This document shows, piece after piece, positions 1-64,000 of a stretch of 64,000 nucleotides of DNA. This DNA comes from Psychrobacter sanguinis (GTDB lineage Bacteria; Pseudomonadota; Gammaproteobacteria; Pseudomonadales; Moraxellaceae). The position numbers and the translations under genes are program-made. The stretch is from contig NZ_CP085990.1 in NCBI RefSeq assembly GCF_020736705.1, forward strand, positions 3,100,001 to 3,164,000. The letters are read 5' to 3'. The notes beneath the pieces are model-generated. The model searched no databases, had not been told where the DNA came from, and saw nothing but the letters and a program-made list of their open reading frames with translations. Positions within the stretch are counted from its first letter, which is position 1, and each line of letters starts with the position of its first letter.

Positions 1-51
1 TTAAATAAACATTGGTCTGAACTTCGAGCGGATTGGTTTTTGCAAGACTAA
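1..51 (+). CDS. 3' end of an unidentified upstream gene (partial)
   Basis: The first 16 codons are open and end in TAA at 49-51, giving a protein-like tail (ending ADWFLQD). The stop lies 57 bases before the hutG start, on the same strand, so this is probably the last part of a preceding gene of the same cluster. The fragment is too short to name, and an open stretch of this length can also occur by chance. Confidence 0.35.
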   Translation, partial: LNKHWSELRADWFLQD

Positions 52-108
52 CGCTAACTAGACTAATCCCTATATTGAACCAAACCTTAACCTTTACGAG
101 TGCTAATT

Positions 109-1239
109 ATGTCAATGTCATCCTTTTTGATGGATAACCCTAAAATTGGTGTCGAACACATTCCTTTTGATGCCAGCCTCTGGACAGGTCGATACGAGCC
201 GGATGAGTCAGAACGAGCACTATATTGGTATCAGCTGGTTCGAGCGCGCACTCCCTTTAACGCACAAAATGGTTTTATTCAGTCGCACCACCACCATAAT
301 CAGCCAAACTCAAAAGTCACCTTAGTGGGTTTTGCCTGCGATCAAGGAGTACGCCGCAACTTGGGTCGTGTCGGTGCTAGGCATGCCCCACCCGCCATTC
401 GTCAAACCTTTGCGAAACTTCCGATTCCCTCTGCGCTACAGAACAATTTTGATAAAGCAGACTATGACAAGTTCTTGGCGGATGTTGGTGATATTGTCTG
501 TTATGACAATGATAGCTTAATACCTGAAATACTTGAGCAAACTCAAGCTCAATATAGTAAACAAGTAGCAGGTATTATCAGTCAAGACAGCTTGGCTATT
601 GGTCTAGGAGGTGGTCATGCCATTGCCTATGCTAGCTATATGGGGCTTTGGCAGGCATTAAATAATAAATCCGACTTAAACGATATCAATGCCACAGTTT
701 CGAGTGCCCCAAAGATTGGTATTATTAATTTCGATGCCCATTTAGACATTCGTAATGCTCCTAAAGGCACTTCTGGCACTCCATTTCGACAGATAGCTGA
801 GCACAACCGATCTCAAGGTCAGCCATTCCATTACTGTGCCATTGGTATCAGTCAATTTTCTAACACCACCGCTTTGTTCGACAGAGCCAATGAGTTGGGA
901 ATTACCATTATTACTGATGATTCGTGTGCTCGCAGTAGCTGGGAGTGTATCGTGAGACAGCTACATCAATTTATTGAAGAAGTAGATGTATTGTATGTCA
1001 CTATGGATATGGATGCCTTCCCAGCCAGCATCGTACCTGGTGTGAGCGCTCCTGCAGCTAAAGGCATTTCTATCGACTTTGCTGAACGCTGTCTTGAAGT
1101 TATCTTTGCCAGTGGTAAAGTAAAAATGGCCGATTTTGCTGAAATTAATCCCACATATGATATTGATGGGCGCAGCTGCAAGGTCACTGCCCGCTTTTTA
1201 GCACTAATGATTCAACATCATTTATTATTGCAAGCGTAA
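109..1239 (+). CDS. hutG: Formimidoylglutamase (arginase/ureohydrolase family)
   Basis: This enzyme hydrolyses N-formimidoyl-L-glutamate to glutamate and formamide, the last step of the four-step histidine degradation route. The metal-binding motifs of the ureohydrolase fold are visible: GGGHAIAYAS in the middle, then NFDAHLDIR, then TMDMDAFPAS near the C-terminus, which supply the His/Asp ligands of a binuclear Mn site. Length is about 376 residues; HutG proteins are often nearer 300-320, and the N-terminal 60-70 residues look like the extra part. An upstream in-frame GTG at 100 exists; I prefer the ATG at 109. hutI follows 69 bases downstream on the same strand, which fixes the pathway. The function assignment is strong; the exact start is uncertain. 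Confidence 0.9.
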   Translation: MSMSSFLMDNPKIGVEHIPFDASLWTGRYEPDESERALYWYQLVRARTPFNAQNGFIQSHHHHNQPNSKVTLVGFACDQGVRRNLGRVGARHAPPAIRQTFAKLPIPSALQNNFDKADYDKFLADVGDIVCYDNDSLIPEILEQTQAQYSKQVAGIISQDSLAIGLGGGHAIAYASYMGLWQALNNKSDLNDINATVSSAPKIGIINFDAHLDIRNAPKGTSGTPFRQIAEHNRSQGQPFHYCAIGISQFSNTTALFDRANELGITIITDDSCARSSWECIVRQLHQFIEEVDVLYVTMDMDAFPASIVPGVSAPAAKGISIDFAERCLEVIFASGKVKMADFAEINPTYDIDGRSCKVTARFLALMIQHHLLLQA

Positions 1240-1308
1240 GAATCTCATTAGTCTGTAAATAGCCCGATAAAATTTATACCAAACTCACCAATAAACTTGG
1301 AGTCGGTT

Positions 1309-2667
1309 ATGACATCCTCAATAATCAAAGACTTTCCTGAAGATTTTGACACCCTGATTTTACACGCCAATATTGCGACCTTCTCCGAACAATATGGCTT
1401 TGATAGAGCATTGGCTGTGGCCAACTCAAAACCTAAAAACGATACAAAATATCACAGCCCTTACGGTCAAATTATAGACGCAGCATTGACTATTAAGGAT
1501 GGCAAAATCAGCTGGATTGGCGACACTCAAAGTGCCTTAAATAGTCCGGTCTATCACAATGCTATTATGCAGGCAGATGCCGATGACAAAATTATTTATG
1601 CCAATCGTCAATGGTTATTGCCAGGTCTTATCGACTGCCACACTCATCTAGTGTATGGCGGTAATCGTAGTGATGAGTTCGAAGCACGTCTGCAAGGTAT
1701 TAGCTACAAAGAGATTGCTGAAAACGGTGGTGGTATCGTCGCCACAGTAACGGCAACACGAGAAGCGGATTTTGATGAGCTATATGCACAAACCGAACGC
1801 CGTCTGCAAGCGCTATTGGCTGAAGGCGTCACCACTATTGAAATTAAATCTGGCTATGGTTTAGATTTAGAAACTGAACGTAAAATGCTACAAGTGGCTC
1901 GCCAACTAGGTAAAGATTACAATATTACGGTAAAAACCACTTATCTTGCTGCCCACGCTCTACCAACCGAGTATAAAGATAAAAAAAATGGCTCAGATGA
2001 GTATATCGATGCGGTATGTGAGTGGCTGCCCATTTTGCACAGTGAAGACTTAATTGATGCAGTTGATGGCTTTTGTGAAAACATCGGCTTTAATAAAGAA
2101 CAAATGACCAAAGTGTTTAATACAGCAAAAGGATTGGGCCTACCAGTGAAACTGCATGCTGAGCAGTTAAGCGATATGGATGGCAGCGGTTTAGTTGCGG
2201 ACTATAATGGTCTATCCTCTGATCATTTAGAATATCTATCAGAAAAAAACATCATAAAAATGGCCGATCAGGATGTGGTTGCTGTCTTGTTGCCAGGTGC
2301 CTTTTATACCTTAAAAGAAACCCAATTACCGCCAATGGAAGCACTCTATAAGCACAATGTGGCCATCGCCTTATCTACTGACTGTAACCCTGGCACCTCA
2401 CCACTTACCTCTTTATTAATGACGTTAAATATGGGCTGTACTCTATTTAGCCTAACCCCTGAGCAAGCTTTAGCTGGTATTACTACCCATGCGTCTAAAG
2501 CATTAGGCATTGAGGATAAAGGCCGTATTGAAGTGGGTCTGCAGGCTGACTTAACCCTCTGGAACATCGAGCGTCCTGCAGATTTAGCCTACCAAATGGG
2601 CTTAAACCCACTACAAATGGTTTGGGTTAATGGCCATCTTCGCTCTCAGGTTAGCGTTAACCGTTAG
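1309..2667 (+). CDS. hutI: Imidazolonepropionase
   Basis: This cytosolic amidohydrolase opens the ring of 4-imidazolone-5-propionate to give N-formimidoyl-glutamate, the substrate of the neighbouring HutG. Seen: the amidohydrolase entry motif [14 protein letters not shown] (metal-binding His pair), the family-specific NGGGIVATV stretch, the [10 protein letters not shown] segment, the HAEQLSD metal site and the late STDCNPGT aspartate. About 452 residues, close to but slightly longer than the usual 400-420. The frame also opens at TTG 1297, but the ATG at 1309 is preceded by GGAG at a good distance and is chosen. The gene ends before a strong terminator, so it is the last gene of this hut unit. 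Confidence 0.93.
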
Positions 2668-2709
2668 CAATTAACAACTAAATCTAACCGGTTTAAATTT
2701 TACCTATAA

Positions 2710-2738
2710 AAAAATCTCGCTAATTTAGCGAGATTTTT
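2710..2738. terminator. Rho-independent terminator, bidirectional, after hutI
   Basis: A perfect inverted repeat (ATCTCGCT / AGCGAGAT, loop AATTT) is flanked by an A-run on the left and a T-run on the right. It can therefore stop both hutI transcripts and the convergent marC-family gene. Confidence 0.9.
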
Positions 2739-2774
2739 TATGGTCAGCTTTTTATTCTTTATTACTGCTTTTTG

Positions 2775-3365
2775 CTAACCCATAAATGAACTAAAGCCAT
2801 TAAGCAACATTTGTACTGAAATTGAGATTAGGATCATCCCCATTAAACGCTCAATCGCTTTTAAGCCACGGTTGCCCAAAATTTTGTAAAGTTTGGTCGA
2901 GAAAAATAGAATGATTGCAGAGACCAACCACGCCAATAACAAAGCAATCAAGGCTTTTGGAATACTTTCAGGGTTTTTTTCAGTCAATAAAATTAATGTG
3001 GCCAAAATAGAGGGGCCCGCAATCAGCGGAATGGCCAATGGCACAATAAACGGCTCACCATCTCCATCTTCTTCATCACTCATCACCCCACCTCGGGTTG
3101 GGAAAATCATACGGATGGCAATAATCATCATCACTAAGCCACCGCCAATAGCAACCGCTTCTGTGCTTAAACCTAAGGTGTGCAGGATACTGCCACCAGC
3201 AAATAAAAACAGAATCATTAACAGTAGCGCAATCAGCAACTCTCTGATAATAATGAACCGACGTCTCTCTTCCGGCACTTTATCCAAAACAGACAGGAAA
3301 ATAGGAATATTTCCCAAAGGATCCATAATTAAAAACAAAGTGAGTGCTGTTGCATAGATTTCCAT
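2775..3365 (-). CDS. MarC family integral membrane protein
   Basis: Six-helix inner-membrane protein of the MarC/YchE/YhgN family (once UPF0056). The true transport or signalling role of this family is unsettled, and the old link to multiple antibiotic resistance has not held up. Seen: the N-terminal family signature LFLIMDPLGNIPIFLS, an acidic loop (DEEDGDGEPFIVPLAIPLIAGPS) with the conserved proline-rich re-entrant motif, and a final hydrophobic helix. About 196 residues, typical. The frame extends upstream to 3425, but the ATG at 3365 (MEIYATAL) has AAGGAG just ahead and begins exactly where the family does. It is convergent with hutI. Confidence 0.88.
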   Translation of the reverse strand: MEIYATALTLFLIMDPLGNIPIFLSVLDKVPEERRRFIIIRELLIALLLMILFLFAGGSILHTLGLSTEAVAIGGGLVMMIIAIRMIFPTRGGVMSDEEDGDGEPFIVPLAIPLIAGPSILATLILLTEKNPESIPKALIALLLAWLVSAIILFFSTKLYKILGNRGLKAIERLMGMILISISVQMLLNGFSSFMG

Positions 3366-3853
3366 AAAGCTCCTTAAGATAAGATTTTCATTTATTTTTA
3401 TTTTTAAAGACAGCGATAATAACAAAAAAATAGCCGCCGATTATAACCGTACTTTTCTAATTTGGTAGAAATAATAACCACATTTCAGTATTGATAACGT
3501 TGTAGCATTTATAGCTTTTTAATATTTATAGCTTTTTAATATTTATAGCTTTTTAATATTTATAGCTTTTTAATATTCATAGCTTTTTAGTATTTATAGC
3601 ATCTCAGTGTTTATAGTGTCTTAGTATTTATGGACGATTAAACAAACTACCTACCGCTAACTTTAATATTCCAATTAAGAATTTTTAACGCTCATTACTT
3701 CATATTTCACTGGCTACTGCCCTTAGCACTACCTATGCTAACATCCTTAATCCAACAAATAACACTCAACGAAAATGGATTTAATTGAGTTGAATGACTT
3801 TTGTCTCATAAATTTCTTTGCCAAGGAAAGGCAGGTTATCTAGGGGTTTATTA
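3366..3853. other. 488-bp AT-rich spacer without genes
   Basis: Divergent region between the MarC-family gene (minus) and the HPP gene (plus). Its main content is the 17-bp tandem repeat listed separately. No RNA gene or convincing coding frame was seen. Confidence 0.6.
3507..3625. repeat. 17-bp tandem repeat, seven copies
   Basis: The unit ATTTATAGCTTTTTAAT occurs four times perfectly at 3507-3574 and then in three increasingly degenerate copies to 3625. It lies in the spacer between divergent genes. The perfect copies suggest recent slippage expansion. No coding frame spans it. Confidence 0.93.
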
Positions 3854-4498
3854 ATGCATTTTTTATTTGATAGAGCAGAAAAGCTTCCTGAAAATGCATC
3901 ACTTGTTGACTTACTACGTTCGCTAATTGGCGGAACGTTGGGGATATTTATCTTATTACTGTTAAGTGAATATAGCGGCAATAAGTTGATTATGGCTCCG
4001 TTTGGCGCAACGTGTGTTTTACTGTTTGCTGTTTCTCACTCCCCTTTGGCAAAACCTCGTAATGTTATCTTTGGTCATCTTGTCGCTGCATTCGTTGGCT
4101 TGGTTATTTTGAAATATGTGGGGGTTTCAGCTTTTACTACTGCATTGGGGGTTGGCGTGTCTATTTTTTTGATGCATCTGTTCAAATGCATTCATCCCCC
4201 TGCTGGGGCAACGACTCTAGTCGTGTTGCTAACTGCCAATGAAATGACCTATGACTGGGATTTTTTGCTAGTACCGGTCCTAGCGGGTTCTTTAGCGTTG
4301 ATTGCAGTAGCGTTGGTCGTCAACAATATCAAACCTAATGAAAAGTGGCCGGCTTACTGGTTTGCCTTGGTCAAATCTCGTATCGAAGACCACATCGAGC
4401 ATCATATTGACTCTCACTTTACTGAAAATCAAATACAATCTCAAAACCGAGTCCAAACTGAAGACCGCTCTAACGAGTCGATACAGTCAACACAGTAA
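3854..4498 (+). CDS. HPP family integral membrane protein
   Basis: Small inner-membrane protein with the HPP-family signature: the family-naming HPP triplet sits in the segment CIHPPAGATTLVVLLT, between hydrophobic helices (about four to five in total). Plant and cyanobacterial relatives have been linked to nitrite transport; the role in this organism is not known. The frame extends back to TTG 3818, but the ATG at 3854 has AGGGG about eight bases ahead and gives 214 residues. The C-terminal 40 residues are hydrophilic, rich in His, Gln, Ser and Thr. The last 29 bases overlap the convergent cobC. Confidence 0.85.
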   Translation: MHFLFDRAEKLPENASLVDLLRSLIGGTLGIFILLLLSEYSGNKLIMAPFGATCVLLFAVSHSPLAKPRNVIFGHLVAAFVGLVILKYVGVSAFTTALGVGVSIFLMHLFKCIHPPAGATTLVVLLTANEMTYDWDFLLVPVLAGSLALIAVALVVNNIKPNEKWPAYWFALVKSRIEDHIEHHIDSHFTENQIQSQNRVQTEDRSNESIQSTQ

Positions 4499-5135
4499 GT
4501 TGGCCATGTTTTACAGGGCGTGGCCAGTCACGAGCTTGACTAGGTACGTCCTGCCCTTGGGCAATCATTTTCACCGTGGTAATCCAGCCAGCATGACCCA
4601 CCACTAAAACTGCACTTTCTTTTGCAACATAACTATCGCTTGAAACAGCATTATTGATTAAAGAGCTTTTAATTAAAGAGCTTTTAATTAAAGAGTTATT
4701 GATTAAAGAGCTATTAGCTAAAACAGCTTGTTGTTGATTGAGCTCAGACAACCAGTCAGTGGCTCTGGCAAACAACTGAGTCAGACTTTCACCCCCTTCA
4801 GGTGCAAATTGGGCAAAGTTATCACACCATGCATCAATCTCAGCTTTGCTAATTTGATGCCAGTATCTTTTCTCCCATACCCCAAAATGCGTTTCCATCA
4901 AGCGTCTGTCGACTAAGCATTGAAAGCCCAATTTTTGTAGCTGCTCACCCACATGACGACACCGCGACAAAGGGCTGACCCAAATAACTTTCGGCAACTT
5001 ATGTAGTTTTACATAATGGTTAATTCGATGGGCCAGACGCTTTATTTTTCTAGCATCAACCGCCACCTCAGTTTGACCAAAGCAAAGCCCTTGCACATTG
5101 TTAGGCTTTGGGTGACGCCACAGGTATAGGTCCAT
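4470..5135 (-). CDS. cobC: Histidine phosphatase, probable alpha-ribazole phosphatase
   Basis: Histidine (acid) phosphatase superfamily protein. The phosphoacceptor motif is YLWRHPKP near the N-terminus (canonical RHG is RHP here), followed by SPLSRCRHVGEQL and, late, VVGHAGWI with the second catalytic histidine. By context, directly behind cobS and cobT, it probably dephosphorylates alpha-ribazole-5-phosphate (or adenosylcobalamin-5'-phosphate) at the end of the nucleotide-loop pathway. An insert of about 25 residues before the final motif is made of five-residue repeats (SLIKS/SLINN), encoded by a 15-bp tandem repeat. Length 221, with the insert accounting for the excess over the usual 190-205. 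The 3' end overlaps the HPP gene tail to tail. Confidence 0.8.
   Translation of the reverse strand: MDLYLWRHPKPNNVQGLCFGQTEVAVDARKIKRLAHRINHYVKLHKLPKVIWVSPLSRCRHVGEQLQKLGFQCLVDRRLMETHFGVWEKRYWHQISKAEIDAWCDNFAQFAPEGGESLTQLFARATDWLSELNQQQAVLANSSLINNSLIKSSLIKSSLINNAVSSDSYVAKESAVLVVGHAGWITTVKMIAQGQDVPSQARDWPRPVKHGQLTVLTVSTR
4656..4715. repeat. 15-bp tandem repeat inside cobC
   Basis: Four copies of GATTAAAGAGCTTTT with few changes. The unit is a multiple of three, so copy-number change adds or removes five residues (SLIKS-like) without breaking the frame. It lies in a presumably surface-exposed loop of the phosphatase. Confidence 0.9.
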
Positions 5136-5206
5136 AATCTATCAGCTTAATATGACAACTTGTTTTGGTAAGGCATCTTTACTGCTATCGACAGTCATAC
5201 TGATTA

Positions 5207-6007
5207 TTAAAAAGAGCCAGAAAAGTTAACTGCCAAGCCTGCGTAAATAGCAATTTCAGTCAGTTGCTGAGTGGCTCCTAGCCCATCGCCGGTATAGCCT
5301 GCTAAACGTCGTTTCAACAGACGGTACATATAATACACGCCCATCAAAGCGAACGCTGCTACCAAGAGCCATTGCACCATTGTAATCTGCCGCATTGCCT
5401 CAGGTAACAGCAATAGTAGCAGTGCCAATACTCCTATTACCCAAAGACTACTGGCCAACCACTCTCGTCCACTCATCTGCTGGGCCATAGGCTTAGCTTT
5501 GGCATGTTCAATCTCGCCGCCATAAGGCAGCACCACAATCAAACCTATACATAATAAGCGTGAACTACAATGAGCGACAATCAGTGCTACCACTGCGGTC
5601 ATCACGGGCATAGAGGACAAAAGACTTATCTTAAGTAGTAGAGCGCAAGCCAAGCCCAATGTACCATAAGTACCAATTCTAGAATCTTTCATGATGGTCA
5701 AGGTACGCTCGCGGGTTAAGCCGCCACCCAAACCATCACAGGTATCTGCCAATCCATCTTCATGAAACGCTCCCGTCAGCTTAATACCGAAAGCGGTACT
5801 CACCACAGTAGCTACCAAGGGGTTGAAGGCTAGGGTTGCCAACCAATATACCAAAGCACACAGCACACCCACCAATATCCCTACTGCTGGAAAGTGACGA
5901 CTGCTTTGGTGCAACCACTGCGGCTGATATTGATTTAACTGTATTGGTATCCGAGTTAAAAACTGAGTGGCAACCAATACCAGTCGCAGTTCATGCTTAA
6001 TCGACAT
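5207..6007 (-). CDS. cobS: Adenosylcobinamide-GDP ribazoletransferase (cobalamin synthase)
   Basis: Integral membrane enzyme that joins adenosylcobinamide-GDP to alpha-ribazole (or its phosphate), completing the cobalamin nucleotide loop. Seen: the N-terminal TQFLTRIP family start, the strongly conserved GAFHEDGLADTCDGLGGG acidic motif that binds Mg, the following KDSRIGTYG, and several hydrophobic helices to the C-terminus ending in TGDGLGATQQLTEI. Length 266, typical. It sits between cobT and cobC on the same strand, with 105 and 71 base gaps, probably one transcript. Confidence 0.95.
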   Translation of the reverse strand: MSIKHELRLVLVATQFLTRIPIQLNQYQPQWLHQSSRHFPAVGILVGVLCALVYWLATLAFNPLVATVVSTAFGIKLTGAFHEDGLADTCDGLGGGLTRERTLTIMKDSRIGTYGTLGLACALLLKISLLSSMPVMTAVVALIVAHCSSRLLCIGLIVVLPYGGEIEHAKAKPMAQQMSGREWLASSLWVIGVLALLLLLLPEAMRQITMVQWLLVAAFALMGVYYMYRLLKRRLAGYTGDGLGATQQLTEIAIYAGLAVNFSGSF

Positions 6008-6112
6008 TGAGTGTCCTGCTTATAACTTGTTTCTCTTAATTTAATGGCATTTAACAGCTATTGAAAGGCTTCGCTACAATTGCCTTTTAGCCTATAGTTG
6101 AATGCTTCATTG

Positions 6113-7168
6113 TTAATTGCCTTGGCTGATACCGGCGTCATCAAAGCTGGCCATCTCATTGATAATGGCACAAGCAGACTGTAGTAAGGGATAAGCCAAA
6201 GCTGCACCACTGCCCTCACCCAAACGCAAATCGAAATCAAGCAAAGGCTGAGCATCAAGGGCTTGTAACATATGTCTATGACCCGGCTCCATCGAACTAT
6301 GACCAAATATCGCAAACTGTGATACCCCAGGAACCAAACGCTCAGCGACTAGCAGCGCACTACTAGCAATAAAACCATCAACCAATAAGACACGTCTGTC
6401 ATGCGCGGCTTGAATATAAGCGCCTGCCATCATTGCAATTTCAAGCCCGCCCACAGCTGCTAAGATTTCAAGTGGCTCGGTAACTGCCTCATAGCGTTTA
6501 AGCACTTGGCTTAGCACCTGTAACTTATGCTGTAACCCAGTTTCATCAAGTCCGGTGCCTCGACCAATACATTCTGCAAGAGGCGTATCGGTTAATTTTG
6601 CCAACAATAAACTGGCCGCCGAGGTATTACCAATCCCCATTTCACCACAGATAAGTAGGTTGCCTTCTAACGCTTTGGCAATCTCCATACCTGACTGCAA
6701 GGCAGAAATACACTCTTCTAAAGTCATCGCTGGCTCAGCCAATGCATCTCGACTGCCTAAACGTACTTTATAATCCAATAATTGCGGGTGTTGATTTACC
6801 CCAAATTCTGCAAAATCAGCCGCGACCCCTGCATCGACCACTTTTAACGCAATATCATGTTGACGAGCAATCACATTAATAGCGGCGCCACCGTTTAGAA
6901 AGTTAAGCACCATTTGAGCGGTGACTTCACTCGGAAACGCCGAAGTGCCATGTTGTGCCAAACCATGATCTGCAGCAAATACCCTGATTTGTGGACGTTC
7001 AATCTTCGGTTGAGTCGTACCTTGAATCAGACCCAATTTTACGGCTAATGATTCTAGTCGACCTAATGAGCCCTGAGGCTTGGTCTTATTGTCCAAGATG
7101 GTTTGTAATTGTTGGCGAAGTTCAGCATCTTCAATCGTTGGTATCGTGGGCAAGGTAAATGAATGCAA
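6113..7168 (-). CDS. cobT: Nicotinate-nucleotide--dimethylbenzimidazole phosphoribosyltransferase
   Basis: Transfers phosphoribose from nicotinate mononucleotide to 5,6-dimethylbenzimidazole, making alpha-ribazole phosphate for the cobalamin lower ligand. Seen: NKTKPQGSLGRLE at the N-terminus, VFAADHGLAQHG, the glycine-rich GEMGIGNTSAASLL in the centre and the C-terminal LRLGEGSGAALAYPLL containing the catalytic glutamate of the family. Length 351, typical. The initiation codon is TTG, supported by AGGAG upstream at proper distance. First gene of cobT-cobS-cobC. No corrin-ring genes are in the window, so salvage versus full synthesis cannot be decided here. Confidence 0.95.
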   Translation of the reverse strand: MHSFTLPTIPTIEDAELRQQLQTILDNKTKPQGSLGRLESLAVKLGLIQGTTQPKIERPQIRVFAADHGLAQHGTSAFPSEVTAQMVLNFLNGGAAINVIARQHDIALKVVDAGVAADFAEFGVNQHPQLLDYKVRLGSRDALAEPAMTLEECISALQSGMEIAKALEGNLLICGEMGIGNTSAASLLLAKLTDTPLAECIGRGTGLDETGLQHKLQVLSQVLKRYEAVTEPLEILAAVGGLEIAMMAGAYIQAAHDRRVLLVDGFIASSALLVAERLVPGVSQFAIFGHSSMEPGHRHMLQALDAQPLLDFDLRLGEGSGAALAYPLLQSACAIINEMASFDDAGISQGN

Positions 7169-7227
7169 AGCTGGCTCCTATTGAATGGACTTTTTATAAT
7201 GACAAAACTTCTAATGGTAAGTAGCCA

Positions 7228-7281
7228 TTTTTAAGTGGCTTTTCTAAATAGCTGCTTTTAAGTGGCTATTTTTAAGTAGCG
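7228..7281. repeat. Short repeated motif TTTTAAGTGGCT
   Basis: The motif TTTTAAGTGGCT occurs twice (ending at 7240 and 7267), followed by a variant TTTTTAAGTAGCG (7269-7281). An AGCCA/TGGCT pairing around the first copy can form a small hairpin. It lies between the TPR-like gene and cobT; it may contribute to termination, but this is weak. Confidence 0.55.
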
Positions 7282-7322
7282 TTTTTTAAAGTAATAAGTA
7301 ACCTAAAAAGCAGCCTAAAACA

Positions 7323-7745
7323 TTATTCTGCTAGCAGTGCATTAAGTCGTTCATCTATCTCTGTCTTAAACTCTTTGTCTTCTATTTTATTGGCACTAAT
7401 CTTGGCGTTCTTCAGGCTCTCAATGGCTTGCTCTTTTTGTCCCAATTCAAGCTGTAGCTCTGCCATAGAGTAAGCAATGGAGGCCATGTGGTCTTTTGAA
7501 TTAATTTTAACCGCTTTATCGAGTGCTTTTTGATAAATAACCAACGCTTGTTCTAAGTCTACCGTGAAATCTGCCAAAGTTTCCCACTGCTCAGGATGGT
7601 CTTTATCGGTCCCTTCATTATCAGTACAAAGCGCTTTTAGTTCAGCATATAAGGCGTCAAACTGCTGCTGATCATCTTGACTGTCAGCCTCTAAAAGATC
7701 TTCTGCTAAGTTGTAGATGGCTTTGTATATTTTGGTATTAATCAT
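7323..7745 (-). CDS. TPR-like hypothetical protein
   Basis: Acidic 140-residue soluble protein with no recognised catalytic motif. Two or three helix pairs with tetratricopeptide-like spacing can be seen: ALVIYQKALDKAVKINSKDHMASIAYSMAELQLELGQKEQAIESLKNA has the small/large residue pattern of TPRs. No signal peptide or membrane segment. It stands between cobT and a small membrane protein on the same strand, with 150-290 base gaps, so no operon is evident. Likely a protein-protein interaction scaffold; the function is unknown. Confidence 0.65.
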   Translation of the reverse strand: MINTKIYKAIYNLAEDLLEADSQDDQQQFDALYAELKALCTDNEGTDKDHPEQWETLADFTVDLEQALVIYQKALDKAVKINSKDHMASIAYSMAELQLELGQKEQAIESLKNAKISANKIEDKEFKTEIDERLNALLAE

Positions 7746-8031
7746 TGCGGATTACCTTATGGTTATTCTTATTATAAAAAACACCCTAGCCAATAATCTG
7801 CTTATTAATTAGGGCATCTCGCGTTTGATTGGGATTATAACGCATATCCTAACTCACCATGATTATAATCGTTAAAGTCATATAGTCGTCTGGTCGTCAT
7901 GAGCGAAATCAAGAGTGACTGCTTTAATCTCGGTAAGCTTGTTATACGAAGCTGCGTTTAAAGTAGTATTAAAGCAGTATTAAAGCGCTACTTACACTCA
8001 ATTTCGTTGCCTCTTATTTACTTAGCTATGA

Positions 8032-8301
8032 CTATAACATCTGATAGCCAGGTCCACCCATTGGATTACTAATTAGATAAAAACTAACCGCAAAAAAAGG
8101 CAGCGCTATTAAAGATTTTAAAAAAGGAGACCGACATTTTTCCCAACGAGTTATCACATAATACAGATTAGCAAAGGGTACAAACAGGTATATCAAGCCC
8201 CAAGCGGTCGATTCTTCAAAGGCTAGCAACGCCAACTTTAGTCCATAAATAACAATAATAATAAAACCTATAATAAAGAAAATCAGGCCAACGGTATCCA
8301 T
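8032..8301 (-). CDS. Small hydrophobic membrane protein, function unknown
   Basis: 89 residues with three hydrophobic stretches (GLIFFIIGFIIIVIYGLKLALL, then WGLIYLFVPFANLYYVI, then SLIALPFFAVSFYLI) separated by short charged turns, so a three-helix inner-membrane protein. GGAGAGG lies just ahead of the ATG, which supports translation. I do not recognise the family with certainty. It stands alone, and the next gene is divergent. Confidence 0.6.
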   Translation of the reverse strand: MDTVGLIFFIIGFIIIVIYGLKLALLAFEESTAWGLIYLFVPFANLYYVITRWEKCRSPFLKSLIALPFFAVSFYLISNPMGGPGYQML

Positions 8302-8592
8302 TTACCTCTCCAAATATGTTTAAAAATAAACTCAGTTTAAAAGTCTATTGCCGCTTTGTCTGTTGCCCTTGCTTTACCTGAATTGTAGAGACTGAATTTT
8401 ATAAGCTTAAGCTTAGACAACTATTTAATTGAGGTTTGCGTGGTGAATTGGGCTATGCTTTCGCATTGGTTGCTATACAAAATAACTGTGTCTATACTTA
8501 GATAATGCTATTCATTAGTCACCTGCTATAACCTGATACGCAACATCTGATACGCAACGGAATGCGCCCACAAATAATCTTAAGGTAATACT

Positions 8593-9795
8593 ATGTCACT
8601 TTGTCTAAATATGATTGTGAAAGATGAAAGCCACATCATAGAAACCACCTTACAAAATATCTGCCAAAACTTTCCCATTACTTATTGGGCAATCTCAGAC
8701 ACAGGCTCTAGTGACAATACCGTTGCCTTGATAGAACAATTTTTTAAAGACCAAGGCATTGAAGGTCATATCCATCATGAGCCTTGGAAAAACTTTAGTC
8801 ACAATAGAAATGCCGCGCTAAAGCAGTGCGAAGGTAAAAGCGATTATATTTTGATATTCGATGCTGATGATCATGTTCAAGGCAAACTTAATCTACCGCA
8901 GCTGAACTCGAAGACGGATGTAGACAGTTACATGATGCAGTTCACTAGTGAGTCAGGCGGTATAAAGTACCTTCGCAAGCTGATTATAAAAAATGACGGC
9001 AGCTATAGTTGGCAAGGGGTGCTGCATGAATTTTTAAAATGCAACCGCCCTGAAAATGTTGCAGAGATTAATGGTAACTACGCTATTGTCTCTGGTCGAA
9101 AAGGCAATCGCAGTCTGGATAAAAACAAATATCAGAAAGATGCAAAAATTCTAAAAGAGGCTTTCCTTGCTGCTGAAGATACTGAGCTATTGCCCCGTTA
9201 TGCTTTTTATTGCGCTCAGTCTTATAGAGACGCTGCCATGTCTGAGCAGGCCATTGAATGGTACAAAAAACGAGTTGAGATAAAAGCAGGTTGGGCCGAT
9301 GAGATCTATTGTAGTTATATCGAGCTGGGACTGTTATACGAAAAACAAAACGACTTTAAACAGGCGCTATATTACTGGCAACAAGGCATAATCCATGACC
9401 CTAATCGGGCCGAGTGCTGGTATCACACTGCTCGAAGACACAGTTGGAACAAGCACACTGAGTTGGCCTATATTTTTGGTAAACAAGCCAGTGAAGTGCC
9501 TTTTCCTGTGGGCAATCGGCTCTTTATCGTGACCGACATCTATAAATATTGGTCTTATTATGAATGGTGCATCAATGCCTATAAACTACAAAAGTATTCA
9601 GAGTCTTATCAGGCTTTTAAAAAGTTAGTGGCTGCTTGCTCTCAAGACTTGTTAGATCGGGTAGCGCATCAACTCACTCATTACGCAGATTTGATATCAG
9701 AAGACAGTTTTGCTGAGGTCAGCGAATTATCATTAAACCTAAATCGATTAAATAGAATAAATTTGCTGCATGAGACCCTAGCTAATAACAGATAG
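8593..9795 (+). CDS. Family 2 glycosyltransferase with C-terminal TPR-like region
   Basis: The N-terminal 150 residues carry a GT-A fold: SLCLNMIVKDESHIIETTL at the start, AISDTGSSDNTVALIEQFF, then the DXD-like FDADDHV that binds the nucleotide-sugar metal. Residues from about 190 to 330 look like TPR helices (for example MSEQAIEWYKKRVEIKAGWADEIYCSYIELGLLYEKQNDFKQALYYWQQGI), a combination known in bacterial GT2 proteins of unclear acceptor. 400 residues, no signal peptide or membrane helix, so cytosolic. AAGG precedes the ATG. It is not inside a polysaccharide cluster, so donor and acceptor cannot be inferred. Confidence 0.82.
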   Translation: MSLCLNMIVKDESHIIETTLQNICQNFPITYWAISDTGSSDNTVALIEQFFKDQGIEGHIHHEPWKNFSHNRNAALKQCEGKSDYILIFDADDHVQGKLNLPQLNSKTDVDSYMMQFTSESGGIKYLRKLIIKNDGSYSWQGVLHEFLKCNRPENVAEINGNYAIVSGRKGNRSLDKNKYQKDAKILKEAFLAAEDTELLPRYAFYCAQSYRDAAMSEQAIEWYKKRVEIKAGWADEIYCSYIELGLLYEKQNDFKQALYYWQQGIIHDPNRAECWYHTARRHSWNKHTELAYIFGKQASEVPFPVGNRLFIVTDIYKYWSYYEWCINAYKLQKYSESYQAFKKLVAACSQDLLDRVAHQLTHYADLISEDSFAEVSELSLNLNRLNRINLLHETLANNR

Positions 9796-9930
9796 CAGCG
9801 TTAAATCAAACTCTTAGTAATTTGCTATAGTCAGCCTATAAAACCAAAGCTATAAATACAGTACTATAAAACTAAAACCTAAAACTACAAACATAGCACT
9901 ATAACTTTACTTCCGCTCTATAGGACCCTC

Positions 9931-10794
9931 ATGACAAAAAATTTAACTTTAGATGACACAATTAATAAGCATAAAACGCCAACAGTGACCGCACAAACCT
10001 TTTCTTTCAGACCTAAGATTATATTTTTTGATATCGACGATACTTTAAGCCGTGACGGAATCATCGCGCCTCATAATAAAGCCACCTTAGAGCAGCTATC
10101 GAAAACCGATATTAAACTGGTCATTGCCACTGGTCGCTCTAAATCAATCATTCCTGAAGATATTTTAGCGTTATTTGAGTCAGGGGTTTTTGATGCGATT
10201 GTCTGTACCAATGGCCAATACAGTTTCGATAAAAAAGGGATCATTAGCCATTATCCATTAACTTTAGAACAAGCCAGCAAGATAGATGAATTGTGTCGTC
10301 AAGATCATCTTATTCATAAGTTTGACTCAGACACTCATTTGGCTTGGGCCAATGACAATGAACAAATACGCGCCTTTATCGCTATGACACCAAGCTCAAT
10401 CATTGATCCAAATTACTATAAAACCAACCCTGTGTATCAGTGTTCCGTATTTTTTAAAGATGAGCAGCAAAAAATGCAGGAAGTAGATTTTGCGAAGTTT
10501 GGACTAAAGCTGGTTCATTGGCATCAAATTGGCGGCGATATTTTGCCTATTGATGCGTCTAAAGAACGAGGTGTGCGTGATGTTTGCCAGTACTTTAGTA
10601 TCGACATTAATGATGCCATGGCCATTGGTGATGGGTTTAATGATTTAGAAATGTTTGACGCAGTAGGCTTTGCTGTGGCAATGGGTGATGGGCAGCCCGC
10701 TTTAAAACTTAAGGCAGATTGGATTACTGGGAGTATTGAAGAGTATGGCTTACAGAAAGTCTTGCATCCTTTGCTTGAGGTTGCAAACAGTTAA
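9931..10794 (+). CDS. HAD superfamily hydrolase, Cof subfamily
   Basis: Probable sugar- or nucleotide-phosphate phosphatase of the Cof/IIB type. Motif I is FFDIDDTLSRDG (catalytic aspartates), motif II VIATGRS, motif III is the lysine region around DASKERGVRDV, and motif IV is IGDGFNDLEMFDAVGFAVAMGDG. Between motifs II and III lies the C2B cap that sets substrate range. 287 residues with a 35-residue N-terminal lead, slightly longer than usual. AGGA precedes the ATG. Monocistronic, convergent with prfB. The substrate cannot be read from the sequence. Confidence 0.87.
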   Translation: MTKNLTLDDTINKHKTPTVTAQTFSFRPKIIFFDIDDTLSRDGIIAPHNKATLEQLSKTDIKLVIATGRSKSIIPEDILALFESGVFDAIVCTNGQYSFDKKGIISHYPLTLEQASKIDELCRQDHLIHKFDSDTHLAWANDNEQIRAFIAMTPSSIIDPNYYKTNPVYQCSVFFKDEQQKMQEVDFAKFGLKLVHWHQIGGDILPIDASKERGVRDVCQYFSIDINDAMAIGDGFNDLEMFDAVGFAVAMGDGQPALKLKADWITGSIEEYGLQKVLHPLLEVANS

Positions 10795-10830
10795 ACCTTC
10801 ATCAAAGTATAAAATAACCAAATTTCCATT

Positions 10831-10858
10831 GACAAACTGCCATTCACAAACTGCCATT
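10831..10858. repeat. Tandem duplication of a 14-bp unit
   Basis: ACAAACTGCCATT preceded by one variable base occurs twice in tandem, between the HAD phosphatase stop and the shared terminator. A small slippage product with no obvious role. Confidence 0.7.
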
Positions 10859-10860
10859 AA

Positions 10861-10908
10861 AAAAGACCGTCTGGCTTAAGGTCACTACCTCTTACCCAAC
10901 GGTCTTTT
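10861..10908. terminator. Terminator between convergent HAD gene and prfB
   Basis: Outer arms AAAAGACCGT and ACGGTCTTTT pair perfectly, and an inner TAAGGT/ACCT(c)TTA stem sits in the loop. A on one side and T on the other make it usable in both directions. Confidence 0.75.
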
Positions 10909-10936
10909 ACATTCAAGCTAAAGCAGTTTATTGAGC

Positions 10937-12032
10937 CTACAACCCTGCTTTTAAACTGGCTTCAATAAATTGATCCAAATCACCATCTAATACGGCACCG
11001 GTATTAAAAGTTTCAACGCCAGTACGTAAGTCTTTAATGCGAGAATCATCTAACACGTAAGAGCGAATTTGACTGCCCCAGCCCACATCAGACTTATTGT
11101 CTTCAACGGCTTGCTGTTTCTCCATACGCTTTTGCATTTCAAGCTCATACAGCTTAGCGCGTAGCATTTTCATTGCTGTCGCTTTGTTACCATGTTGACT
11201 ACGTTCGTTCTGACACTGCACCACGGTATTGGTCGGTTCATGGGTAATACGAACTGCTGAATCTGTGGTGTTCACGTGCTGACCACCGGCACCGCTTGAG
11301 CGGTAAGTATCGATGCGCAGATCCGCTGGATTGATATCAATGTCAATATCATCATCAATCTCAGGAGACACAAAAACTGCAGCAAATGACGTGTGGCGGC
11401 CATTATTACTATCAAAAGGTGATTTACGAACCAAACGATGCACGCCTGTCTCGGTACGCAGCCAACCAAAGGCATAATCACCGGTCACTTTAAAGGATGC
11501 TGATTTAACCCCTGCCACACTACCGGCAGAAACCTCAGTAACATCCACTTTAAAGCCGTGCGACTCGCACCAGCGGGTGTACATGCGCAGTAACATCTCT
11601 GCCCAGTCTTGAGCTTCTGTACCACCACTGCCTGACTGAATATCAACGAAACAGTTATTAGGGTCCATCTCCCCGTTAAACATACGCTTAAATTCTAAGT
11701 CTTCCACTTGCGCTTGGGCCGCATTTAGCTCTTGCTGTACATCTGAAAGCAAACTTTCATCATCAGCCTCTACCGCCAACTCAAGCATGGCTGCGGCATC
11801 TTCTAGCGTCGTTTCAAGTCCGGTAATGGTATTGATAATAGCGTCCAATTGGCTTTTTTCTTTGCTAATTTTGGTCGCTCGCTCAGGATCATTCCAAAGC
11901 TCAGGGCTTTCCATCTCAAGGTTAACTTCTTCTAGGCGCTCTGACTTACCCTCGAAGTCAAAGATACCTCCGTAGATCCTGTGAACGTGCTGTTAAATCT
12001 TTAATTTGTTCTTGGTACTGGTTGATTTCCAT
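10937..12032 (-). CDS. prfB: Peptide chain release factor 2 (programmed +1 frameshift)
   Basis: Recognises UGA and UAA stop codons and triggers peptide release. The gene is read in two frames: 24 codons from ATG at 12032 to CTT, then an in-frame TGA (11958-11960); skipping T at 11960 continues in the frame that ends at 10937. The product is 364 residues (E. coli 365). In the full protein the SPF stop-recognition tripeptide falls at about 204-206 and the GGQ hydrolysis motif, in [12 protein letters not shown], at about 249-251, matching the family. The residue before SGAGGQ is Ser where E. coli K-12 has Thr. An annotation starting at 11914 would miss 39 residues. The nearest upstream minus-strand gene is a HAD hydrolase 92 bases away. 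Confidence 0.96.
11957..11972 (-). promoter_or_regulatory. prfB programmed frameshift signal
   Basis: On the minus strand the sequence reads CGGAGGTATCTTTGAC: an internal Shine-Dalgarno-like GGAGG, a three-base spacer, the slippery CTT codon, the TGA stop and a following C. Spacing and the TGA-C context match the classic RF2 autoregulatory site, in which low RF2 favours +1 slippage. Confidence 0.96.
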
Positions 12033-12124
12033 AAATATTCCAAAAGTTTAAAGCGATTGTCTTTCAATGAGACAGATGTCTTGAGTAGACCCTATTAGCT
12101 TAGCTCAATTTAATTTAGCCTAAC

Positions 12125-12868
12125 TTAGTTTGGCTTAGGGATAGACCAATCTTCTACTGCCCAGCGATGGGCTAATGCATGAGCATGTAATACCTCGTCT
12201 GGGGTGACTGCTACTGGGACATCAGCCCATTCTAATAAAGGTAAGTCATTTTTTGAGTCTGAGTAACCATAGGTTTTACTATAGTGAATACCCTGCTCTT
12301 GCTTGGCCTTTAGCCACTTATTAAGGTGGTATATTTTACCTTCTTTAAAGTTGGGTTTGTCTGTTAATTTTCCAGTATAACGATTGTCTTTTACTTCAAG
12401 CGGCGTGGCCAGCACATTGGCAGCTTCAATACCAAAGCGCTCGGCAATTGCTGATACTACAAAATCGTTGGTCGCAGAAATAATCACCACATCATGTCCT
12501 GCTTCAAGATGTCGTTGAATAGCCTCGATAGCTTGGGGGCGAATGTGCGGTTCAATTTCAGTTTTGATATACGCTTCTCTAATGTCATGAAGTCGTTCTA
12601 GCGGCAAAGTGGTTAAAAACTCTGCCACAAACTCATTGTATTCCGTCGCATCTAAGGTGCCCTCGATGTACTCTTCATAAAATCGCTGATTGGCGGTTCT
12701 GTATTGCGCCTCATCTACCAAGCCATTTTTGACAATATACTCACCCCATAAATAGTCGCTATCGACATCAAGTAAGGTATGATCCAAATCGAATAATGCC
12801 AATTCTTTACCGTTATTTAGCGCCTCTGTCTGGTTATTTAGCGAACTGTTCGCTGCTTGGTTATGCAT
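12125..12868 (-). CDS. HAD-IB family phosphatase (SerB-like)
   Basis: HAD hydrolase of subfamily IB, related to phosphoserine phosphatase. Motif I ALFDLDHTLLDVDSDYLWG, motif II VVIISATNDFV, a lysine in DKPNFKEGK and motif IV YGYSDSKNDLPLLEWA are all present. In such proteins a helical cap (about residues 35-110 here) selects the substrate; several relatives in gamma-proteobacteria are annotated only as HAD-IB or as histidinol/phosphoserine phosphatases, so the substrate is open. 247 residues. It follows the carbonic-anhydrase-like gene by 87 bases and precedes prfB by 92, so it may share the transcript now altered by the IS insertion upstream. Confidence 0.85.
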   Translation of the reverse strand: MHNQAANSSLNNQTEALNNGKELALFDLDHTLLDVDSDYLWGEYIVKNGLVDEAQYRTANQRFYEEYIEGTLDATEYNEFVAEFLTTLPLERLHDIREAYIKTEIEPHIRPQAIEAIQRHLEAGHDVVIISATNDFVVSAIAERFGIEAANVLATPLEVKDNRYTGKLTDKPNFKEGKIYHLNKWLKAKQEQGIHYSKTYGYSDSKNDLPLLEWADVPVAVTPDEVLHAHALAHRWAVEDWSIPKPN

Positions 12869-12955
12869 TTAGCCCCTCACCCTCTTTACCCAAAAAATTA
12901 ATATAAATTTGTTAATCAAAGCCTATTCTCTACAAGCCCGTTTGTTAAAAATTGC

Positions 12956-13492
12956 TTACTCAGGTGCCTCTATCTGCTGTAAACCGGTTTTAAATTGCTC
13001 TGACTTATGAGCATAATGTAGCGCTGACATTTTGAGCATGGCTGCTTGCTCATCGGTCAAAGTTTTGACTACTTTAGCCGGTGCACCCATAACCAATGAA
13101 TTGTCTGGAATCTCTTTGCCTTCAGTGACCAACGCTTTGGCCCCAATAATACAGTTTTTACCAATTTTGGCATTATTTAGTACCACGGCACCAATGCCAA
13201 TCAAGCTATTCTCACCCACTGTGCAACCATGTAGCATCGCCAGATGACCAATGGTAACGTTGTCACCAATATTTACCTCAATCCCAGCATCGGTATGAAT
13301 AACCGCATTTTCCTGCACATTGGTACAGTTGCCTATATTAATACGCTCATTATCACCCCGTATCACTGCGCCAAACCAAACATTGGCTTTGTGACCTAAA
13401 TACACATCACCAATAACTCGAGCGCTATCAGCCACCCACCCTTCAAAAGGAACGGCAAATTGTGGGGCTTTGTCTAAATATTTATAAATCAT
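12956..13492 (-). CDS. Gamma-carbonic anhydrase-like hexapeptide protein, start codon at IS insertion
   Basis: Left-handed beta-helix protein of the YrdA/PaaY/CaiE type. Hexapeptide turns run from VIGDVYLGHKANVWFGAVIRGDN to NSLIGIGAVVLNNAKIGKNCIIGA, with metal-ligand histidines in IHTDAG and in TIGHLAMLHGC. Relatives bind Zn or Fe and some have carbonic anhydrase activity. 178 residues from the ATG at 13492. That ATG lies inside the 9-bp target duplication of the adjacent IS, so the coding sequence is intact, but its native ribosome-binding site (AAGGA) and promoter now lie beyond the element. An in-frame GTG at 13504, inside the IS inverted repeat, could add four residues (MCRV). Expression probably depends on the IS. 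Confidence 0.9.
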   Translation of the reverse strand: MIYKYLDKAPQFAVPFEGWVADSARVIGDVYLGHKANVWFGAVIRGDNERINIGNCTNVQENAVIHTDAGIEVNIGDNVTIGHLAMLHGCTVGENSLIGIGAVVLNNAKIGKNCIIGAKALVTEGKEIPDNSLVMGAPAKVVKTLTDEQAAMLKMSALHYAHKSEQFKTGLQQIEAPE

Positions 13493-13494
13493 TA
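13486..13494. repeat. Left 9-bp target-site duplication of the IS
   Basis: AAATCATTA directly abuts the left inverted repeat and is repeated exactly at 14682-14690. On the minus strand it contains the ATG of the carbonic-anhydrase-like gene. Confidence 0.95.
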
Positions 13495-14681
13495 CTCTGC
13501 ACACGACAAAAAAACAAAAAAGTCTGTTAAAGCAAAGGCATAATAGTAATTTTTAAGACGAATCAGACTATGCCAAACCTTAACAGACTTAGTGAAACTT
13601 TAACCCAAAACCTGAGTATGAACAAGGCAAGAATCAATTGTTTGAGCCTAATGGTAATAGCCCTGATTACTGCTCAAAGCAGTAATCTTAAAAAAAATAG
13701 CAAGACACCTTCCTGTGGTAAAACCGACAGCCACTATCGCAGACTACAGCGATTTTTTTCCGAAGCGAGGATAGACTACGATCAACTGGCTTTAATGATA
13801 TATCGACTATTTGGGCTAGGCAAAGTCACCTTAACCATTGACCGCACCAACTGGAAATGGGGTAAAAGTAACCTCAACATCTTTATGCTAGGAGTGGTAT
13901 ATAAAGGGATAGCCATCCCCTTATACTGGCAAATGCTAGATAAGCGAGGTAATACAAACCATCTTGAACGCTGTGAACTTATTGAGCGGTTTATCAAACA
14001 ATTTGGCAAAGATAACCTTGAGATGATAGTAGCGGACAGAGAGTTTGTTGGCGAAAAATGGTTTAACTGGCTCACCAATAATCACATACCCTTTGCCATA
14101 CGGATTAAGAAGAACAGTAAAGTTAAGAATCATCATGGCAAGTTGGTACAGATTAAAGAGTTATTTCGCCATGTTGGCCATCAAGAAACATATCGACATG
14201 GGCGAATACTGACTGTCGATGGTTGTTTGGTTCGAGTATTTGCCAAGCGTGATAAAGACTACGGTTTAGTGATTGTGGCAACCAATCAACTAGAAACAGT
14301 GGATGCGATGATAAGCTATGGCAAGCGTTGGGAAATTGAGACTTTATTTGCTTGTCTAAAGGGCCGTGGCTTTAATCTTGAAGATACCCACTTAACCCAT
14401 CTTGATCGGGTCAGTAAATTAGTCGCAGTGAACGCCTTAGCATTTTGTTGGGCTTATCATGTCGGTATTTATAAAGACAAAGATAAGCCGTTAAAACGCA
14501 AGTTGAATTCAAACGCTCGACCTCAAGCCAGTTTGTTTGCGCTTGGCCTGGATGTGTTGATTGAAGGCCTGCGCTTGGTGTTTTTTAACAATGATAAGAC
14601 TGTATTTCGACAGTTAGTTAGCTTTTTAACCCCTAAACCTATGAAAATCCGGTGGGGATGATTTTTTTGTCGTGTGCAGAG
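13495..14681 (+). mobile_element. IS4-family insertion sequence, ISAba1-like, complete
   Basis: A 1187-bp element bounded by perfect 20-bp inverted repeats, CTCTGCACACGACAAAAAAA at 13495-13514 and its reverse complement at 14662-14681, flanked by perfect 9-bp direct repeats. From memory, ISAba1 of Acinetobacter has nearly the same tip (CTCTGTACACGAC), about 1.18 kb length and 9-bp duplications, so this is a relative of it. It carries one intact transposase. Perfect ends, perfect duplication and an open transposase indicate a recent, possibly still active insertion. The transposase points away from the carbonic-anhydrase gene, the same geometry in which ISAba1 activates neighbours from its left end. 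Confidence 0.96.
13570..14661 (+). CDS. IS4-family DDE transposase
   Basis: 363 residues in one frame. The catalytic triad can be read as D91 (LTIDRTNW), D156 (IVADREF) and E257. The family signature Y-(2)-R-(3)-E-(6)-K is exact: Y250, R253, E257, K264 in YGKRWEIETLFACLKGRG. The N-terminal 80 residues are the DNA-binding helical part (LSETLTQNLSMNKAR, YRRLQRFFSEA). The stop codon directly touches the right inverted repeat, as is usual in compact IS elements. ISAba1 was first described with two overlapping frames; here the frame is continuous. Confidence 0.95.
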   Translation: MPNLNRLSETLTQNLSMNKARINCLSLMVIALITAQSSNLKKNSKTPSCGKTDSHYRRLQRFFSEARIDYDQLALMIYRLFGLGKVTLTIDRTNWKWGKSNLNIFMLGVVYKGIAIPLYWQMLDKRGNTNHLERCELIERFIKQFGKDNLEMIVADREFVGEKWFNWLTNNHIPFAIRIKKNSKVKNHHGKLVQIKELFRHVGHQETYRHGRILTVDGCLVRVFAKRDKDYGLVIVATNQLETVDAMISYGKRWEIETLFACLKGRGFNLEDTHLTHLDRVSKLVAVNALAFCWAYHVGIYKDKDKPLKRKLNSNARPQASLFALGLDVLIEGLRLVFFNNDKTVFRQLVSFLTPKPMKIRWG

Positions 14682-14690
14682 AAATCATTA
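14682..14690. repeat. Right 9-bp target-site duplication of the IS
   Basis: AAATCATTA, identical to 13486-13494. Immediately beyond it (minus-strand reading) lies AAAAGGATG, the displaced ribosome-binding site of the carbonic-anhydrase-like gene, and a TATAAT at 14716-14721, its likely native -10. Confidence 0.95.
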
Positions 14691-15182
14691 TTAACATCCT
14701 TTTATATAGTGATTGATTATATAGCGATGGGCTATGGATTAGTGATCTTGGCTATTACCTAGGATTTATTGCGTATAAGTTTTTGCCTATAAATTCTTAC
14801 CTATGGTCATTAACAATAGAAATATAGGGTACAGAGTTAGCCTCTTTATGGATAGATACTTTTATTATTAGATACTTTATAAGTACGAACAAGGTTGTCT
14901 TAAAGTGTTGTTTTTTCAAAAGTATCATTTTTGTTAAAGTGGCTTTTAAAGTCATTAGATTAGCATTAATTTACTTTAAATTTAATAAAATGACTGTATT
15001 CTTCTCTTAATTATATCTGGTAACCAATAATTTTCGAGTCAATTCATTTGATGTTAATTTAACCCATGCTATTATCGCATTTTAAATGAGTATGGCTCGG
15101 ATACTAACCTATATATGACTCAGATAGTCATGAATTAAGTCATAAACAATCATTAACAAATAGCCTTTCTTCTGGACAATTT
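14691..15182. other. Spacer holding displaced promoter of the carbonic-anhydrase-like gene
   Basis: About 490 bases, AT-rich. The left part contains the stranded minus-strand RBS and TATAAT described above. The right part must hold the promoter of the DUF475 gene, but no clear -35/-10 pair stands out. No RNA gene or coding frame recognised. Confidence 0.6.
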
Positions 15183-16265
15183 ATGCGTCATTTTTTATTC
15201 GATATTATATTTACCATTGTTTGTTTATTGGCCGCTGCCTGGTGGGGATTCTCGCATGGTGGTGTCAGTGGTCTAATATCAGCCCTTGCTATTACCGCTA
15301 TCTTGGCAGTGATGGAAATCTCATTATCTTTCGACAATGCCGTAGTTAACGCTTCTATCCTAAAAGGATGGAATGATTTTTGGAAAAAGATATTCTTAAC
15401 TGTCGGTATCTTAGTCGCTGTCTTCGGTATGCGTTTGATATTCCCAATCGTTATTGTGGCCGTGACTGCCAATTTGGGCTTTACTGAAGTCATTAATCTG
15501 GCCCTTAATGAGCCTGCTCAATATGCCGCCCACTTGAATGAGCACCATGCTGAAATTTCGGCATTCGGTGGTATGTTCCTCTTACTCGTATTCTTAACCT
15601 TTATCTTTGGTGACAAAGAAGTTCACTGGTTTGACTGGTTGGAACGTAAATTAGCTCGTTTTAGCAAAGTAGATGCCATGAGTACTTTTGTGGCCATCGC
15701 GGTGTTAATGATTTCATTGAGCTGGGTAGAGGAATCACGCGAGCCAGCAATCTTAATTGCTGGTATTTGGGGTATCTTAATTTATCTTGGCGTCAACGTC
15801 TTATCTAGTCTACTTGAAGGCGGTACTGATTCTGATGAAGATGAAGTGCTTACCGATGCAAAAGGCAATGTCATTACCAATACCGCTGGCGTGTCGTCGA
15901 CTATCTTAAAGGGTGGTATCGCTGGTTTTATTTATCTAGAAGTATTAGATGCCTCTTTCAGTTTTGATGGGGTAATCGGTGCTTTCGCCATTACCAACGA
16001 CGTAATCATTATTATGTTAGGTCTGGCCATCGGTGCTATGTTTGTACGTTCTATGACTCTTTATCTGGTAGATAAAGGCACCTTAAGTGAATTTGTTTAT
16101 CTAGAACATGGCGCGCACTATGCTATTGGCGCATTAGCAATTATTATGCTGTTATCGATGAAGTTCCATGTGCCTGAATTGGTCACGGGTTTAATTGGCG
16201 TAGCCTTTATCGGTTTGTCTTTATACAACTCTATTCAATATAAAAAACGCACTGAGGCTCAGTAA
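15183..16265 (+). CDS. DUF475 (TerC/Alx-like) integral membrane protein
   Basis: 360-residue polytopic membrane protein with the TerC-type signatures: MEISLSFDNAVVNASIL in the first half and the matching VLDASFSFDGVIGAFAITNDVIIIMLGLAIGAMFVRS in the second, each with an intramembrane acidic residue expected to contact a metal ion. About nine hydrophobic segments; a hydrophilic loop with an acidic patch (EGGTDSDEDEVLTDAKGN) separates the halves. TerC relatives act in manganese homeostasis or tellurite resistance; DUF475 members themselves are not well characterised. Monocistronic by spacing. The tellurium label often attached to this family is inherited, not shown here. Confidence 0.88.
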   Translation: MRHFLFDIIFTIVCLLAAAWWGFSHGGVSGLISALAITAILAVMEISLSFDNAVVNASILKGWNDFWKKIFLTVGILVAVFGMRLIFPIVIVAVTANLGFTEVINLALNEPAQYAAHLNEHHAEISAFGGMFLLLVFLTFIFGDKEVHWFDWLERKLARFSKVDAMSTFVAIAVLMISLSWVEESREPAILIAGIWGILIYLGVNVLSSLLEGGTDSDEDEVLTDAKGNVITNTAGVSSTILKGGIAGFIYLEVLDASFSFDGVIGAFAITNDVIIIMLGLAIGAMFVRSMTLYLVDKGTLSEFVYLEHGAHYAIGALAIIMLLSMKFHVPELVTGLIGVAFIGLSLYNSIQYKKRTEAQ

Positions 16266-16366
16266 TAATTAGCCAAAGTGCCACAATTAACCGTTAGTAA
16301 AGCCAACCTTGTTCATCTAAGTTGTTTTTTGCTTATATATGTGAACACTTATTAGGAAAAACACTC

Positions 16367-16921
16367 ATGCTTAATAAGCATAAATCTTTTGCCACTGCTC
16401 TATTACTTTCTGGCTCCGCTTTGGCGACTACTCCTGTTTATGCTGCTAACTCAGGCATAGAAACGGCTGGCGATATTGTGGCAGTCGCCATTCCTGCCAT
16501 TGCTTATGGGTCAACTTACTATATGGATGATCCCGAGGGCCGTGACCAATTTTATAAGTCTTTTGCCACTAATGCGGTCGTCACTTATGGTCTAAAAAAA
16601 GCTGTTGATAAAGAGCGTCCTGATCACAGTGACAATGACTCATTTCCTTCAGGGCATACTTCTGTTGCCTTCCAAGGTGCCAGCTTTATTCACAAGCGCT
16701 ATGGCCTAGAATATAGTATACCCGCTTATATCGGAGCAACGTTCGTTGGCTATAGTCGTGTTGAAGCCGATAAACATGACACTACGGATGTCTTAGCGGG
16801 TGCTGCACTGGGTGTGGCAAGCAGTATGTTCTTGACCAAGAGTTATCATAACGATGATTTAATTATCAGTGCCAACCTAGCTCCTGAGTCATATCAAGTA
16901 GCGATGCACTACAGGTTCTAG
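16367..16921 (+). CDS. PAP2-family phosphatase, exported
   Basis: Type 2 phosphatidic acid phosphatase/vanadium haloperoxidase-like acid phosphatase. The three motifs are present: KKAVDKERPD, SFPSGHTSVAF and SRVEADKHDTTDVLAG, with the catalytic histidines in the last two. An N-terminal signal peptide (hydrophobic ATALLLSGSALATTPVYA) suggests a periplasmic or membrane-anchored enzyme acting on lipid phosphates such as undecaprenyl pyrophosphate or phosphatidate. The frame opens at TTG 16322, but the ATG at 16367 has AGGAAA ahead and starts the signal peptide properly; 184 residues. Only weak hydrophobic segments follow, so it is nearer to soluble class A acid phosphatases than to six-helix PAP2 enzymes. 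Confidence 0.83.
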   Translation: MLNKHKSFATALLLSGSALATTPVYAANSGIETAGDIVAVAIPAIAYGSTYYMDDPEGRDQFYKSFATNAVVTYGLKKAVDKERPDHSDNDSFPSGHTSVAFQGASFIHKRYGLEYSIPAYIGATFVGYSRVEADKHDTTDVLAGAALGVASSMFLTKSYHNDDLIISANLAPESYQVAMHYRF

Positions 16922-17024
16922 AACAGGTAATATTGGTTTCAGAATGGATAATACTAAATTTAGAATAGGTAATATTAGTTTTAGGCCTCGTAATGTGAGT
17001 TTCAAAATAGAAATTACAAATATA
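16920..17024. repeat. 21-bp imperfect tandem repeat downstream of the PAP2 gene
   Basis: Five units of 21 bases beginning AGAACAGGTAATATTGGTTTC at 16920, then 16941, 16962, 16983 and 17004, with growing divergence. The first unit overlaps the PAP2 stop codon. The tract is non-coding. Confidence 0.8.
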
Positions 17025-17091
17025 AGAGACATCAAATAAGATATTTACTTATTATTTCTAGTATTACCTAGCCATTTAGAGTAAGGTTTTG

Positions 17092-17097
17092 TATAAT
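17092..17097 (+). promoter_or_regulatory. Probable carAB promoter (-10 TATAAT)
   Basis: A consensus TATAAT sits 210 bases ahead of carA. No good -35 is seen at 16-18 bases upstream, which suggests an activator or an otherwise weak promoter. The predicted start near 17104 would give a leader of about 200 bases. Confidence 0.55.
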
Positions 17098-17115
17098 ACG
17101 CGAAATCTGTACCTA

Positions 17116-17207
17116 AGCGAGTAGACATGATCCAGTTAGCAACACTCACTAATGACCTTAACTTTAGTGATATTGTTGTTTTCTGTTATTGTCGTACTCG
17201 CTTTTTT
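17116..17207 (+). promoter_or_regulatory. Candidate transcription attenuator in the carA leader
   Basis: Outer arms AGCGAGTA (17116-17123) and TACTCGCT (17195-17202) are perfectly complementary and are followed at once by a run of six T. Inside, CAACA/TGTTG and CACTAA/TTAGTG form further nested pairings. A very U-rich stretch (17169-17193) precedes the 3' arm. This is the layout of a UTP-sensitive intrinsic attenuator; no experiment or homologue is known to me. Confidence 0.45.
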
Positions 17208-17222
17208 GTGGCTAAAATTTGA
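17127..17222 (+). CDS. Putative 31-residue leader peptide of carAB
   Basis: ATG at 17127 opens a 31-codon frame (MIQLATLTNDLNFSDIVVFC...) that runs through the whole candidate attenuator hairpin and stops at 17220-17222, just past its U-tract. A ribosome following RNA polymerase closely would therefore block the terminator, as in the pyrBI leader of enteric bacteria. The ribosome-binding site is poor (AAGCGAG, 6-9 bases upstream). It could be a chance frame. Confidence 0.35.
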   Translation: MIQLATLTNDLNFSDIVVFCYCRTRFFVAKI

Positions 17223-17306
17223 TAACTTTCATTTTTTTAGCACTCAATCGGTCGCAAGTTTAACCAATGTCAGGTCACGATAAACACGAATTAAAAGGGT
17301 AGGAAT

Positions 17307-18563
17307 ATGGGCGTACACCAAGACACAACACATAATATCTCTAATGAAGTCGAGGCAATTTTAGCTTTAGCGGATGGCAGCATCTTCCGTGGCATCTCTA
17401 TCGGTGCAGCAGGTAGTCGCGTTGGTGAAGTGGTGTTTAATACTTCAATGACTGGGTACCAAGAAATCCTAACTGATCCCAGTTATGCCAAGCAAATTGT
17501 GACGCTAACCTATCCTCACATCGGTAATACGGGTACCAACACAGAAGATGCTGAATCAGGTGACATTAACCAGAAGCACCAAGTTTGGGCAGAAGGTTTG
17601 GTCATCCGTGACGCCACTATGACCACTTCAAACTTCCGTAGCTCGGAGAGCTTGGCCGATTATCTAAAACGTCAAGACACCGTGGCCATTGCAGAAATTG
17701 ATACCCGCAAATTGACCCGTATTCTTCGTGAAAAAGGCTCACAGAACGGCTGTATCATGACGGCCTCAAACGGTGAAACAATCACTGACTCAGATATCGA
17801 AAATGCCATCAAACTGGCCAATGAGTTTGTGGGACTAGAAGGTATGGACCTTGCAAAAGAATGCTCTAATGCCAATGGTTTTGAGTGGACTGAAGGTACT
17901 TGGGAACTTGCAGACCGCGGTGTCCATGGTGTGACTGATAGCGACACTGGCGGCTATTACAAAAAGCTTGGCGAGCATATCGATCATAAATTCAATGTCG
18001 TAGCATATGACTTTGGTACTAAAACCAATATCTTGCGTATGTTGGTCGATAGAGGCTGTAAAGTGACTGTGGTACATGCGCAGACCCCTATTGCCGATGT
18101 ATTAGCAATGAATCCAGACGGTATATTCTTATCAAACGGCCCTGGCGATCCTGCTGCTTGTGACTACGCGATCGAAAACGTACGTCATATTATCGAACAA
18201 ACTGATATTCCAACCTTTGGTATTTGTTTGGGTCACCAAATCATCGGTTTGGCGAGTGGTGCCAAAACCATGAAAATGAAAACAGGCCATCATGGTGCCA
18301 ACCACCCTGTTCAAGATTTAGACTCAAAAGTAGTGATGATTACTAGCCAAAACCATGGCTTTGCTATCGATGAAGCCACTTTACCTGCAAACATTAAAGC
18401 GACACACCGCTCTTTATTTGATGGGACTAACCAAGGTATTGAGCTGACCAATAAACCAGTATTTAGCTTCCAAGGACACCCTGAGGCTAGCCCTGGTCCT
18501 AACGAGTCATCATCTTTATTTGATAGATTCGCAGCGATGATGGAACAAAATAAACAAGCTTAA
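17307..18563 (+). CDS. carA: Carbamoyl-phosphate synthase small (glutaminase) subunit
   Basis: Class I glutamine amidotransferase subunit that releases ammonia from glutamine for carbamoyl phosphate, the shared precursor of arginine and pyrimidines. The N-terminal CPSase domain contains [21 protein letters not shown]; the C-terminal domain has the nucleophile in [17 protein letters not shown] and the His/Glu pair in [12 protein letters not shown] segment of about 20 residues around [19 protein letters not shown] between the domains is longer than in E. coli (418 residues against about 382). AGGA precedes the ATG. carB follows after 63 bases. Confidence 0.96.
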
Positions 18564-18626
18564 AACGCCCTTTTAATCTGATTGCTAAAGACCCTACGCA
18601 GAACTAATTATATAAAAGAGAGACTT

Positions 18627-21600
18627 ATGCCAAAACGTACCGATATCAAAAGCATTCTAATCATTGGCGCAGGCCCTATCGTCATCGGCCAAGCTTGTGA
18701 GTTTGATTACTCTGGCGCTCAAGCATGTAAAGCTCTTCGTGAAGAAGGCTATCGAGTTATCCTAGTTAACTCAAACCCAGCCACCATTATGACTGACCCA
18801 ACAATGGCGGATGCCACTTACATCGAACCGATTACTTGGCAAACTGTTGAGCAAATTATCGATAAAGAGCGCCCAGACGCTATTTTACCAACTATGGGCG
18901 GTCAGACTGCTTTGAACTGCGCCTTAGACCTAGACAAAAACGGCGTACTTAAAAAATACAATGTTGAACTAATCGGGGCCAGTAAAGACGCCATTGAAAT
19001 GGCGGAAGACCGAGACTTGTTTGACCAAGCTATGAAACGTATCGGTCTTGAATGTCCTCGTGCAGAAATTGCTGAGACTATGGAGCAAGCTTTCGAGATT
19101 CAAGCCAAGCTTGGTTTCCCTTGTATTATTCGCCCCTCTTTCACCATGGGCGGTTCAGGGGGCGGTATTGCTTACAACCGCGATGAATTCATTGAAATCT
19201 GTGAGCGTGGTTTTGATTTATCGCCTACTCACCAGTTGTTGATTGACGAATCGTTAATTGGCTGGAAAGAGTATGAGATGGAAGTGGTTCGTGACAAAAA
19301 CGACAACTGTATCATCATCTGCTCGATTGAAAACTTTGACCCAATGGGTGTGCACACTGGTGACTCAATCACTGTAGCCCCGGCTCAGACGCTGACTGAT
19401 AAAGAATATCAAATCATGCGTAACGCCTCATTGGCAGTACTTCGTGAAATCGGTGTAGAAACAGGCGGATCTAACGTACAGTTTGGGGTGAACCCAAAAA
19501 CTGGTCGTATGGTCGTGATTGAGATGAACCCTCGTGTGTCTCGCTCATCTGCCCTAGCCTCTAAAGCAACTGGTTTCCCAATTGCTAAAATCGCTGCCAA
19601 ATTAGCAGTAGGTTATACCTTAGATGAGCTTCAAAACGACATTACTGGTGGCAAAACACCAGCCAGCTTTGAACCATCAATCGATTATGTTGTGACTAAG
19701 ATTCCTCGTTTTAACTTCGAGAAATTCCCACAAGCAGACAACATCTTATCGACTCAGATGAAATCTGTGGGCGAAGTCATGGCGATTGGTCGTAACTTCC
19801 AAGAGTCTATGCACAAAGCCTTACGCGGCCTAGAAACCGGTGCTGATGGCTTTGATGAACAGATTGATTTTGCTGCCTTAAAAGCCGGTAAAATTAGCGA
19901 AGAGAAAGTTAAATCTGAGATTAAACAGCGCCTAACGGTACCTACTCCTGAGCGTATCTTCTACATCGCAGATGCTTTTCGCTTAGGATTTAGCGTAGAA
20001 GAAGTGTTTGGCTATACCAATATTGATCCGTGGTTCTTGGTTCAGATTGAAGATATCGTTAATACTGAAGAGCAAGTTAGGCTATTGGGCTTCGGTGGAC
20101 TAAACGCCAATAACCTACGTAAGTTCAAGCGTAAAGGTTTATCAGACTTACGTTTGGCCAAACTATTGGGCGTATCACAAAAGCAATTACGTAAAAAACG
20201 TTGGGATTTGGAAGTATACCCAGTGTATAAGCGTGTGGACACTTGCGCTGCTGAGTTTGCCACCTCTACCGCCTATATGTACTCTACCTATGACGAAGAG
20301 TGTGAAGCTAACCCAACCAATAACAAGAAAATCATGGTTATCGGTGGCGGTCCAAACCGTATCGGTCAAGGCATTGAGTTTGATTACTGCTGTGTACACG
20401 CCGCACTTGCTATGCGTGAAGATGGCTATGAAACCATTATGGTCAACTGTAACCCAGAAACGGTTTCAACCGATTATGACACCTCTGATCGCCTATATTT
20501 CGAGTCGATTACCCTTGAAGATGTGTTAGAAATCGTTCGTATCGAGAATCCAGACGGTGTTATTGTTCAATTCGGTGGTCAGACGCCTCTAAAACTTGCG
20601 CGTAGTTTAGAAGCCGCTGGGGTAAACATCATTGGTACCTCACCTGATGCTATCGACCGTGCCGAAGACCGTGAGCGCTTCCAGCATATGATTCATCAAT
20701 TGAATCTCATTCAGCCACCTAATGCTTTAGCCACTAGCATGGAAGATGGCTTAGTTAAAGCCAAAGACGTTGGCTATCCTTTAGTGGTGCGTCCTTCGTA
20801 TGTATTGGGCGGCCGCGCAATGGAAATCGTCTATAACGAAGAAGAGCTTAAGCATTATCTACGCACTGCCGTACAAGCCTCTAATGAAGCACCTGTGCTA
20901 CTTGATCGCTTCTTAGATGATGCCATTGAAGTCGACGTTGACTGTGTCAGCGATGGCAATGAAGTGGTTATCGGCGGTATTATGCAGCACATTGAGCAAG
21001 CCGGTGTTCACTCAGGCGACTCAGCGTGTTCATTGCCACCTTACTCTCTATCAGAAGAAATTTGTGATGAGATGCGTGCTCAAACCATCGCTATGGCGAA
21101 AGAGCTTGGGGTTGTCGGCTTAATGAACGTTCAGTTCGCTGTGAAAGATGGTACCGTTTATATTCTAGAAGTGAACCCACGCGCTGCCCGTACTGTGCCT
21201 TTCGTGTCTAAATGTATTGGCACCTCATTGGCACAAATAGCAGCCCGCTGTATGGCTGGCCAATCGCTACAAGATCAGAATTTCACTAAGGAAATTAAGC
21301 CTTCTTTCTTCGCGGTAAAAGAATCGGTATTCCCATTTGCTAAATTCCCAGGTGTAGACCCTATTCTAAGTCCAGAAATGAAGTCTACTGGTGAAGTAAT
21401 GGGCATTGGTAAAACCTTTGGTGAAGCGTTCTATAAAGGCATCATCGGTACTAACGAGCGTCTACCAGGTCTGCCTAAAGAAGGCGAAACCAAGACCGTC
21501 TTTATTTCAGTACGTGATAGCGATAAGCCTGGTATTGTGGCCGTTGCTCAACAGTTAATCGATTATGGCTTCAAGATTGTTGCTACCGCAGGTACTGAGC

Positions 21601-21899
21601 AGTATCTGACCGAAAAAGGCATCGAGTGTAAGCGCATTAACAAAGTGACAGAAGGCCGTCCTCATGTAGTAGATGCCTTGAAAAATGGTGAGATTGACCT
21701 TATCATCAACACAACAGAGGGCAAACAAGCGCAAGAAGACTCTTTCTCAATTCGCCGTAATGCCTTACAAAGCAAAGTATTCTATGTGACTACTTTAGGG
21801 GCAGCAGATGCCGTTTGTAAGTCTTATGCCATCGACTTGCCTTTTGAAGTATATAAATTACAAACATTACATGAGCAAGCTCAAGCGGCAGCCAAATAA
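18627..21899 (+). CDS. carB: Carbamoyl-phosphate synthase large subunit
   Basis: 1090-residue synthetase that makes carbamoyl phosphate from bicarbonate, ammonia and two ATP. Two homologous ATP-grasp halves are seen: the first from [25 protein letters not shown] with [16 protein letters not shown], the second from [25 protein letters not shown] with [16 protein letters not shown]. The C-terminal MGS-like allosteric domain starts near [22 protein letters not shown]. The frame extends 15 codons upstream, but ATG 18627 has GAGAG ahead and begins at the family's usual start. Forms the CarAB heterodimer with the gene before it. A strong terminator follows about 145 bases downstream. Confidence 0.97.
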
Positions 21900-21924
21900 T
21901 AGGCTATCCAGAGCCATGTAACAA

Positions 21925-22002
21925 AAATTAGCGATATAGAGTGGACGAAACCCTTATAATGGCTTAATGTTAACAGTGGATTCACTTTATATCGGCTAAT
22001 TT
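21925..22002. repeat. MITE-like imperfect palindrome after carB
   Basis: The left arm AAATTAGCGATATAGAGTG (21925-21943) and right arm CACTTTATATCGGCTAATTT (21983-22002) are complementary apart from one extra base and one mismatch, around a core of about 40 bases that contains TATAAT and the motif AGTGGA twice. The whole unit is about 78 bp. Size and symmetry fit a small non-autonomous repeat or a cruciform-forming palindrome. No second copy was seen in the window. Confidence 0.5.
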
Positions 22003-22043
22003 AACACCCTGATACTGGGGTTAAAAACCCAAATTATTTTATG

Positions 22044-22078
22044 AATTGCTAATCGAAAGCTTCGGTTAGCAATTTTTG
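22044..22078 (+). terminator. Terminator of carAB
   Basis: AATTGCTAAtCGAA and TTCGgTTAGCAATT pair over 14 positions (one T-G), three-base loop AGC, followed by TTTTTG. Strong intrinsic terminator. Confidence 0.92.
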
Positions 22079-22179
22079 TTATAAGCTACTGGCTATTTTT
22101 AGTCCCGTAATTGTAAATACTTTGTGGCGGTGTTCGCACTACTACAATAGAAAACCAGCCCAAACTATCGCACTTACAG

Positions 22180-22212
22180 CACCCTAGACCTAGGGTGTTG
22201 GGGTGTTTTTTT
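22180..22212 (+). terminator. Terminator-like hairpin in the greA leader
   Basis: CACCCTA/TAGGGTG (22180-22197) form a tight hairpin; alternatively the CACCC pairs with the second GGGTG (22201-22205), which directly abuts seven T. It ends 40 bases before the greA start. TACAAT at 22143-22148 with a poor -35 (TTGTGG) could be the promoter, so a leader RNA of roughly 55-60 bases could be released here, as GraL is from greA in E. coli. Confidence 0.5.
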
Positions 22213-22252
22213 ATTTATTTGTTCATCTATTTATGTATATGAGGAAGATGAT

Positions 22253-22729
22253 ATGCAACGTTACCCTATGACTCCGCAAGGACATGCTGCGTTAGAGGCA
22301 GAACTTAAGCAACTTAAGACTGTGGATCGTCCCCGTATTACTGCATCAATTGCAGAAGCTCGCGAGCATGGCGACTTAAAAGAAAATGCTGAATATCATG
22401 CGGCTCGTGAGCAGCAAGGTTTTTGTGAAGCGCGTATTCGTGATATCGAAGCCAAACTTTCAGGCGCTCAAGTCATTGATCCAACAACATTACCTCGTGA
22501 AGGTCGTGTTGTTTTTGGCGTAACGGTAGTGATTGAAAACTTAGACACTGAAGAACAGAAACGCTATCAAATCGTTGGTGATGATGAAGCAGATTTTAAA
22601 AATAATAAAATCTCGGTTAACTCTCCTATCGCTCGTGGCTTAATTGGTAAATCTGAAGGCGATGAGGCACGTATTGAGACACCTAGTGGTGTGGTTGAGT
22701 TTGAAATCATCGAAGTTATTTATCAATAA
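22253..22729 (+). CDS. greA: Transcription elongation factor GreA
   Basis: 158-residue factor that enters the RNA polymerase secondary channel and stimulates cleavage of backtracked RNA. The N-terminal coiled coil ([52 protein letters not shown]) contains the acidic tip [14 protein letters not shown]. The C-terminal FKBP-like domain has [34 protein letters not shown] precedes the ATG. Single gene, separated from carB by two terminators. It follows carAB in many gamma-proteobacteria. Confidence 0.97.
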
Positions 22730-22774
22730 TTATTGAATCTTAATAATTATTTATCCTCCCTCCTCTTTCCGCTA

Positions 22775-22836
22775 GAGTTCAATATTTACAGCAGTTGTAA
22801 GCCAATATTAACGATAATTGTTGTGATATTGAACTC
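22775..22836 (+). ncRNA. Long wobble-rich RNA hairpin downstream of greA
   Basis: GAGTTCAATAT (22775-22785) and ATATTGAACTC (22826-22836) pair perfectly; after a one-base bulge the stem goes on for 12 more pairs (TACAGCAGTTGT against ATAATTGTTGTG), in which every non-Watson-Crick position is G-U if read from the plus strand. Read from the minus strand the same positions would be A-C mismatches. No T-run follows, so it is not a plain terminator. It may stabilise the greA 3' end or be a relic palindrome. Confidence 0.45.
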
Positions 22837-23082
22837 AATCGTCACTTGCATGTAGTGCTTAATTAATGTTAAGTTACAAAACCACTACATTGGTAAATCA
22901 AAATGTGACACTTGGTGTGTATCTTTGTCACTTATAGTTTTACAGCGATTATTGATAATCGAAGCAAGTATTCATTAACCCCCTTACTTTGTTAATTAAG
23001 TTTTTAATTACGTATTATTTTAATAGTAAATGCATGATCTTTTGTGGCTCCATTACATTAGATAAATGCTTACGAGGCAATT
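22837..23082. other. AT-rich spacer upstream of the rlpA-like gene
   Basis: Together with the hairpin before it this forms a 353-base gap between greA and the RlpA-like gene. It should hold the promoter of the latter; no confident hexamers were picked out, and nothing else was seen. Confidence 0.5.
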
Positions 23083-23682
23083 ATGAAGAAATTCTCATCA
23101 GCTTTATGTGCATTAGCTTGCATGGTAGGAGCTACTAATCTAGCTCACGCTACTGAATCAAAGCAAACTATCAGCGTCAAAAGCTCAAGCGATATCGACA
23201 GCGTCCTCAATGAGTTAGCACGTAAACAAAACCAACCAACTTCTTTACTACAGACTTCTTTTGAACCTTCTACACTTTCTACCAATAGCTCATTAATTAG
23301 CGCCAAAGGTTCTAGCAAAGCCAGTCAAGATAACGACGATGTTTTGTCACACTTGACCTTAGTGGCTTCAAATGCAGTAAATAAATTCAAACAAAGTGGT
23401 AGTGCCTCTTGGTACGGTGGTAAATTCCACGGTAGAAAAACTGCCAGTGGTGAACGCTTTGATATGAACTCTTTAACCGCAGCTCACCCTTCTCTTCCTT
23501 TTAACACCTACCTAAGAGTAACCAACAAAGGTAATGGTAAGAGCGTTGTGGTAAAAGTAAACGATCGTGGTCCTTACCACAGTAACCGCATGTTAGACTT
23601 GTCTTATGCAGCTGCCAAACAAATTGGCTTAGTGAGCCGCGGCATTGCCAACGTTACTATTGAAAGAGTGGGCTCGCCTTAA
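23083..23682 (+). CDS. RlpA-like septal/cell wall protein
   Basis: Exported protein of 199 residues. Signal peptide: MKKFSSALCALACMVGATNLAHA. After a serine/asparagine-rich linker (about 25-105) comes a double-psi beta-barrel of the RlpA type: GSASWYGGKFHGRKTASGERFDMNSLTAAHPSLPFNTYLRVTN and VVVKVNDRGPYHSNRMLDLSYAAAKQIG, including the catalytic-type Asp in VNDRGP. RlpA of Pseudomonas is a lytic transglycosylase for peptide-free glycan. No lipobox cysteine in the usual place and no C-terminal SPOR domain, so it is a short form. ACGAGG precedes the ATG. Monocistronic, with its own terminator. Confidence 0.87.
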   Translation: MKKFSSALCALACMVGATNLAHATESKQTISVKSSSDIDSVLNELARKQNQPTSLLQTSFEPSTLSTNSSLISAKGSSKASQDNDDVLSHLTLVASNAVNKFKQSGSASWYGGKFHGRKTASGERFDMNSLTAAHPSLPFNTYLRVTNKGNGKSVVVKVNDRGPYHSNRMLDLSYAAAKQIGLVSRGIANVTIERVGSP

Positions 23683-23785
23683 TCTAGTTACTATACATTT
23701 TTTTAGATATTAGATAAGATAATAGTTACATTTATTATTTGGACTGTTAACACTCTGCCTACTCAACTGTTGAGTATGGATATAA

Positions 23786-23813
23786 AAAGATCTGCATTGC
23801 AGGTCTTTTTTTT
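23786..23813 (+). terminator. Terminator of the rlpA-like gene
   Basis: AAAGATCTGC and GCAGGTCTTT pair (one G-T) around loop ATT, followed by a run of T. A second perfect inverted repeat, ACTCAA-CTG-TTGAGT, lies just upstream at about 23761-23775. Confidence 0.88.
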
Positions 23814-23971
23814 GGTCTGTACTTTATAGCCTGTACTTTACGGCTCGTATTTCAGAAATTTTTTCTATGACTTACTTCTATGAATGATTTTTTATGGCTT
23901 TAATCTTAAAGTGACACAATAACATGAAGATTTAATGAATGGCTGAACACTCAATACCTAAAGCATGAAAC

Positions 23972-24000
23972 TTGTGATTGAGCAGCAAGTTAGTTATGAT
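23972..24000 (+). promoter_or_regulatory. Probable thiMED promoter
   Basis: TTGTGA (23972-23977), a 17-base spacer and TATGAT (23995-24000) form a good sigma-70 promoter. The expected start near 24007 places the whole TPP aptamer in the 5' leader. Confidence 0.65.
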
Positions 24001-24025
24001 GTTTTAGCTAAAAGGTTTTATGTTA

Positions 24026-24096
24026 TTCACAGGGGCGCCCCTAGGCTGAGAAGAACCCTTTGAACCTGATCCAGATTATACTGGCGTAGGGAGTGT
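24026..24096 (+). promoter_or_regulatory. TPP riboswitch (THI element)
   Basis: All conserved parts of the thiamine-pyrophosphate aptamer are readable: CAGGGGCGCC at the P1/P2 start, GGCTGAGAA of the pyrimidine-sensing helix arm, ACCCTTTGAACCTGATC and TACTGGCGTAGGGA at the 3' side. It lies about 90 bases before thiM. No strong T-run hairpin follows, so control of translation initiation (or Rho) is more likely than intrinsic termination; that part is inference. Confidence 0.95.
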
Positions 24097-24186
24097 ATAG
24101 CAGTTGCAGTAGTCCTAATTTTTACCTCCCCTCTCTACTGTGTTGCTGTGTGTTTCTAGCGCCCTCTTTGTCCATATGGAGGGAAA

Positions 24187-25014
24187 ATGCAACCTCAAGT
24201 TATCCATTCTTGTTTTACTGCCTTCAAAAACACCGCCCCATTGGTCCATAATATGACCAATGATGTGGCCCATAATACGGTGGCAAATATTCTATTGGCT
24301 GCTGGGGCCTCACCAGCCATGGTACACGACCTTAATGAAGCCCCTGAGTTCGTCAAGCTTGCTGCAGCCCTTTCATTAAATATCGGCACCCTGACTGAGC
24401 CAATGTTGCAAAGCATGCTGATCACTGCAGAGATTGCTCATACCCGCCATATTCCTTGGATATTAGACCCTGTCGCCGTAGGCGCTACCCAGTTTCGTCA
24501 ACGTGCCTGCACTGAACTGTTAAAGCTCAAGCCTGATGTGATTCGAGGCAATGCCTCCGAGATACTCGCATTGGCAGGTATGCACAGTCGTACTAAAGGC
24601 ACAGATAGTGGTGACAGCGTGGAGAGAGCCAAAGAAGCCGCGCAACAACTCACCCAATATGCAAAAGTGGTAGTAGTTACTGGGGCTATAGACTGGGTCA
24701 CAGACGGCAGTCAAAGCTACTCGGTTGATCATGGTCACCCAATGATGACCCAAGTGACTGCTTTAGGTTGTGCCTTGACCGCATTAATAGGTGGGTTTAT
24801 CGGGGCTAATACCTCAAAAACAGAAGACAATAAGTCTAATAACCACCTATTACTAAATGCAGCTACCACTGCCTTATGTTACTACGGTCAAGCCGGCGAA
24901 ATCGCTGCCACTACTGCAACTGGGCCTGGTAGCTTTTACGTTAATTTTTTGGATGCTTTATATAACCTAGACGTAGATACCTTAGTCGAAAATTCAAGAG
25001 TAACCCGATCATGA
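24187..25014 (+). CDS. thiM: Hydroxyethylthiazole kinase
   Basis: Phosphorylates 4-methyl-5-(2-hydroxyethyl)thiazole for thiamine salvage. Ribokinase-fold motifs: PLVHNMTNDVAHNTVANILLAAGASPAM at the N-terminus, WILDPVAVGAT, VIRGNASEILALAG, VVVTGAIDWVTDG and the anion-hole/catalytic region VTALGCALTALIGGF. 275 residues, typical. GGAGGGAAA precedes the ATG. Its stop overlaps the start of thiE (ATGA), showing translational coupling, and the TPP riboswitch lies upstream. Confidence 0.95.
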   Translation: MQPQVIHSCFTAFKNTAPLVHNMTNDVAHNTVANILLAAGASPAMVHDLNEAPEFVKLAAALSLNIGTLTEPMLQSMLITAEIAHTRHIPWILDPVAVGATQFRQRACTELLKLKPDVIRGNASEILALAGMHSRTKGTDSGDSVERAKEAAQQLTQYAKVVVVTGAIDWVTDGSQSYSVDHGHPMMTQVTALGCALTALIGGFIGANTSKTEDNKSNNHLLLNAATTALCYYGQAGEIAATTATGPGSFYVNFLDALYNLDVDTLVENSRVTRS

Positions 25015-25772
25015 CCAGCAAAACCAACACTTATAACCCTACTCCTGACATTGAGAACCCTCAAAGCTTTTCAAGCCCTCATGGGTTATCTAGTTCTCAG
25101 AGCCTATCTAGCCCTCAACGCTTACTTAATAAGGAGGGCTCATCGCTTAAACTTTATCTAGTGACTGATAGCGTCATGTGTCAACGCTTAGGTTTAATCG
25201 AAACCGTTTGTAAGGCCATTGAGGGTGGCGTCAGCTTTGTACAGCTACGTGATAAGCAGGCTAATGACGATCAACTTTATAAAATAGCGTGTGAGCTAAA
25301 AGAAGCGATTGCAGGACGGGTGCCCTTAATCATTAATGATAGAGTGTCCATTGCCAAAAAAGCCAGTCTTGATGGCGCTCATATAGGTCAAGGGGATCTT
25401 AGCGTCAGTGAAGCACGTCAAATACTAGGACCTGAGGCTTGGCTTGGTTTATCGATTAATACCCTTGCTCAGTTGGAGCATGCCCATAATAACTATTTGT
25501 CTGAACTTGATTATTTTGGTCTAGGTCCCGTATTTGCCACCTCTACCAAACCTGATCATGCGAGCCCCATAGGTATAAAGGGTTTGAACGTACTGGCTCA
25601 AGCTAGTCACTTACCTACCGTGGCCATTGGCGGCATTAATTTGACTAATGCACCTAAAGTATATGACACAAGCTGCGACGGTATTGCCGTAGTCTCTGCC
25701 ATCTGCGCAGCTGAAAACCCCAAACTTGCCGCACAACTATTATTAGCCGAACACAAAGGAGCCTTAAGATGA
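25011..25772 (+). CDS. thiE: Thiamine-phosphate synthase
   Basis: TIM-barrel enzyme that joins HMP pyrophosphate and thiazole phosphate to thiamine phosphate. Seen: LYLVTDSVMCQRLG, GVSFVQLRDKQAND, PLIINDRVSIAKKASLDGAHIGQGDL, LGLSINTLAQLEHA, DYFGLGPVFATSTKPDHA and VAIGGINLTNAPKVYDTSCDGIAVVSAI. The catalytic domain begins only at about residue 45; the preceding part is a Ser/Gln/Pro-rich, internally repetitive extension (SSPHGLSSSQSLSSPQ) not found in typical ThiE of about 210 residues. Starts inside the thiM stop and ends inside the thiD start. Confidence 0.94.
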   Translation: MTSKTNTYNPTPDIENPQSFSSPHGLSSSQSLSSPQRLLNKEGSSLKLYLVTDSVMCQRLGLIETVCKAIEGGVSFVQLRDKQANDDQLYKIACELKEAIAGRVPLIINDRVSIAKKASLDGAHIGQGDLSVSEARQILGPEAWLGLSINTLAQLEHAHNNYLSELDYFGLGPVFATSTKPDHASPIGIKGLNVLAQASHLPTVAIGGINLTNAPKVYDTSCDGIAVVSAICAAENPKLAAQLLLAEHKGALR

Positions 25773-26557
25773 TTACCAATACGTTGACCATTGCAGGTAC
25801 TGACTGTACCGGTGGGGCGGGCATTCAAGCTGATATCAAGGCCATTAGTGCCAATGGCAGCTACGCCATGAGTGTTATCACGGCGGTCGTGGCCCAAAAT
25901 ACTCAAGGGGTACAAAAAATACAAATGATGCCCGTTGATATGATTCGCGCTCAAATTGATTCCGTCTTTTGTGACGTGGAAGTGGATGCGGTCAAAATCG
26001 GTATGTTAGGTAACGCTGAGGTTATTCAGTGTGTTGCTGATGCCTTAAAAATGTATAAACCCAGTAAAGTCGTATTAGACCCAGTGATGGTGGCTAAGAG
26101 TGGCGATAGACTGTTAGACAGTGAAGCCGTTGCTGCACTTAGAGACATTTTATTACCTCAAGTAGGGCTGATCACTCCCAACCTACCGGAAGCTGCCGAT
26201 TTATTAGGGGTCACTGAGGCTTCTAATCGAGAACAGATGTTAGAGCAAGCTAAGCGTCTGACAGTACCCACTTTCTTAAAGGGCGGACACCTATCCGGTG
26301 ATCAGGACTCTCCAGATTTATTGTACGTGACAGATAACTACCGTTGGTTTGAAGGCAAGCGGATTGCTACCAAAAATAGCCATGGCACTGGTTGTACTCT
26401 TTCTGCCGCAATTGCTACTTTCTGGGGTCAAGGCGATAGCTTGGAACAAGCTTGTGACAAAGCAAAACAGTACCTGACAGGTGCTTTGAGTAAAGCAGAT
26501 ACTTTAAATGTAGGTCAAGGTCATGGACCCGTGCATCATTTTTATCAGTATTATTAA
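25769..26557 (+). CDS. thiD: Hydroxymethylpyrimidine/phosphomethylpyrimidine kinase
   Basis: Phosphorylates HMP twice to HMP pyrophosphate, the partner substrate of ThiE. Ribokinase family: NTLTIAGTDCTGGAGIQADIKAISANGSYAMSVITAVVAQNTQGV, VDAVKIGMLGN, VVLDPVMVAKSGDRL, LITPNLPEAADLLG, FLKGGHL and NSHGTGCTLSAAIATF with the catalytic aspartate position replaced by the usual GTGC loop. 262 residues, typical. Last gene of thiMED; a terminator follows. Confidence 0.95.
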   Translation: MITNTLTIAGTDCTGGAGIQADIKAISANGSYAMSVITAVVAQNTQGVQKIQMMPVDMIRAQIDSVFCDVEVDAVKIGMLGNAEVIQCVADALKMYKPSKVVLDPVMVAKSGDRLLDSEAVAALRDILLPQVGLITPNLPEAADLLGVTEASNREQMLEQAKRLTVPTFLKGGHLSGDQDSPDLLYVTDNYRWFEGKRIATKNSHGTGCTLSAAIATFWGQGDSLEQACDKAKQYLTGALSKADTLNVGQGHGPVHHFYQYY

Positions 26558-26577
26558 TACGAAAAATCTTGAATCCT

Positions 26578-26618
26578 AAAGCTTAAATCTTAGTTGCCCT
26601 AATGATTTAAGCTTTTTT
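26578..26618 (+). terminator. Terminator of thiMED
   Basis: AAAGCTTAAATC and GATTTAAGCTTT are perfect 12-base arms, loop of 14, followed by TTTT. Confidence 0.9.
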
Positions 26619-26658
26619 TGACTATATTTTTAGCGAAGTTAATATAGACCAGCTCTCT

Positions 26659-28095
26659 TTATATTTCAAACGCCCTGTCTATGGCATCATCCAACCGGTC
26701 AGCGGTTATCACCGTCATACCTTTGAATTGCCCCATTAAGCTTTTTGGGGCATTGGCTTTGGGCACGATAGCATGGGTAAAGCCATGTTTCATCGCTTCT
26801 TTTAGACGTTCTTGTCCATTTGGTACTGGACGAATTTCCCCAGAGAGCCCTACTTCACCGAATACGGCAAGCGATGACGGGAGTGGTTTCTCTTTAATAC
26901 TAGAAGCACAGGCCAATAGTACTGCTAAATCTGAACCTGTTTCCATTACTTTGACCCCGCCCACCACGTTGACGTACACATCTTGCCCACTGGTATGAAT
27001 ACCCCCATGTCGATGCATAACCGCCAGTAGCATAGCCAGACGCTGTGGATCTAAACCTAATGCCATACGTCGTGGCTGACCAGACGAATCATCAACTAAA
27101 GCCTGTACTTCAACCAATAACGGTCTTGTGCCTTCACGGCTGACCATCACTACCGAACCTGAGATCGGCTTATCATAGCGACTTAAGAAAATAGCCGAAG
27201 GGTTTGCCACTTCTTTTAGCCCGGTATCAGTCATACCAAAGATACCCAGCTCATTGACAGCCCCAAAGCGGTTTTTTACCGCCCGTATCATTCTAAAGCG
27301 TGAATCAGACTGACCCTCAAAGTACAGTACCGTGTCCACCATGTGCTCTAACACTCTTGGGCCAGCTAGCGTTCCTTCTTTGGTGACATGACCTACTAGA
27401 AATAAAGCTGTTCCTGTCTGCTTGGCGTATCGAGTAAGCATGGCGGCAGACTCACGTATCTGACTGACGCCACCAGGTGCCGAGTTAATGGCATCGGTAT
27501 AAATAGTTTGAATAGAGTCTATGATCGCCACAGCAGGCTGCTCTTGGGTTAATGCAGCACAAATGGTCTCAACGTTGGTCTCAGTCATCACTTTTAAATG
27601 ATTACTAGATAAGCCTAGGCGCTGCGCCCGCATGGCCACTTGTGACAGTGACTCTTCTCCAGTAACATAAAGTGCACTACCCGATAACGATTCAGGGTCT
27701 GCCATATTGGCCGCTGTTTGCAATAGGATGGTAGATTTACCAATCCCTGGATCACCACCAATAAGTACCACTGAACCGGCGACTAATCCGCCACCCAACA
27801 CCCGATCAAACTCGCTAATACCAGTTGGCAATCTGGTGTCAAAAGTGACATTAACCGAGCCAAGTGTCACTACCCCACTCTGTGAGCCTGAGTAATTCAT
27901 ACGGTCATTGTTGCTTCCTCCGCCACTCGGAGTTGGCGCTGCCACAGATTTAGTGGATTTTTTATGATGTGGCATCGACACATTAGGTGCTTCAACCAAG
28001 GTATTCCATTCGCCACAATCGGTGCATTGTCCAGACCACTTGCCGAAGTGTGCCCCACAATTTTGACAGACAAAGCTACTTTTAGATTTGGACAT
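26659..28095 (-). CDS. radA: DNA repair protein RadA
   Basis: RecA-related helicase-like ATPase that helps process recombination intermediates. Domains in order: N-terminal four-cysteine zinc finger (C10, C13, C24, C27), a polar linker of about 50 residues, a RecA-like core with Walker A GGDPGIGKSTILLQ and the RadA-specific VKNRFGAVNELGIF motif, and a C-terminal Lon-protease-like domain (PLLVEVQALVDDS to EIRPVPNGQERLKEAMKHGF) expected to be inactive. 478 residues; the linker, with GGGSNNDR, is somewhat longer than usual. Apparently monocistronic, convergent with thiMED. Confidence 0.96.
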   Translation of the reverse strand: MSKSKSSFVCQNCGAHFGKWSGQCTDCGEWNTLVEAPNVSMPHHKKSTKSVAAPTPSGGGSNNDRMNYSGSQSGVVTLGSVNVTFDTRLPTGISEFDRVLGGGLVAGSVVLIGGDPGIGKSTILLQTAANMADPESLSGSALYVTGEESLSQVAMRAQRLGLSSNHLKVMTETNVETICAALTQEQPAVAIIDSIQTIYTDAINSAPGGVSQIRESAAMLTRYAKQTGTALFLVGHVTKEGTLAGPRVLEHMVDTVLYFEGQSDSRFRMIRAVKNRFGAVNELGIFGMTDTGLKEVANPSAIFLSRYDKPISGSVVMVSREGTRPLLVEVQALVDDSSGQPRRMALGLDPQRLAMLLAVMHRHGGIHTSGQDVYVNVVGGVKVMETGSDLAVLLACASSIKEKPLPSSLAVFGEVGLSGEIRPVPNGQERLKEAMKHGFTHAIVPKANAPKSLMGQFKGMTVITADRLDDAIDRAFEI

Positions 28096-28152
28096 GATAG
28101 GTATCCTTTATAGATAATATGACAAACGGTTTAATACACAATATGGAGTTAG

Positions 28153-28296
28153 TTATTTAGATGATTATTTAGATGATTATTTAGATAGTTATTTATATGG
28201 TTATTTATATGGTTGTTTAAAAAGTTATTTAAATGGTTATTCAGACAGATATTAAAGTAGTTAATAAGGTAGATATTAAACAATTATTTAAAGAGC
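28153..28296. repeat. 12-bp degenerate tandem repeat, about twelve units
   Basis: Units of 12 bases starting TTATTTAGATGA (28153, 28165), TTATTTAGATAG (28177), TTATTTATATGG (28189, 28201) and then more degenerate copies to about 28296. It lies directly upstream of radA. On the minus strand one frame would encode repeats of the type HLNN, but no start signal or long frame supports translation. Confidence 0.85.
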
Positions 28297-28373
28297 TAGA
28301 AAGCTAATGAAGCTGTTACTTAGACACTCGCTTAGACCAGTATTAAAGCTGTTATCATTGCTAATGCTACACA

Positions 28374-28416
28374 GCCATTTTGACTATAAACCCTGAATTT
28401 AGGGTGAAAAAATGGC
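28374..28416 (-). terminator. Possible terminator of the lpt operon
   Basis: Nested inverted repeats ACCCT/AGGGT (28390-28405) inside GCCATTTT/AAAATGGC. On the minus strand the inner hairpin is followed by a short T-rich stretch. Placed about 55 bases after lptB; moderate support. Confidence 0.5.
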
Positions 28417-28470
28417 CAGCTTAATTCAGCCAGCCATCTCCGCATTTTCAACTTACTCATATCAAATGAG

Positions 28471-29316
28471 TTAAACTTGGAAATCTTTACCCAGATAGAC
28501 CTCTTTCACCAGTGTATTATTCAACACCTCTTCTGAGCTACCATGCGCAATAATGGCGCCCTCACTCACGATGTAAGCATGCTCACAAATGGCCAAGGTC
28601 TCACGGACGTTGTGATCGGTAATAAGCACCCCAATGCCTCGATCCTTTAAAGCAATAATCACTTCTTTGATATCACTTACTGATATGGGGTCAACGCCTG
28701 CAAAAGGCTCATCAAGCAAAATGAACTTTGGATCTGCTGCCAATGCTCGAGCAATCTCACAGCGACGTCGCTCACCACCAGAAACACTCATACCTAACGA
28801 ATGACGCACATGACCCAGACTAAAGTCAGAAATTAGTTTTTCCAGCTGTTGCTTTTGCGCCGCTTTATCCAGATCTTTTCGAGTCTGCAAAATGGCTAAA
28901 ATGTTATCTTCAACCGATAGTTTACGGAAAATTGAGGCTTCTTGCGGTAAGTAACCAATGCCCGCTCTGGCGCGTTCGTGCATCGCATACTTAGACAAGT
29001 CCTGATTGCCCAATTTTACAATCCCTTTGTCCATATTGACCAAGCCTACCACCATATAAAAACTGGTGGTCTTGCCAGCACCATTAGGTCCCAGTAGCCC
29101 CACAACCTGCCCAGGCTCTACACTAAACGACACATCCTTAACCACCCAGCGTTTACCGTAACGCTTGGCCAAATTTCGCATGGTCAAGGCAGTGTCTGAA
29201 GCCTGAGGAATCATCTCTTGCGAATTAGCCGTATTTGGGGCTATTACCGTTGTAGGCTGAGTCGATGATTGAACAGGCTGCTGTGAGTCAGAATGGTTTG
29301 GTTGTGAGTTACTCAT
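28471..29316 (-). CDS. lptB: LPS export ABC transporter ATP-binding protein
   Basis: Cytosolic ATPase of the LptB2FGC complex that extracts lipopolysaccharide from the inner membrane. Walker [10 protein letters not shown]-loop in [17 protein letters not shown], signature [14 protein letters not shown], Walker [14 protein letters not shown] and switch His in [11 protein letters not shown] are all present. The ABC domain starts at about residue 44; the first 43 residues are a Gln/Ser/Thr-rich tail absent from E. coli LptB (241 residues; 281 here). The start lies three bases after the lptA stop, so the two are translationally linked. Confidence 0.95.
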
Positions 29317-29319
29317 GGT

Positions 29320-29922
29320 CTATCTAATCCCTGTACGACTATTTGACTGGCTAGGTGGGAAAATCAATTCAACACGTTGACTGCCCCCTGAAGTGGCCTC
29401 AACATCGCCCACTTTTAAACTATAGCGAATGACGTTACCAGCAAAACTGGCACCATTTTGAGTCAATTTTGCATTGCCTGTTAACGTCACAATACCGTTT
29501 TGAGCATTATAATCAATCTTATTGGCTTGGCCTCTAGCCAGACCTTTCTCTTTGGTCACTACCTGTTGCATAGTCGCTGGACGACCGGTCGCAACGGCTG
29601 AATTAATACTACGACCTTCAGATAAGTTTACTGTAATATTGTCTGCGGCCAGCTTCAAAGTCCCCTGAGTAATGGTTACATTCCCTGAGTAGGAAGTTAC
29701 TCCAGTACGTTCACTATAAGTGGCTTTATCCGCCAATAAGCGTATAGGTTGCTGAGCATCAGAAGGTAATGCATTGGCATAAAAAGAAGTCATTGAGGCT
29801 ATTACTGCAGTAGCACATAAGGCAACTCTGGGTAAATTTAGCATATTTGAGCCCATTACTTTGAAGGTTTTAGAATATTGTTTTGAGTTGATTAGCGCTA
29901 TGGTGTTAGAGCGTTTATTCAC
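29320..29922 (-). CDS. lptA: LPS transport periplasmic protein LptA
   Basis: Periplasmic beta-jellyroll protein that bridges LptC and LptD in the trans-envelope LPS conduit. OstA-type repeats are seen: IRLLADKATYSERTGVTSYSGNVTITQGTLKLAADNITVNL and NKIDYNAQNGIVTLTGNAKLTQNGASFAGNVIRYSL. A signal peptide lies at about residues 28-51 (LNLPRVALCATAVIASMTSFYANA). I keep the GTG at 29922 because AGGA stands at the right distance; the ATG codons at residues 23 and 27 would give a more usual signal peptide but have no clear ribosome-binding site. Between lptC and lptB. Confidence 0.9.
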   Translation of the reverse strand: MNKRSNTIALINSKQYSKTFKVMGSNMLNLPRVALCATAVIASMTSFYANALPSDAQQPIRLLADKATYSERTGVTSYSGNVTITQGTLKLAADNITVNLSEGRSINSAVATGRPATMQQVVTKEKGLARGQANKIDYNAQNGIVTLTGNAKLTQNGASFAGNVIRYSLKVGDVEATSGGSQRVELIFPPSQSNSRTGIR

Positions 29923-30127
29923 AGTTTAGTTCCTAAAATATGGCTTAACAAATTACCAATTTGTTAGTTAACCAGGTCATTTACTAATAATTCGTTTATT
30001 AATGAGTTGTTTGCTGAACAGTCATATAACACTGAACTTATTATTCTAACTTATTGCTTGCTAGCTTATCGATTTAACTTATTGCTGGAAGGCTTTGTCA
30101 CAAAAGTTCTCGTTAAAAAAGCGGTTG

Positions 30128-30715
30128 TTAAAACAAAGGGACGTCTTTACGAGCAGGTGGCATAAAGGTAACCGCAATATTAGAGAACTCGTAATCTCCT
30201 GTGGTCATATCTGCCACAAACTTAGAAGACTCGAAGCTATTAGCCGCTTGAGTCACTTTAATAGGCTTATTACTGAATACTTTCTTTTGTTCTAAGTCAC
30301 CAATAAGTTCAGAAGCCACTAACTTTAAAGGGGGTTTTGACACTTGTCCATTTTCATTTGCTTGACTAGAAAATAAGACATTATTGGTCATAACCACTTT
30401 GGATTGTTCATGATACATAACCGCTTCATCAGCATTAACTGTAACATTCTGCGTGTTATTGGGACGCCAATTTAGCTTCATCGCCACTAACTTATCAAAG
30501 TTTTGGTCCGAATAGTGGGTTAGGTTGTCTGCAGTAAGTGAGTACTCCGCTATGCCATCCTCATTGGTCTGAACCGCTAAGATATCGGCAGCTTCATATT
30601 CAATATTAGTGGTAGACATATTTATGACAGAGTCTAGGTCACCTTGATTGCGATAAAACCAAACCGCAAACATGGCTATTAATAGTGAAATTACGAAGAG
30701 AAACCGGGTATTCAT
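30128..30715 (-). CDS. lptC: LPS export system protein LptC
   Basis: Bitopic inner-membrane protein with a periplasmic beta-jellyroll that receives LPS from LptB2FG and hands it to LptA. One N-terminal anchor (RFLFVISLLIAMFAVWFYR), then the LptC domain: ADILAVQTNEDGIAEYSLTADNLTHYSDQ, NVTVNADEAVMYHEQSKVVMTNNVLFSS and PLKLVASELIGDLEQKKVFSNKPIKVTQ. 195 residues, typical. 68 bases after kdsC and 205 before lptA. Confidence 0.92.
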   Translation of the reverse strand: MNTRFLFVISLLIAMFAVWFYRNQGDLDSVINMSTTNIEYEAADILAVQTNEDGIAEYSLTADNLTHYSDQNFDKLVAMKLNWRPNNTQNVTVNADEAVMYHEQSKVVMTNNVLFSSQANENGQVSKPPLKLVASELIGDLEQKKVFSNKPIKVTQAANSFESSKFVADMTTGDYEFSNIAVTFMPPARKDVPLF

Positions 30716-30783
30716 TACACCTCTTTATAACCGCAAAATAGGATTAATTATTAGAATTTTTTAAACCAATAACCCATCACAAT

Positions 30784-31311
30784 CTAATCAAGAACGTACT
30801 GGCTAATATAATCTTGATACTTGCCATGACCTTTTAAGATTAAATCACACACTTCTCTAACCGCTCCTTCACCGCCAACCCGTGTGGTTACCATCATTAC
30901 TCGACTCAAAACTTCTTGGTGAGCATTGGGTACTGTTGCGGAGAAACCCACAGACTGTAGGGCTTTAATGTCTGGTAAATCATCGCCCATGTAAGCACAT
31001 TCTTCAAGTTCAATAGGCAAATCTAATAGCAGTTGCTTCAAGGCTTCAAGCTTATCATCACGGCCCTGAATCACATAATCAATAGCCATCTCTTTAGCAC
31101 GTTGATTGACCATCGCACTGCTTCTGCCCGTAATAATAGCGGTTTTTACGCCTGCCAGTTTAAGCGACTTAATACCCATACCATCTTTTACGTTGAAGCA
31201 TTTTGTTTCCACCCCATTGGCATCATAAATAATATAACCATTAGATAAAATACCATCTACATCCAATACCAGTAGCTTTACTTTAGATGCTGCTTGAACC
31301 AAATCTTGCAT
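30784..31311 (-). CDS. kdsC: 3-deoxy-D-manno-octulosonate 8-phosphate phosphatase
   Basis: Removes the phosphate from Kdo-8-phosphate, giving Kdo for the LPS inner core. HAD family type C0 (no cap): motif I VLDVDGILSNGYIIYDANG, motif II AIITGRSSAMV, lysine in RDDKLEALKQLL, and motif IV YMGDDLPDIKALQSVGFSATVPNA. 175 residues, typical. Directly behind kdsD (56 bases) and ahead of lptC. Confidence 0.95.
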   Translation of the reverse strand: MQDLVQAASKVKLLVLDVDGILSNGYIIYDANGVETKCFNVKDGMGIKSLKLAGVKTAIITGRSSAMVNQRAKEMAIDYVIQGRDDKLEALKQLLLDLPIELEECAYMGDDLPDIKALQSVGFSATVPNAHQEVLSRVMMVTTRVGGEGAVREVCDLILKGHGKYQDYISQYVLD

Positions 31312-31367
31312 AATTGCCTTCCGCTTATAATATGAAATAATAAGAAACTAAGCTTACCCTTTATCGC

Positions 31368-32366
31368 TTAGCTAACCCCAGCGTGCAATAAATCATGGAT
31401 ACTAATCACCCCTTCTAGTTGTTGATTTTCGTCTACAATCAACAACTGACTAATTGCTTTTTCATTCATTAAGCTAAGAGCATCAGAGGCACGCATCGTT
31501 TTGGAAACTTGCTTAGGATTGGGCGTCATAATCTCAGACATAGGCGTTTCAAGGTCAATGTGTTTCTCTAGACATCTCCTCAAGTCGCCATCGGTAAAGA
31601 TACCCACGACCCTATTTTCATCATCCACAACCACAGCCATACCTAAACGACCATTGGTCATGACAAATAATGCATTATGTAAACTGGTATCGGTAGAAAC
31701 TAAGGGCAATTTTAAATCTTTCTCAGACTGATGCATTAAGTCGCTGACGCGCATCAATAATTTCCGACCTAGAGCGCCTGCAGGATGAGACAATGCAAAG
31801 TCTTCTGAAGTAAAGTGGCGGGCGTGAACCAAGGCCACAGCTATGGCATCACCAAGAGCCAAAGTGGCAGTGGTACTTGAAGTCGGCGCCAATCCCAATG
31901 GACAGGCTTCTTCGGACGCACCTAGTGTTAATGCCACATCTGCTGACTTGGGTAGCATACCTCGTCTATCTCGACTGATACTGATTAAAGGGATAGACAG
32001 CTGCTTGACCACAGGTAATAGAGTTTTGATTTCGTCAGACTCACCTGAGTTAGAGATAGCCAATAACACATCCCCTGCCACCAACATGCCCAGATCACCA
32101 TGACCTGCCTCGCCTGGGTGCATAAAGAATGCAGGTGACCCTGTAGAAGCAAACGTAGCGGCTATTTTACGACCAATATGACCCGACTTACCCATCCCGG
32201 TAACGACCACACGACCCTGACAGTTACGAATTAATTCACAGGCTTCTACAAATCTATCATCCAACTGCTCTATTAACAACTCTAAAGCATTTTGCTCAGT
32301 GCGTATCGCATCAGTAGCATATTTAAGATATTGCTCAGGTGTTGGGGGCTGAATCTCTGCTTTCAT
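31368..32366 (-). CDS. kdsD: Arabinose-5-phosphate isomerase
   Basis: Converts ribulose-5-phosphate to arabinose-5-phosphate, the first committed step to Kdo. An N-terminal SIS sugar-isomerase domain is seen (GRVVVTGMGKSGHIGRKIAATFASTGSPAFFMHPGEAGHGDLGML; ISNSGESDEIKTLLP), followed by two CBS domains (from about residue 205 to the end). 332 residues, typical. First gene of kdsD-kdsC-lptC-lptA-lptB, a conserved gamma-proteobacterial order. Confidence 0.95.
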   Translation of the reverse strand: MKAEIQPPTPEQYLKYATDAIRTEQNALELLIEQLDDRFVEACELIRNCQGRVVVTGMGKSGHIGRKIAATFASTGSPAFFMHPGEAGHGDLGMLVAGDVLLAISNSGESDEIKTLLPVVKQLSIPLISISRDRRGMLPKSADVALTLGASEEACPLGLAPTSSTTATLALGDAIAVALVHARHFTSEDFALSHPAGALGRKLLMRVSDLMHQSEKDLKLPLVSTDTSLHNALFVMTNGRLGMAVVVDDENRVVGIFTDGDLRRCLEKHIDLETPMSEIMTPNPKQVSKTMRASDALSLMNEKAISQLLIVDENQQLEGVISIHDLLHAGVS

Positions 32367-32784
32367 AATTTTTTAATACTTTTCTTTATAGTTATGGATA
32401 AGACGTTTTTTATAAAAAGCTTTGTCTATTGGCTCTATTTTTTATAGAAACGTTCAAAATTAATAATTAGCGCTAAGTTTAGCATATTAACCCCCACTAC
32501 GAGCAGTGTAGGATGTAAGTTCAATGTAATAATATTGATACTCGAGTAATAAAAAAAACCTGCTACTCAGCAGGTTCTTCTAAAATATGTTTTATTAAAG
32601 ATAATAAGGATAGCTGGCTTTTAGAGAACACTAATTTAAACAAAAAAATAAATCTAAAAGAAGCCGTCTAAAACACTCGTATGAATAACCACCTAACTCT
32701 CATTTTAGGCCTAATTAATCTGCAATTAGGCTGCATCAGGGCTTTAAATTAATGAGTCTTAAGTCAATACATCGGATTAGTTGA
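32367..32784. other. 418-bp spacer between hfq and kdsD
   Basis: Contains the hfq terminator (32557-32576), a perfect inverted repeat GCCTAATT/AATTAGGC with 7-base loop (32709-32731) and AT-rich sequence that should carry the kdsD promoter. No gene seen. Confidence 0.6.
32557..32576 (-). terminator. Terminator downstream of hfq
   Basis: AACCTGCT and AGCAGGTT with loop of four; on the minus strand it is followed by eight T. It closes the mutL-miaA-hfq unit before kdsD. Confidence 0.88.
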
Positions 32785-33384
32785 TTACTCATCATCACCG
32801 AAGTTATTATTTAAATCATCATCGTCTTGTTCTAGCGGAGAAACAAAACCACGTTTCTCAAAACTGCGCTCACCAAAGCCATGCGGTGGACGATTGGCCC
32901 CAAAAGTTCGGTCAGAATCAAAGCCACGATCTCCCTCGAAACCACGCTCTACGCCAAATCCACGTTCTTGAACGAATCCGCCTCTTTCTTGATTAAAGCC
33001 ACGATCTGCAAAACCACCACGGTTAAAGCCGCTACTGCGTTTATTGGCAAACCCACCTGGTTCGAAACCAGGAGTGCTACGCTCAAAACCACTCGAAGCG
33101 GCTGGATTTGCTCCAAATCCACCTTGGTATCCTGCTGCAGGCTGCTGAGCAATACCGCCTGTTACCGCACCACTACTACGTGGATTACGTGCAGGCACGA
33201 CTGTAGAGATAGCATGCTTATAGACCATCTGACTTACAGTGTTTTTTAATAGAACCACGTATTGATCAAATGATTCGATTTGCCCTTGCAGTTTAATGCC
33301 ATTGACCAAGAAAATAGAAACAGGGATTCGATCTTTGCGCAATGAATTCAAAAACGGATCTTGTAATGTTTGTCCTTTTGACAT
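32785..33384 (-). CDS. hfq: RNA chaperone Hfq with extended Gly/Arg-rich tail
   Basis: Hexameric Sm-like chaperone for sRNA-mRNA pairing. Residues 1-67 are a canonical core (Sm1 [28 protein letters not shown], Sm2 [11 protein letters not shown]), with Q8 and H57 in place and Y42 where E. coli has Phe. The remaining 130 residues are low complexity: glycine-rich with many F-x-R-G units ([20 protein letters not shown]), then an acidic end ([13 protein letters not shown]). Total 199 residues against 102 in E. coli; long glycine-rich tails are known from Moraxellaceae such as Acinetobacter and Moraxella. It follows miaA after about 317 bases, the usual order though with an unusually wide gap. Confidence 0.97.
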
Positions 33385-33701
33385 CTGGTGTGTCTCCTAA
33401 ATTTTTAATTTATTATTAATGGATGACAAATTAGTAATTAGATTAATACTGTATATCCAAAATAGCTATTAAGTTTCGTTATAAATTAGTTTTATTTTCA
33501 AAGATAGATTCTAAGAGTTATATTGCCTTTACCATAGCATTTTTTTCACTCTTCATGCTAAAAAATTAATGTAGACTCGATATTACATAGGACATGCCCC
33601 ACTATTCTAGCAACCTATTATTAATTTTATATAAACAGATAGGTGCATTAAGCGTCTTCGCTTAAAAAAATCTGTGTGACAATAGTTACCTATTAATAAC
33701 A
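33385..33701. other. 317-bp spacer between miaA and hfq
   Basis: AT-rich, presumably with an hfq promoter of its own. A hairpin TTAAGCG-TCTT-CGCTTAA lies at 33648-33665, but on the minus strand no T-run follows, so it is not a standard terminator of miaA. Confidence 0.5.
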
Positions 33702-34907
33702 TTAAAGCCTAGAGATTAAATAGTCTCTAGCCTCATTGATGCTGTAAAAAGCATGAACCACCTTATTATGGTTTTGAGCATGAGGAGACAAATCTGAGGT
33801 GTTTAACTGAACATCTTCGCGTTCGGCAACGACACTACTAGGCAATGAATTAGATGAATCAAAAGTAGATACTAGGTTTCTTAACCAAGTATATTGGCGC
33901 TTGGCAAGCTGTCTTGTCGCATATAATGCCTTATTTTTCATATCTTGACAAGCGACTGACTCATCTACGCTATTTGTACTCGCCCCTTTGATATCAATAG
34001 TTTCATCACTATTAATCATCCTTTTTGCAGCAGGGTGATTGGTCAATATCAAGTAATCTATAACCTGTCTATAACCCACACAGCGCATCGAAGGCATATC
34101 TACTGATAACTGATAACGCTCTAAAAGTGCTAATACTTCCTCAAAAAAACCTTGCTCCCACATCATCTGTAATCGAAGCTCGATACGCTCATGAAGCCAA
34201 GGTCGGTCTGGCATTACAGCCAGTCCCAACCAGTATTGATTTGGGTTATCAGACAGCGCTTGTTTTGGTAGCTTCTGCCACTCACTCAAGGGCTTGCCAG
34301 TCTGTTTGAAAACCTCAATTGCTCGGGTGATTCTTTGTGTATCCCCTAACGGTAAGCGCTCAGCAAGTAACGGGTCTACTTGCTGTAAAAATTCATGCAA
34401 AACCTCGATACCGTCTTGCTGTCGCCACTGCTCTACTTCAGCACGAATTTTCTGATCTGTATCAGGCACGGCAGACAGTCCATCAAACAATGCCATGTAG
34501 TACATCATTGTACCGCCCACAAGTAACGGTATTTTATGACGGCCGTGAATGTCATTAATTAATTGCTGCACATCTGTTACAAAGTTAGCAACGCTATAAG
34601 TTTCAGTAGGATCAATAATATCTACCAGATGATGCGGATATTGATGTAGCTCTTCCTGCGTCGGCTTAGCGGTACCAATATTCATATCCCTATAAATTAA
34701 AGCCGAATCTACTGAGATAATTTCAAATTTTCCTGTTTCATACAGCTCGTAAGCTAGAGACGTTTTACCACTAGCAGTGGGCGCCATCAGGCAAACAACA
34801 GAGTTTTCTGGAAGTGTTGGCGTCTCTGCTGTAGTCATATCTGTTAATGATTGTATTGAATTGGCCGCTTCAACCATGATAACCGTCTCTTTCAATGATG
34901 TGCTCAT
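33702..34907 (-). CDS. miaA: tRNA dimethylallyltransferase
   Basis: Adds the dimethylallyl group to A37 of tRNAs reading UNN codons. P-loop LMAPTASGKTSLAYEL, then IISVDSALIYRDMNIGTAKP, HHLVDIIDP, VGGTMMYYMALFDGLS and the tRNA-binding MRCVGYRQVIDYL and ATRQLAKRQYTWLRNL. 401 residues, against about 315 in E. coli: there is an N-terminal lead of about 35 residues, an insert (about 310-345, INSDETIDIKGASTNSVDES), and a polar C-terminal extension. The ATG at 34907 lacks a ribosome-binding site; ATG 34877, ten codons later, has GAGACGG ahead and is a fair alternative. 40 bases after mutL. Confidence 0.94.
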   Translation of the reverse strand: MSTSLKETVIMVEAANSIQSLTDMTTAETPTLPENSVVCLMAPTASGKTSLAYELYETGKFEIISVDSALIYRDMNIGTAKPTQEELHQYPHHLVDIIDPTETYSVANFVTDVQQLINDIHGRHKIPLLVGGTMMYYMALFDGLSAVPDTDQKIRAEVEQWRQQDGIEVLHEFLQQVDPLLAERLPLGDTQRITRAIEVFKQTGKPLSEWQKLPKQALSDNPNQYWLGLAVMPDRPWLHERIELRLQMMWEQGFFEEVLALLERYQLSVDMPSMRCVGYRQVIDYLILTNHPAAKRMINSDETIDIKGASTNSVDESVACQDMKNKALYATRQLAKRQYTWLRNLVSTFDSSNSLPSSVVAEREDVQLNTSDLSPHAQNHNKVVHAFYSINEARDYLISRL

Positions 34908-34947
34908 TTATTGTTTATAATTTATGTAGTTATATATAAGATTTGTT

Positions 34948-36891
34948 TTACAATCTTTCAAGCATAAGGGAGGTTAGCGTCATTATGCTTAATTCTGTAA
35001 AGGCATATTTAGTCAACATATTGATAGACTCGGACTGTGGAAAGCCAACTGTTTGCTCAAGTACTTTATTTAGGTAAGCCATTAGTTCGATCTTTCCATC
35101 ATTAAGCCTACTGCTATCAAGCAACTCATCCTTATCAAGACCAGTAGCAGAAAAAGACACACCTTTATTGTTTAGCGCCTCATGAATGCCTTGTTCGCTA
35201 AACAAATACACTGTTTGATTAAACTCAATTAAAGCCAAGTATTCTGAATCAGTCAGACTATTTGTGTTAGACCTAATCTGAGTATTGAGCGTTGCTTTTT
35301 CCCACGCCTCTTCCGCTATTTCATTTTTGACCAACACTCCCATACATCTTATACGGCCTAAAGCTGTTTGATTAATATCGGTAGCAATATCTGCTGCTAC
35401 AGGCTTAAAGTAGGATAAATCAGCACCTTTTATAGGGTCCAAGCTATTGACAGAGTTTGAAGCTATGTCTGATACAGAGCCATTGACAACAGAACGATTT
35501 GTTAAGCGGGCAACCTTAGGATGAACATCCACTTTGTAGTCTACTGTGGACTCCTTAATTTGAGGCGGATTATTAGACTCCGCTACCAAGGAAGACTTGC
35601 CCTTATAATTTGAGGCCTCATAACTTGACGTCCTACGAGTCATCGTTGTCTGAGTTCTATAATCAGACTTCACCGGCTTAGGTTGACGATGTTGCCAAAG
35701 CTCTAAAGCGTCTCTAACCCCTACTTCTAAATGAGCCGTCACATTGGCTAAGTTCTGTATCTTAATACACTGTTTTGAAGGATGAACATTCAGGTTTAGC
35801 CACGCCTTGGGTAAGTTAAAAAACAGCACATAGCCTACACTATCGATACCAGGCAAATGGGCAGCACAGTCACGAATACTTTGAGCAATGCGTCTGTCTT
35901 TAACCAGTCGTCCATTAATATAAATTAGTTTATAACTGGAGTTTGCCAGTGCTTTAACACTGGGAATCAAAAAGCCATTTATGGATAAAGGCTCTACTCC
36001 GCTATCACTCCAAGAATGCTGCGGACGCAATCCTTCTAAATTAATGTTTATTGGCTGTAAATTATTTTCACTAAATAATTCATCCTGATTGTGACTGGTC
36101 GGAATCAATGCCAATAATCGAGCTAAAATAGACTGTCTTAGAACAGAAGACATCGATTCAGAGGCTGTTAGTTCCCCAAGAGGACTATAATTACTATTAT
36201 CCGCACTGCCAATAGACTCAAAATTAAATCTTCGTTTATCATTGTGCCAAAGGTTAAAACTCACGTCACTTGCTACCAAGGCAAGCTGCTTTACCACCAT
36301 TTCTATGTTTGCGTATTCAGTAGAAATAGATTTCAAGTTACCACGTCTTGCCGGCACATTAAAATATAGGTCCCTAACCGTCACCGTAGTGCCCCTAGCA
36401 TGTACCACTGGGGTCAACTTTGGTGTGTCGTCTAAAATGCCGGCCACATTTAATTCACGACCAATACCACTATCATCACTACAACTGGTCAATGTCAGTC
36501 TAGATACGGCTGCGGTGGCTGCCAAGGCTTCCCCTCTAAATCCCAACGTGGCAATACCTTGCAGATGGGCCACATCCGCAATCTTACTAGTCGCAAAGCG
36601 AGTTACCGCCATAATCATGTCATCAGGATGAATACCACAACCATCATCAGAGACTTCAATTACCCCCATACCACCTTGGGTAATACGAATATCAATGTTT
36701 TTAGCTCCGGCGTCAATGGCATTCTCAATCAACTCTTTTACCACAGAAGCAGGACGCGTGACTACCTCACCGGCGGCAAGCTGGTTGACCAATAAGGGGG
36801 GCAGTTTTTTGATACGGTTCGTTTCACTGACCACAGAGCTGGATTGTCCGCGCTCTGCTGTTAATACTGTCGAGCTATTACTGAAAGTCAT
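34948..36891 (-). CDS. mutL: DNA mismatch repair protein MutL, short C-terminal domain
   Basis: GHKL ATPase that links mismatch recognition to strand removal. The N-terminal domain is complete: LVNQLAAGEVVTRPASVVKELIENAIDAGA, DDGCGIHPDDM, TLGFRGEALAA, RGTTVTVRDLYFNVPARRG and the NVHPSKQ end. A long polar linker follows. The C-terminal part is odd: at the place of the endonuclease motif DQHA-x2-E-x4-E the protein reads YLFSEQGIHEAL, and only about 65 residues follow; the usual ACH and CPHGRP zinc/endonuclease motifs are missing. miaA starts 40 bases later, so there is no room for a lost remainder. 647 residues. Confidence 0.93.
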   Translation of the reverse strand: MTFSNSSTVLTAERGQSSSVVSETNRIKKLPPLLVNQLAAGEVVTRPASVVKELIENAIDAGAKNIDIRITQGGMGVIEVSDDGCGIHPDDMIMAVTRFATSKIADVAHLQGIATLGFRGEALAATAAVSRLTLTSCSDDSGIGRELNVAGILDDTPKLTPVVHARGTTVTVRDLYFNVPARRGNLKSISTEYANIEMVVKQLALVASDVSFNLWHNDKRRFNFESIGSADNSNYSPLGELTASESMSSVLRQSILARLLALIPTSHNQDELFSENNLQPININLEGLRPQHSWSDSGVEPLSINGFLIPSVKALANSSYKLIYINGRLVKDRRIAQSIRDCAAHLPGIDSVGYVLFFNLPKAWLNLNVHPSKQCIKIQNLANVTAHLEVGVRDALELWQHRQPKPVKSDYRTQTTMTRRTSSYEASNYKGKSSLVAESNNPPQIKESTVDYKVDVHPKVARLTNRSVVNGSVSDIASNSVNSLDPIKGADLSYFKPVAADIATDINQTALGRIRCMGVLVKNEIAEEAWEKATLNTQIRSNTNSLTDSEYLALIEFNQTVYLFSEQGIHEALNNKGVSFSATGLDKDELLDSSRLNDGKIELMAYLNKVLEQTVGFPQSESINMLTKYAFTELSIMTLTSLMLERL

Positions 36892-37062
36892 AATACAAAG
36901 TCAATGATATAAAATAATATAAAAAAGTCGGATGAATCTAGACACTAAGCAGCTAAGAAATTTCAAGAGGGGCATAATACCTGATAATGATACTTACGCT
37001 TATATTTAGGATACAGTGCAAAGAAAAAACTGCGGTTCAATACAGACTGGGATCAATGAATA

Positions 37063-37545
37063 TTAGGGTTCAATAAATGTGACGCTGTCATCATAACTAA
37101 TACGAACTTGTCTAAACTCCTCGCCTGCCTCTTTTGTCACTGTGATATCAATAGTCATCACAGGGTCTGGTAGATACTCCTCAGCACGGCTTGCCCATTC
37201 AATAATCACCAAAGCCTGTTCATCCTCTAAATACTCTTCAAACCCTATAAATGATAATTCTTCAGGATCTTGTAAGCGATATAGGTCGGCATGATAAACC
37301 CGCTGTATCAACGAATTATTCGAGTCGGCTAGCTCGTAAGGCTCTACCAAAGTATAAGTAGGACTTTTGACTGAACCTTGATGACCCAGAGCGCGCAACC
37401 AATAACGGGTCAACGTGGTCTTGCCCGCTCCCAAGTCTCCAGACAACCAAACACTACCAGAGATAGTTGCCTTGGCCAGTTGTTGAGCCAACGCTTCTGT
37501 ATCGGCTTCAGATTTTAAGATTAGCGATTTACTTTGGTGGCTCAT
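37063..37545 (-). CDS. tsaE: tRNA threonylcarbamoyladenosine biosynthesis ATPase
   Basis: P-loop ATPase that works with TsaB and TsaD to make t6A37 in tRNA. Seen: ALAQQLAKATISGSVWLSGDLGAGKTTLTRYWLRALG with Walker A, SPTYTLVEPYE, VYHADLYRLQDPEELSFIGFEEYL and VIIEWASRAEEYLP. The frame extends to TTG 37602, but the ATG at 37545 (MSHQSK) gives 160 residues, the normal size. It heads the tsaE-mutL-miaA-hfq series; the amidase gene often found between tsaE and mutL is absent here. Confidence 0.92.
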   Translation of the reverse strand: MSHQSKSLILKSEADTEALAQQLAKATISGSVWLSGDLGAGKTTLTRYWLRALGHQGSVKSPTYTLVEPYELADSNNSLIQRVYHADLYRLQDPEELSFIGFEEYLEDEQALVIIEWASRAEEYLPDPVMTIDITVTKEAGEEFRQVRISYDDSVTFIEP

Positions 37546-37665
37546 TGTCTGTATTTCTCGCGCAATTATTGTCTTAAATTTAGGTTCAATCTGTTGGGGC
37601 AATTTGCCTATTTATGTCTATTACTTTGCTTATCCTGATACTGACCTTAAAACTTAAACCAAAGC

Positions 37666-38262
37666 TTAGGCTTTGACTTGCATGGTCACTTCAGGATTAA
37701 CAAAGGTCTCACCAGACAGCAGTTTTTGATACATTTGTGGGTCACTCCACCCCTGCTTCACCTGCTCACTAAAATCGAAATCTTCTAGCTTCAATACACC
37801 CATATGCTCATTGGCAACATCTTCAGCAAAACACTGGGCATAGCCTGTCGCTGTTTCGTGAGCGATAACTGAGTAAACACTTACTCCTGCCTCGCCATTG
37901 GCCATCTTAGTTTGATCAAGAATACTTTGAGCCCAAAAGAAGATGACGCGTGAGAACTGCTCTGCAGAAGGCGAAACTGGTAAACTGATCCAGCGCGCAC
38001 TGAATTTTTTACACATTTCGATATATTCAGGATCATCTTTGTTCCAAAAACAGATGGCATGATCAAAACTATCGATAATGTCTTTAATAGAGGACTTCAA
38101 TAACCCAAAGTCATAAACCATTTGACCATTGTCTAATCTGTCAGCTTGCAAAATGAGCTCAATTTGATAGCTATGCCCATGAATAGAGCGCTTGCATCTG
38201 TCTGAGCTACAGTTACGCACGATATGTGCATTTTCAAATTTAAAGAGCTTACGAATTCGCAT
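37666..38262 (-). CDS. 6-carboxy-5,6,7,8-tetrahydropterin synthase-like protein
   Basis: T-fold enzyme of the 6-pyruvoyl-tetrahydropterin synthase/QueD family. The zinc ligands are the His of KFENAHIV and the pair in SIHGHSYQIEL; the catalytic cysteine motif reads CSSDRCKRSIHGH (CxxxHGH, as in QueD). Later motifs are MVYDFGLLKSSIKDIIDSFDHAI and the C-terminal VIAHETATGYAQ with the pterin-binding glutamate. 198 residues, longer than E. coli QueD (about 120) by an insert and a C-terminal extension. It probably makes 6-carboxytetrahydropterin for queuosine, but the larger form leaves some doubt. No other que gene nearby. Confidence 0.82.
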   Translation of the reverse strand: MRIRKLFKFENAHIVRNCSSDRCKRSIHGHSYQIELILQADRLDNGQMVYDFGLLKSSIKDIIDSFDHAICFWNKDDPEYIEMCKKFSARWISLPVSPSAEQFSRVIFFWAQSILDQTKMANGEAGVSVYSVIAHETATGYAQCFAEDVANEHMGVLKLEDFDFSEQVKQGWSDPQMYQKLLSGETFVNPEVTMQVKA

Positions 38263-38343
38263 GATTTTCTCTCGTTAATACTTTTATATTAATTCATTAA
38301 TGTCGGTCATAGCCGATAGTTTAACACTATTGACCAAAAACAA

Positions 38344-38373
38344 AATGGATAACACTTTGAAGTGTTACCCATT
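38344..38373 (-). terminator. Terminator of the glutathione peroxidase gene
   Basis: AATGG-x-TAACACTT pairs with AAGTGTTA-x-CCATT (one internal mismatch, 2-base loop). On the minus strand it runs into TTGTTTTTGG. Good intrinsic terminator. Confidence 0.82.
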
Positions 38374-38424
38374 GTTTAACGCCGTTTTATAGAATGTTAA
38401 CTAACGGTTATGCCTTGGAAAACC

Positions 38425-38904
38425 TTAGGCCAATAATTTTACAATATCAGCCTCAATAGACTCAGGCTTAGTGGTCGGTGCATAACGCTCCACCACTTTA
38501 CCTTGGCGATTGACCAAAAACTTAGTGAAGTTCCACTTGATACCATCGGTCAAAAATCCACCTTCTTGCTTTTTTAACCAGGTATACAAAGGATGCTCAT
38601 TATTGCCATTAACATCAATTTTTTCCATCATTAAAAAATCAACGCCATAGTTCTTTTGACAGAACGCTCCTATTTCGTCATTGCTGCCCGGATCTTGACT
38701 GCCAAATTGATTGCAAGGAAACCCAATAACCACCAACCCTTGATCTTTGTACTGTTGATGCAGCTTCTCTAAACCCTCAAACTGAGGGGTAAATCCGCAC
38801 TTACTGGCGGTATTAACGATTAACAATACTTTGTCTTTAAAGTCACTAAAGTCAACATTATTGCCGCTTAAATCTTTGGCACTAAAATCATAAATGGTAC
38901 TCAT
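38425..38904 (-). CDS. Glutathione peroxidase family thiol peroxidase
   Basis: Reduces hydrogen peroxide and organic peroxides. The peroxidatic cysteine is C36 in [19 protein letters not shown], where animal enzymes have selenocysteine; the rest of the active site is Gln in [16 protein letters not shown] and Trp/Asn in KWNFTKFLV. The second cysteine of the FPCNQF motif is a usual resolving candidate in bacterial and plant types that use thioredoxin. 159 residues, typical; no signal peptide, so cytosolic. 98 bases behind msrB on the same strand: both are oxidative-damage genes and may be co-expressed. Confidence 0.94.
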
Positions 38905-39002
38905 AATTGCTTCCTTGACTGAGATTAACTGGCTTGTTTTAATTGCTTATTTTGTTTTGGACATACTGAATTATTCACTTGCTTAAGCTACTTCTACTTA
39001 GG

Positions 39003-39422
39003 CTACTTTGACTCTAAATCTATGGATAAAGAGTTAATACAATATCTCATACCTGTTGTGTCTTTTGGGCCATCTGGAAAGACATGACCTAAGTGGCCAC
39101 CACAATTACTACAAGTTACTTCCACTCTACGCATACCATGCGACGTATCTAAATGTTCCTCTACCGCAGAGTCTGCAATAGTCGCATCAAAACTTGGCCA
39201 ACCACAGCCTGCATCAAACTTATTATTTGAATCAAACAGTTTAGCACCACACCCTTTACAACGGTAAACGCCCTGCTCACTCATATCATTATGAATGCCT
39301 GTAAAAGGACGTTCGGTGCCTTTCTGACGTAACACATAATACTCTTCGTCCGTCAGACGTTGACGCCAATCTGAATCAGTTAATTGGGCAATTTCTTCTT
39401 TTGTCAGTTGTGAATCTTGCAT
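39003..39422 (-). CDS. msrB: Peptide-methionine (R)-S-oxide reductase
   Basis: Repairs methionine-R-sulfoxide in proteins with thioredoxin as reductant. Zinc-binding pairs CKGCG and CSNCGGH are present, as are [14 protein letters not shown], the [10 protein letters not shown] signature and the nucleophile in [14 protein letters not shown]. 139 residues, typical single-domain MsrB with no signal peptide. Confidence 0.96.
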
Positions 39423-39907
39423 AAATATTCCTTATTTAATTTGTTATGACTTATCTAACTGCTTAATTTGATTACTTGTCATTAGCGGCTAAATTAAAAG
39501 CCACATTTACTTTAATTTAACTCGCTATTTTAATTTAACCAACGTCTTACCTGTTATGCGACCTATAGTATTTATCATTCTCTAAGCTTAATACTAGTAA
39601 GACTATGTTAGTGATTTACGGTCTCTAGGTTATTTAATGAGGATAAAATTTATTTCTTCAATCAATCTACATTTAAATTGACATAATATTTACAGTGTAA
39701 TATTCAAGATTTGACTCTACATTCGCCTTATTTGTCTTGGTGTTTAGAGTATTTATGTTTATTGCATCATTAGTTACATTATTATAAAAATAAAATTAGG
39801 CAACGTTATATTGACAGATGTATCTACTAAAAGTCTTTGTTTTCATTGTGTTTCCTGTCTTTCAAAACGCCTTGAACCTAACCAAATATATTAAACCTAA
39901 CTTGCAA

Positions 39908-39924
39908 TGCAAGTATATCTTGCA
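39908..39924. promoter_or_regulatory. Operator-like palindrome, distal copy
   Basis: TGCAAGTATATCTTGCA: perfect 6-base arms around TATAT. Identical at 15 of 17 positions to the copy at 39952-39968, 44 bp away (about four helical turns). It is immediately preceded by a related CTTGCAATGCAAG (39901-39913). Candidate binding site for the HTH domain encoded 120 bp downstream. Confidence 0.6.
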
Positions 39925-39933
39925 TTTTACCTA

Positions 39934-39962
39934 TTGTAAAAATACTCGTATTGCAATAATAT
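39934..39962 (+). promoter_or_regulatory. Candidate promoter of the XRE-aminotransferase gene
   Basis: TTGTAA (39934-39939), 17-base spacer, TAATAT (39957-39962); 4/6 matches in each hexamer. The -10 lies inside the proximal palindrome, and the -35 lies between the two palindromes. Confidence 0.45.
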
Positions 39963-39968
39963 CTTGCA
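39952..39968. promoter_or_regulatory. Operator-like palindrome, proximal copy
   Basis: TGCAATAATATCTTGCA: arms TGCAA/TTGCA. It overlaps the candidate -10, so protein bound here would be expected to repress. Confidence 0.6.
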
Positions 39969-40042
39969 TTAGCTGGTTGATTTATTTTATTGACCATAGC
40001 CCTTATTAAAAAACGAGAATTACCACCAAGAGAATAATAGCT

Positions 40043-41698
40043 ATGAATGAGCAATCAGACTATAAAACTCAAGGCGAACGGCTCAATAAGCTGCGTAAAG
40101 CCAAAGGCCTGACTGCAGAACAGTTGGCCACAGCAATGACCAACGCCGGCTCGAAAGTCAGTCGCGGTGCCATCTCTAATTGGGAACGTGGCATAAACGG
40201 TATCGTATCTTCAAAGCTGCCAGCCCTTGCAAATATCTTAGGCTGCTCCGAGGGATACTTATTGCGCGGTGAGTTAATAGAGCTTGATTCTAATAACTCT
40301 TCAAAATCTCAAGCTTTAACCCTGCAAGCTCAGACCGCTACTAATACAACCCCTACCCGTTCAACTTCTTCTAAGTCTTCTAATCAAAGTACGAGTAACA
40401 GTACCATGACCAATACAGCCCCTACCCCCAATCGAAAACCTCTAAAAAAATCTGACAAACTTCAAAACGTCTGCTATGACATTCGTGGTCCTTTATTAAA
40501 GACAGCAATGCAGATGGAAGCTCAAGGTCAAAGAATTTTAAAATTGAACGTGGGCAACCCTGCGCCATTTAATTTAGATGCGCCGCATGAAATTTTGCAA
40601 GATGTGGCTCTAAACCTTCATAACGCCACCGGTTATTCTGATTCGCAAGGTATTTTCTCCGCCCGAAAGGCGGTATTGCAATACTATCAATCAAAGGGCC
40701 TACTGTCTGCGGTAGACGTTCGTGACGTGTATTTGGGTAATGGCGTGTCAGAACTTATTGTGATGACCATGCAAGCCTTAATGAATGATGGCGATGAAGT
40801 TCTCATACCTATGCCAGACTATCCACTGTGGACGGCTGCGGCTAACTTAGCGGGCGGCAATGCAATACATTATCGTTGTGATGAAGACAACAACTGGCAG
40901 CCTGATATCGAAGATATTCGATCTAAGATTACTGACAAAACACGTGGTATCGTGGTTATTAACCCCAATAATCCCACAGGCGCTTTGTATTCTAACGAGG
41001 TATTGCTAGAGATTATTGAGTTGGCACGTGAGTACAACTTAGTTCTGATGGCCGATGAGATTTATGACCGTATTTTGTACGACGATGCTGTACATACCCC
41101 TATGTGTACTTTGGCTCAAGACGTCCTAATTTTGACTTACAATGGTTTATCAAAATCACACCGTATTGCGGGCTTCCGTGCAGGGTGGTTGATGCTATCA
41201 GGCAACAAAGATCATGCCAGCGACTTTATTGAGGGCTTGGACATGTTGGCCTCCATGCGATTGTGTGCCAACGTGCCTGCTCAGCACTCTATTCAGACCG
41301 CTATGGGCGGCTATCAAAGCATGCGAGACTTAACCTCTGAATCTGGCCGTTTATACAAACAGCGCCAACTTGCGGTAGAGCGCCTAAATGCCATTCCCGG
41401 TATTTCTTGCACCATGCCACAGGGTGCGTTTTACTGTTTCCCTAAATTAGACCGCAGTATCTACCCTATCAAAGATGACATGCAGTTTATGATGGACCTA
41501 TTAATTGAAGAAAAAGTCTTAATGGTTCAAGGTACTGGCTTTAACTGGGATGCACCAGATCACTTCCGAGTGGTATTCTTACCCAACCTATTAGACTTAG
41601 AAGATGCCATGGACCGACTAGACAGATTCTTTGCCAATAAGCGTAAAGAATACGGTACCGAGCATTTGGTCACTGCAAAGCAAGACAAAACGGCCTAG
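40043..41698 (+). CDS. XRE-family HTH fused to AlaA-type aminotransferase
   Basis: 551-residue two-domain protein. Residues about 10-77 are an XRE helix-turn-helix (GERLNKLRKAKGLTAEQLATAM, VSRGAISNWERG, LPALANILGCSEGYLL). Residues 80-133 form a Ser/Thr/Asn-rich linker. Residues 134-545 are a complete class I fold-type I aminotransferase close to E. coli AlaA (glutamate-pyruvate aminotransferase): KLNVGNPAPF, NPNNPTG at about 308-314, D338 in ADEIYDR, PLP lysine K371 in NGLSKSHRIAGFRAGW. All catalytic residues are kept, so it is probably an active alanine-forming enzyme that may also bind DNA. The architecture parallels MocR regulators (GntR-type HTH plus aminotransferase) with a different HTH. 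Weak ribosome-binding site (AGAGAA). Single gene with its own terminator. Confidence 0.92.
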   Translation: MNEQSDYKTQGERLNKLRKAKGLTAEQLATAMTNAGSKVSRGAISNWERGINGIVSSKLPALANILGCSEGYLLRGELIELDSNNSSKSQALTLQAQTATNTTPTRSTSSKSSNQSTSNSTMTNTAPTPNRKPLKKSDKLQNVCYDIRGPLLKTAMQMEAQGQRILKLNVGNPAPFNLDAPHEILQDVALNLHNATGYSDSQGIFSARKAVLQYYQSKGLLSAVDVRDVYLGNGVSELIVMTMQALMNDGDEVLIPMPDYPLWTAAANLAGGNAIHYRCDEDNNWQPDIEDIRSKITDKTRGIVVINPNNPTGALYSNEVLLEIIELAREYNLVLMADEIYDRILYDDAVHTPMCTLAQDVLILTYNGLSKSHRIAGFRAGWLMLSGNKDHASDFIEGLDMLASMRLCANVPAQHSIQTAMGGYQSMRDLTSESGRLYKQRQLAVERLNAIPGISCTMPQGAFYCFPKLDRSIYPIKDDMQFMMDLLIEEKVLMVQGTGFNWDAPDHFRVVFLPNLLDLEDAMDRLDRFFANKRKEYGTEHLVTAKQDKTA

Positions 41699-41747
41699 CG
41701 ATTGATTCAAGCCAAATCAGAAGCAAATAAAAAACAAATAAAAAAAA

Positions 41748-41771
41748 GGCGCTATATATAGCGCCTTTTTT
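41748..41771. terminator. Bidirectional terminator between the fusion gene and glnS
   Basis: GGCGCTATATATAGCGCC perfect palindrome with an A-run on the left and TTTTTT on the right; serves both convergent genes. Confidence 0.93.
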
Positions 41772-41809
41772 ATGCTTTTAATTTACTTCTAGAATGATTA
41801 AGTAAAACG

Positions 41810-43552
41810 CTATTCAGGTTTATAATTATCACGTAGGCTGACAATCTGGTTAAACACAGGCTTGTCTGTTGTGTGTTCTGCCGCATCTGCTACAAAATAA
41901 CCTTCACGTTCAAACTGGAAGCGACTGCCTGCTTCTGCATTAGCCAGTGAAGGCTCAACTACGGCATTCAGCACGGTTAATGAGTTCGGATTTAAGGCAT
42001 CATGTAAGTCTGGTACAGCACTTGGGTTTTCTGCCGCAAATAAGTGCTCATACATACGTACGGTAGCAGGGACACCTTTGGTCGCAGATACCCAATGAAT
42101 CACGCCTTTAACTTTACGGTCTTCAGGGTTTTTACCTAGGGTAGTTTTATCAATAGTGGCTTTCAATTCCACCACATTGCCCGCGTCATCTAGCACATGC
42201 TCGCTAACTGCCAATACATAGGTATTACGTAGACGAATCTCTGGCTTTTCAGGAGACAAGCGCTTATAGCCTTTAGGTGGCTCAAGTTCATAGTCACCTT
42301 GGTCAATATAGATGGTTTCAGTGAACGGGATTTCACGCTCACCCATATCAATATTAGGATGCTTAGGCTGGTTAATCCATAATGTTTTTTCAGCGTCATC
42401 CCAGCGTGCATTAACGCCCTCATCTTTTAAGCTTTCCCACTCGCTAAGCGCTTCCGCAAAGTTAGTAATGGTCACTTTTAATGGTTTAAGTACAGCCATT
42501 CCACGGGCCGTTGTGTTTTCAAGCGACTGACGGATACTAAACTCAAGAAGACGGAAATCAACCACGCTATCAGACTTGGTTACCCCAACGCGGTCACAAA
42601 AATCGCGTAAACCTTCAGGCGTATAACCACGGCGACGCATACCAGCGATGGTTGGCATACGGGGATCATCCCAGCCTGTCACGATGCCTTCATCAACCAG
42701 CTGCTTAAGCTTACGCTTACTGGTCATAGTATGGTCAACATTTAGACGGCTGAACTCATATTGATGTGGTGGGTATTTGATACCCCCTTCAACACCAACT
42801 TTCTCGACTGCCCAATCATAAAACGGGCGGTGATCTTCAAATTCTAGGGTACAAATTGAATGCGTAATCCCTTCAATGGCATCTGACAAAGGATGAGCAA
42901 AGTCATACATAGGGTAAATACACCACTTATCGCCCGTTTGGTGATGTGACTGATGCATTACTCGGTAAATAACAGGGTCACGCATGTTCATATTTGGGCT
43001 TGCCATATCGATTTTGGTACGCAATACCGCTTCGCCCTCAGCGTACTTACCGTTTTTCATGTCCTCAAAACGTTGCAAGTTCTCTTCTACGCTTGCATCG
43101 CGCTGTGGTGACGGCTTACCTGGCTCATTAAATGAACCGCGAGTCTCACGGATTTGTTCTGGATTTTGTAAATCAACGTAGGCATCGCCTTGCTTGATTA
43201 ATTTAATGGCCCATTCATGCAGTTGGTCAAAATAGCCTGACGCATAGTAAGGCTCATCTGCCCACTCAAACCCTAACCATTTAACATCATTTTTGATGTT
43301 ATCAATATAGTCCTGCTTTTCAGCGGTTGGGTTGGTATCGTCAAAACGTAGGTTGCAAATACCGCCAAATTCTTTGGCAACGCCGAAGTTTAGGCAAATA
43401 GATTTCACATGACCCAAATGCAAGTAGCCGTTTGGTTCTGGCGGAAATCGAGTGATAATTTTCTCGTATTTATTGTTGGCAACATCTTCACGGATGATAT
43501 GACGAATAAAGTCATTCTTCTCATGTTCTTCTTTATTTACAGCATCGCTCAT
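41810..43552 (-). CDS. glnS: Glutaminyl-tRNA synthetase
   Basis: Class I synthetase that charges tRNA-Gln directly. HIGH-type motif in FPPEPNGYLHLGHVKSICLNFG, the LRFDDTNP acceptor-site motif, YDFAHPLSDAIEGITHSICTLEF and the KMSKS-type VDHTMTSKRKLKQLV (MSK here). The C-terminal half is the two-barrel anticodon-binding region, ending in a domain with QFEREGYFVAD. 580 residues against 554 in E. coli. Monocistronic. Its presence means the organism need not rely on GatCAB for Gln-tRNA. Confidence 0.97.
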   Translation of the reverse strand: MSDAVNKEEHEKNDFIRHIIREDVANNKYEKIITRFPPEPNGYLHLGHVKSICLNFGVAKEFGGICNLRFDDTNPTAEKQDYIDNIKNDVKWLGFEWADEPYYASGYFDQLHEWAIKLIKQGDAYVDLQNPEQIRETRGSFNEPGKPSPQRDASVEENLQRFEDMKNGKYAEGEAVLRTKIDMASPNMNMRDPVIYRVMHQSHHQTGDKWCIYPMYDFAHPLSDAIEGITHSICTLEFEDHRPFYDWAVEKVGVEGGIKYPPHQYEFSRLNVDHTMTSKRKLKQLVDEGIVTGWDDPRMPTIAGMRRRGYTPEGLRDFCDRVGVTKSDSVVDFRLLEFSIRQSLENTTARGMAVLKPLKVTITNFAEALSEWESLKDEGVNARWDDAEKTLWINQPKHPNIDMGEREIPFTETIYIDQGDYELEPPKGYKRLSPEKPEIRLRNTYVLAVSEHVLDDAGNVVELKATIDKTTLGKNPEDRKVKGVIHWVSATKGVPATVRMYEHLFAAENPSAVPDLHDALNPNSLTVLNAVVEPSLANAEAGSRFQFEREGYFVADAAEHTTDKPVFNQIVSLRDNYKPE

Positions 43553-44113
43553 AAAACCTTACTCCTAACATTAAAAATTCTTATAAAAAAGGCGATTTAG
43601 CACTTATCAAAAGCCGATTAAAAATAACAAATGCTCTATTCTAACAAACCTAAGCATAATCACTCATCTATTTATACAATATATTTTGTAGCTCACCCTA
43701 TACGGTTATCAAATTACCTTTAATCGCAAATGAAACACTTCTGAAGTTATCATTTATCTCAAACAAACAGGCTTGAGTTAAAAAAAGCTGACATAAAAAA
43801 ATAGGTCCATTTGAATTCCAAGCATCTATAAGGATGTTGTTTTAGGGAGATAGCTAAGCCCTGTAACAGCTAGACACATGACAATCTAAAAAAAAGAGGT
43901 TAGACTACCCCTTTAAATTTAAGAGTATTCATTCTATATAGAGTTAATACGTCTTTTAAACAAGGGGTTTTCTGGCAAATCCAGAATTTAACTTAACAGA
44001 GTCTGCCTAAGGTGTGGTCTCTTTTTGTTTGCCCTGTCTTTGTACAAAACTATATTTAATATTGATTGGGTGTGTTTGGCCCACAGCCGAATAAAAGCCC
44101 TAAAGGACATCCT
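43553..44113. other. 560-bp AT-rich divergent spacer
   Basis: Between glnS (minus) and the cyclophilin gene (plus). An inverted repeat TTCTGG-CAAAT-CCAGAA lies at 43970-43986. No tRNA, RNA motif or coding frame was recognised. Confidence 0.55.
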
Positions 44114-44764
44114 GTGAATGCACTTAAAACGTTAGGTTTTGGCACATTAATGATGCCTCTTTTTTTAATGGGCTGTACCAATACCAATGCAACCCAAACT
44201 AGCAATACCAATGCCAATACCAATGTTACCTCAAATACTAAGGAAACCAAGATGAGTGATATGCCAGTAGTTCAGTTAAACACCTCAATGGGTGAAATCG
44301 TTATCGAATTAAACGCTGAAAAAGCACCTAAAACCGTTGAAAACTTTGTGTCTTACGTTAAATCAGGTCACTATAACGGTACTGTATTCCATCGCGTTAT
44401 CCCTGACTTCATGATTCAAGGCGGCGGTATGGACGCTGACATGAATGAAAAGAAAACCAACGCGCCTATCGAAAACGAAGCAGACAATGGTTTGAAGAAC
44501 GAGGAAGGCACCATTGCTATGGCCCGTACTCAAGACCCACATTCAGCCACTAGCCAGTTCTTCATTAACGTTAAAAACAATGCTTTCTTAAACCATTCTG
44601 GCAAAAACATGCAAGGTTGGGGGTATACTGTTTTTGGTAAAGTAACCAGTGGTATGGACGTGGTTAAGAAAATTGAAGGCGTTCCTACTGGTCGTTATGG
44701 TATGCATGCTGATGTCCCTAAACAGCCTGTTATCATTGAATCTGCAGTTATGGTTTCAGAATAA
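44114..44764 (+). CDS. Cyclophilin-type peptidyl-prolyl isomerase, predicted lipoprotein
   Basis: Catalyses cis-trans isomerisation of prolyl bonds. The C-terminal 165 residues are a cyclophilin domain: [67 protein letters not shown] and [20 protein letters not shown]. The N-terminus from GTG 44114 (AAAGGA upstream) is a lipoprotein signal with lipobox LFLMGC, followed by an Asn/Thr-repeat linker ([16 protein letters not shown]). A frame extension to 44066 is judged spurious. Relatives are cytosolic PpiB or periplasmic PpiA; a lipid-anchored form suggests action on outer-membrane protein folding. About 216 residues. lpxH follows after 38 bases. Confidence 0.87.
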
Positions 44765-44802
44765 TTTAGTCCATCGGCTAATTATTTGTTGCTAACTATA
44801 TT

Positions 44803-45699
44803 ATGCTAATAAATGACACTGCTGTTACTGACTACAGCCATATGATAACCACTCGGCCTAATGATATACGCCGAGTGGTTATCAGTGATTTGCATTTATC
44901 AGCTGATGAGCCTGCCCTAGTGCAGGCTTTTTTAGCTTTGATTAATGATTTAATTGCGTTACCTCATTTAAAAGAGCTCTATATCCTAGGCGATTGGTTC
45001 GATGCTTGGATCGGTGACGATAATTATTTGACCTTATCAAATATTGAGATGCGCAGACATTGGCTCACGCCCGTTATTCATCAACTGTCTCAGCTAATGT
45101 TAAGTGGCTGCCAGATAAAAGTGATGCACGGCAATCGCGATTTTTTAATCGGTCAAGATTTCTGTGATTTATTTAAAGGGACATTGATTCCCGAACCTTA
45201 TCTATTAACCCTGGGTGACCAAAAAATTCGTATGGAGCATGGCGATGCATTATGTACGGATGATAAATCTTACCAACGTTTTAGAATCATAATCCGCAAT
45301 CCTATTACCCAGTATCTATTGCTAAAACGACCGCTGCAAAAACGGTTGGCTCTCGCTCAAAAGATTCGTACCAAAAGTGCCCTCGATAAATCCAGTAAAT
45401 CGATGTCGATTATGGATGTGAATCAAGCGGCCGTTATCAAAGCTTTAAAACCTGTTGATTGTCTATTGCATGGACATACTCACCGTCCTGCCAAACATCA
45501 AGTTGTTATCGATGCAAAGCATCATGTAACTAAGTCACGTTACGTCTTAGGAGACTGGCGACTAATCAGTCCCGATACCTCTTACGAGCAAGTTGAAGCC
45601 GTTATCGCTGTCACTACAGCCGAAATCAATAGCTTAGACCAAAATCAATCTGCCGAAAAAGAAAGCCTGCAGTTGGTCAAATTTGTGGTAAAAACTTAA
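44803..45699 (+). CDS. lpxH: UDP-2,3-diacylglucosamine diphosphatase
   Basis: Cleaves UDP-2,3-diacylglucosamine to lipid X and UMP in lipid A synthesis. Calcineurin-like metallophosphoesterase motifs in order: VISDLHLSADEPA, LGDWFDAWIGDD, MHGNRDFLIG, MEHGDALCTDD and LHGHTHRPA, supplying the Mn ligands. 298 residues against about 240 in E. coli: about 20 extra at the N-terminus and about 40 at the polar C-terminus. Peripheral inner-membrane enzyme by family. Close behind the cyclophilin gene, possibly co-transcribed, as ppiB-lpxH is in several gamma-proteobacteria. Confidence 0.94.
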   Translation: MLINDTAVTDYSHMITTRPNDIRRVVISDLHLSADEPALVQAFLALINDLIALPHLKELYILGDWFDAWIGDDNYLTLSNIEMRRHWLTPVIHQLSQLMLSGCQIKVMHGNRDFLIGQDFCDLFKGTLIPEPYLLTLGDQKIRMEHGDALCTDDKSYQRFRIIIRNPITQYLLLKRPLQKRLALAQKIRTKSALDKSSKSMSIMDVNQAAVIKALKPVDCLLHGHTHRPAKHQVVIDAKHHVTKSRYVLGDWRLISPDTSYEQVEAVIAVTTAEINSLDQNQSAEKESLQLVKFVVKT

Positions 45700-45777
45700 C
45701 CCCAACTTGACTCCCTTACAGGCTTTATAATGCTAGTGAATCTTGTCTACTAACTCACTAATGCTACTCTAATGGCA

Positions 45778-46359
45778 TTAATCCAATAACTTAAAGAAAT
45801 GCTGACGATAGTGTTTCAACTCTCGAATCGAGTCCCTAATATCATCCATTGCCAAATGGCTGCCCGTTTTTTCGACACCTTTTAGAATATCGGGACGCCA
45901 ACGGTAGCAAAGCTCTTTGATGGAGGACACATCTAAATTACGGTAATGGAAGAAACGCTCTAATTGTGGCATCTGACGCGCTAAGAAGCGACGGTCTTGG
46001 CAAATTGAGTTACCACACATGGGAGACTTGCCCTCATCGACCCATTTATTCAAAAACTCGATGGTTTCCTTCTCAGCTTGCTCAAGCGTCACGGTACTGC
46101 GGCGCACTCTATCAATCAAACCTGATTGACCATGTTGTTTGGTATTCCAGTCGTCCATCCCATTTAATTTTTGATCTGAAACCTTAATAGCAAATACAGG
46201 ACCTTCAGCCAGTATGTTCAGGTCTTCGTCAGTAACAATCGTAGCAATTTCGATGATGTCGTCATTCATGGTATCCAAACCAGTCATTTCTAAATCAATC
46301 CAGATAAGACCTTTTTTACCTTGATTTCTAATTCTAATTTTATTGGGATGATCACTCAT
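45778..46359 (-). CDS. orn: Oligoribonuclease
   Basis: 3'-5' exoribonuclease that finishes RNA decay by degrading dinucleotides, including pGpG from c-di-GMP turnover. DEDDh motifs: [47 protein letters not shown] and the last [14 protein letters not shown]. 193 residues with a short N-terminal lead (usual about 181). Divergent from rsgA, as in many gamma-proteobacteria. Confidence 0.96.
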
Positions 46360-46725
46360 AACGCTTCCTAAACTGATTTAAATTAATATAAATAAAATAT
46401 AAGGGTTGAGTCACAGCGGCTACCTTTTACCTTTGTAATTTTGGTAATTAGCCTACAGCCATCTTTTGAGACACTCACATTTATTTAATAAAATGCTTTA
46501 TCATAAAGAACTAGCCGACTTAAGCTATGACTATAATCTGACTATGTTAACAAATTTAACACCGTACACTTAAATTATTCGCGCAATATAGCACGTAAAC
46601 TTAGCGTTTATTGTACCAACACTCAATAATCTATATCCTAGACAATCTATTTACTTCTGTAATTAATTACTTTCACCTTTGCTCCTTATTTCAGCAGATT
46701 CAAACACTATAGGTAATTCGAATTT
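46360..46725. other. 366-bp divergent spacer between orn and rsgA
   Basis: AT-rich and presumably holds both promoters; no clear hexamer pairs, hairpins, tRNA or coding frame picked out. Confidence 0.5.
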
Positions 46726-47910
46726 ATGGCTTTGATACGACAACGTAAGCTAACCAAGCAACAACTTAGACGAATCGATAAGCAACAAGCGCAGCAACAA
46801 GAGTCCCTTGATGGCAGCTTGATGGATGGCGTTGTTATGGCCCATTATGGCAAACAATTGGAAGTGCAAGTCACCTCTTTACCAGCGATTATTCCAAGTC
46901 CGCCTGTCGTCGCGGAAGGGGATCCTGAGCCATTCTGGCAAGTCATTGAATTGGGTGATATTTGGCGTTGTCACGTCCGTACCAACCTACCGATGCTCGC
47001 CACAGGCGATAAAGTACGCTGGGTAGCAGATCCAAATACAGGCTTTGGCCGCATTGAATCAGTTCAGCCAAGGACTTCTTTGGTATCACGCCCTGATCGC
47101 TATCATAAGCTTAAGCCTGTGGCCGCCAACGTCGATATTCTAGCCATTGTATTCGCGCCACTACCGGCCGCAGCGCCCAATTTGATTGACCGCTATTTGG
47201 TAGTTTGCCATCATGCCGATGTCACCCCTTTACTGGTATTAAATAAAGCCGACTTATTGTCTATTGAAGATTATGCATTCACCAAAGAACTGCTCACTCA
47301 ATATCAAAGTCTTGGCTATGAAGCCGTATTAACCTCCGCCCCTTGTCCCGAAAATATTCTGTTAAATCCTGTAGATGATGCACAAGCTAAAGCGTCAGAT
47401 GACGTAATGGCGGACACAGCAGAGACAAAAGAAGCATCGGTACAACCAACTGTTGAATTAGGATTGACTGACTTACAGCAGAAGATAAAAGATAAATTGG
47501 TGATTTTTGCTGGTCAATCGGGGGTAGGCAAGAGCACCCTCGTGAATGCCTTATTACCTAACTCTGATCAAAGCGTTAACATTATTTCTACCAATTCTAA
47601 ATTGGGACAACACACCACGACCACTAGCCGTTTACTACCGTTTGATCCACAGGATTTGACTCAAGGTGGGATTGTAGATACTCCTGGTATTCGAGAGTAC
47701 GGTATTTGGCACTTGACCCCTGATGATATTATTGCCGGATTCGTAGAGCTATCACCTTTGGCCGGTCAATGCCAATTTAGAGACTGCAAACACACCCATA
47801 ACAGCAAAGGTTGTGCGTTGTGGGAAGCAGTGGCAGAAGGCAAGGTTATGCAGCGACGTGTTGAAAGCTTAGTCACCTTGCAAGCAGAAGCAGACACCCC
47901 CACTTACTAG
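46726..47910 (+). CDS. rsgA: Ribosome small subunit biogenesis GTPase
   Basis: Circularly permuted GTPase that checks late 30S maturation. Order of motifs: N-terminal OB-fold (about residues 30-115), G4 VLNKADLL, then G1 FAGQSGVGKSTLVNALLP, switch TTTSRLLPF, G3 VDTPGIREYG, then the C-terminal zinc knuckle C-x-C-x-H-x-C in GQCQFRDCKHTHNSKGCAL. 394 residues; about 40 of the excess lie between G4 and G1 as a polar acidic insert (DDAQAKASDDVMADTAETKEAS). A long hairpin follows the stop codon. Confidence 0.95.
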   Translation: MALIRQRKLTKQQLRRIDKQQAQQQESLDGSLMDGVVMAHYGKQLEVQVTSLPAIIPSPPVVAEGDPEPFWQVIELGDIWRCHVRTNLPMLATGDKVRWVADPNTGFGRIESVQPRTSLVSRPDRYHKLKPVAANVDILAIVFAPLPAAAPNLIDRYLVVCHHADVTPLLVLNKADLLSIEDYAFTKELLTQYQSLGYEAVLTSAPCPENILLNPVDDAQAKASDDVMADTAETKEASVQPTVELGLTDLQQKIKDKLVIFAGQSGVGKSTLVNALLPNSDQSVNIISTNSKLGQHTTTTSRLLPFDPQDLTQGGIVDTPGIREYGIWHLTPDDIIAGFVELSPLAGQCQFRDCKHTHNSKGCALWEAVAEGKVMQRRVESLVTLQAEADTPTY

Positions 47911-47926
47911 TCATTGACTTTAATAA

Positions 47927-47975
47927 GCGACGATAGAGACTGCTAAATGTTAAGTTAGCAATTCTCTATCGTCGT
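47927..47975. repeat. Long perfect hairpin between rsgA and the rhodanese gene
   Basis: CGACGATAGAGA (47928-47939) and TCTCTATCGTCG (47963-47974) are perfect 12-base arms; an inner stem TGCTAA/TTAGCA fills most of the loop. No T-run follows on either side, so it is not a standard terminator. It ends 26 bases before a TATAAT (48001-48006) likely to serve the next gene, so it may affect both the rsgA 3' end and that promoter. Confidence 0.7.
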
Positions 47976-48038
47976 TAATGCATTCTAAGTCTTATCACGT
48001 TATAATAATTGCCATAAAAATTTTACTGGAGAAGTGTT

Positions 48039-48494
48039 TTGTCACTAGATCGCTGGCTTGAATTCATGGGTCACCACCCTGTGTTATTTGGTACATTGGC
48101 TGTCCTTATCTTTTTATTCTTTACTGTGGAAAGTCAACGCAGTGGTAAAAAGATTTCACCCAACACCCTAGGTACCTTAGTTAACTCTGAAAATGCGCAG
48201 ATTATCGATATCCGTGCCAAAAAGAAGTTTGAGACTGGGTATATCCAGGGTAGCCGTAATATCCCGTTTACTCAATTAAAAGACCGTTTAGAAGAGATTC
48301 GTGCTATCGAAGCGCCTGTAGTTGTGGTGTGCGATATGGGTGTCCAAGCAGGCGCAGCGGTTCAAATGATTGGTAAACCAAATGTATATCGTCTTGAAGG
48401 CGGTATTGGTGGTTGGCAAGCGGCGGGCATGCCTCTTGTGGGCGGGACTTCTAAAGCAGCTAAGACTGTCAATGGTAAAGCCAAAGCTAAGTAG
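48039..48494 (+). CDS. Membrane-anchored rhodanese-domain protein
   Basis: 151-residue protein with one N-terminal membrane helix (HHPVLFGTLAVLIFLFFTVE) and a rhodanese domain: IIDIRAKKKFETGYIQGSRNIPFTQL and the active-site loop VVVVCDMGVQAGAAV with the persulfide cysteine, then RLEGGIGGWQAAGMPL. Sulfurtransferase of the YibN type; in many gamma-proteobacteria yibN precedes grxC and secB, as it does here. The start codon is TTG with GGAG eight bases upstream. The substrate is unknown. Confidence 0.87.
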   Translation: MSLDRWLEFMGHHPVLFGTLAVLIFLFFTVESQRSGKKISPNTLGTLVNSENAQIIDIRAKKKFETGYIQGSRNIPFTQLKDRLEEIRAIEAPVVVVCDMGVQAGAAVQMIGKPNVYRLEGGIGGWQAAGMPLVGGTSKAAKTVNGKAKAK

Positions 48495-48757
48495 CTTTTT
48501 TTATATACGCTATATAAGCAATTTTATAAAATAAAAACTTTATTAAATTCCTTAATGAGCGATTTTAGGGCTTAATTAATACCAGATAGAGGTTGTAATT
48601 GGCATTATTGTACCCACTTAAATCTATAAGATAACGTACATTAAGTAATATATTCGGTACAAAATGCCAGACAAACCCTTAACTATAAACGGCCGTCTAT
48701 TTGGTACAATTATACTGGTAAACCCTATAAATCATCATTAAATAAAAAGGATTATTC

Positions 48758-49021
48758 ATGACTGCTCCTGTTACTGTATATACCACCCCTATCTGCCCTT
48801 ACTGCTCAAGCGCAAAACAACTTTTGAAATCAAAAGGCATTGAATATCAAGAGATTGGTATGCATGACATTAGTTCTGATGAACGTATGGAATTAATGAA
48901 AAAGACCAATAACTACAGAACGGTTCCCCAAATATTCATTGGCGAGACCTTCGTCGGTGGCTATGATCAATTGAACGCTTTGAATGAAAGCGGTAAGCTT
49001 GATGAAATGCTTAATGGCTAA
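48758..49021 (+). CDS. grxC: Glutaredoxin 3
   Basis: Small glutathione-dependent disulfide reductase. Active site CPYC at about residues 13-16 (TTPICPYCSSAKQLL), cis-Pro in RTVPQIFIG and the GG motif FVGGYDQLNALN. 87 residues, typical. Between the rhodanese gene and secB. Confidence 0.95.
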   Translation: MTAPVTVYTTPICPYCSSAKQLLKSKGIEYQEIGMHDISSDERMELMKKTNNYRTVPQIFIGETFVGGYDQLNALNESGKLDEMLNG

Positions 49022-49108
49022 TGTTAATTGATTGCAAAACATAAGTTAAGCACTACTCTTTTGTTTTTATCGAACTTAAAAATACTAACACCACTAATTA
49101 ATAACTAA

Positions 49109-49573
<465 letters not shown>

Positions 49574-49666
49574 TCTTAAGCGTATATAATCGTTAGTTAA
49601 CTTAATCTGCTATTCAGATTTAGTTAATTAAGGATACGACTTAGCTAGATGCTAAGAAAGCTATTT

Positions 49667-49700
49667 AAGCCATTGTGTCTATGATGCAGTGGCTTTTTTT
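49667..49700 (+). terminator. Terminator of secB
   Basis: AAGCCA-x-TG and CA-x-TGGCTT pair across a loop of about 14 bases, followed by TTTTTTT. Confidence 0.75.
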
Positions 49701-49782
49701 AGTGCCGTCTTAATATCTTCCTACTTTAACACTTTGTAGCACCTGTAATTTTACCTGACTTGAAGTTGTTGATAGCCCATAA

Positions 49783-49817
49783 AAAAACCCCGCATCTAAA
49801 AAGATTGCGGGGTTTTT
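49783..49817. terminator. Terminator between secB and adk (bidirectional)
   Basis: AAAAACCCCGCA and TGCGGGGTTTTT perfect arms with a loop of 11. Serves mainly adk (minus) and backs up the secB terminator. Confidence 0.93.
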
Positions 49818-49855
49818 GATACTAAAAGCACGGTTAAAGCATAGTGAACTCTAAC

Positions 49856-50548
<693 letters not shown>

Positions 50549-50787
50549 TCATCTTAAAAATAAAGCGCCTTCAATAATAATATAATGGTAACCACAAGTC
50601 TTATATATGGTTTTACTCATTAGGTGGTTACAACTAATGACGCCCTAGACAAGTCTTGTTTGGCTGTTATATTAAGCACAAATACCTTACATTGTGCTGA
50701 AAAAAAGCTCAAGCTATTTTAATAATAAATACCGCTATAAACAAAACTTAGTAGTCAAACAATGCGTCTCCCTGTTAGTTAACTACC

Positions 50788-52173
50788 TTAAGGTAACTGC
50801 TTATTAATTTCAGTCGCTATCTTGATGGTCTCTTTCTTATTATTTTCATAAGTTAATGGCAAGTCGTTGGCCGCTAAGTCTCCTGCCTCTTGCATTGCTT
50901 GACCCGATTTACTGATTCTGGCTTTTAAGACCAACTGCTTACCTTCTTGCATCGCTTTAGACAGCGTATGAGTCGGCATCATGGCATCTTGATCATTAAG
51001 CTCAATGTTAAAGCCTTTGGCTGCATTGACCAATTCTGCTGCTGACATACGTTTAACTGCTAATGGCGCGCCTCCTGTTGATTCCTGAATGGTCACAAAC
51101 AGGATATCCGTCGGTTTGATCAGTGGTGCCAGACTCGGATTTAAGGTCACAGTCACAGCCACAGTTTGCGCACTAGCGGCACCATTTTTGGCACTGGCTA
51201 AACTGGCTTGCTGCTGTTGCTGAATATTGCGACTTAATTCATCTAAGCTATTTAACGCTTCGCTGTGATCACCATCTCTGGCTACAATATTTTCTCTTAA
51301 TCTTGTCACCCAAGCCTGAGCTTGCTGATAATTACCAGAACGTGCCTCACCCATTGCCATTAACATCTGGGCGCCTTGATGTTGTGGGTCTTTTTCTAAA
51401 ACATTCTGTAGTGCTTTACGGCTACTGTCATCTAGCATGCCACCACTGGTGAAGAACTTAGTTTGCGCATATCTTACAGCAACGGCTTCGTCATCAGGAC
51501 TCAATCGGTAAGCACGGGCCTGTGCTTCCATCGCTTGTTCGTTGGCTTCAAACGCCATTAATATATCTGACAGACGCATCCAGCGCATAGGGTCATGAGC
51601 ATGGTGATGAACGTTGGTTTGAATTGCGCCCATCAGTCCCACAGAATCTTCAGTGGCCCATTCTGGTGGTACTTCAATTTTACCTGTTAATAAATCATCA
51701 GCCACTTGCCCTACTTTGTCTTGAGCTTGCCATAGATTCACCACTGGCGATCTATCTCCTGCTAAGAAGTAACCTAGAATCATTAAGCTTGGAATACAGA
51801 TTAAAAGTGTTAACCGTGCTTTGCCACTACGCGTGAACTGCTGCTCTCTTTTCGCTTTTGCTAGCTCAGCCGCAGTGAACTCATTTTCTTTAAGACTTTC
51901 ATTTAAAACCACACTGTTTTTGTCATCACTGGCCAATAACAGCTGACGTTCAAGCTCTGTCTTTTGAGTGTTAAATTCTGACTCACTCATTGCGCCTGCG
52001 TTAAAATCAGATTTCAACTCATCCAATCGTTCTTTAAATACCTCAACATTGAGCGCTATTAGCTGATCATTTTGAGCAGACTTATCGACTCGTAGCCAAG
52101 GCATAAGCACGATAATCGCTAATACTATTGCCAATAAGATTGCCAGCGCGACAAAAATCACTAACGTTGGCAT
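50788..52173 (-). CDS. ccmI: Cytochrome c maturation protein CcmI
   Basis: Inner-membrane apocytochrome c chaperone. Two membrane helices (VIFVALAILLAIVLAIIVLMPWL at the N-terminus and RLTLLICIPSLMILGYFLAG near residue 125) flank a charged loop with a coiled coil (VEVFKERLDELKSDFNAGAMSESEFNTQKTELERQLL). The periplasmic part has TPR-like helices (MRWMRLSDILMAFEANEQAMEAQARAYRLSPDDEAVAVRYAQ) and a C-terminal CycH-like domain. 461 residues. Last of ccmF-ccmG-ccmH-ccmI; 205 bases separate it from ccmH. GGAG lies ahead of the ATG. Confidence 0.9.
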   Translation of the reverse strand: MPTLVIFVALAILLAIVLAIIVLMPWLRVDKSAQNDQLIALNVEVFKERLDELKSDFNAGAMSESEFNTQKTELERQLLLASDDKNSVVLNESLKENEFTAAELAKAKREQQFTRSGKARLTLLICIPSLMILGYFLAGDRSPVVNLWQAQDKVGQVADDLLTGKIEVPPEWATEDSVGLMGAIQTNVHHHAHDPMRWMRLSDILMAFEANEQAMEAQARAYRLSPDDEAVAVRYAQTKFFTSGGMLDDSSRKALQNVLEKDPQHQGAQMLMAMGEARSGNYQQAQAWVTRLRENIVARDGDHSEALNSLDELSRNIQQQQQASLASAKNGAASAQTVAVTVTLNPSLAPLIKPTDILFVTIQESTGGAPLAVKRMSAAELVNAAKGFNIELNDQDAMMPTHTLSKAMQEGKQLVLKARISKSGQAMQEAGDLAANDLPLTYENNKKETIKIATEINKQLP

Positions 52174-52378
52174 GATTTAACTCCTTACAAGTTGAGATAT
52201 GAGGCGCAATGGTGGTGACCGTAACCTGTCAATGCGTCATTTTATAATTTAAAAGCCAAAACGACCTATAGCATAGGCAGATAAATGAGAGACAAGGCAA
52301 CCGAGGCAAATATTAGCTTAGTAAGTTTTAAGCTTATCAGGCCTAATACTGTCACTCTTTATCTGACATAGGGCTATA

Positions 52379-52987
52379 TTATTCTTTATTGCTCAAATCT
52401 TTATTACTGTGCTCTTTAAGCAAGTCTTTGAGCTTCTGCGCCTCTTCACTACTTAAGTTAGCACCCACTTTATCAAGCTCGCTATTATGAGTAGTCGCAG
52501 TTTGCTGAGTACCCTCTGTCGCCTGCACTGTCGTTACCTGTTTTCTATTACGCGCTTTAGTGCGTAGTAACCAACCCGCTACTAGTAATAATAAAATTAG
52601 CGGTGGAAAGTACCATAAAATCCAAGTGGAAGGACGCACAGGGGGCTTATAACTAATAAAGTCACCATAACGCTCATACATATATTCTCGTATTTGAGCG
52701 TCGGACTGTCCTGCCATAACCATTTCGTAGGTCTTGCGTTTTAAGTCTTGAGAAATTTGAGAGTCAGAACCTGCCAAGTTTTGGTTTTGACATTTAGGGC
52801 AACGGAACTCTTCGATTAACCCCTTGTATTGTGCTTCTTGACTAGGATTATCAAATTCATATACTTCGATCGATGCCTGCGCTGTCGCTCCAAAGCCTAT
52901 TAATGCAAACATCAGTATTATCATGCTTAATGTTTGCTTGATAAGACGTTTTGTAGAGACTACACCCGTGAAATTTGTACTTATCAT
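52379..52987 (-). CDS. ccmH: Cytochrome c maturation protein CcmH
   Basis: Membrane-anchored thiol oxidoreductase that keeps apocytochrome haem-binding cysteines reduced. Signal/anchor at the N-terminus (LSMIILMFALIGFGATAQA), active site FRCPKCQNQNLAGSDSQISQDLKRKTYEMVMAGQSDAQIREYMYERYGDFISYKPP, then a C-terminal helix WILWYFPPLILLLLVAGWLL and a polar tail of about 60 residues. 202 residues; the short CcmH/CycL type without the fused TPR half, which is the separate ccmI. Its ATG overlaps the ccmG stop. Confidence 0.94.
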   Translation of the reverse strand: MISTNFTGVVSTKRLIKQTLSMIILMFALIGFGATAQASIEVYEFDNPSQEAQYKGLIEEFRCPKCQNQNLAGSDSQISQDLKRKTYEMVMAGQSDAQIREYMYERYGDFISYKPPVRPSTWILWYFPPLILLLLVAGWLLRTKARNRKQVTTVQATEGTQQTATTHNSELDKVGANLSSEEAQKLKDLLKEHSNKDLSNKE

Positions 52988-53604
52988 TTGCAGACCTCAG
53001 CGATACTTTTGACAGTATCTGGACTGTCTAAATCGGCTTTTTTATTACCAAGTTCGGTTAATAGTGACACGCAAGGCTCGATTCTTGCCTGCCAATTCTC
53101 TTCTGCCACTTCGCCAATAATGTGCTGACGAATGTTGCCTTTTGAATCCACCACAAAGGTTTCAGGTGCTCCTGTTAAACCTAAGTCAATGGCAAAGCTA
53201 CCTGAATAATCACGTACGCTAAATAAGAAAGGATCGCCCCCATCTGCTAAATAGCCATTGGCATTTTCGACTTCATCTTTGTAGTTAACCCCAACCAAAG
53301 GCACACCTTGCTTGTGTAATTGCATCAAAAAAGGATGCTCTACAATACAGGTAGGACACCAAGAGCCCCACACATTAATCAAAAACGGGGTATTAGGTAA
53401 GTCTGCATTCGTCACGTTCTTTGAGGGGTCTGACAGTAGCGGTAAGTCAAAAGAAGGTACGGGTCTGTTTAGTGCATTATCAAACACCACTTCTGTTGGT
53501 TTACCAAGTCTCATGAAAAACATGATAAGTAAGCCAGCAAAGACAATCAAAGGAATCAAAAACCAAACCTTAAATTGCGATTTACTCATGATTGGGTCAG
53601 ACAT
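52984..53604 (-). CDS. ccmG: Thiol:disulfide interchange protein CcmG/DsbE
   Basis: Periplasmic, membrane-anchored thioredoxin-like reductase for cytochrome c maturation. N-terminal anchor KVWFLIPLIVFAGLLIMFFM, then the thioredoxin fold with active site NVWGSWCPTCIVEHPFLMQL and the cis-Pro region LGLTGAPETFVVDSKGNIR. 206 residues, slightly longer than the usual 185. AAGGATG precedes the ATG. Overlaps ccmH by four bases (ATGA coupling). Confidence 0.95.
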   Translation of the reverse strand: MSDPIMSKSQFKVWFLIPLIVFAGLLIMFFMRLGKPTEVVFDNALNRPVPSFDLPLLSDPSKNVTNADLPNTPFLINVWGSWCPTCIVEHPFLMQLHKQGVPLVGVNYKDEVENANGYLADGGDPFLFSVRDYSGSFAIDLGLTGAPETFVVDSKGNIRQHIIGEVAEENWQARIEPCVSLLTELGNKKADLDSPDTVKSIAEVCK

Positions 53605-53739
53605 TTATAACATCCTTAATACCGTTTATGAATCTATGAACCCGTATATGGGCCTATGAATCAGTTACCCTGTCATCGATAGCGGTCTTAACTGAATTAC
53701 CGCTATCAATCACTCTTAGTTAGCTAGTTACTCAATTAT

Positions 53740-55689
53740 CTAAGACTTGTTTAGACGATAACGACGATCAAGCATACTAGTAACAGCACCTAATGCCATG
53801 ATAATTGCACCTAACCATAACCAAGCAATCATTGGCTTCACATAAATACGTACCGCCCAGTTGCCCTTAGGATCATTATCATCGATAGGCTCACCCAAAG
53901 CGACATACAAATCTCGGAAGAATGTGGTCTGAATGCCCGCTTCTGTCATTGGCATACGGCTTACCACATAATTTCGTTTCTGCGGATATAACGTCGTGAC
54001 GAATTTACCGTCTTTTTCTACTTTAATTTCAGCTTGTGTCGCATCGTAGTTTTTACCACGTACTTCATCGAACTCGACTAGAGTAAAGTCATAATGATTT
54101 ATCTTCACCGTGTCTCCGACAGTCATTGCTACGTCTTTTTCGACACTTAACGCACTGGTCACACCGACGCCCATAGCGACAATAAGTAGTCCAATATGAG
54201 CAATTTGCATGCCCCAATAATGTGCTTTTAAGCGTTTGATACCTTGGCCAAAGGTGGCAGCATTCTTGGTCTTATCTTTAACATCATAGATAATCCAGCC
54301 CAACACCCACAGGCATAATAAACTGGTAACAATAATTTGTAGGTTCAGGCTCTGAGTGAACAAGTAAGTGACTATCGCCGCCAACAACGCACTACTTACC
54401 AAAATAGTTAAGCTGATGCCCAGTAAAGGACGCTTATCCTGCTTCCAGCGCATATTAGAGCCCATACCCATGGTCAATAATATCAGCCAAGTTAAAGGAA
54501 CAAATAACGCATTAAAGTAAGGAGGGCCTACAGACACCTGACCTAAGTTAAATGAGTCAGCAATAATGGGATACAACGTTCCTAGTAATACCACAAGAGT
54601 GGCCACTAAAATTACGATGTTATTGATAACTAATAGAGTTTCACGAGACTTTACACCGTAATTACTCTCTACTGTTAGACGCCAACCGCGTAGAGCGAAA
54701 GCAATTAGACCTGCCCCAATCACGATCCCTAATATGGCTAGGATAGCCAAACCACGAGTCGGATCTGCGGCAAAAGAGTGAACTGAAGTGATGACCCCTG
54801 AACGCACTAAGAAAGTGCCTAACAAACTAAGCGCAAAGGCAAAGATAGATAGCATGATGGTCCAAGCTTTGAACACACCGCGCTTCTCAGTTACTGCTAA
54901 AGAGTGAATCAAGGCAGTACACGCCAACCAAGGCATTAATGAAGCGTTTTCTACAGGGTCCCAAAACCACCAACCGCCCCAGCCCAATTCATAATAAGCC
55001 CACCATGAGCCCAAAGCGATACCTAGGGTTAAGAAGCCCCAAGCTGCCAATGCCCAAGGACGAGACCAGCGAGTCCACACTGCATCGAGTCGACCTGCCC
55101 ATAAGGCGGCCATACAAAAAGCAAAGGGAACGGCCATGCCCACATAACCCATATAAAGCATAGGCGGGTGGAAAATCAGACCAGGGTCTTGTAATAATGG
55201 GTTTAGATCTGCGCCATCTACCGGTACATTTGGTAAGGTTCTCTCAAAAGGAGATGAGGTAAAGATCAGCATAGCTAGCATCATTAACTGCACCGCGGCT
55301 AAGATTACCAACACTCGAGCCCGCATATTTAAGGGTAGACCACGGCTAAACCAAGCCACCATGGCTGACCAACCGGCTAGAATGGTTACCCATAATAAGA
55401 GCGAGCCTTCATGACCACCCCAAGTGGCTGATAGCTTGTAGTACCAAGGCAATAACGAGTTTGAGTTCTCGGCCACATAGACCAAGGTGAAATCGTTATA
55501 AAAAAATCCAGCCATAAGCGCCAGAAAAGAAACCAACACCGCGACGAACTGCGCCCAAGCTAAGCTCGGTGCCAAACGTTGCAAATGGGTTTGATTTCGT
55601 GCAATACCAAAGGTGGGTAGTACCACTTGCAATAAAGCCAAAATCATTGATGCAACTAATGCAAAATATCCTAGCTCAGTAATTACCAT
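53740..55689 (-). CDS. ccmF: Haem lyase subunit CcmF
   Basis: Large inner-membrane protein that attaches haem to apocytochrome c together with CcmH. The WWD haem-handling motif is intact (GWGGWWFWDPVENASLMPWL), preceded by WGGHEGSLLLW, and there are about 14-15 hydrophobic helices. The conserved periplasmic C-terminal region (VSVGPPYFNALFVPL; GIQTTFFRDLYVALGEP) is complete. 649 residues, typical. First of the four ccm genes in the window; ccmABCDE are not adjacent on this side, so the set is split or lies elsewhere. Confidence 0.96.
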   Translation of the reverse strand: MVITELGYFALVASMILALLQVVLPTFGIARNQTHLQRLAPSLAWAQFVAVLVSFLALMAGFFYNDFTLVYVAENSNSLLPWYYKLSATWGGHEGSLLLWVTILAGWSAMVAWFSRGLPLNMRARVLVILAAVQLMMLAMLIFTSSPFERTLPNVPVDGADLNPLLQDPGLIFHPPMLYMGYVGMAVPFAFCMAALWAGRLDAVWTRWSRPWALAAWGFLTLGIALGSWWAYYELGWGGWWFWDPVENASLMPWLACTALIHSLAVTEKRGVFKAWTIMLSIFAFALSLLGTFLVRSGVITSVHSFAADPTRGLAILAILGIVIGAGLIAFALRGWRLTVESNYGVKSRETLLVINNIVILVATLVVLLGTLYPIIADSFNLGQVSVGPPYFNALFVPLTWLILLTMGMGSNMRWKQDKRPLLGISLTILVSSALLAAIVTYLFTQSLNLQIIVTSLLCLWVLGWIIYDVKDKTKNAATFGQGIKRLKAHYWGMQIAHIGLLIVAMGVGVTSALSVEKDVAMTVGDTVKINHYDFTLVEFDEVRGKNYDATQAEIKVEKDGKFVTTLYPQKRNYVVSRMPMTEAGIQTTFFRDLYVALGEPIDDNDPKGNWAVRIYVKPMIAWLWLGAIIMALGAVTSMLDRRYRLNKS

Positions 55690-56116
55690 ATTTGCTCGCC
55701 CTAATACTACTATGCTGTTGCTTATGCTGGGTAAAAGCCTTTCAAACTGCCTCTACTGTAATAAGCGTATAAATATTTATTAAAACTTAATCTTTAAATC
55801 ACTGTGTTCTATACTAGGGGTTTATAAAGACTGCTATAGTTAGTGCTTCAAATATGAGCACGACCCTTCCCTTTCATCAGTACCTAGATTCGACCAACCC
55901 GTATTTGTATATTGGTAAATTAGTAGATTTTATGTAGACACGATTTATCGTCTATTAAGTTTTTTATCTCTTTACGAATAAAGCCACTCAGACTACAGAG
56001 TGGCTTCATATTATAGTATCTATTACACCCTATATATTCACATAGGATTCAATGTATCTATTATATAGTGTCAAAGATTATATAAATAGCGTTAGCTGAT
56101 GATATATTTTAACATC
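55690..56116. other. 427-bp spacer between DUF445 gene and ccmF
   Basis: Holds one hairpin, AAGCCACTC-8 bases-GAGTGGCTT (55981-56006), which may end the DUF445 transcript although no T-run follows on the minus strand, and presumably the ccmF promoter. No gene or RNA recognised. Confidence 0.55.
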
Positions 56117-57523
56117 TTATCCACTAACAGGGAAAAATACTAAAACTAAATGCAGCCAACCTGCTAAGAAGCCAGTGACCCCGCCTAATATGATTAATGT
56201 GGTCTCATCTTCTCTAAAAGCTGGACGCAACAAATTCTGGAACTCAGAGGGCGTTAACGCTTTAATGCGCTCACAGAACAAACCGTAGATTTTACTAGCG
56301 CGACTTTCATTTAATTCAGGATCGCGAATGGGCACCATAGTGGCATCAATTGATTTGTCAATAATAGTGTTCTTCAACTGTCCAAATTCACGTCTGCCCA
56401 AGCCCACTCTTAATGTTGTGCTCACGACTGGCGACTCTAATACTTCGTATAAATGGTCTTTCATCAAGTTACGGGTTTCAGCAGCTTTTGGTCCATACAT
56501 CATTTCATTCATGATGTTCTCTAAGGTAACCAGCTCTTGAACCACAATTCCTGCAAATACTTCTGAGACCTCTGGCTGACGCTTCATAAAGCCCCCTTGC
56601 CAGTTGTACGTATCGATTCGAGGTATAACAGGCACAATAAATGGAAAACCTTTAACCCGTTTAAAGAGTCTTAAATATTTGATAGGGTGAGGCTCTACTG
56701 GATTAAACACCATCCAAATGGCAATCCAGTTGGTTAAGAAACCCCAAATTGCGGCAAAAAATGGCACTGTCCAATGCTGAGGAACTAGCAAATAAATAAA
56801 CATTTGCACAATACCAAAGATAAAACCAATCAAAGCGCTAATGTGCCAAATAAAATTAATTTCTTTTTGACCCACTTTTAAAAACATATTAACCATTAAA
56901 CGGCGGTCATTTTCCATAGTACGAACGATCATTTCCCGCATGTCCACCAATTCTTCGACATTATGGGTCAAATCAACCACCAACTCTCTCATAATGGTGG
57001 GCAACTGCTCATGCGCATAGTTATAAATACGACGTTTTAGTGCATAAGGTAGATTGCTCCATAAAGAAGCAGAACGTTCGTTCATAATCTCATCAATAAG
57101 GCGTTCAAGATTGGCATCAACCGTCTGAGTAATGAAATCAGCCATTTCTTCAGGTTCCATTGCCTGAAAGAACTCATCTAAAGACCCTAGTTTTGATAAG
57201 GTTTGGTCAACGATAACCCCCGATATTTTCCCTGCTTTACGCGGCACGATACCTTGCCAGCCTATACCTTGAAAGCCAAAAGGGAAATTAGGAATTTTTA
57301 TACCCCAAAACTTAATGGGATAAAATAGCATTTTTAAGGCCATCCATACATGCGCCCAAGTAACGAATGCCGTTACAAAGGGAATGGTTAACATCGCAAA
57401 AAATTCAGGATGTGCGCTTAAGACTTGCCAAATAGAAGAGAACATGTTGGATATATCACTTATACTTAGGTTGAGGAAACCTATTTCCATGTTGTTTATA
57501 GTTAGTGTGCAGGATTTTAACAC
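56117..57523 (-). CDS. DUF445 family membrane protein
   Basis: 468-residue inner-membrane protein of the DUF445 (YheB-like) family, function unknown. Membrane helices lie near the N-terminus (FAMLTIPFVTAFVTWAHVWMALKMLFY), in the centre (FIWHISALIGFIFGIVQMFIYLLV and WTVPFFAAIWGFLTNWIAIWMVF, the latter containing the family-typical TNWIAIWMVFNP) and at the C-terminus (TLIILGGVTGFLAGWLHLVLVFF). Between them are long amphipathic helices. The frame opens at GTG 57523; ATG 57490 (MEIGFLN) is an alternative, neither with a strong ribosome-binding site. Alone on this strand. Confidence 0.83.
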   Translation of the reverse strand: MLKSCTLTINNMEIGFLNLSISDISNMFSSIWQVLSAHPEFFAMLTIPFVTAFVTWAHVWMALKMLFYPIKFWGIKIPNFPFGFQGIGWQGIVPRKAGKISGVIVDQTLSKLGSLDEFFQAMEPEEMADFITQTVDANLERLIDEIMNERSASLWSNLPYALKRRIYNYAHEQLPTIMRELVVDLTHNVEELVDMREMIVRTMENDRRLMVNMFLKVGQKEINFIWHISALIGFIFGIVQMFIYLLVPQHWTVPFFAAIWGFLTNWIAIWMVFNPVEPHPIKYLRLFKRVKGFPFIVPVIPRIDTYNWQGGFMKRQPEVSEVFAGIVVQELVTLENIMNEMMYGPKAAETRNLMKDHLYEVLESPVVSTTLRVGLGRREFGQLKNTIIDKSIDATMVPIRDPELNESRASKIYGLFCERIKALTPSEFQNLLRPAFREDETTLIILGGVTGFLAGWLHLVLVFFPVSG

Positions 57524-57935
57524 ACTCGCTATAGATTTACTTAAACCGTCTCACCAGTCCTAGTGAGACCTGATAATAGCTTGATACGCGTCTATACTGC
57601 AATAGCGGACTGCTAATTTTATAAGGCAAGCTTTAAAACGAAACAGAATACCCCAATATTTAGCAACGCATCCTTCTTCATGTTCATCTTTTTAAATTCA
57701 GTCTAATGAACCTTTCGATTTAGATAAATTTGTCCAAGTTTTGCAGAATCACTCTTAAAAATCGATTAGGAGAGTGACGCTGTAAAAATGGTTAAAAGCC
57801 ATTAAAAATCATTGGCTAATAGAATGAGCTTTGATTTGTTATGATATAATTACAAAATTGGCCCTTACTTCTTTACGCCTACCCTTCACGTGACACGCTG
57901 TCTTCATTTTTCATCCTGCTAAGTATATAAATTTA
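57524..57935. other. 412-bp divergent spacer between DUF445 gene and mrdA
   Basis: Contains an inverted repeat GTCTCAC-8-GTGAGAC at 57548-57569 on the DUF445 side and the mrdA extended -10 on the other side. No gene recognised. Confidence 0.55.
57842..57850 (+). promoter_or_regulatory. mrdA promoter, extended -10
   Basis: TGATATAAT: a consensus TATAAT preceded by TG one base away, the extended -10 form that needs no good -35, which indeed is not seen. It lies 86 bases ahead of mrdA. Confidence 0.6.
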
Positions 57936-59939
57936 ATGAAACAACCCATCTCCTCAGATATCCGTCAAGAAAATCGCAGTTTTTTAAACCGCATTTTATT
58001 TGCCGCGTTATTTATATTCTTAGGCTTAGCCGTTCTTTTGGCTCGCTATTGGTATCTACAAGTCTATTCATATGATAAATATACTACCCAAGCCGAGAAC
58101 AACCGAGTAAAACTCATTTCCGACCCGCCTTCTCGTGGCTATATCTATGACAGAAATGGATATTTATTGGCCGATAATAAGCCGGTATTTACCGCTATGC
58201 TGAGCCCAGATGAGGTCGAGAACCCAAAGCGCACTCTTGAGTTACTGGCACCGGTGTTTGAGTTATCAGATGAAGACATCACTGACATCTTAGCGCGCAT
58301 AGAGCAAAGTAAAAATGACCCTGTTACCATTAAGATTGGTATTAATGACCAACAAATGGCGCAGTTTAGCGAACGTAAACCTTTTTTTAAAGGGGTTAGC
58401 ATCCAAAGTAAGTTAACGCGTAGCTATCCTCACGACGAACTGTTCGCTCACGTCATTGGCTATGTAGGCCGAATCAATGACAAAGAGTCAAAAGAAATTG
58501 ATAAGGAGCGTTACGCAGGGACTGACCTTATCGGTAAAATTGGCATTGAAAAATACTATGAGGATTTACTATTAGGCAAAGCGGGGCATCAAGCGGTCGA
58601 AACCAACGTTCATGGCGAAATCCTACGCAAACTTGAAAGCACACCGCCAACGCCAGGCAATGACATCTACTTAAGCTTAGACTACGGTCTGCAAAAAGTC
58701 GCTCAAGATCAGTTAAACGGACGACGTGGCGCTATTGTCGCCATTGACCCTCAAAACGGAGATGTTCTGGCCTTCGTCAGTAACCCAAGCTTTGACCCTA
58801 ATCCTTTTGTGTCAGGCATTTCGTTTAAAGACTATGGCAACCTTCGCGACGATCCAGACCAACCGCTATATAACAGAGCGCTACAAGGTATGTACCCTCC
58901 TGCATCTACTATTAAGCCTTTTGAGGGGTTGGGTGCTATTCACTATGGCCTTATGGGCTGGAATGACTCTATTTATGATCCAGGCTACTTTACCTTGCCC
59001 GGTGACAGTCACCGCTTCCGTGACTGGAAAAAAGGCGGACATGGTACCGTTAACCTAACCAAGTCTATCGTAATGTCGGTGGATACTTACTACTATAAGC
59101 TGTCTTATCAAATGGGCATTCAGCGACTCCATGATTGGATGGTACGCTTTGGGTTTGGTAGCCCGACAGGTATTGACTTGCCGGGAGAAAAATCAGGGGT
59201 AATGCCGTCACCCAAATGGAAAATGGATACCTATGACAAAGCTTGGCTGCCAGGCGAGACCATTTCGGTCAGTATTGGTCAAGGTTATTTTCTAGCGACA
59301 CCGCTGCAAGTAGCCAATGCCACTGCAATGACCGCTAACTTAGGTAAAAAACTAACACCGCATATGTTGAAACGTTCAGAGGGCGCGGCGGAAGTTCACC
59401 CTATCGATAGACCGACAGGACAAATCGATTTCAATGGGACCGAAGCTGACTGGTTAAAGATGCGTGACGCCATGGAAGAAACGGTTAAAAGAGGCACAGG
59501 CCGAGGCATTTATACCCCTCGTTATCGCATAGCGGGTAAAACAGGTACGGCTCAAGTTAAGTCTATTGCGCAAGGTAAAAGCTACAATAAATCTGCCCTT
59601 GATAAGCGCCATTGGGACCATGCTTGGTTTACCGGATTTGCACCAGTTGATGACCCTCAAATCGCTGTTGCTGTCTTAGTAGAAAATGGTGGAGGCGGTA
59701 GTCATACAGCCGCCCCTATTGGCCGAGCGCTTTTTGATTACTGGATGCTACGCCGTAAAAGCGACCCAATCGTGCCACCTTCTCCTGAAGAGCTTGAGAT
59801 TATTAGAGCACAAAAAGCGGAAGCGAAGGCGCTTTTAGATGCTGAGCGTGATGCAAAAGAAGCGGCGGAAAAAGCCGCAAAAGAGGCCGCTGAAAAAGCA
59901 CTGAAAGAAAAACCTGCTGCAAACGTCGCAGTAGAATAG
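57936..59939 (+). CDS. mrdA: Penicillin-binding protein 2, peptidoglycan transpeptidase
   Basis: Class B PBP of the elongasome that crosslinks peptidoglycan for rod-shape growth. One N-terminal anchor (ILFAALFIFLGLAVLLARYWYLQVY), the pedestal domain with PPSRGYIYDRNGYLLADN, and the transpeptidase domain with the active-site serine in YPPASTIKPFEGLGA (SxxK), SVD in the second motif region, and KTGTAQV. 667 residues, about 35 more than E. coli because of a C-terminal Ala/Lys/Glu-rich helix (EAAEKAAKEAAEKALKEK). The rodA partner is not adjacent. RsmD follows after 88 bases. Confidence 0.95.
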   Translation: MKQPISSDIRQENRSFLNRILFAALFIFLGLAVLLARYWYLQVYSYDKYTTQAENNRVKLISDPPSRGYIYDRNGYLLADNKPVFTAMLSPDEVENPKRTLELLAPVFELSDEDITDILARIEQSKNDPVTIKIGINDQQMAQFSERKPFFKGVSIQSKLTRSYPHDELFAHVIGYVGRINDKESKEIDKERYAGTDLIGKIGIEKYYEDLLLGKAGHQAVETNVHGEILRKLESTPPTPGNDIYLSLDYGLQKVAQDQLNGRRGAIVAIDPQNGDVLAFVSNPSFDPNPFVSGISFKDYGNLRDDPDQPLYNRALQGMYPPASTIKPFEGLGAIHYGLMGWNDSIYDPGYFTLPGDSHRFRDWKKGGHGTVNLTKSIVMSVDTYYYKLSYQMGIQRLHDWMVRFGFGSPTGIDLPGEKSGVMPSPKWKMDTYDKAWLPGETISVSIGQGYFLATPLQVANATAMTANLGKKLTPHMLKRSEGAAEVHPIDRPTGQIDFNGTEADWLKMRDAMEETVKRGTGRGIYTPRYRIAGKTGTAQVKSIAQGKSYNKSALDKRHWDHAWFTGFAPVDDPQIAVAVLVENGGGGSHTAAPIGRALFDYWMLRRKSDPIVPPSPEELEIIRAQKAEAKALLDAERDAKEAAEKAAKEAAEKALKEKPAANVAVE

Positions 59940-60027
59940 ATAATCTTATTTGTAACGAGCTTTGTCTTAAACTTGATAGGCTCTACTTAACGATAGACTC
60001 TCTACTTAAAAGGCTATGTAACAGGCT

Positions 60028-60744
60028 ATGGCAACGAATGCGAAAAGAAGGCGTCAAAATCAATCTCCTAAAAGCACAGTACCTTCTACTAATAGAGGGG
60101 CGTCTAAAAGTGCAGCGACAGGACAGGTGCGCATCATAGGCGGTCAATTTCGACGTCAATTTGTGCCTTTCATAGAAGCGGAAGGTCTACGCCCTAGCCC
60201 AGACCGTTTGAGAGAGACCCTGTTTAATTGGATACAGTTTGAGCTGCATGACGCCAATGTTTTAGATCTCTGTGCAGGCAGTGGTGTTTTGGGATTTGAA
60301 GCCTTGTCTCGTGGCGCTCACTGGGTAGATTTCATTGAGCTACAGCCTAGCCAAGCCAGATTGATTGAACAGACCGCACAGAAGCTTAAGTTATCTTCTG
60401 CTAGCTTTAGAATTTCTGTCGGCGATGCCCTTAACATCATCCCTACTCTCAATATGTCTGTGTCAATGGCGAAAGAGAATAGTGCCGATTCGAGTTCTGA
60501 AGTTAATGCTGATGCTTTGAGTTATCATTTGGTCTACCTTGACCCCCCTTACGATCTTGATTTATGGGGGCCGATGCTCAATTTATTAATCAAACATAAA
60601 CTGGTAAATTCCGAGACCCTGTTTTATTTAGAAGATAAGCGGGAACTTTCCCAAACTTTGCAAGGATTGTCCTATAATTACAGAATTCTTAAAGAGACTA
60701 AAGTAGGGCAAATCTTCGCTAATCTGATTCAAATAGAACTATAA
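60028..60744 (+). CDS. rsmD: 16S rRNA (guanine(966)-N(2))-methyltransferase
   Basis: Methylates G966 of 16S rRNA on the assembled 30S particle. Rossmann methyltransferase: RIIGGQFRRQFVPF, SPDRLRETLFNWIQFEL, the SAM-binding VLDLCAGSGVLGFEALSRGA and the catalytic LVYLDPPYDLDLWG (DPPY). 238 residues, with a basic Ser/Arg-rich N-terminal tail of about 30 residues and a Ser/Asn insert before DPPY. Single gene between mrdA and rplM. Confidence 0.94.
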   Translation: MATNAKRRRQNQSPKSTVPSTNRGASKSAATGQVRIIGGQFRRQFVPFIEAEGLRPSPDRLRETLFNWIQFELHDANVLDLCAGSGVLGFEALSRGAHWVDFIELQPSQARLIEQTAQKLKLSSASFRISVGDALNIIPTLNMSVSMAKENSADSSSEVNADALSYHLVYLDPPYDLDLWGPMLNLLIKHKLVNSETLFYLEDKRELSQTLQGLSYNYRILKETKVGQIFANLIQIEL

Positions 60745-60799
60745 ATATTTGGTCTAAAGTTTATTTAGCGAAATAAAGCACTCTATTTACATTCTTATA

Positions 60800-60828
60800 T
60801 TGCTTTTTTTGTGGGCAATGACTACAAT
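60800..60828 (+). promoter_or_regulatory. rplM-rpsI promoter
   Basis: TTGCTT (60800-60805), 17-base spacer, TACAAT (60823-60828); the best sigma-70 pair in the spacer. It would give a leader of about 100 bases, in which ribosomal protein feedback (known for L13 operons in E. coli) could act. Confidence 0.6.
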
Positions 60829-60936
60829 GTGCGTCTGTTTTTTGAGAGCCCCGTTTCCCCCAACACTCTCAACGACAGTGAAGCAGTTTAGCTGTTTCAC
60901 AGATAACTGCTTCACTCGATAACTTAAGGTTTAATC

Positions 60937-61365
60937 ATGAAAACACAAAGTGCAAAGCCCGCTGAGGTCACTCACGACTGGTATATCGTCGATGCTGAAG
61001 GTAAAACTTTAGGTCGCCTTGCCACTCAAATTGCTGCTCGCCTACGCGGTAAGCATAAGCCTTCTTTCACTCCGCATGTTGATACTGGCGATTATATCGT
61101 TGTTATCAATGCAGACAAGATTGCTGTAACTGGTAAGAAAGCCCAAGACAAAAAATACTATCGTCATAGTGGCTATCCTGGCGGCATTAAAGAGACTAAC
61201 TTCACTAAGTTAATTGCTCATAAGCCAGAAGAAGTTCTTTTGAAAGCCGTAAAAGGTATGTTACCTAAAGGCCCTCTTGGTTATGCTACCATTAAGAAGT
61301 TGAAGCTATATGCTGGTACTGAGCATCCACATGCCGCCCAGCAGCCTAAAGAACTAGACATCTAA
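60937..61365 (+). CDS. rplM: 50S ribosomal protein L13
   Basis: Structural protein of the large ribosomal subunit. Highly conserved sequence: [68 protein letters not shown] and [34 protein letters not shown]. 142 residues, exactly the usual size. Operon with rpsI, 21 bases apart. Confidence 0.98.
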
Positions 61366-61386
61366 TCGCATAATCAGGAGTAAGTT

Positions 61387-61773
61387 ATGGAACGCAATTA
61401 CGGAACTGGTCGTCGTAAAACGTCAACTGCCCGCGTCTTTTTATCAAAAGGTACTGGTAATATCGTTGTAAACGGCAAACCACTTGATGAATACTTTGGT
61501 CGTGAAACTTCACGCATGGTTGTTCGTCAACCACTAGAATTACTTGATTCAGCTGAAACCTACGATATCTACGCTACCGTTAAAGGTGGTGGTATCAATG
61601 GTCAAGCCGGTGCTATCCGTCATGGTATCACTCGTGCGCTAATCGAGTCTGACGAAACTCTTAAGCCTGCTCTTAAAGAAGCTGGTTTCGTTACTCGTGA
61701 CTCACGTCAAGTTGAACGTAAGAAATTGGGTCTACGCAAAGCGCGTAAACGTCCTCAATTCTCTAAGCGTTAA
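61387..61773 (+). CDS. rpsI: 30S ribosomal protein S9
   Basis: Small-subunit protein whose C-terminal tail contacts P-site tRNA. Conserved: [70 protein letters not shown] and the basic tail ending KRPQFSKR. 128 residues, typical. A GGAG-type site precedes the ATG. Followed by a terminator. Confidence 0.98.
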
Positions 61774-62080
61774 TTTATTGGATAGGCAGACTTGTATTTG
61801 CTTATTTGATGTTAAAAAAACCCTTGTTGACTCAAGGGTTTTTTTATTTTTACAGATGCGAATTTATTTTATTACTAAAATAGCTTAGAATAGACACAAT
61901 TAGTAATATTAGGCAAAGCCAATGTAACCCAACATTTATTATTAATGACAAATAACACTATGGAATCAAATGTTATTGTCTTCTTATTGCATTGGGTTTT
62001 ACATACCAGTATGAAACGTACCGAGATACTTATATACTAAGTCTCGTCGTTTCATGACTTTTATCTGGAGGAAGTTTTTA
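61774..62080. other. Spacer between rpsI and petA
   Basis: About 307 bases: rpsI terminator, then AT-rich sequence that should carry the petABC promoter. No further feature recognised. Confidence 0.55.
61814..61845. terminator. Terminator of rplM-rpsI
   Basis: Seven A, CCCTTG, loop TTGACT, CAAGGG, seven T: strong, symmetrical intrinsic terminator. Confidence 0.95.
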
Positions 62081-62665
62081 ATGAGCCATGCCGAAGGCGT
62101 CAACATAAAACGCCGTAGAGTTCTGATCGCTTCGACTGCCGCTATAGGCGCAGTAGGGGTTGCTTCGGTGGCCACACCATTTGTGCGCTCTTGGTATCCA
62201 AGTGCGAAAGCCGAAGCTGCGGGTGCTGCCGTGACACAAGACATTAGTGCTATCGAAGATGGCCAAATGATCGTTGTTAAATATCGCGGTAAGCCAATTT
62301 TTGTCGTTAAACGTACGAAAGAGATGCTGGATAACTTAGAGAAGGTAACCCCTCAGCTAAGTGATCCAAATTCAGATGCTTCTGTACAACCTGAATATGC
62401 CAAAAACGTTACTCGTTCGCGCGAGCCTACTGTATTAGTTGTAGAAGGCGTTTGTACCCACTTAGGGTGTGCCCCTAACTACCGTCCTGAAGTAGGTGCT
62501 GCCGATCTAGGTGGTAGTAGCTGGTTCGGTGGATTCTTCTGCCCTTGCCATGGTTCGAAGTATGACCTAGCTGGCCGTGTCTACAGTGGTGTTCCTGCTC
62601 CGTTAAACTTACCAATACCGGAATACAGCGTAGATGGTCCTATCTTAACTGTCGGGGAGGCATAA
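62081..62665 (+). CDS. petA: Ubiquinol-cytochrome c reductase iron-sulfur (Rieske) subunit
   Basis: Carries the 2Fe-2S cluster of the cytochrome bc1 complex, which passes electrons from ubiquinol to cytochrome c1. Cluster-binding boxes CTHLGC and FFCPCHGSKYD are present, separated by NYRPEVGAADLGGSSWFGG. The N-terminus has a Tat-like basic motif (KRRRVLIAS) and one transmembrane anchor (TAAIGAVGVASVATPFV). The frame opens at 62054, but the ATG at 62081 has GGAGGAAG upstream; 194 residues, typical. petB starts two bases after the stop. Confidence 0.96.
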   Translation: MSHAEGVNIKRRRVLIASTAAIGAVGVASVATPFVRSWYPSAKAEAAGAAVTQDISAIEDGQMIVVKYRGKPIFVVKRTKEMLDNLEKVTPQLSDPNSDASVQPEYAKNVTRSREPTVLVVEGVCTHLGCAPNYRPEVGAADLGGSSWFGGFFCPCHGSKYDLAGRVYSGVPAPLNLPIPEYSVDGPILTVGEA

Positions 62666-62667
62666 TC

Positions 62668-63894
62668 ATGAGCTTTGGTAAAAGAATGATGGGTTGGGTT
62701 GATGCCCGCTTCCCTGCTACTGAGACCTATGAATATCATATGTCAAAGTACTACGCACCAAAAAACTTTAACTTTTGGTATTTCTTTGGTGTGTTATCAA
62801 TGATTGTGTTGGTCAACCAGTTAGTAACTGGTATTTGGCTAACCATGATGTTTAATCCAAGTGCTGAAGGAGCTTTCGCTTCTGTAGAATACATCATGCG
62901 TGATGTTAAAGGCGGTTGGTTAATTCGTTATATGCACTCTACGGGTGCTTCTGCATTCTTCGTAGTGGTCTACCTTCACATGTTCCGCGGTATGCTCTAT
63001 GGCTCATATAAGAAGCCACGTGAGCTTATTTGGTTAATCGGTATGGGTATTTACCTATGCTTGATGGCGGAAGGCTTCTTCGGTTATCTATTACCTTGGG
63101 GTAACATGTCATTCTGGGGTGCTCAGGTTATTCTTAACTTACCTGCTGCTATTCCTGTTATTGGTGACGGCCTTGCTGAATGGGTTCGTGGTGATTACCT
63201 AATCTCTGGTATTACCCTTAACCGTTTCTTCGCTTTACACGTTGTGGCAATTCCACTTGTGTTAGTCGGCTTAGTATTCATTCACTTAGTTGCGCTTCAC
63301 CATGTGGGCTCTAACAACCCTGATGGCGTTGATATTAAGAAGCTTAAAGATAAAAATGGTATTCCGCTTGATGGCGTACCTTTCCACCCTTACTACACTG
63401 TGCATGACATGGTTGGTATCGTGGTATTCTTTATTATCTTCTTCGCCGTAGTATTCTTCTTCCCAGAAGGTGGTGGTTTCTTCTTAGAAAAACCAAACTT
63501 CGAAGTAGCTAACTCATTAAAAACACCGCCACACATTGCGCCAGTTTGGTATTACACGCCATTCTATGCAATCTTACGTGCGGTACCTGATAAGTTAGGT
63601 GGTGTTATTGCCATGGGTGGCGCAATTGCTATGTTGTTCTTGTTACCTTGGTTAGACCGTTCACCAGTTAAGTCGATTCGTTACAAAGGTATTCTATCTA
63701 AGATTGCTTTGGGTATCTTCGTAGTTAGCTTCCTAGTATTAGGTTACTTAGGTGTTGCACCAGCGACTCCAGTTAACACAATCTTAGGTCGTATTTTCAC
63801 CATCTTGTACTTCTTATATTTCTTATTGATGCCGATTTATACGTCAATTGAGACATGTAAGCAACCACCTGAACGCGTTACTGGAGGTCACTAA
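62668..63894 (+). CDS. petB: Ubiquinol-cytochrome c reductase cytochrome b subunit
   Basis: Membrane core of the bc1 complex with two b-type haems and both quinone sites. Eight helices are expected; visible are GGWLIRYMHSTGASAFFVVVYLHMFRGMLYGSYK (haem histidines), FGYLLPWGNMSFWGAQV and FALHVVAIPLVLVGLVFIHLVALHHVGSNNPDG (second histidine pair). The Qo-site motif, PEWY in mitochondria, is PVWY here (PHIAPVWYYTPFYAILRAVPDK), a variant I recall as usual in beta- and gamma-proteobacteria. 408 residues. Its TAATG overlap couples it to petC. Confidence 0.97.
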   Translation: MSFGKRMMGWVDARFPATETYEYHMSKYYAPKNFNFWYFFGVLSMIVLVNQLVTGIWLTMMFNPSAEGAFASVEYIMRDVKGGWLIRYMHSTGASAFFVVVYLHMFRGMLYGSYKKPRELIWLIGMGIYLCLMAEGFFGYLLPWGNMSFWGAQVILNLPAAIPVIGDGLAEWVRGDYLISGITLNRFFALHVVAIPLVLVGLVFIHLVALHHVGSNNPDGVDIKKLKDKNGIPLDGVPFHPYYTVHDMVGIVVFFIIFFAVVFFFPEGGGFFLEKPNFEVANSLKTPPHIAPVWYYTPFYAILRAVPDKLGGVIAMGGAIAMLFLLPWLDRSPVKSIRYKGILSKIALGIFVVSFLVLGYLGVAPATPVNTILGRIFTILYFLYFLLMPIYTSIETCKQPPERVTGGH

Positions 63895-64000
63895 TGAGTG
63901 CTTTAACTAAATCATTGACCGGCTTAGGTTTTGGTGTGGCTATGGCATTTGCTGCCACATCAGCACAAGCTTCAGGTGCTAGCGGTTGTGGTACATTTAC
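63894..64000 (+). CDS. petC: Cytochrome c1 subunit, N-terminal part (cut by window end)
   Basis: Only 35 codons are inside the window. They encode a signal peptide (MSALTKSLTGLGFGVAMAFAATSAQA) as expected for the membrane-anchored c-type haem subunit that follows petB in the bc1 operon. GGAGG stands seven bases ahead of the ATG. The haem-binding CxxCH is not yet reached, so the name rests on position and export signal. Its product would need the ccm system encoded at 50.8-55.7 kb. Confidence 0.8.
   Translation, partial: MSALTKSLTGLGFGVAMAFAATSAQASGASGCGTF

What the first reader, a model, noticed from the sequence alone, without database searches (positions are those of the whole stretch)
13486..14721. 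IS inserted exactly at a start codon, splitting a gene from its promoter and ribosome-binding site
The 9-bp target duplication AAATCATTA contains, on the minus strand, the ATG of the carbonic-anhydrase-like gene. Removing the IS and one duplication restores AAAAGGATGTTAATA-ATG, a good ribosome-binding site, with TATAAT about 30 bases upstream. So the insertion is recent, the coding sequence is untouched, and the native signals are stranded 1.2 kb away. Either the gene is silent or it now runs from the IS.
Basis: partly seen in the sequence, partly recalled or inferred. Interest (0 to 1): 0.75.

Follow-up and report, generated by a model that had tools for sequence, protein, structure and literature searches.

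The report
Jumping gene splits start from signals
A common kind of bacterial jumping gene landed on the first codon of a carbonic-anhydrase-like gene, keeping the protein sequence whole but moving its ribosome-binding site 1.2 kb away, so the gene is probably poorly made or silent.

Summary
A 1,187-bp IS4-family element (13495-14681) sits between two exact copies of AAATCATTA, which holds the gene's ATG on the minus strand. Joining the flanks gives AAAAGGATGTTAATA-ATG; the block TATAAAAGGATGTT is identical in the four closest same-genus genomes at the same place, so the stranded ribosome-binding site is native. The TATAAT promoter is not supported (no -35, not conserved). The insertion is recent: this copy is identical to one on a relaxase-bearing contig of the same genome. 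The site fits the element's target taste (TAT-9 bp-ATA), so hitting a start codon looks like chance. The IS end facing the gene offers almost no Shine-Dalgarno and carries a conserved hairpin plus U-run that should stop outward transcripts. Most likely the gene is strongly down. Against this, ISAba1, a relative, has an outward promoter at the same end in the same orientation, so IS-driven expression stays open. Ordinary biology overall. A side finding is more unusual: 30 of 36 copies read have the transposase frame interrupted at a conserved A8/A9 run, with both halves under purifying selection, which points to programmed slippage.

The parts
13495..14681 (+). IS4-family insertion sequence, 1,187 bp, ISAba1-like ends
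   Evidence: 20 full-length copies in own genome, ends and duplications, NCBIfam NF033591 IS4 family transposase 230.7 bits, cut-off 152
13486..13494 (.). left copy of the 9-bp target duplication AAATCATTA; holds the ATG that heads the gene now
14682..14690 (.). right copy of the target duplication; holds the stranded ATG
13570..14661 (+). transposase, 363 aa, continuous frame in this copy; Y(2)R(3)E(6)K seen in the sequence
12956..13492 (-). gamma-carbonic-anhydrase-like hexapeptide protein, 178 aa, intact
14696..14703 (-). stranded native ribosome-binding site AAAAGGAT
   Evidence: TATAAAAGGATGTT identical in the 4 closest genomes
14716..14721 (-).
14626..14688 (-). 20-codon ORF now headed by the native RBS and the stranded ATG
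13520..13590 (-). hairpin at the IS left end (terminator-like on this, the outward strand; its arms enclose the transposase start on the other strand)
   Evidence: -27.2 kcal/mol, z -6.5; 6 of 21 pairs with changes on both sides
13508..13521 (-). U-run TTTTTTGTTTTTTT at the end of the hairpin
13690..13697 (+). A8 run in the transposase gene; the frame is interrupted here in 15 of 20 copies of this genome, not in this copy

Best explanation
A recent transposition of an ISAba1-like IS4-family element into a preferred AT-rich target placed the IS between the native ribosome-binding site and the ATG of the carbonic-anhydrase-like gene. Shown by sequence: the exact duplication, the restored and conserved RBS in the joined flanks, the identical copy elsewhere in the genome, the target preference, the conserved hairpin and U-run. 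Inferred: the gene is now strongly reduced or silent. Its ATG follows GUGCAGAGUA with almost no Shine-Dalgarno; transcripts from the old promoter would meet a 20-codon dead-end ORF, run 1.2 kb antisense to the transposase and should stop at the terminator-like hairpin just before the gene. Any remaining expression would come from a promoter in the last bases of the IS left end, downstream of the hairpin's 5' arm, and would be badly translated. A beta-class carbonic anhydrase elsewhere in the genome may cover the loss.
For: Duplication and ends. Copy on C2 100% identical, the other 18 about 97%; C2 carries a MobA/MobL relaxase. Target consensus TAT-9 bp-ATA over 23 sites. RBS block identical in the four closest genomes; blastn of the joined flanks runs across the junction, 15 to 32 bases past it, in 6 of 6 relative loci (4 genomes, two of them fetched twice), whereas with the IS in place the alignment starts at the ATG. 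Shine-Dalgarno duplex -5.7 for the joined flanks, -2.4 now; 29 relatives -8.3 to -3.8, so the present junction is weaker than all 29. Hairpin z -6.5, 0 of 200 shuffles as good; 6 pairs changed on both sides against shuffled mean 2.6, 0 of 500. Beta-CA Pfam match in own genome.
Against: ISAba1 (about 44% identical transposase) has an outward promoter near its left inverted repeat (passages of PMC3498117; hexamers from passages of PMC9330008 found at that end in L179). Consensus scans cannot decide: the window end and ISAba1's own end are no better than shuffles (49% and 66% as good), while the same end of a Moraxella osloensis copy scores better than most (3% of shuffles as good), which favours a promoter there. 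8% of 2,288 ATG in the window have an upstream duplex as good as the native one and 45% as good as the present one, so the RBS argument rests on conservation more than on energy. The hairpin may serve mainly the other strand. Its two-sided changes come from few lineages (three near-identical siblings and L168), and the count of further pair types does not exceed shuffles (168 of 500). No expression data exist here.
Confidence: 0.62

Rival explanations
1. The gene is now run from an outward promoter in the IS left end, as ISAba1 does for genes beside it, with useful or even raised expression.
For: Same end and same orientation as the documented ISAba1 promoter; such a promoter would start downstream of the hairpin's 5' arm, so the hairpin would not stop it; a -35-like TTAAAA lies near the place of ISAba1's TTAGAA; TTGGCA-16-AAAAAT also lies on the outward strand; a Moraxella osloensis copy scores well there (3% of shuffles as good).
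Against: ISAba1's -10 TTATTT aligns with TTGCTT in the window; the window's own scan is no better than shuffles (49%); the gene's own RBS was not kept, so translation should be poor.
Confidence: 0.27
2. Transcripts from the native promoter read through the whole IS and still express the gene.
For: No unusual structure at the right end against entry (z 0.63).
Against: They would have to pass the hairpin and U-run before the gene and would still lack a good Shine-Dalgarno at the ATG.
Confidence: 0.05
3. Assembly error placed an IS copy here.
For: 20 near-identical copies in the genome.
Against: Own exact 9-bp duplication, a variant that differs from 18 of the 20 copies, a target that fits the element's consensus; a 4-contig assembly with completeness given as 100.
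Confidence: 0.02

Closest known systems
ISAba1 (IS4 family, Acinetobacter)
   Same: Nearly the same terminal bases (CTCTGYACACGAC), similar length, hairpin at the left end, left end can face a gene in opposite orientation to the transposase
   Different: Transposase about 44% identical; its frame interruption lies near nt 541-567 of the gene, here (in sister copies) near nt 120; its outward -10 is not conserved in the window element
IS10 subgroup of the IS4 family
   Same: CT ends, 9-bp duplications, YREK (table in PMC2266710, passages read)
   Different: 1,187 bp is just under the listed 1,200-1,350; 15 of 20 copies in this genome lack the 'no frameshift' hallmark
IS insertions that separate a gene from its start signals
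   Same: An ordinary outcome of IS transposition next to a start codon (general knowledge, no call)
   Different: Here the duplication holds the whole ATG, so the coding sequence is kept to the letter

Membership tests
IS4 family | DDE transposase with Y(2)R(3)E(6)K | tested here: met
   YGKRWEIETLFACLK in the 363-aa product; DDE_Tnp_1; NF033591 above cut-off
IS4 family | target duplication of about 10 bp | tested here: met
   9 bp in 17 of 20 copies of the genome
[quoted passage not shown]
   met in this copy and 4 others of 20; 15 of 20 are interrupted
IS10 subgroup | CT ends, 9-bp duplication, 1,200-1,350 bp | tested here: inconclusive
   ends and duplication met, length 1,187 slightly short; no tree was built
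ISAba1-like elements | shared ends and left-end outward promoter | tested here: inconclusive
   ends shared, -10 hexamer not conserved
gamma carbonic anhydrase | hexapeptide-repeat protein related to solved gamma-CAs | tested here: met
   Hexapep 56.1 bits, cut-off 27; 9rmq gamma carbonic anhydrase E 5.9e-58
gamma carbonic anhydrase | NCBIfam equivalog NF050158 above its cut-off | tested here: not met
   167.2 bits against 250; hence '-like'
gamma carbonic anhydrase | enzyme activity, metal binding | not testable with these tools
   His residues at places that look like the metal motif; the motif is recalled, from no call

The most novel reading that the evidence does not exclude
This ISAba1-like group makes its transposase by programmed slippage at a conserved A8/A9 run near codon 42, a recoding site that is not part of the IS4-family definition, and the copy at the carbonic-anhydrase gene belongs to a natural sub-lineage whose frame is continuous.
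Probability: 0.45. Interest if true: 0.45.

Novelty: new member of a known kind. Interest (0 to 1): 0.3.

Why it matters
It is a clean natural case of an insertion that removes translation signals while leaving every codon in place, in a gene found in 105 of 105 same-genus genomes searched. It lets one ask how far an IS end with almost no Shine-Dalgarno can carry a gene, and whether the conserved left-end hairpin of these elements insulates neighbours. The side observation bears on how an active Moraxellaceae element group controls its transposase.

Tried and rejected
Promoter and terminator consensus scans: one search found 11 promoter-like sites against 7.9 +/- 3.2 expected and 4 terminator-like against 1.9 +/- 1.2, so not informative; its terminator pattern does not allow the long branched loop of the left-end hairpin. 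TATAAT as native promoter: unsupported. Right-end structure as a block to native transcripts: no signal (z 0.63). Neighbour gene starts around the 20 copies: no clear pattern seen, no statistic made. The first outward fold, 13491-13580 minus, gave only z -1.4; the strong hairpin appeared once its whole 5' arm was included. My first guess at the target rule, TA directly beside the duplication, was wrong (1 and 0 of 23); the same call shows TAT / ATA, read from frequencies without a formal test. Alpha carbonic anhydrase in the genome: no match. Literature searches. In the listings and passages I saw, nothing describes this element's frame interruption; most listed papers were not opened, and subscription papers are mostly not held. 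PMC5009743 and PMC3711429 were searched for IS4 and ISAba (no occurrence in the held text). Same-species strains were not available, so the empty site was tested only in other species.

Full report
What is there. The window lies on the 3.3-Mb contig C1 of a four-contig genome, by its relatives a Psychrobacter (closest named locus P. pasteurii, 91% at the protein). A 1,187-bp element at 13495-14681 has inverted ends and is flanked by exact 9-bp duplications AAATCATTA. It encodes a 363-aa IS4-family transposase (NF033591, 230.7 bits against cut-off 152) with the YREK pattern. The minus-strand gene 12956-13492 encodes a 178-aa gamma-carbonic-anhydrase-like hexapeptide protein; the NCBIfam gamma-CA model stays below its cut-off (167 against 250). 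Its ATG lies inside the duplication, so the coding sequence is whole.

Is the start real and is the stranded signal native? 105 of 105 same-genus genomes (own included) have a match to the protein at E <= 0.001; G081 is weak (2.6e-4), G074 is cut at a contig end, G086 has one stop. Loci were given for the 30 best matches, one of them the window itself; all 29 others have an ATG at the aligned start. The four closest genomes (G038, G039, G040, G073) keep TATAAAAGGATGTT directly upstream, identical to the joined flanks of the window. blastn of the joined flanks aligns 15 to 32 bases past the junction in 6 of 6 relative loci (L061 and L062 give the same alignments as L032 and L035, so four genomes), while with the IS in place the alignment starts at the ATG. 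Gene order around the site is the same in P. pasteurii: DUF475/TerC, CA, HAD, prfB (named), with carA-like and PAP2-like ORFs further out (named from recall).

What is not supported. The TATAAT, 27 bases from the ATG, pairs with -35 hexamers of 2 or 3 matches of 6, and the best hit of that region is equalled by 92% of shuffles. TATAAT in such a stretch has a chance of about 4.5% from composition, and relatives do not keep it. I accept the ribosome-binding site and leave the promoter open.

How recent, and why here. 20 full-length copies were found in the genome; the window copy is 100% identical to one on contig C2 and about 97% to the other 18. C2 carries a MobA/MobL relaxase (10 of the 26 ORFs were scanned), and DNA beside that copy matches records of the plasmid collection, so C2 is most likely a plasmid. 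32 copies were tested for duplications; 23 have an exact 9-bp one (17 of 20 in this genome, 6 of 12 elsewhere) and share the symmetric consensus TAT-AAANNNTTT-ATA, read from base frequencies. The CA start, TAT-AAATCATTA-TTA, fits. With about 20 copies and AT-rich gene starts, one start codon inside a duplication is not surprising (a rough estimate of my own, about one chance in ten, from no call).

What the left end does. On the strand that reads out toward the gene, 13505-13596 folds at -27.2 kcal/mol, z -6.5, 0 of 200 shuffles as good, and ends in TTTTTTGTTTTTTT. Across 18 distinct left ends from this and related elements, 98.9% of cells pair and 6 of 21 pairs change on both sides (shuffled mean 2.6, 0 of 500 reach it; slid versions 0 or 1); the count of further pair types does not exceed shuffles (168 of 500). 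The two-sided changes come from few lineages: the 68% siblings (three near-identical rows) and L168. The same arms on the inward strand enclose the transposase start (z -3.8 and -4.2), as in the protection against outside transcripts known for IS10 and IS50 (recalled). The data do not say which strand matters; the outward reading as terminator is inference, helped by the conserved T-run.

Translation. The Shine-Dalgarno duplex of the 22 bases before the ATG is -5.7 kcal/mol for the joined flanks and -2.4 now; 29 relatives range from -8.3 to -3.8. As a caution, 8% of 2,288 ATG in the window have an upstream duplex as good as -5.7, and 45% as good as -2.4. The stranded RBS and ATG on the far side now head a 20-codon ORF.

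Silent or driven by the IS? ISAba1 is the nearest well-studied relative I know (about 44% protein identity in the rows, which listed 40 of 978 records). PMC3498117 (abstract and passages) reports an outward promoter near its left inverted repeat, overlapping the transposase promoter. PMC9330008 (passages) gives its hexamers as TTAGAA-17N-TTATTT; in L179 they lie at that end with 16 bases between. In the window a TTAAAA lies near and the -10 position aligns with TTGCTT, so the promoter is not plainly conserved. A simple scan does not see even the ISAba1 promoter (66% of shuffles as good), nor one in the window (49%), but the M. osloensis copy L171 scores well (3%). I put 0.62 on strong reduction and 0.27 on useful IS-driven expression. 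A beta carbonic anhydrase (PF00484) is present at C1:390254-390730; no alpha type was found.

Side finding. In 15 of 20 copies of this genome the frame that begins at the transposase ATG stops at codon 48, just after an A8 run; in 5 it runs on, and these 5 are of two types that differ from the rest at or just after the run. L154, broken right after the run, and L155 and L168, which do not cover it comparably, were dropped; several of the 16 are partial copies, the Acinetobacter plasmid copies were not opened, and loci are capped, so this is not a full census. No copy of the 36 is in the third frame at this place. L020 and L173 have further damage downstream. Between Psychrobacter and M. osloensis-type copies dN/dS is 0.05, 0.06 and 0.09 over 38 codons before the run (about 23 synonymous sites, so rough) and 0.07, 0.08 and 0.09 after it in the shifted frame, the last over 191 bases only; other frames exceed 1. 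Both halves are thus constrained. PMC3711429 (passages) names A runs longer than 7 as sites of transcriptional realignment. PMC2266710 (passages) lists absence of frameshift as a hallmark of the IS4 family. ISAba1 has an interruption of its own elsewhere, so recoding in this corner of the family would not be unheard of. Rival: interrupted copies are passengers moved by continuous ones, and the constraint is inherited; the data do not exclude it.

Noticed in passing
13690-13697; L001-L020, L141-L146, L151, L153, L170-L177: Conserved A8/A9 run that interrupts the transposase frame in 30 of 36 copies read; both halves look constrained. Suggests programmed slippage in an IS4-family element.
   Followed up: partly
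L001, L180:5379-6275: The identical sister copy of the IS sits 89 bp from a class A beta-lactamase gene (RTG/CARB type by plasmid records) on a MobA/MobL-bearing contig.
   Followed up: partly
L003 and L004: One IS copy on C2 and one on C1 have the same 25 bases at their left flank, and the C2 copy lacks an exact duplication: perhaps recombination between the two contigs through the IS.
   Followed up: no
11950-11970 minus strand: prfB downstream keeps a CTTTGAC site after GGAGG, the usual frameshift site of release factor 2 (motif recalled).
   Followed up: no
L022-L030: A second element about 68% identical, nine long copies in the same genome, with the same left-end hairpin kept by compensatory changes and no A-run.
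   Followed up: partly
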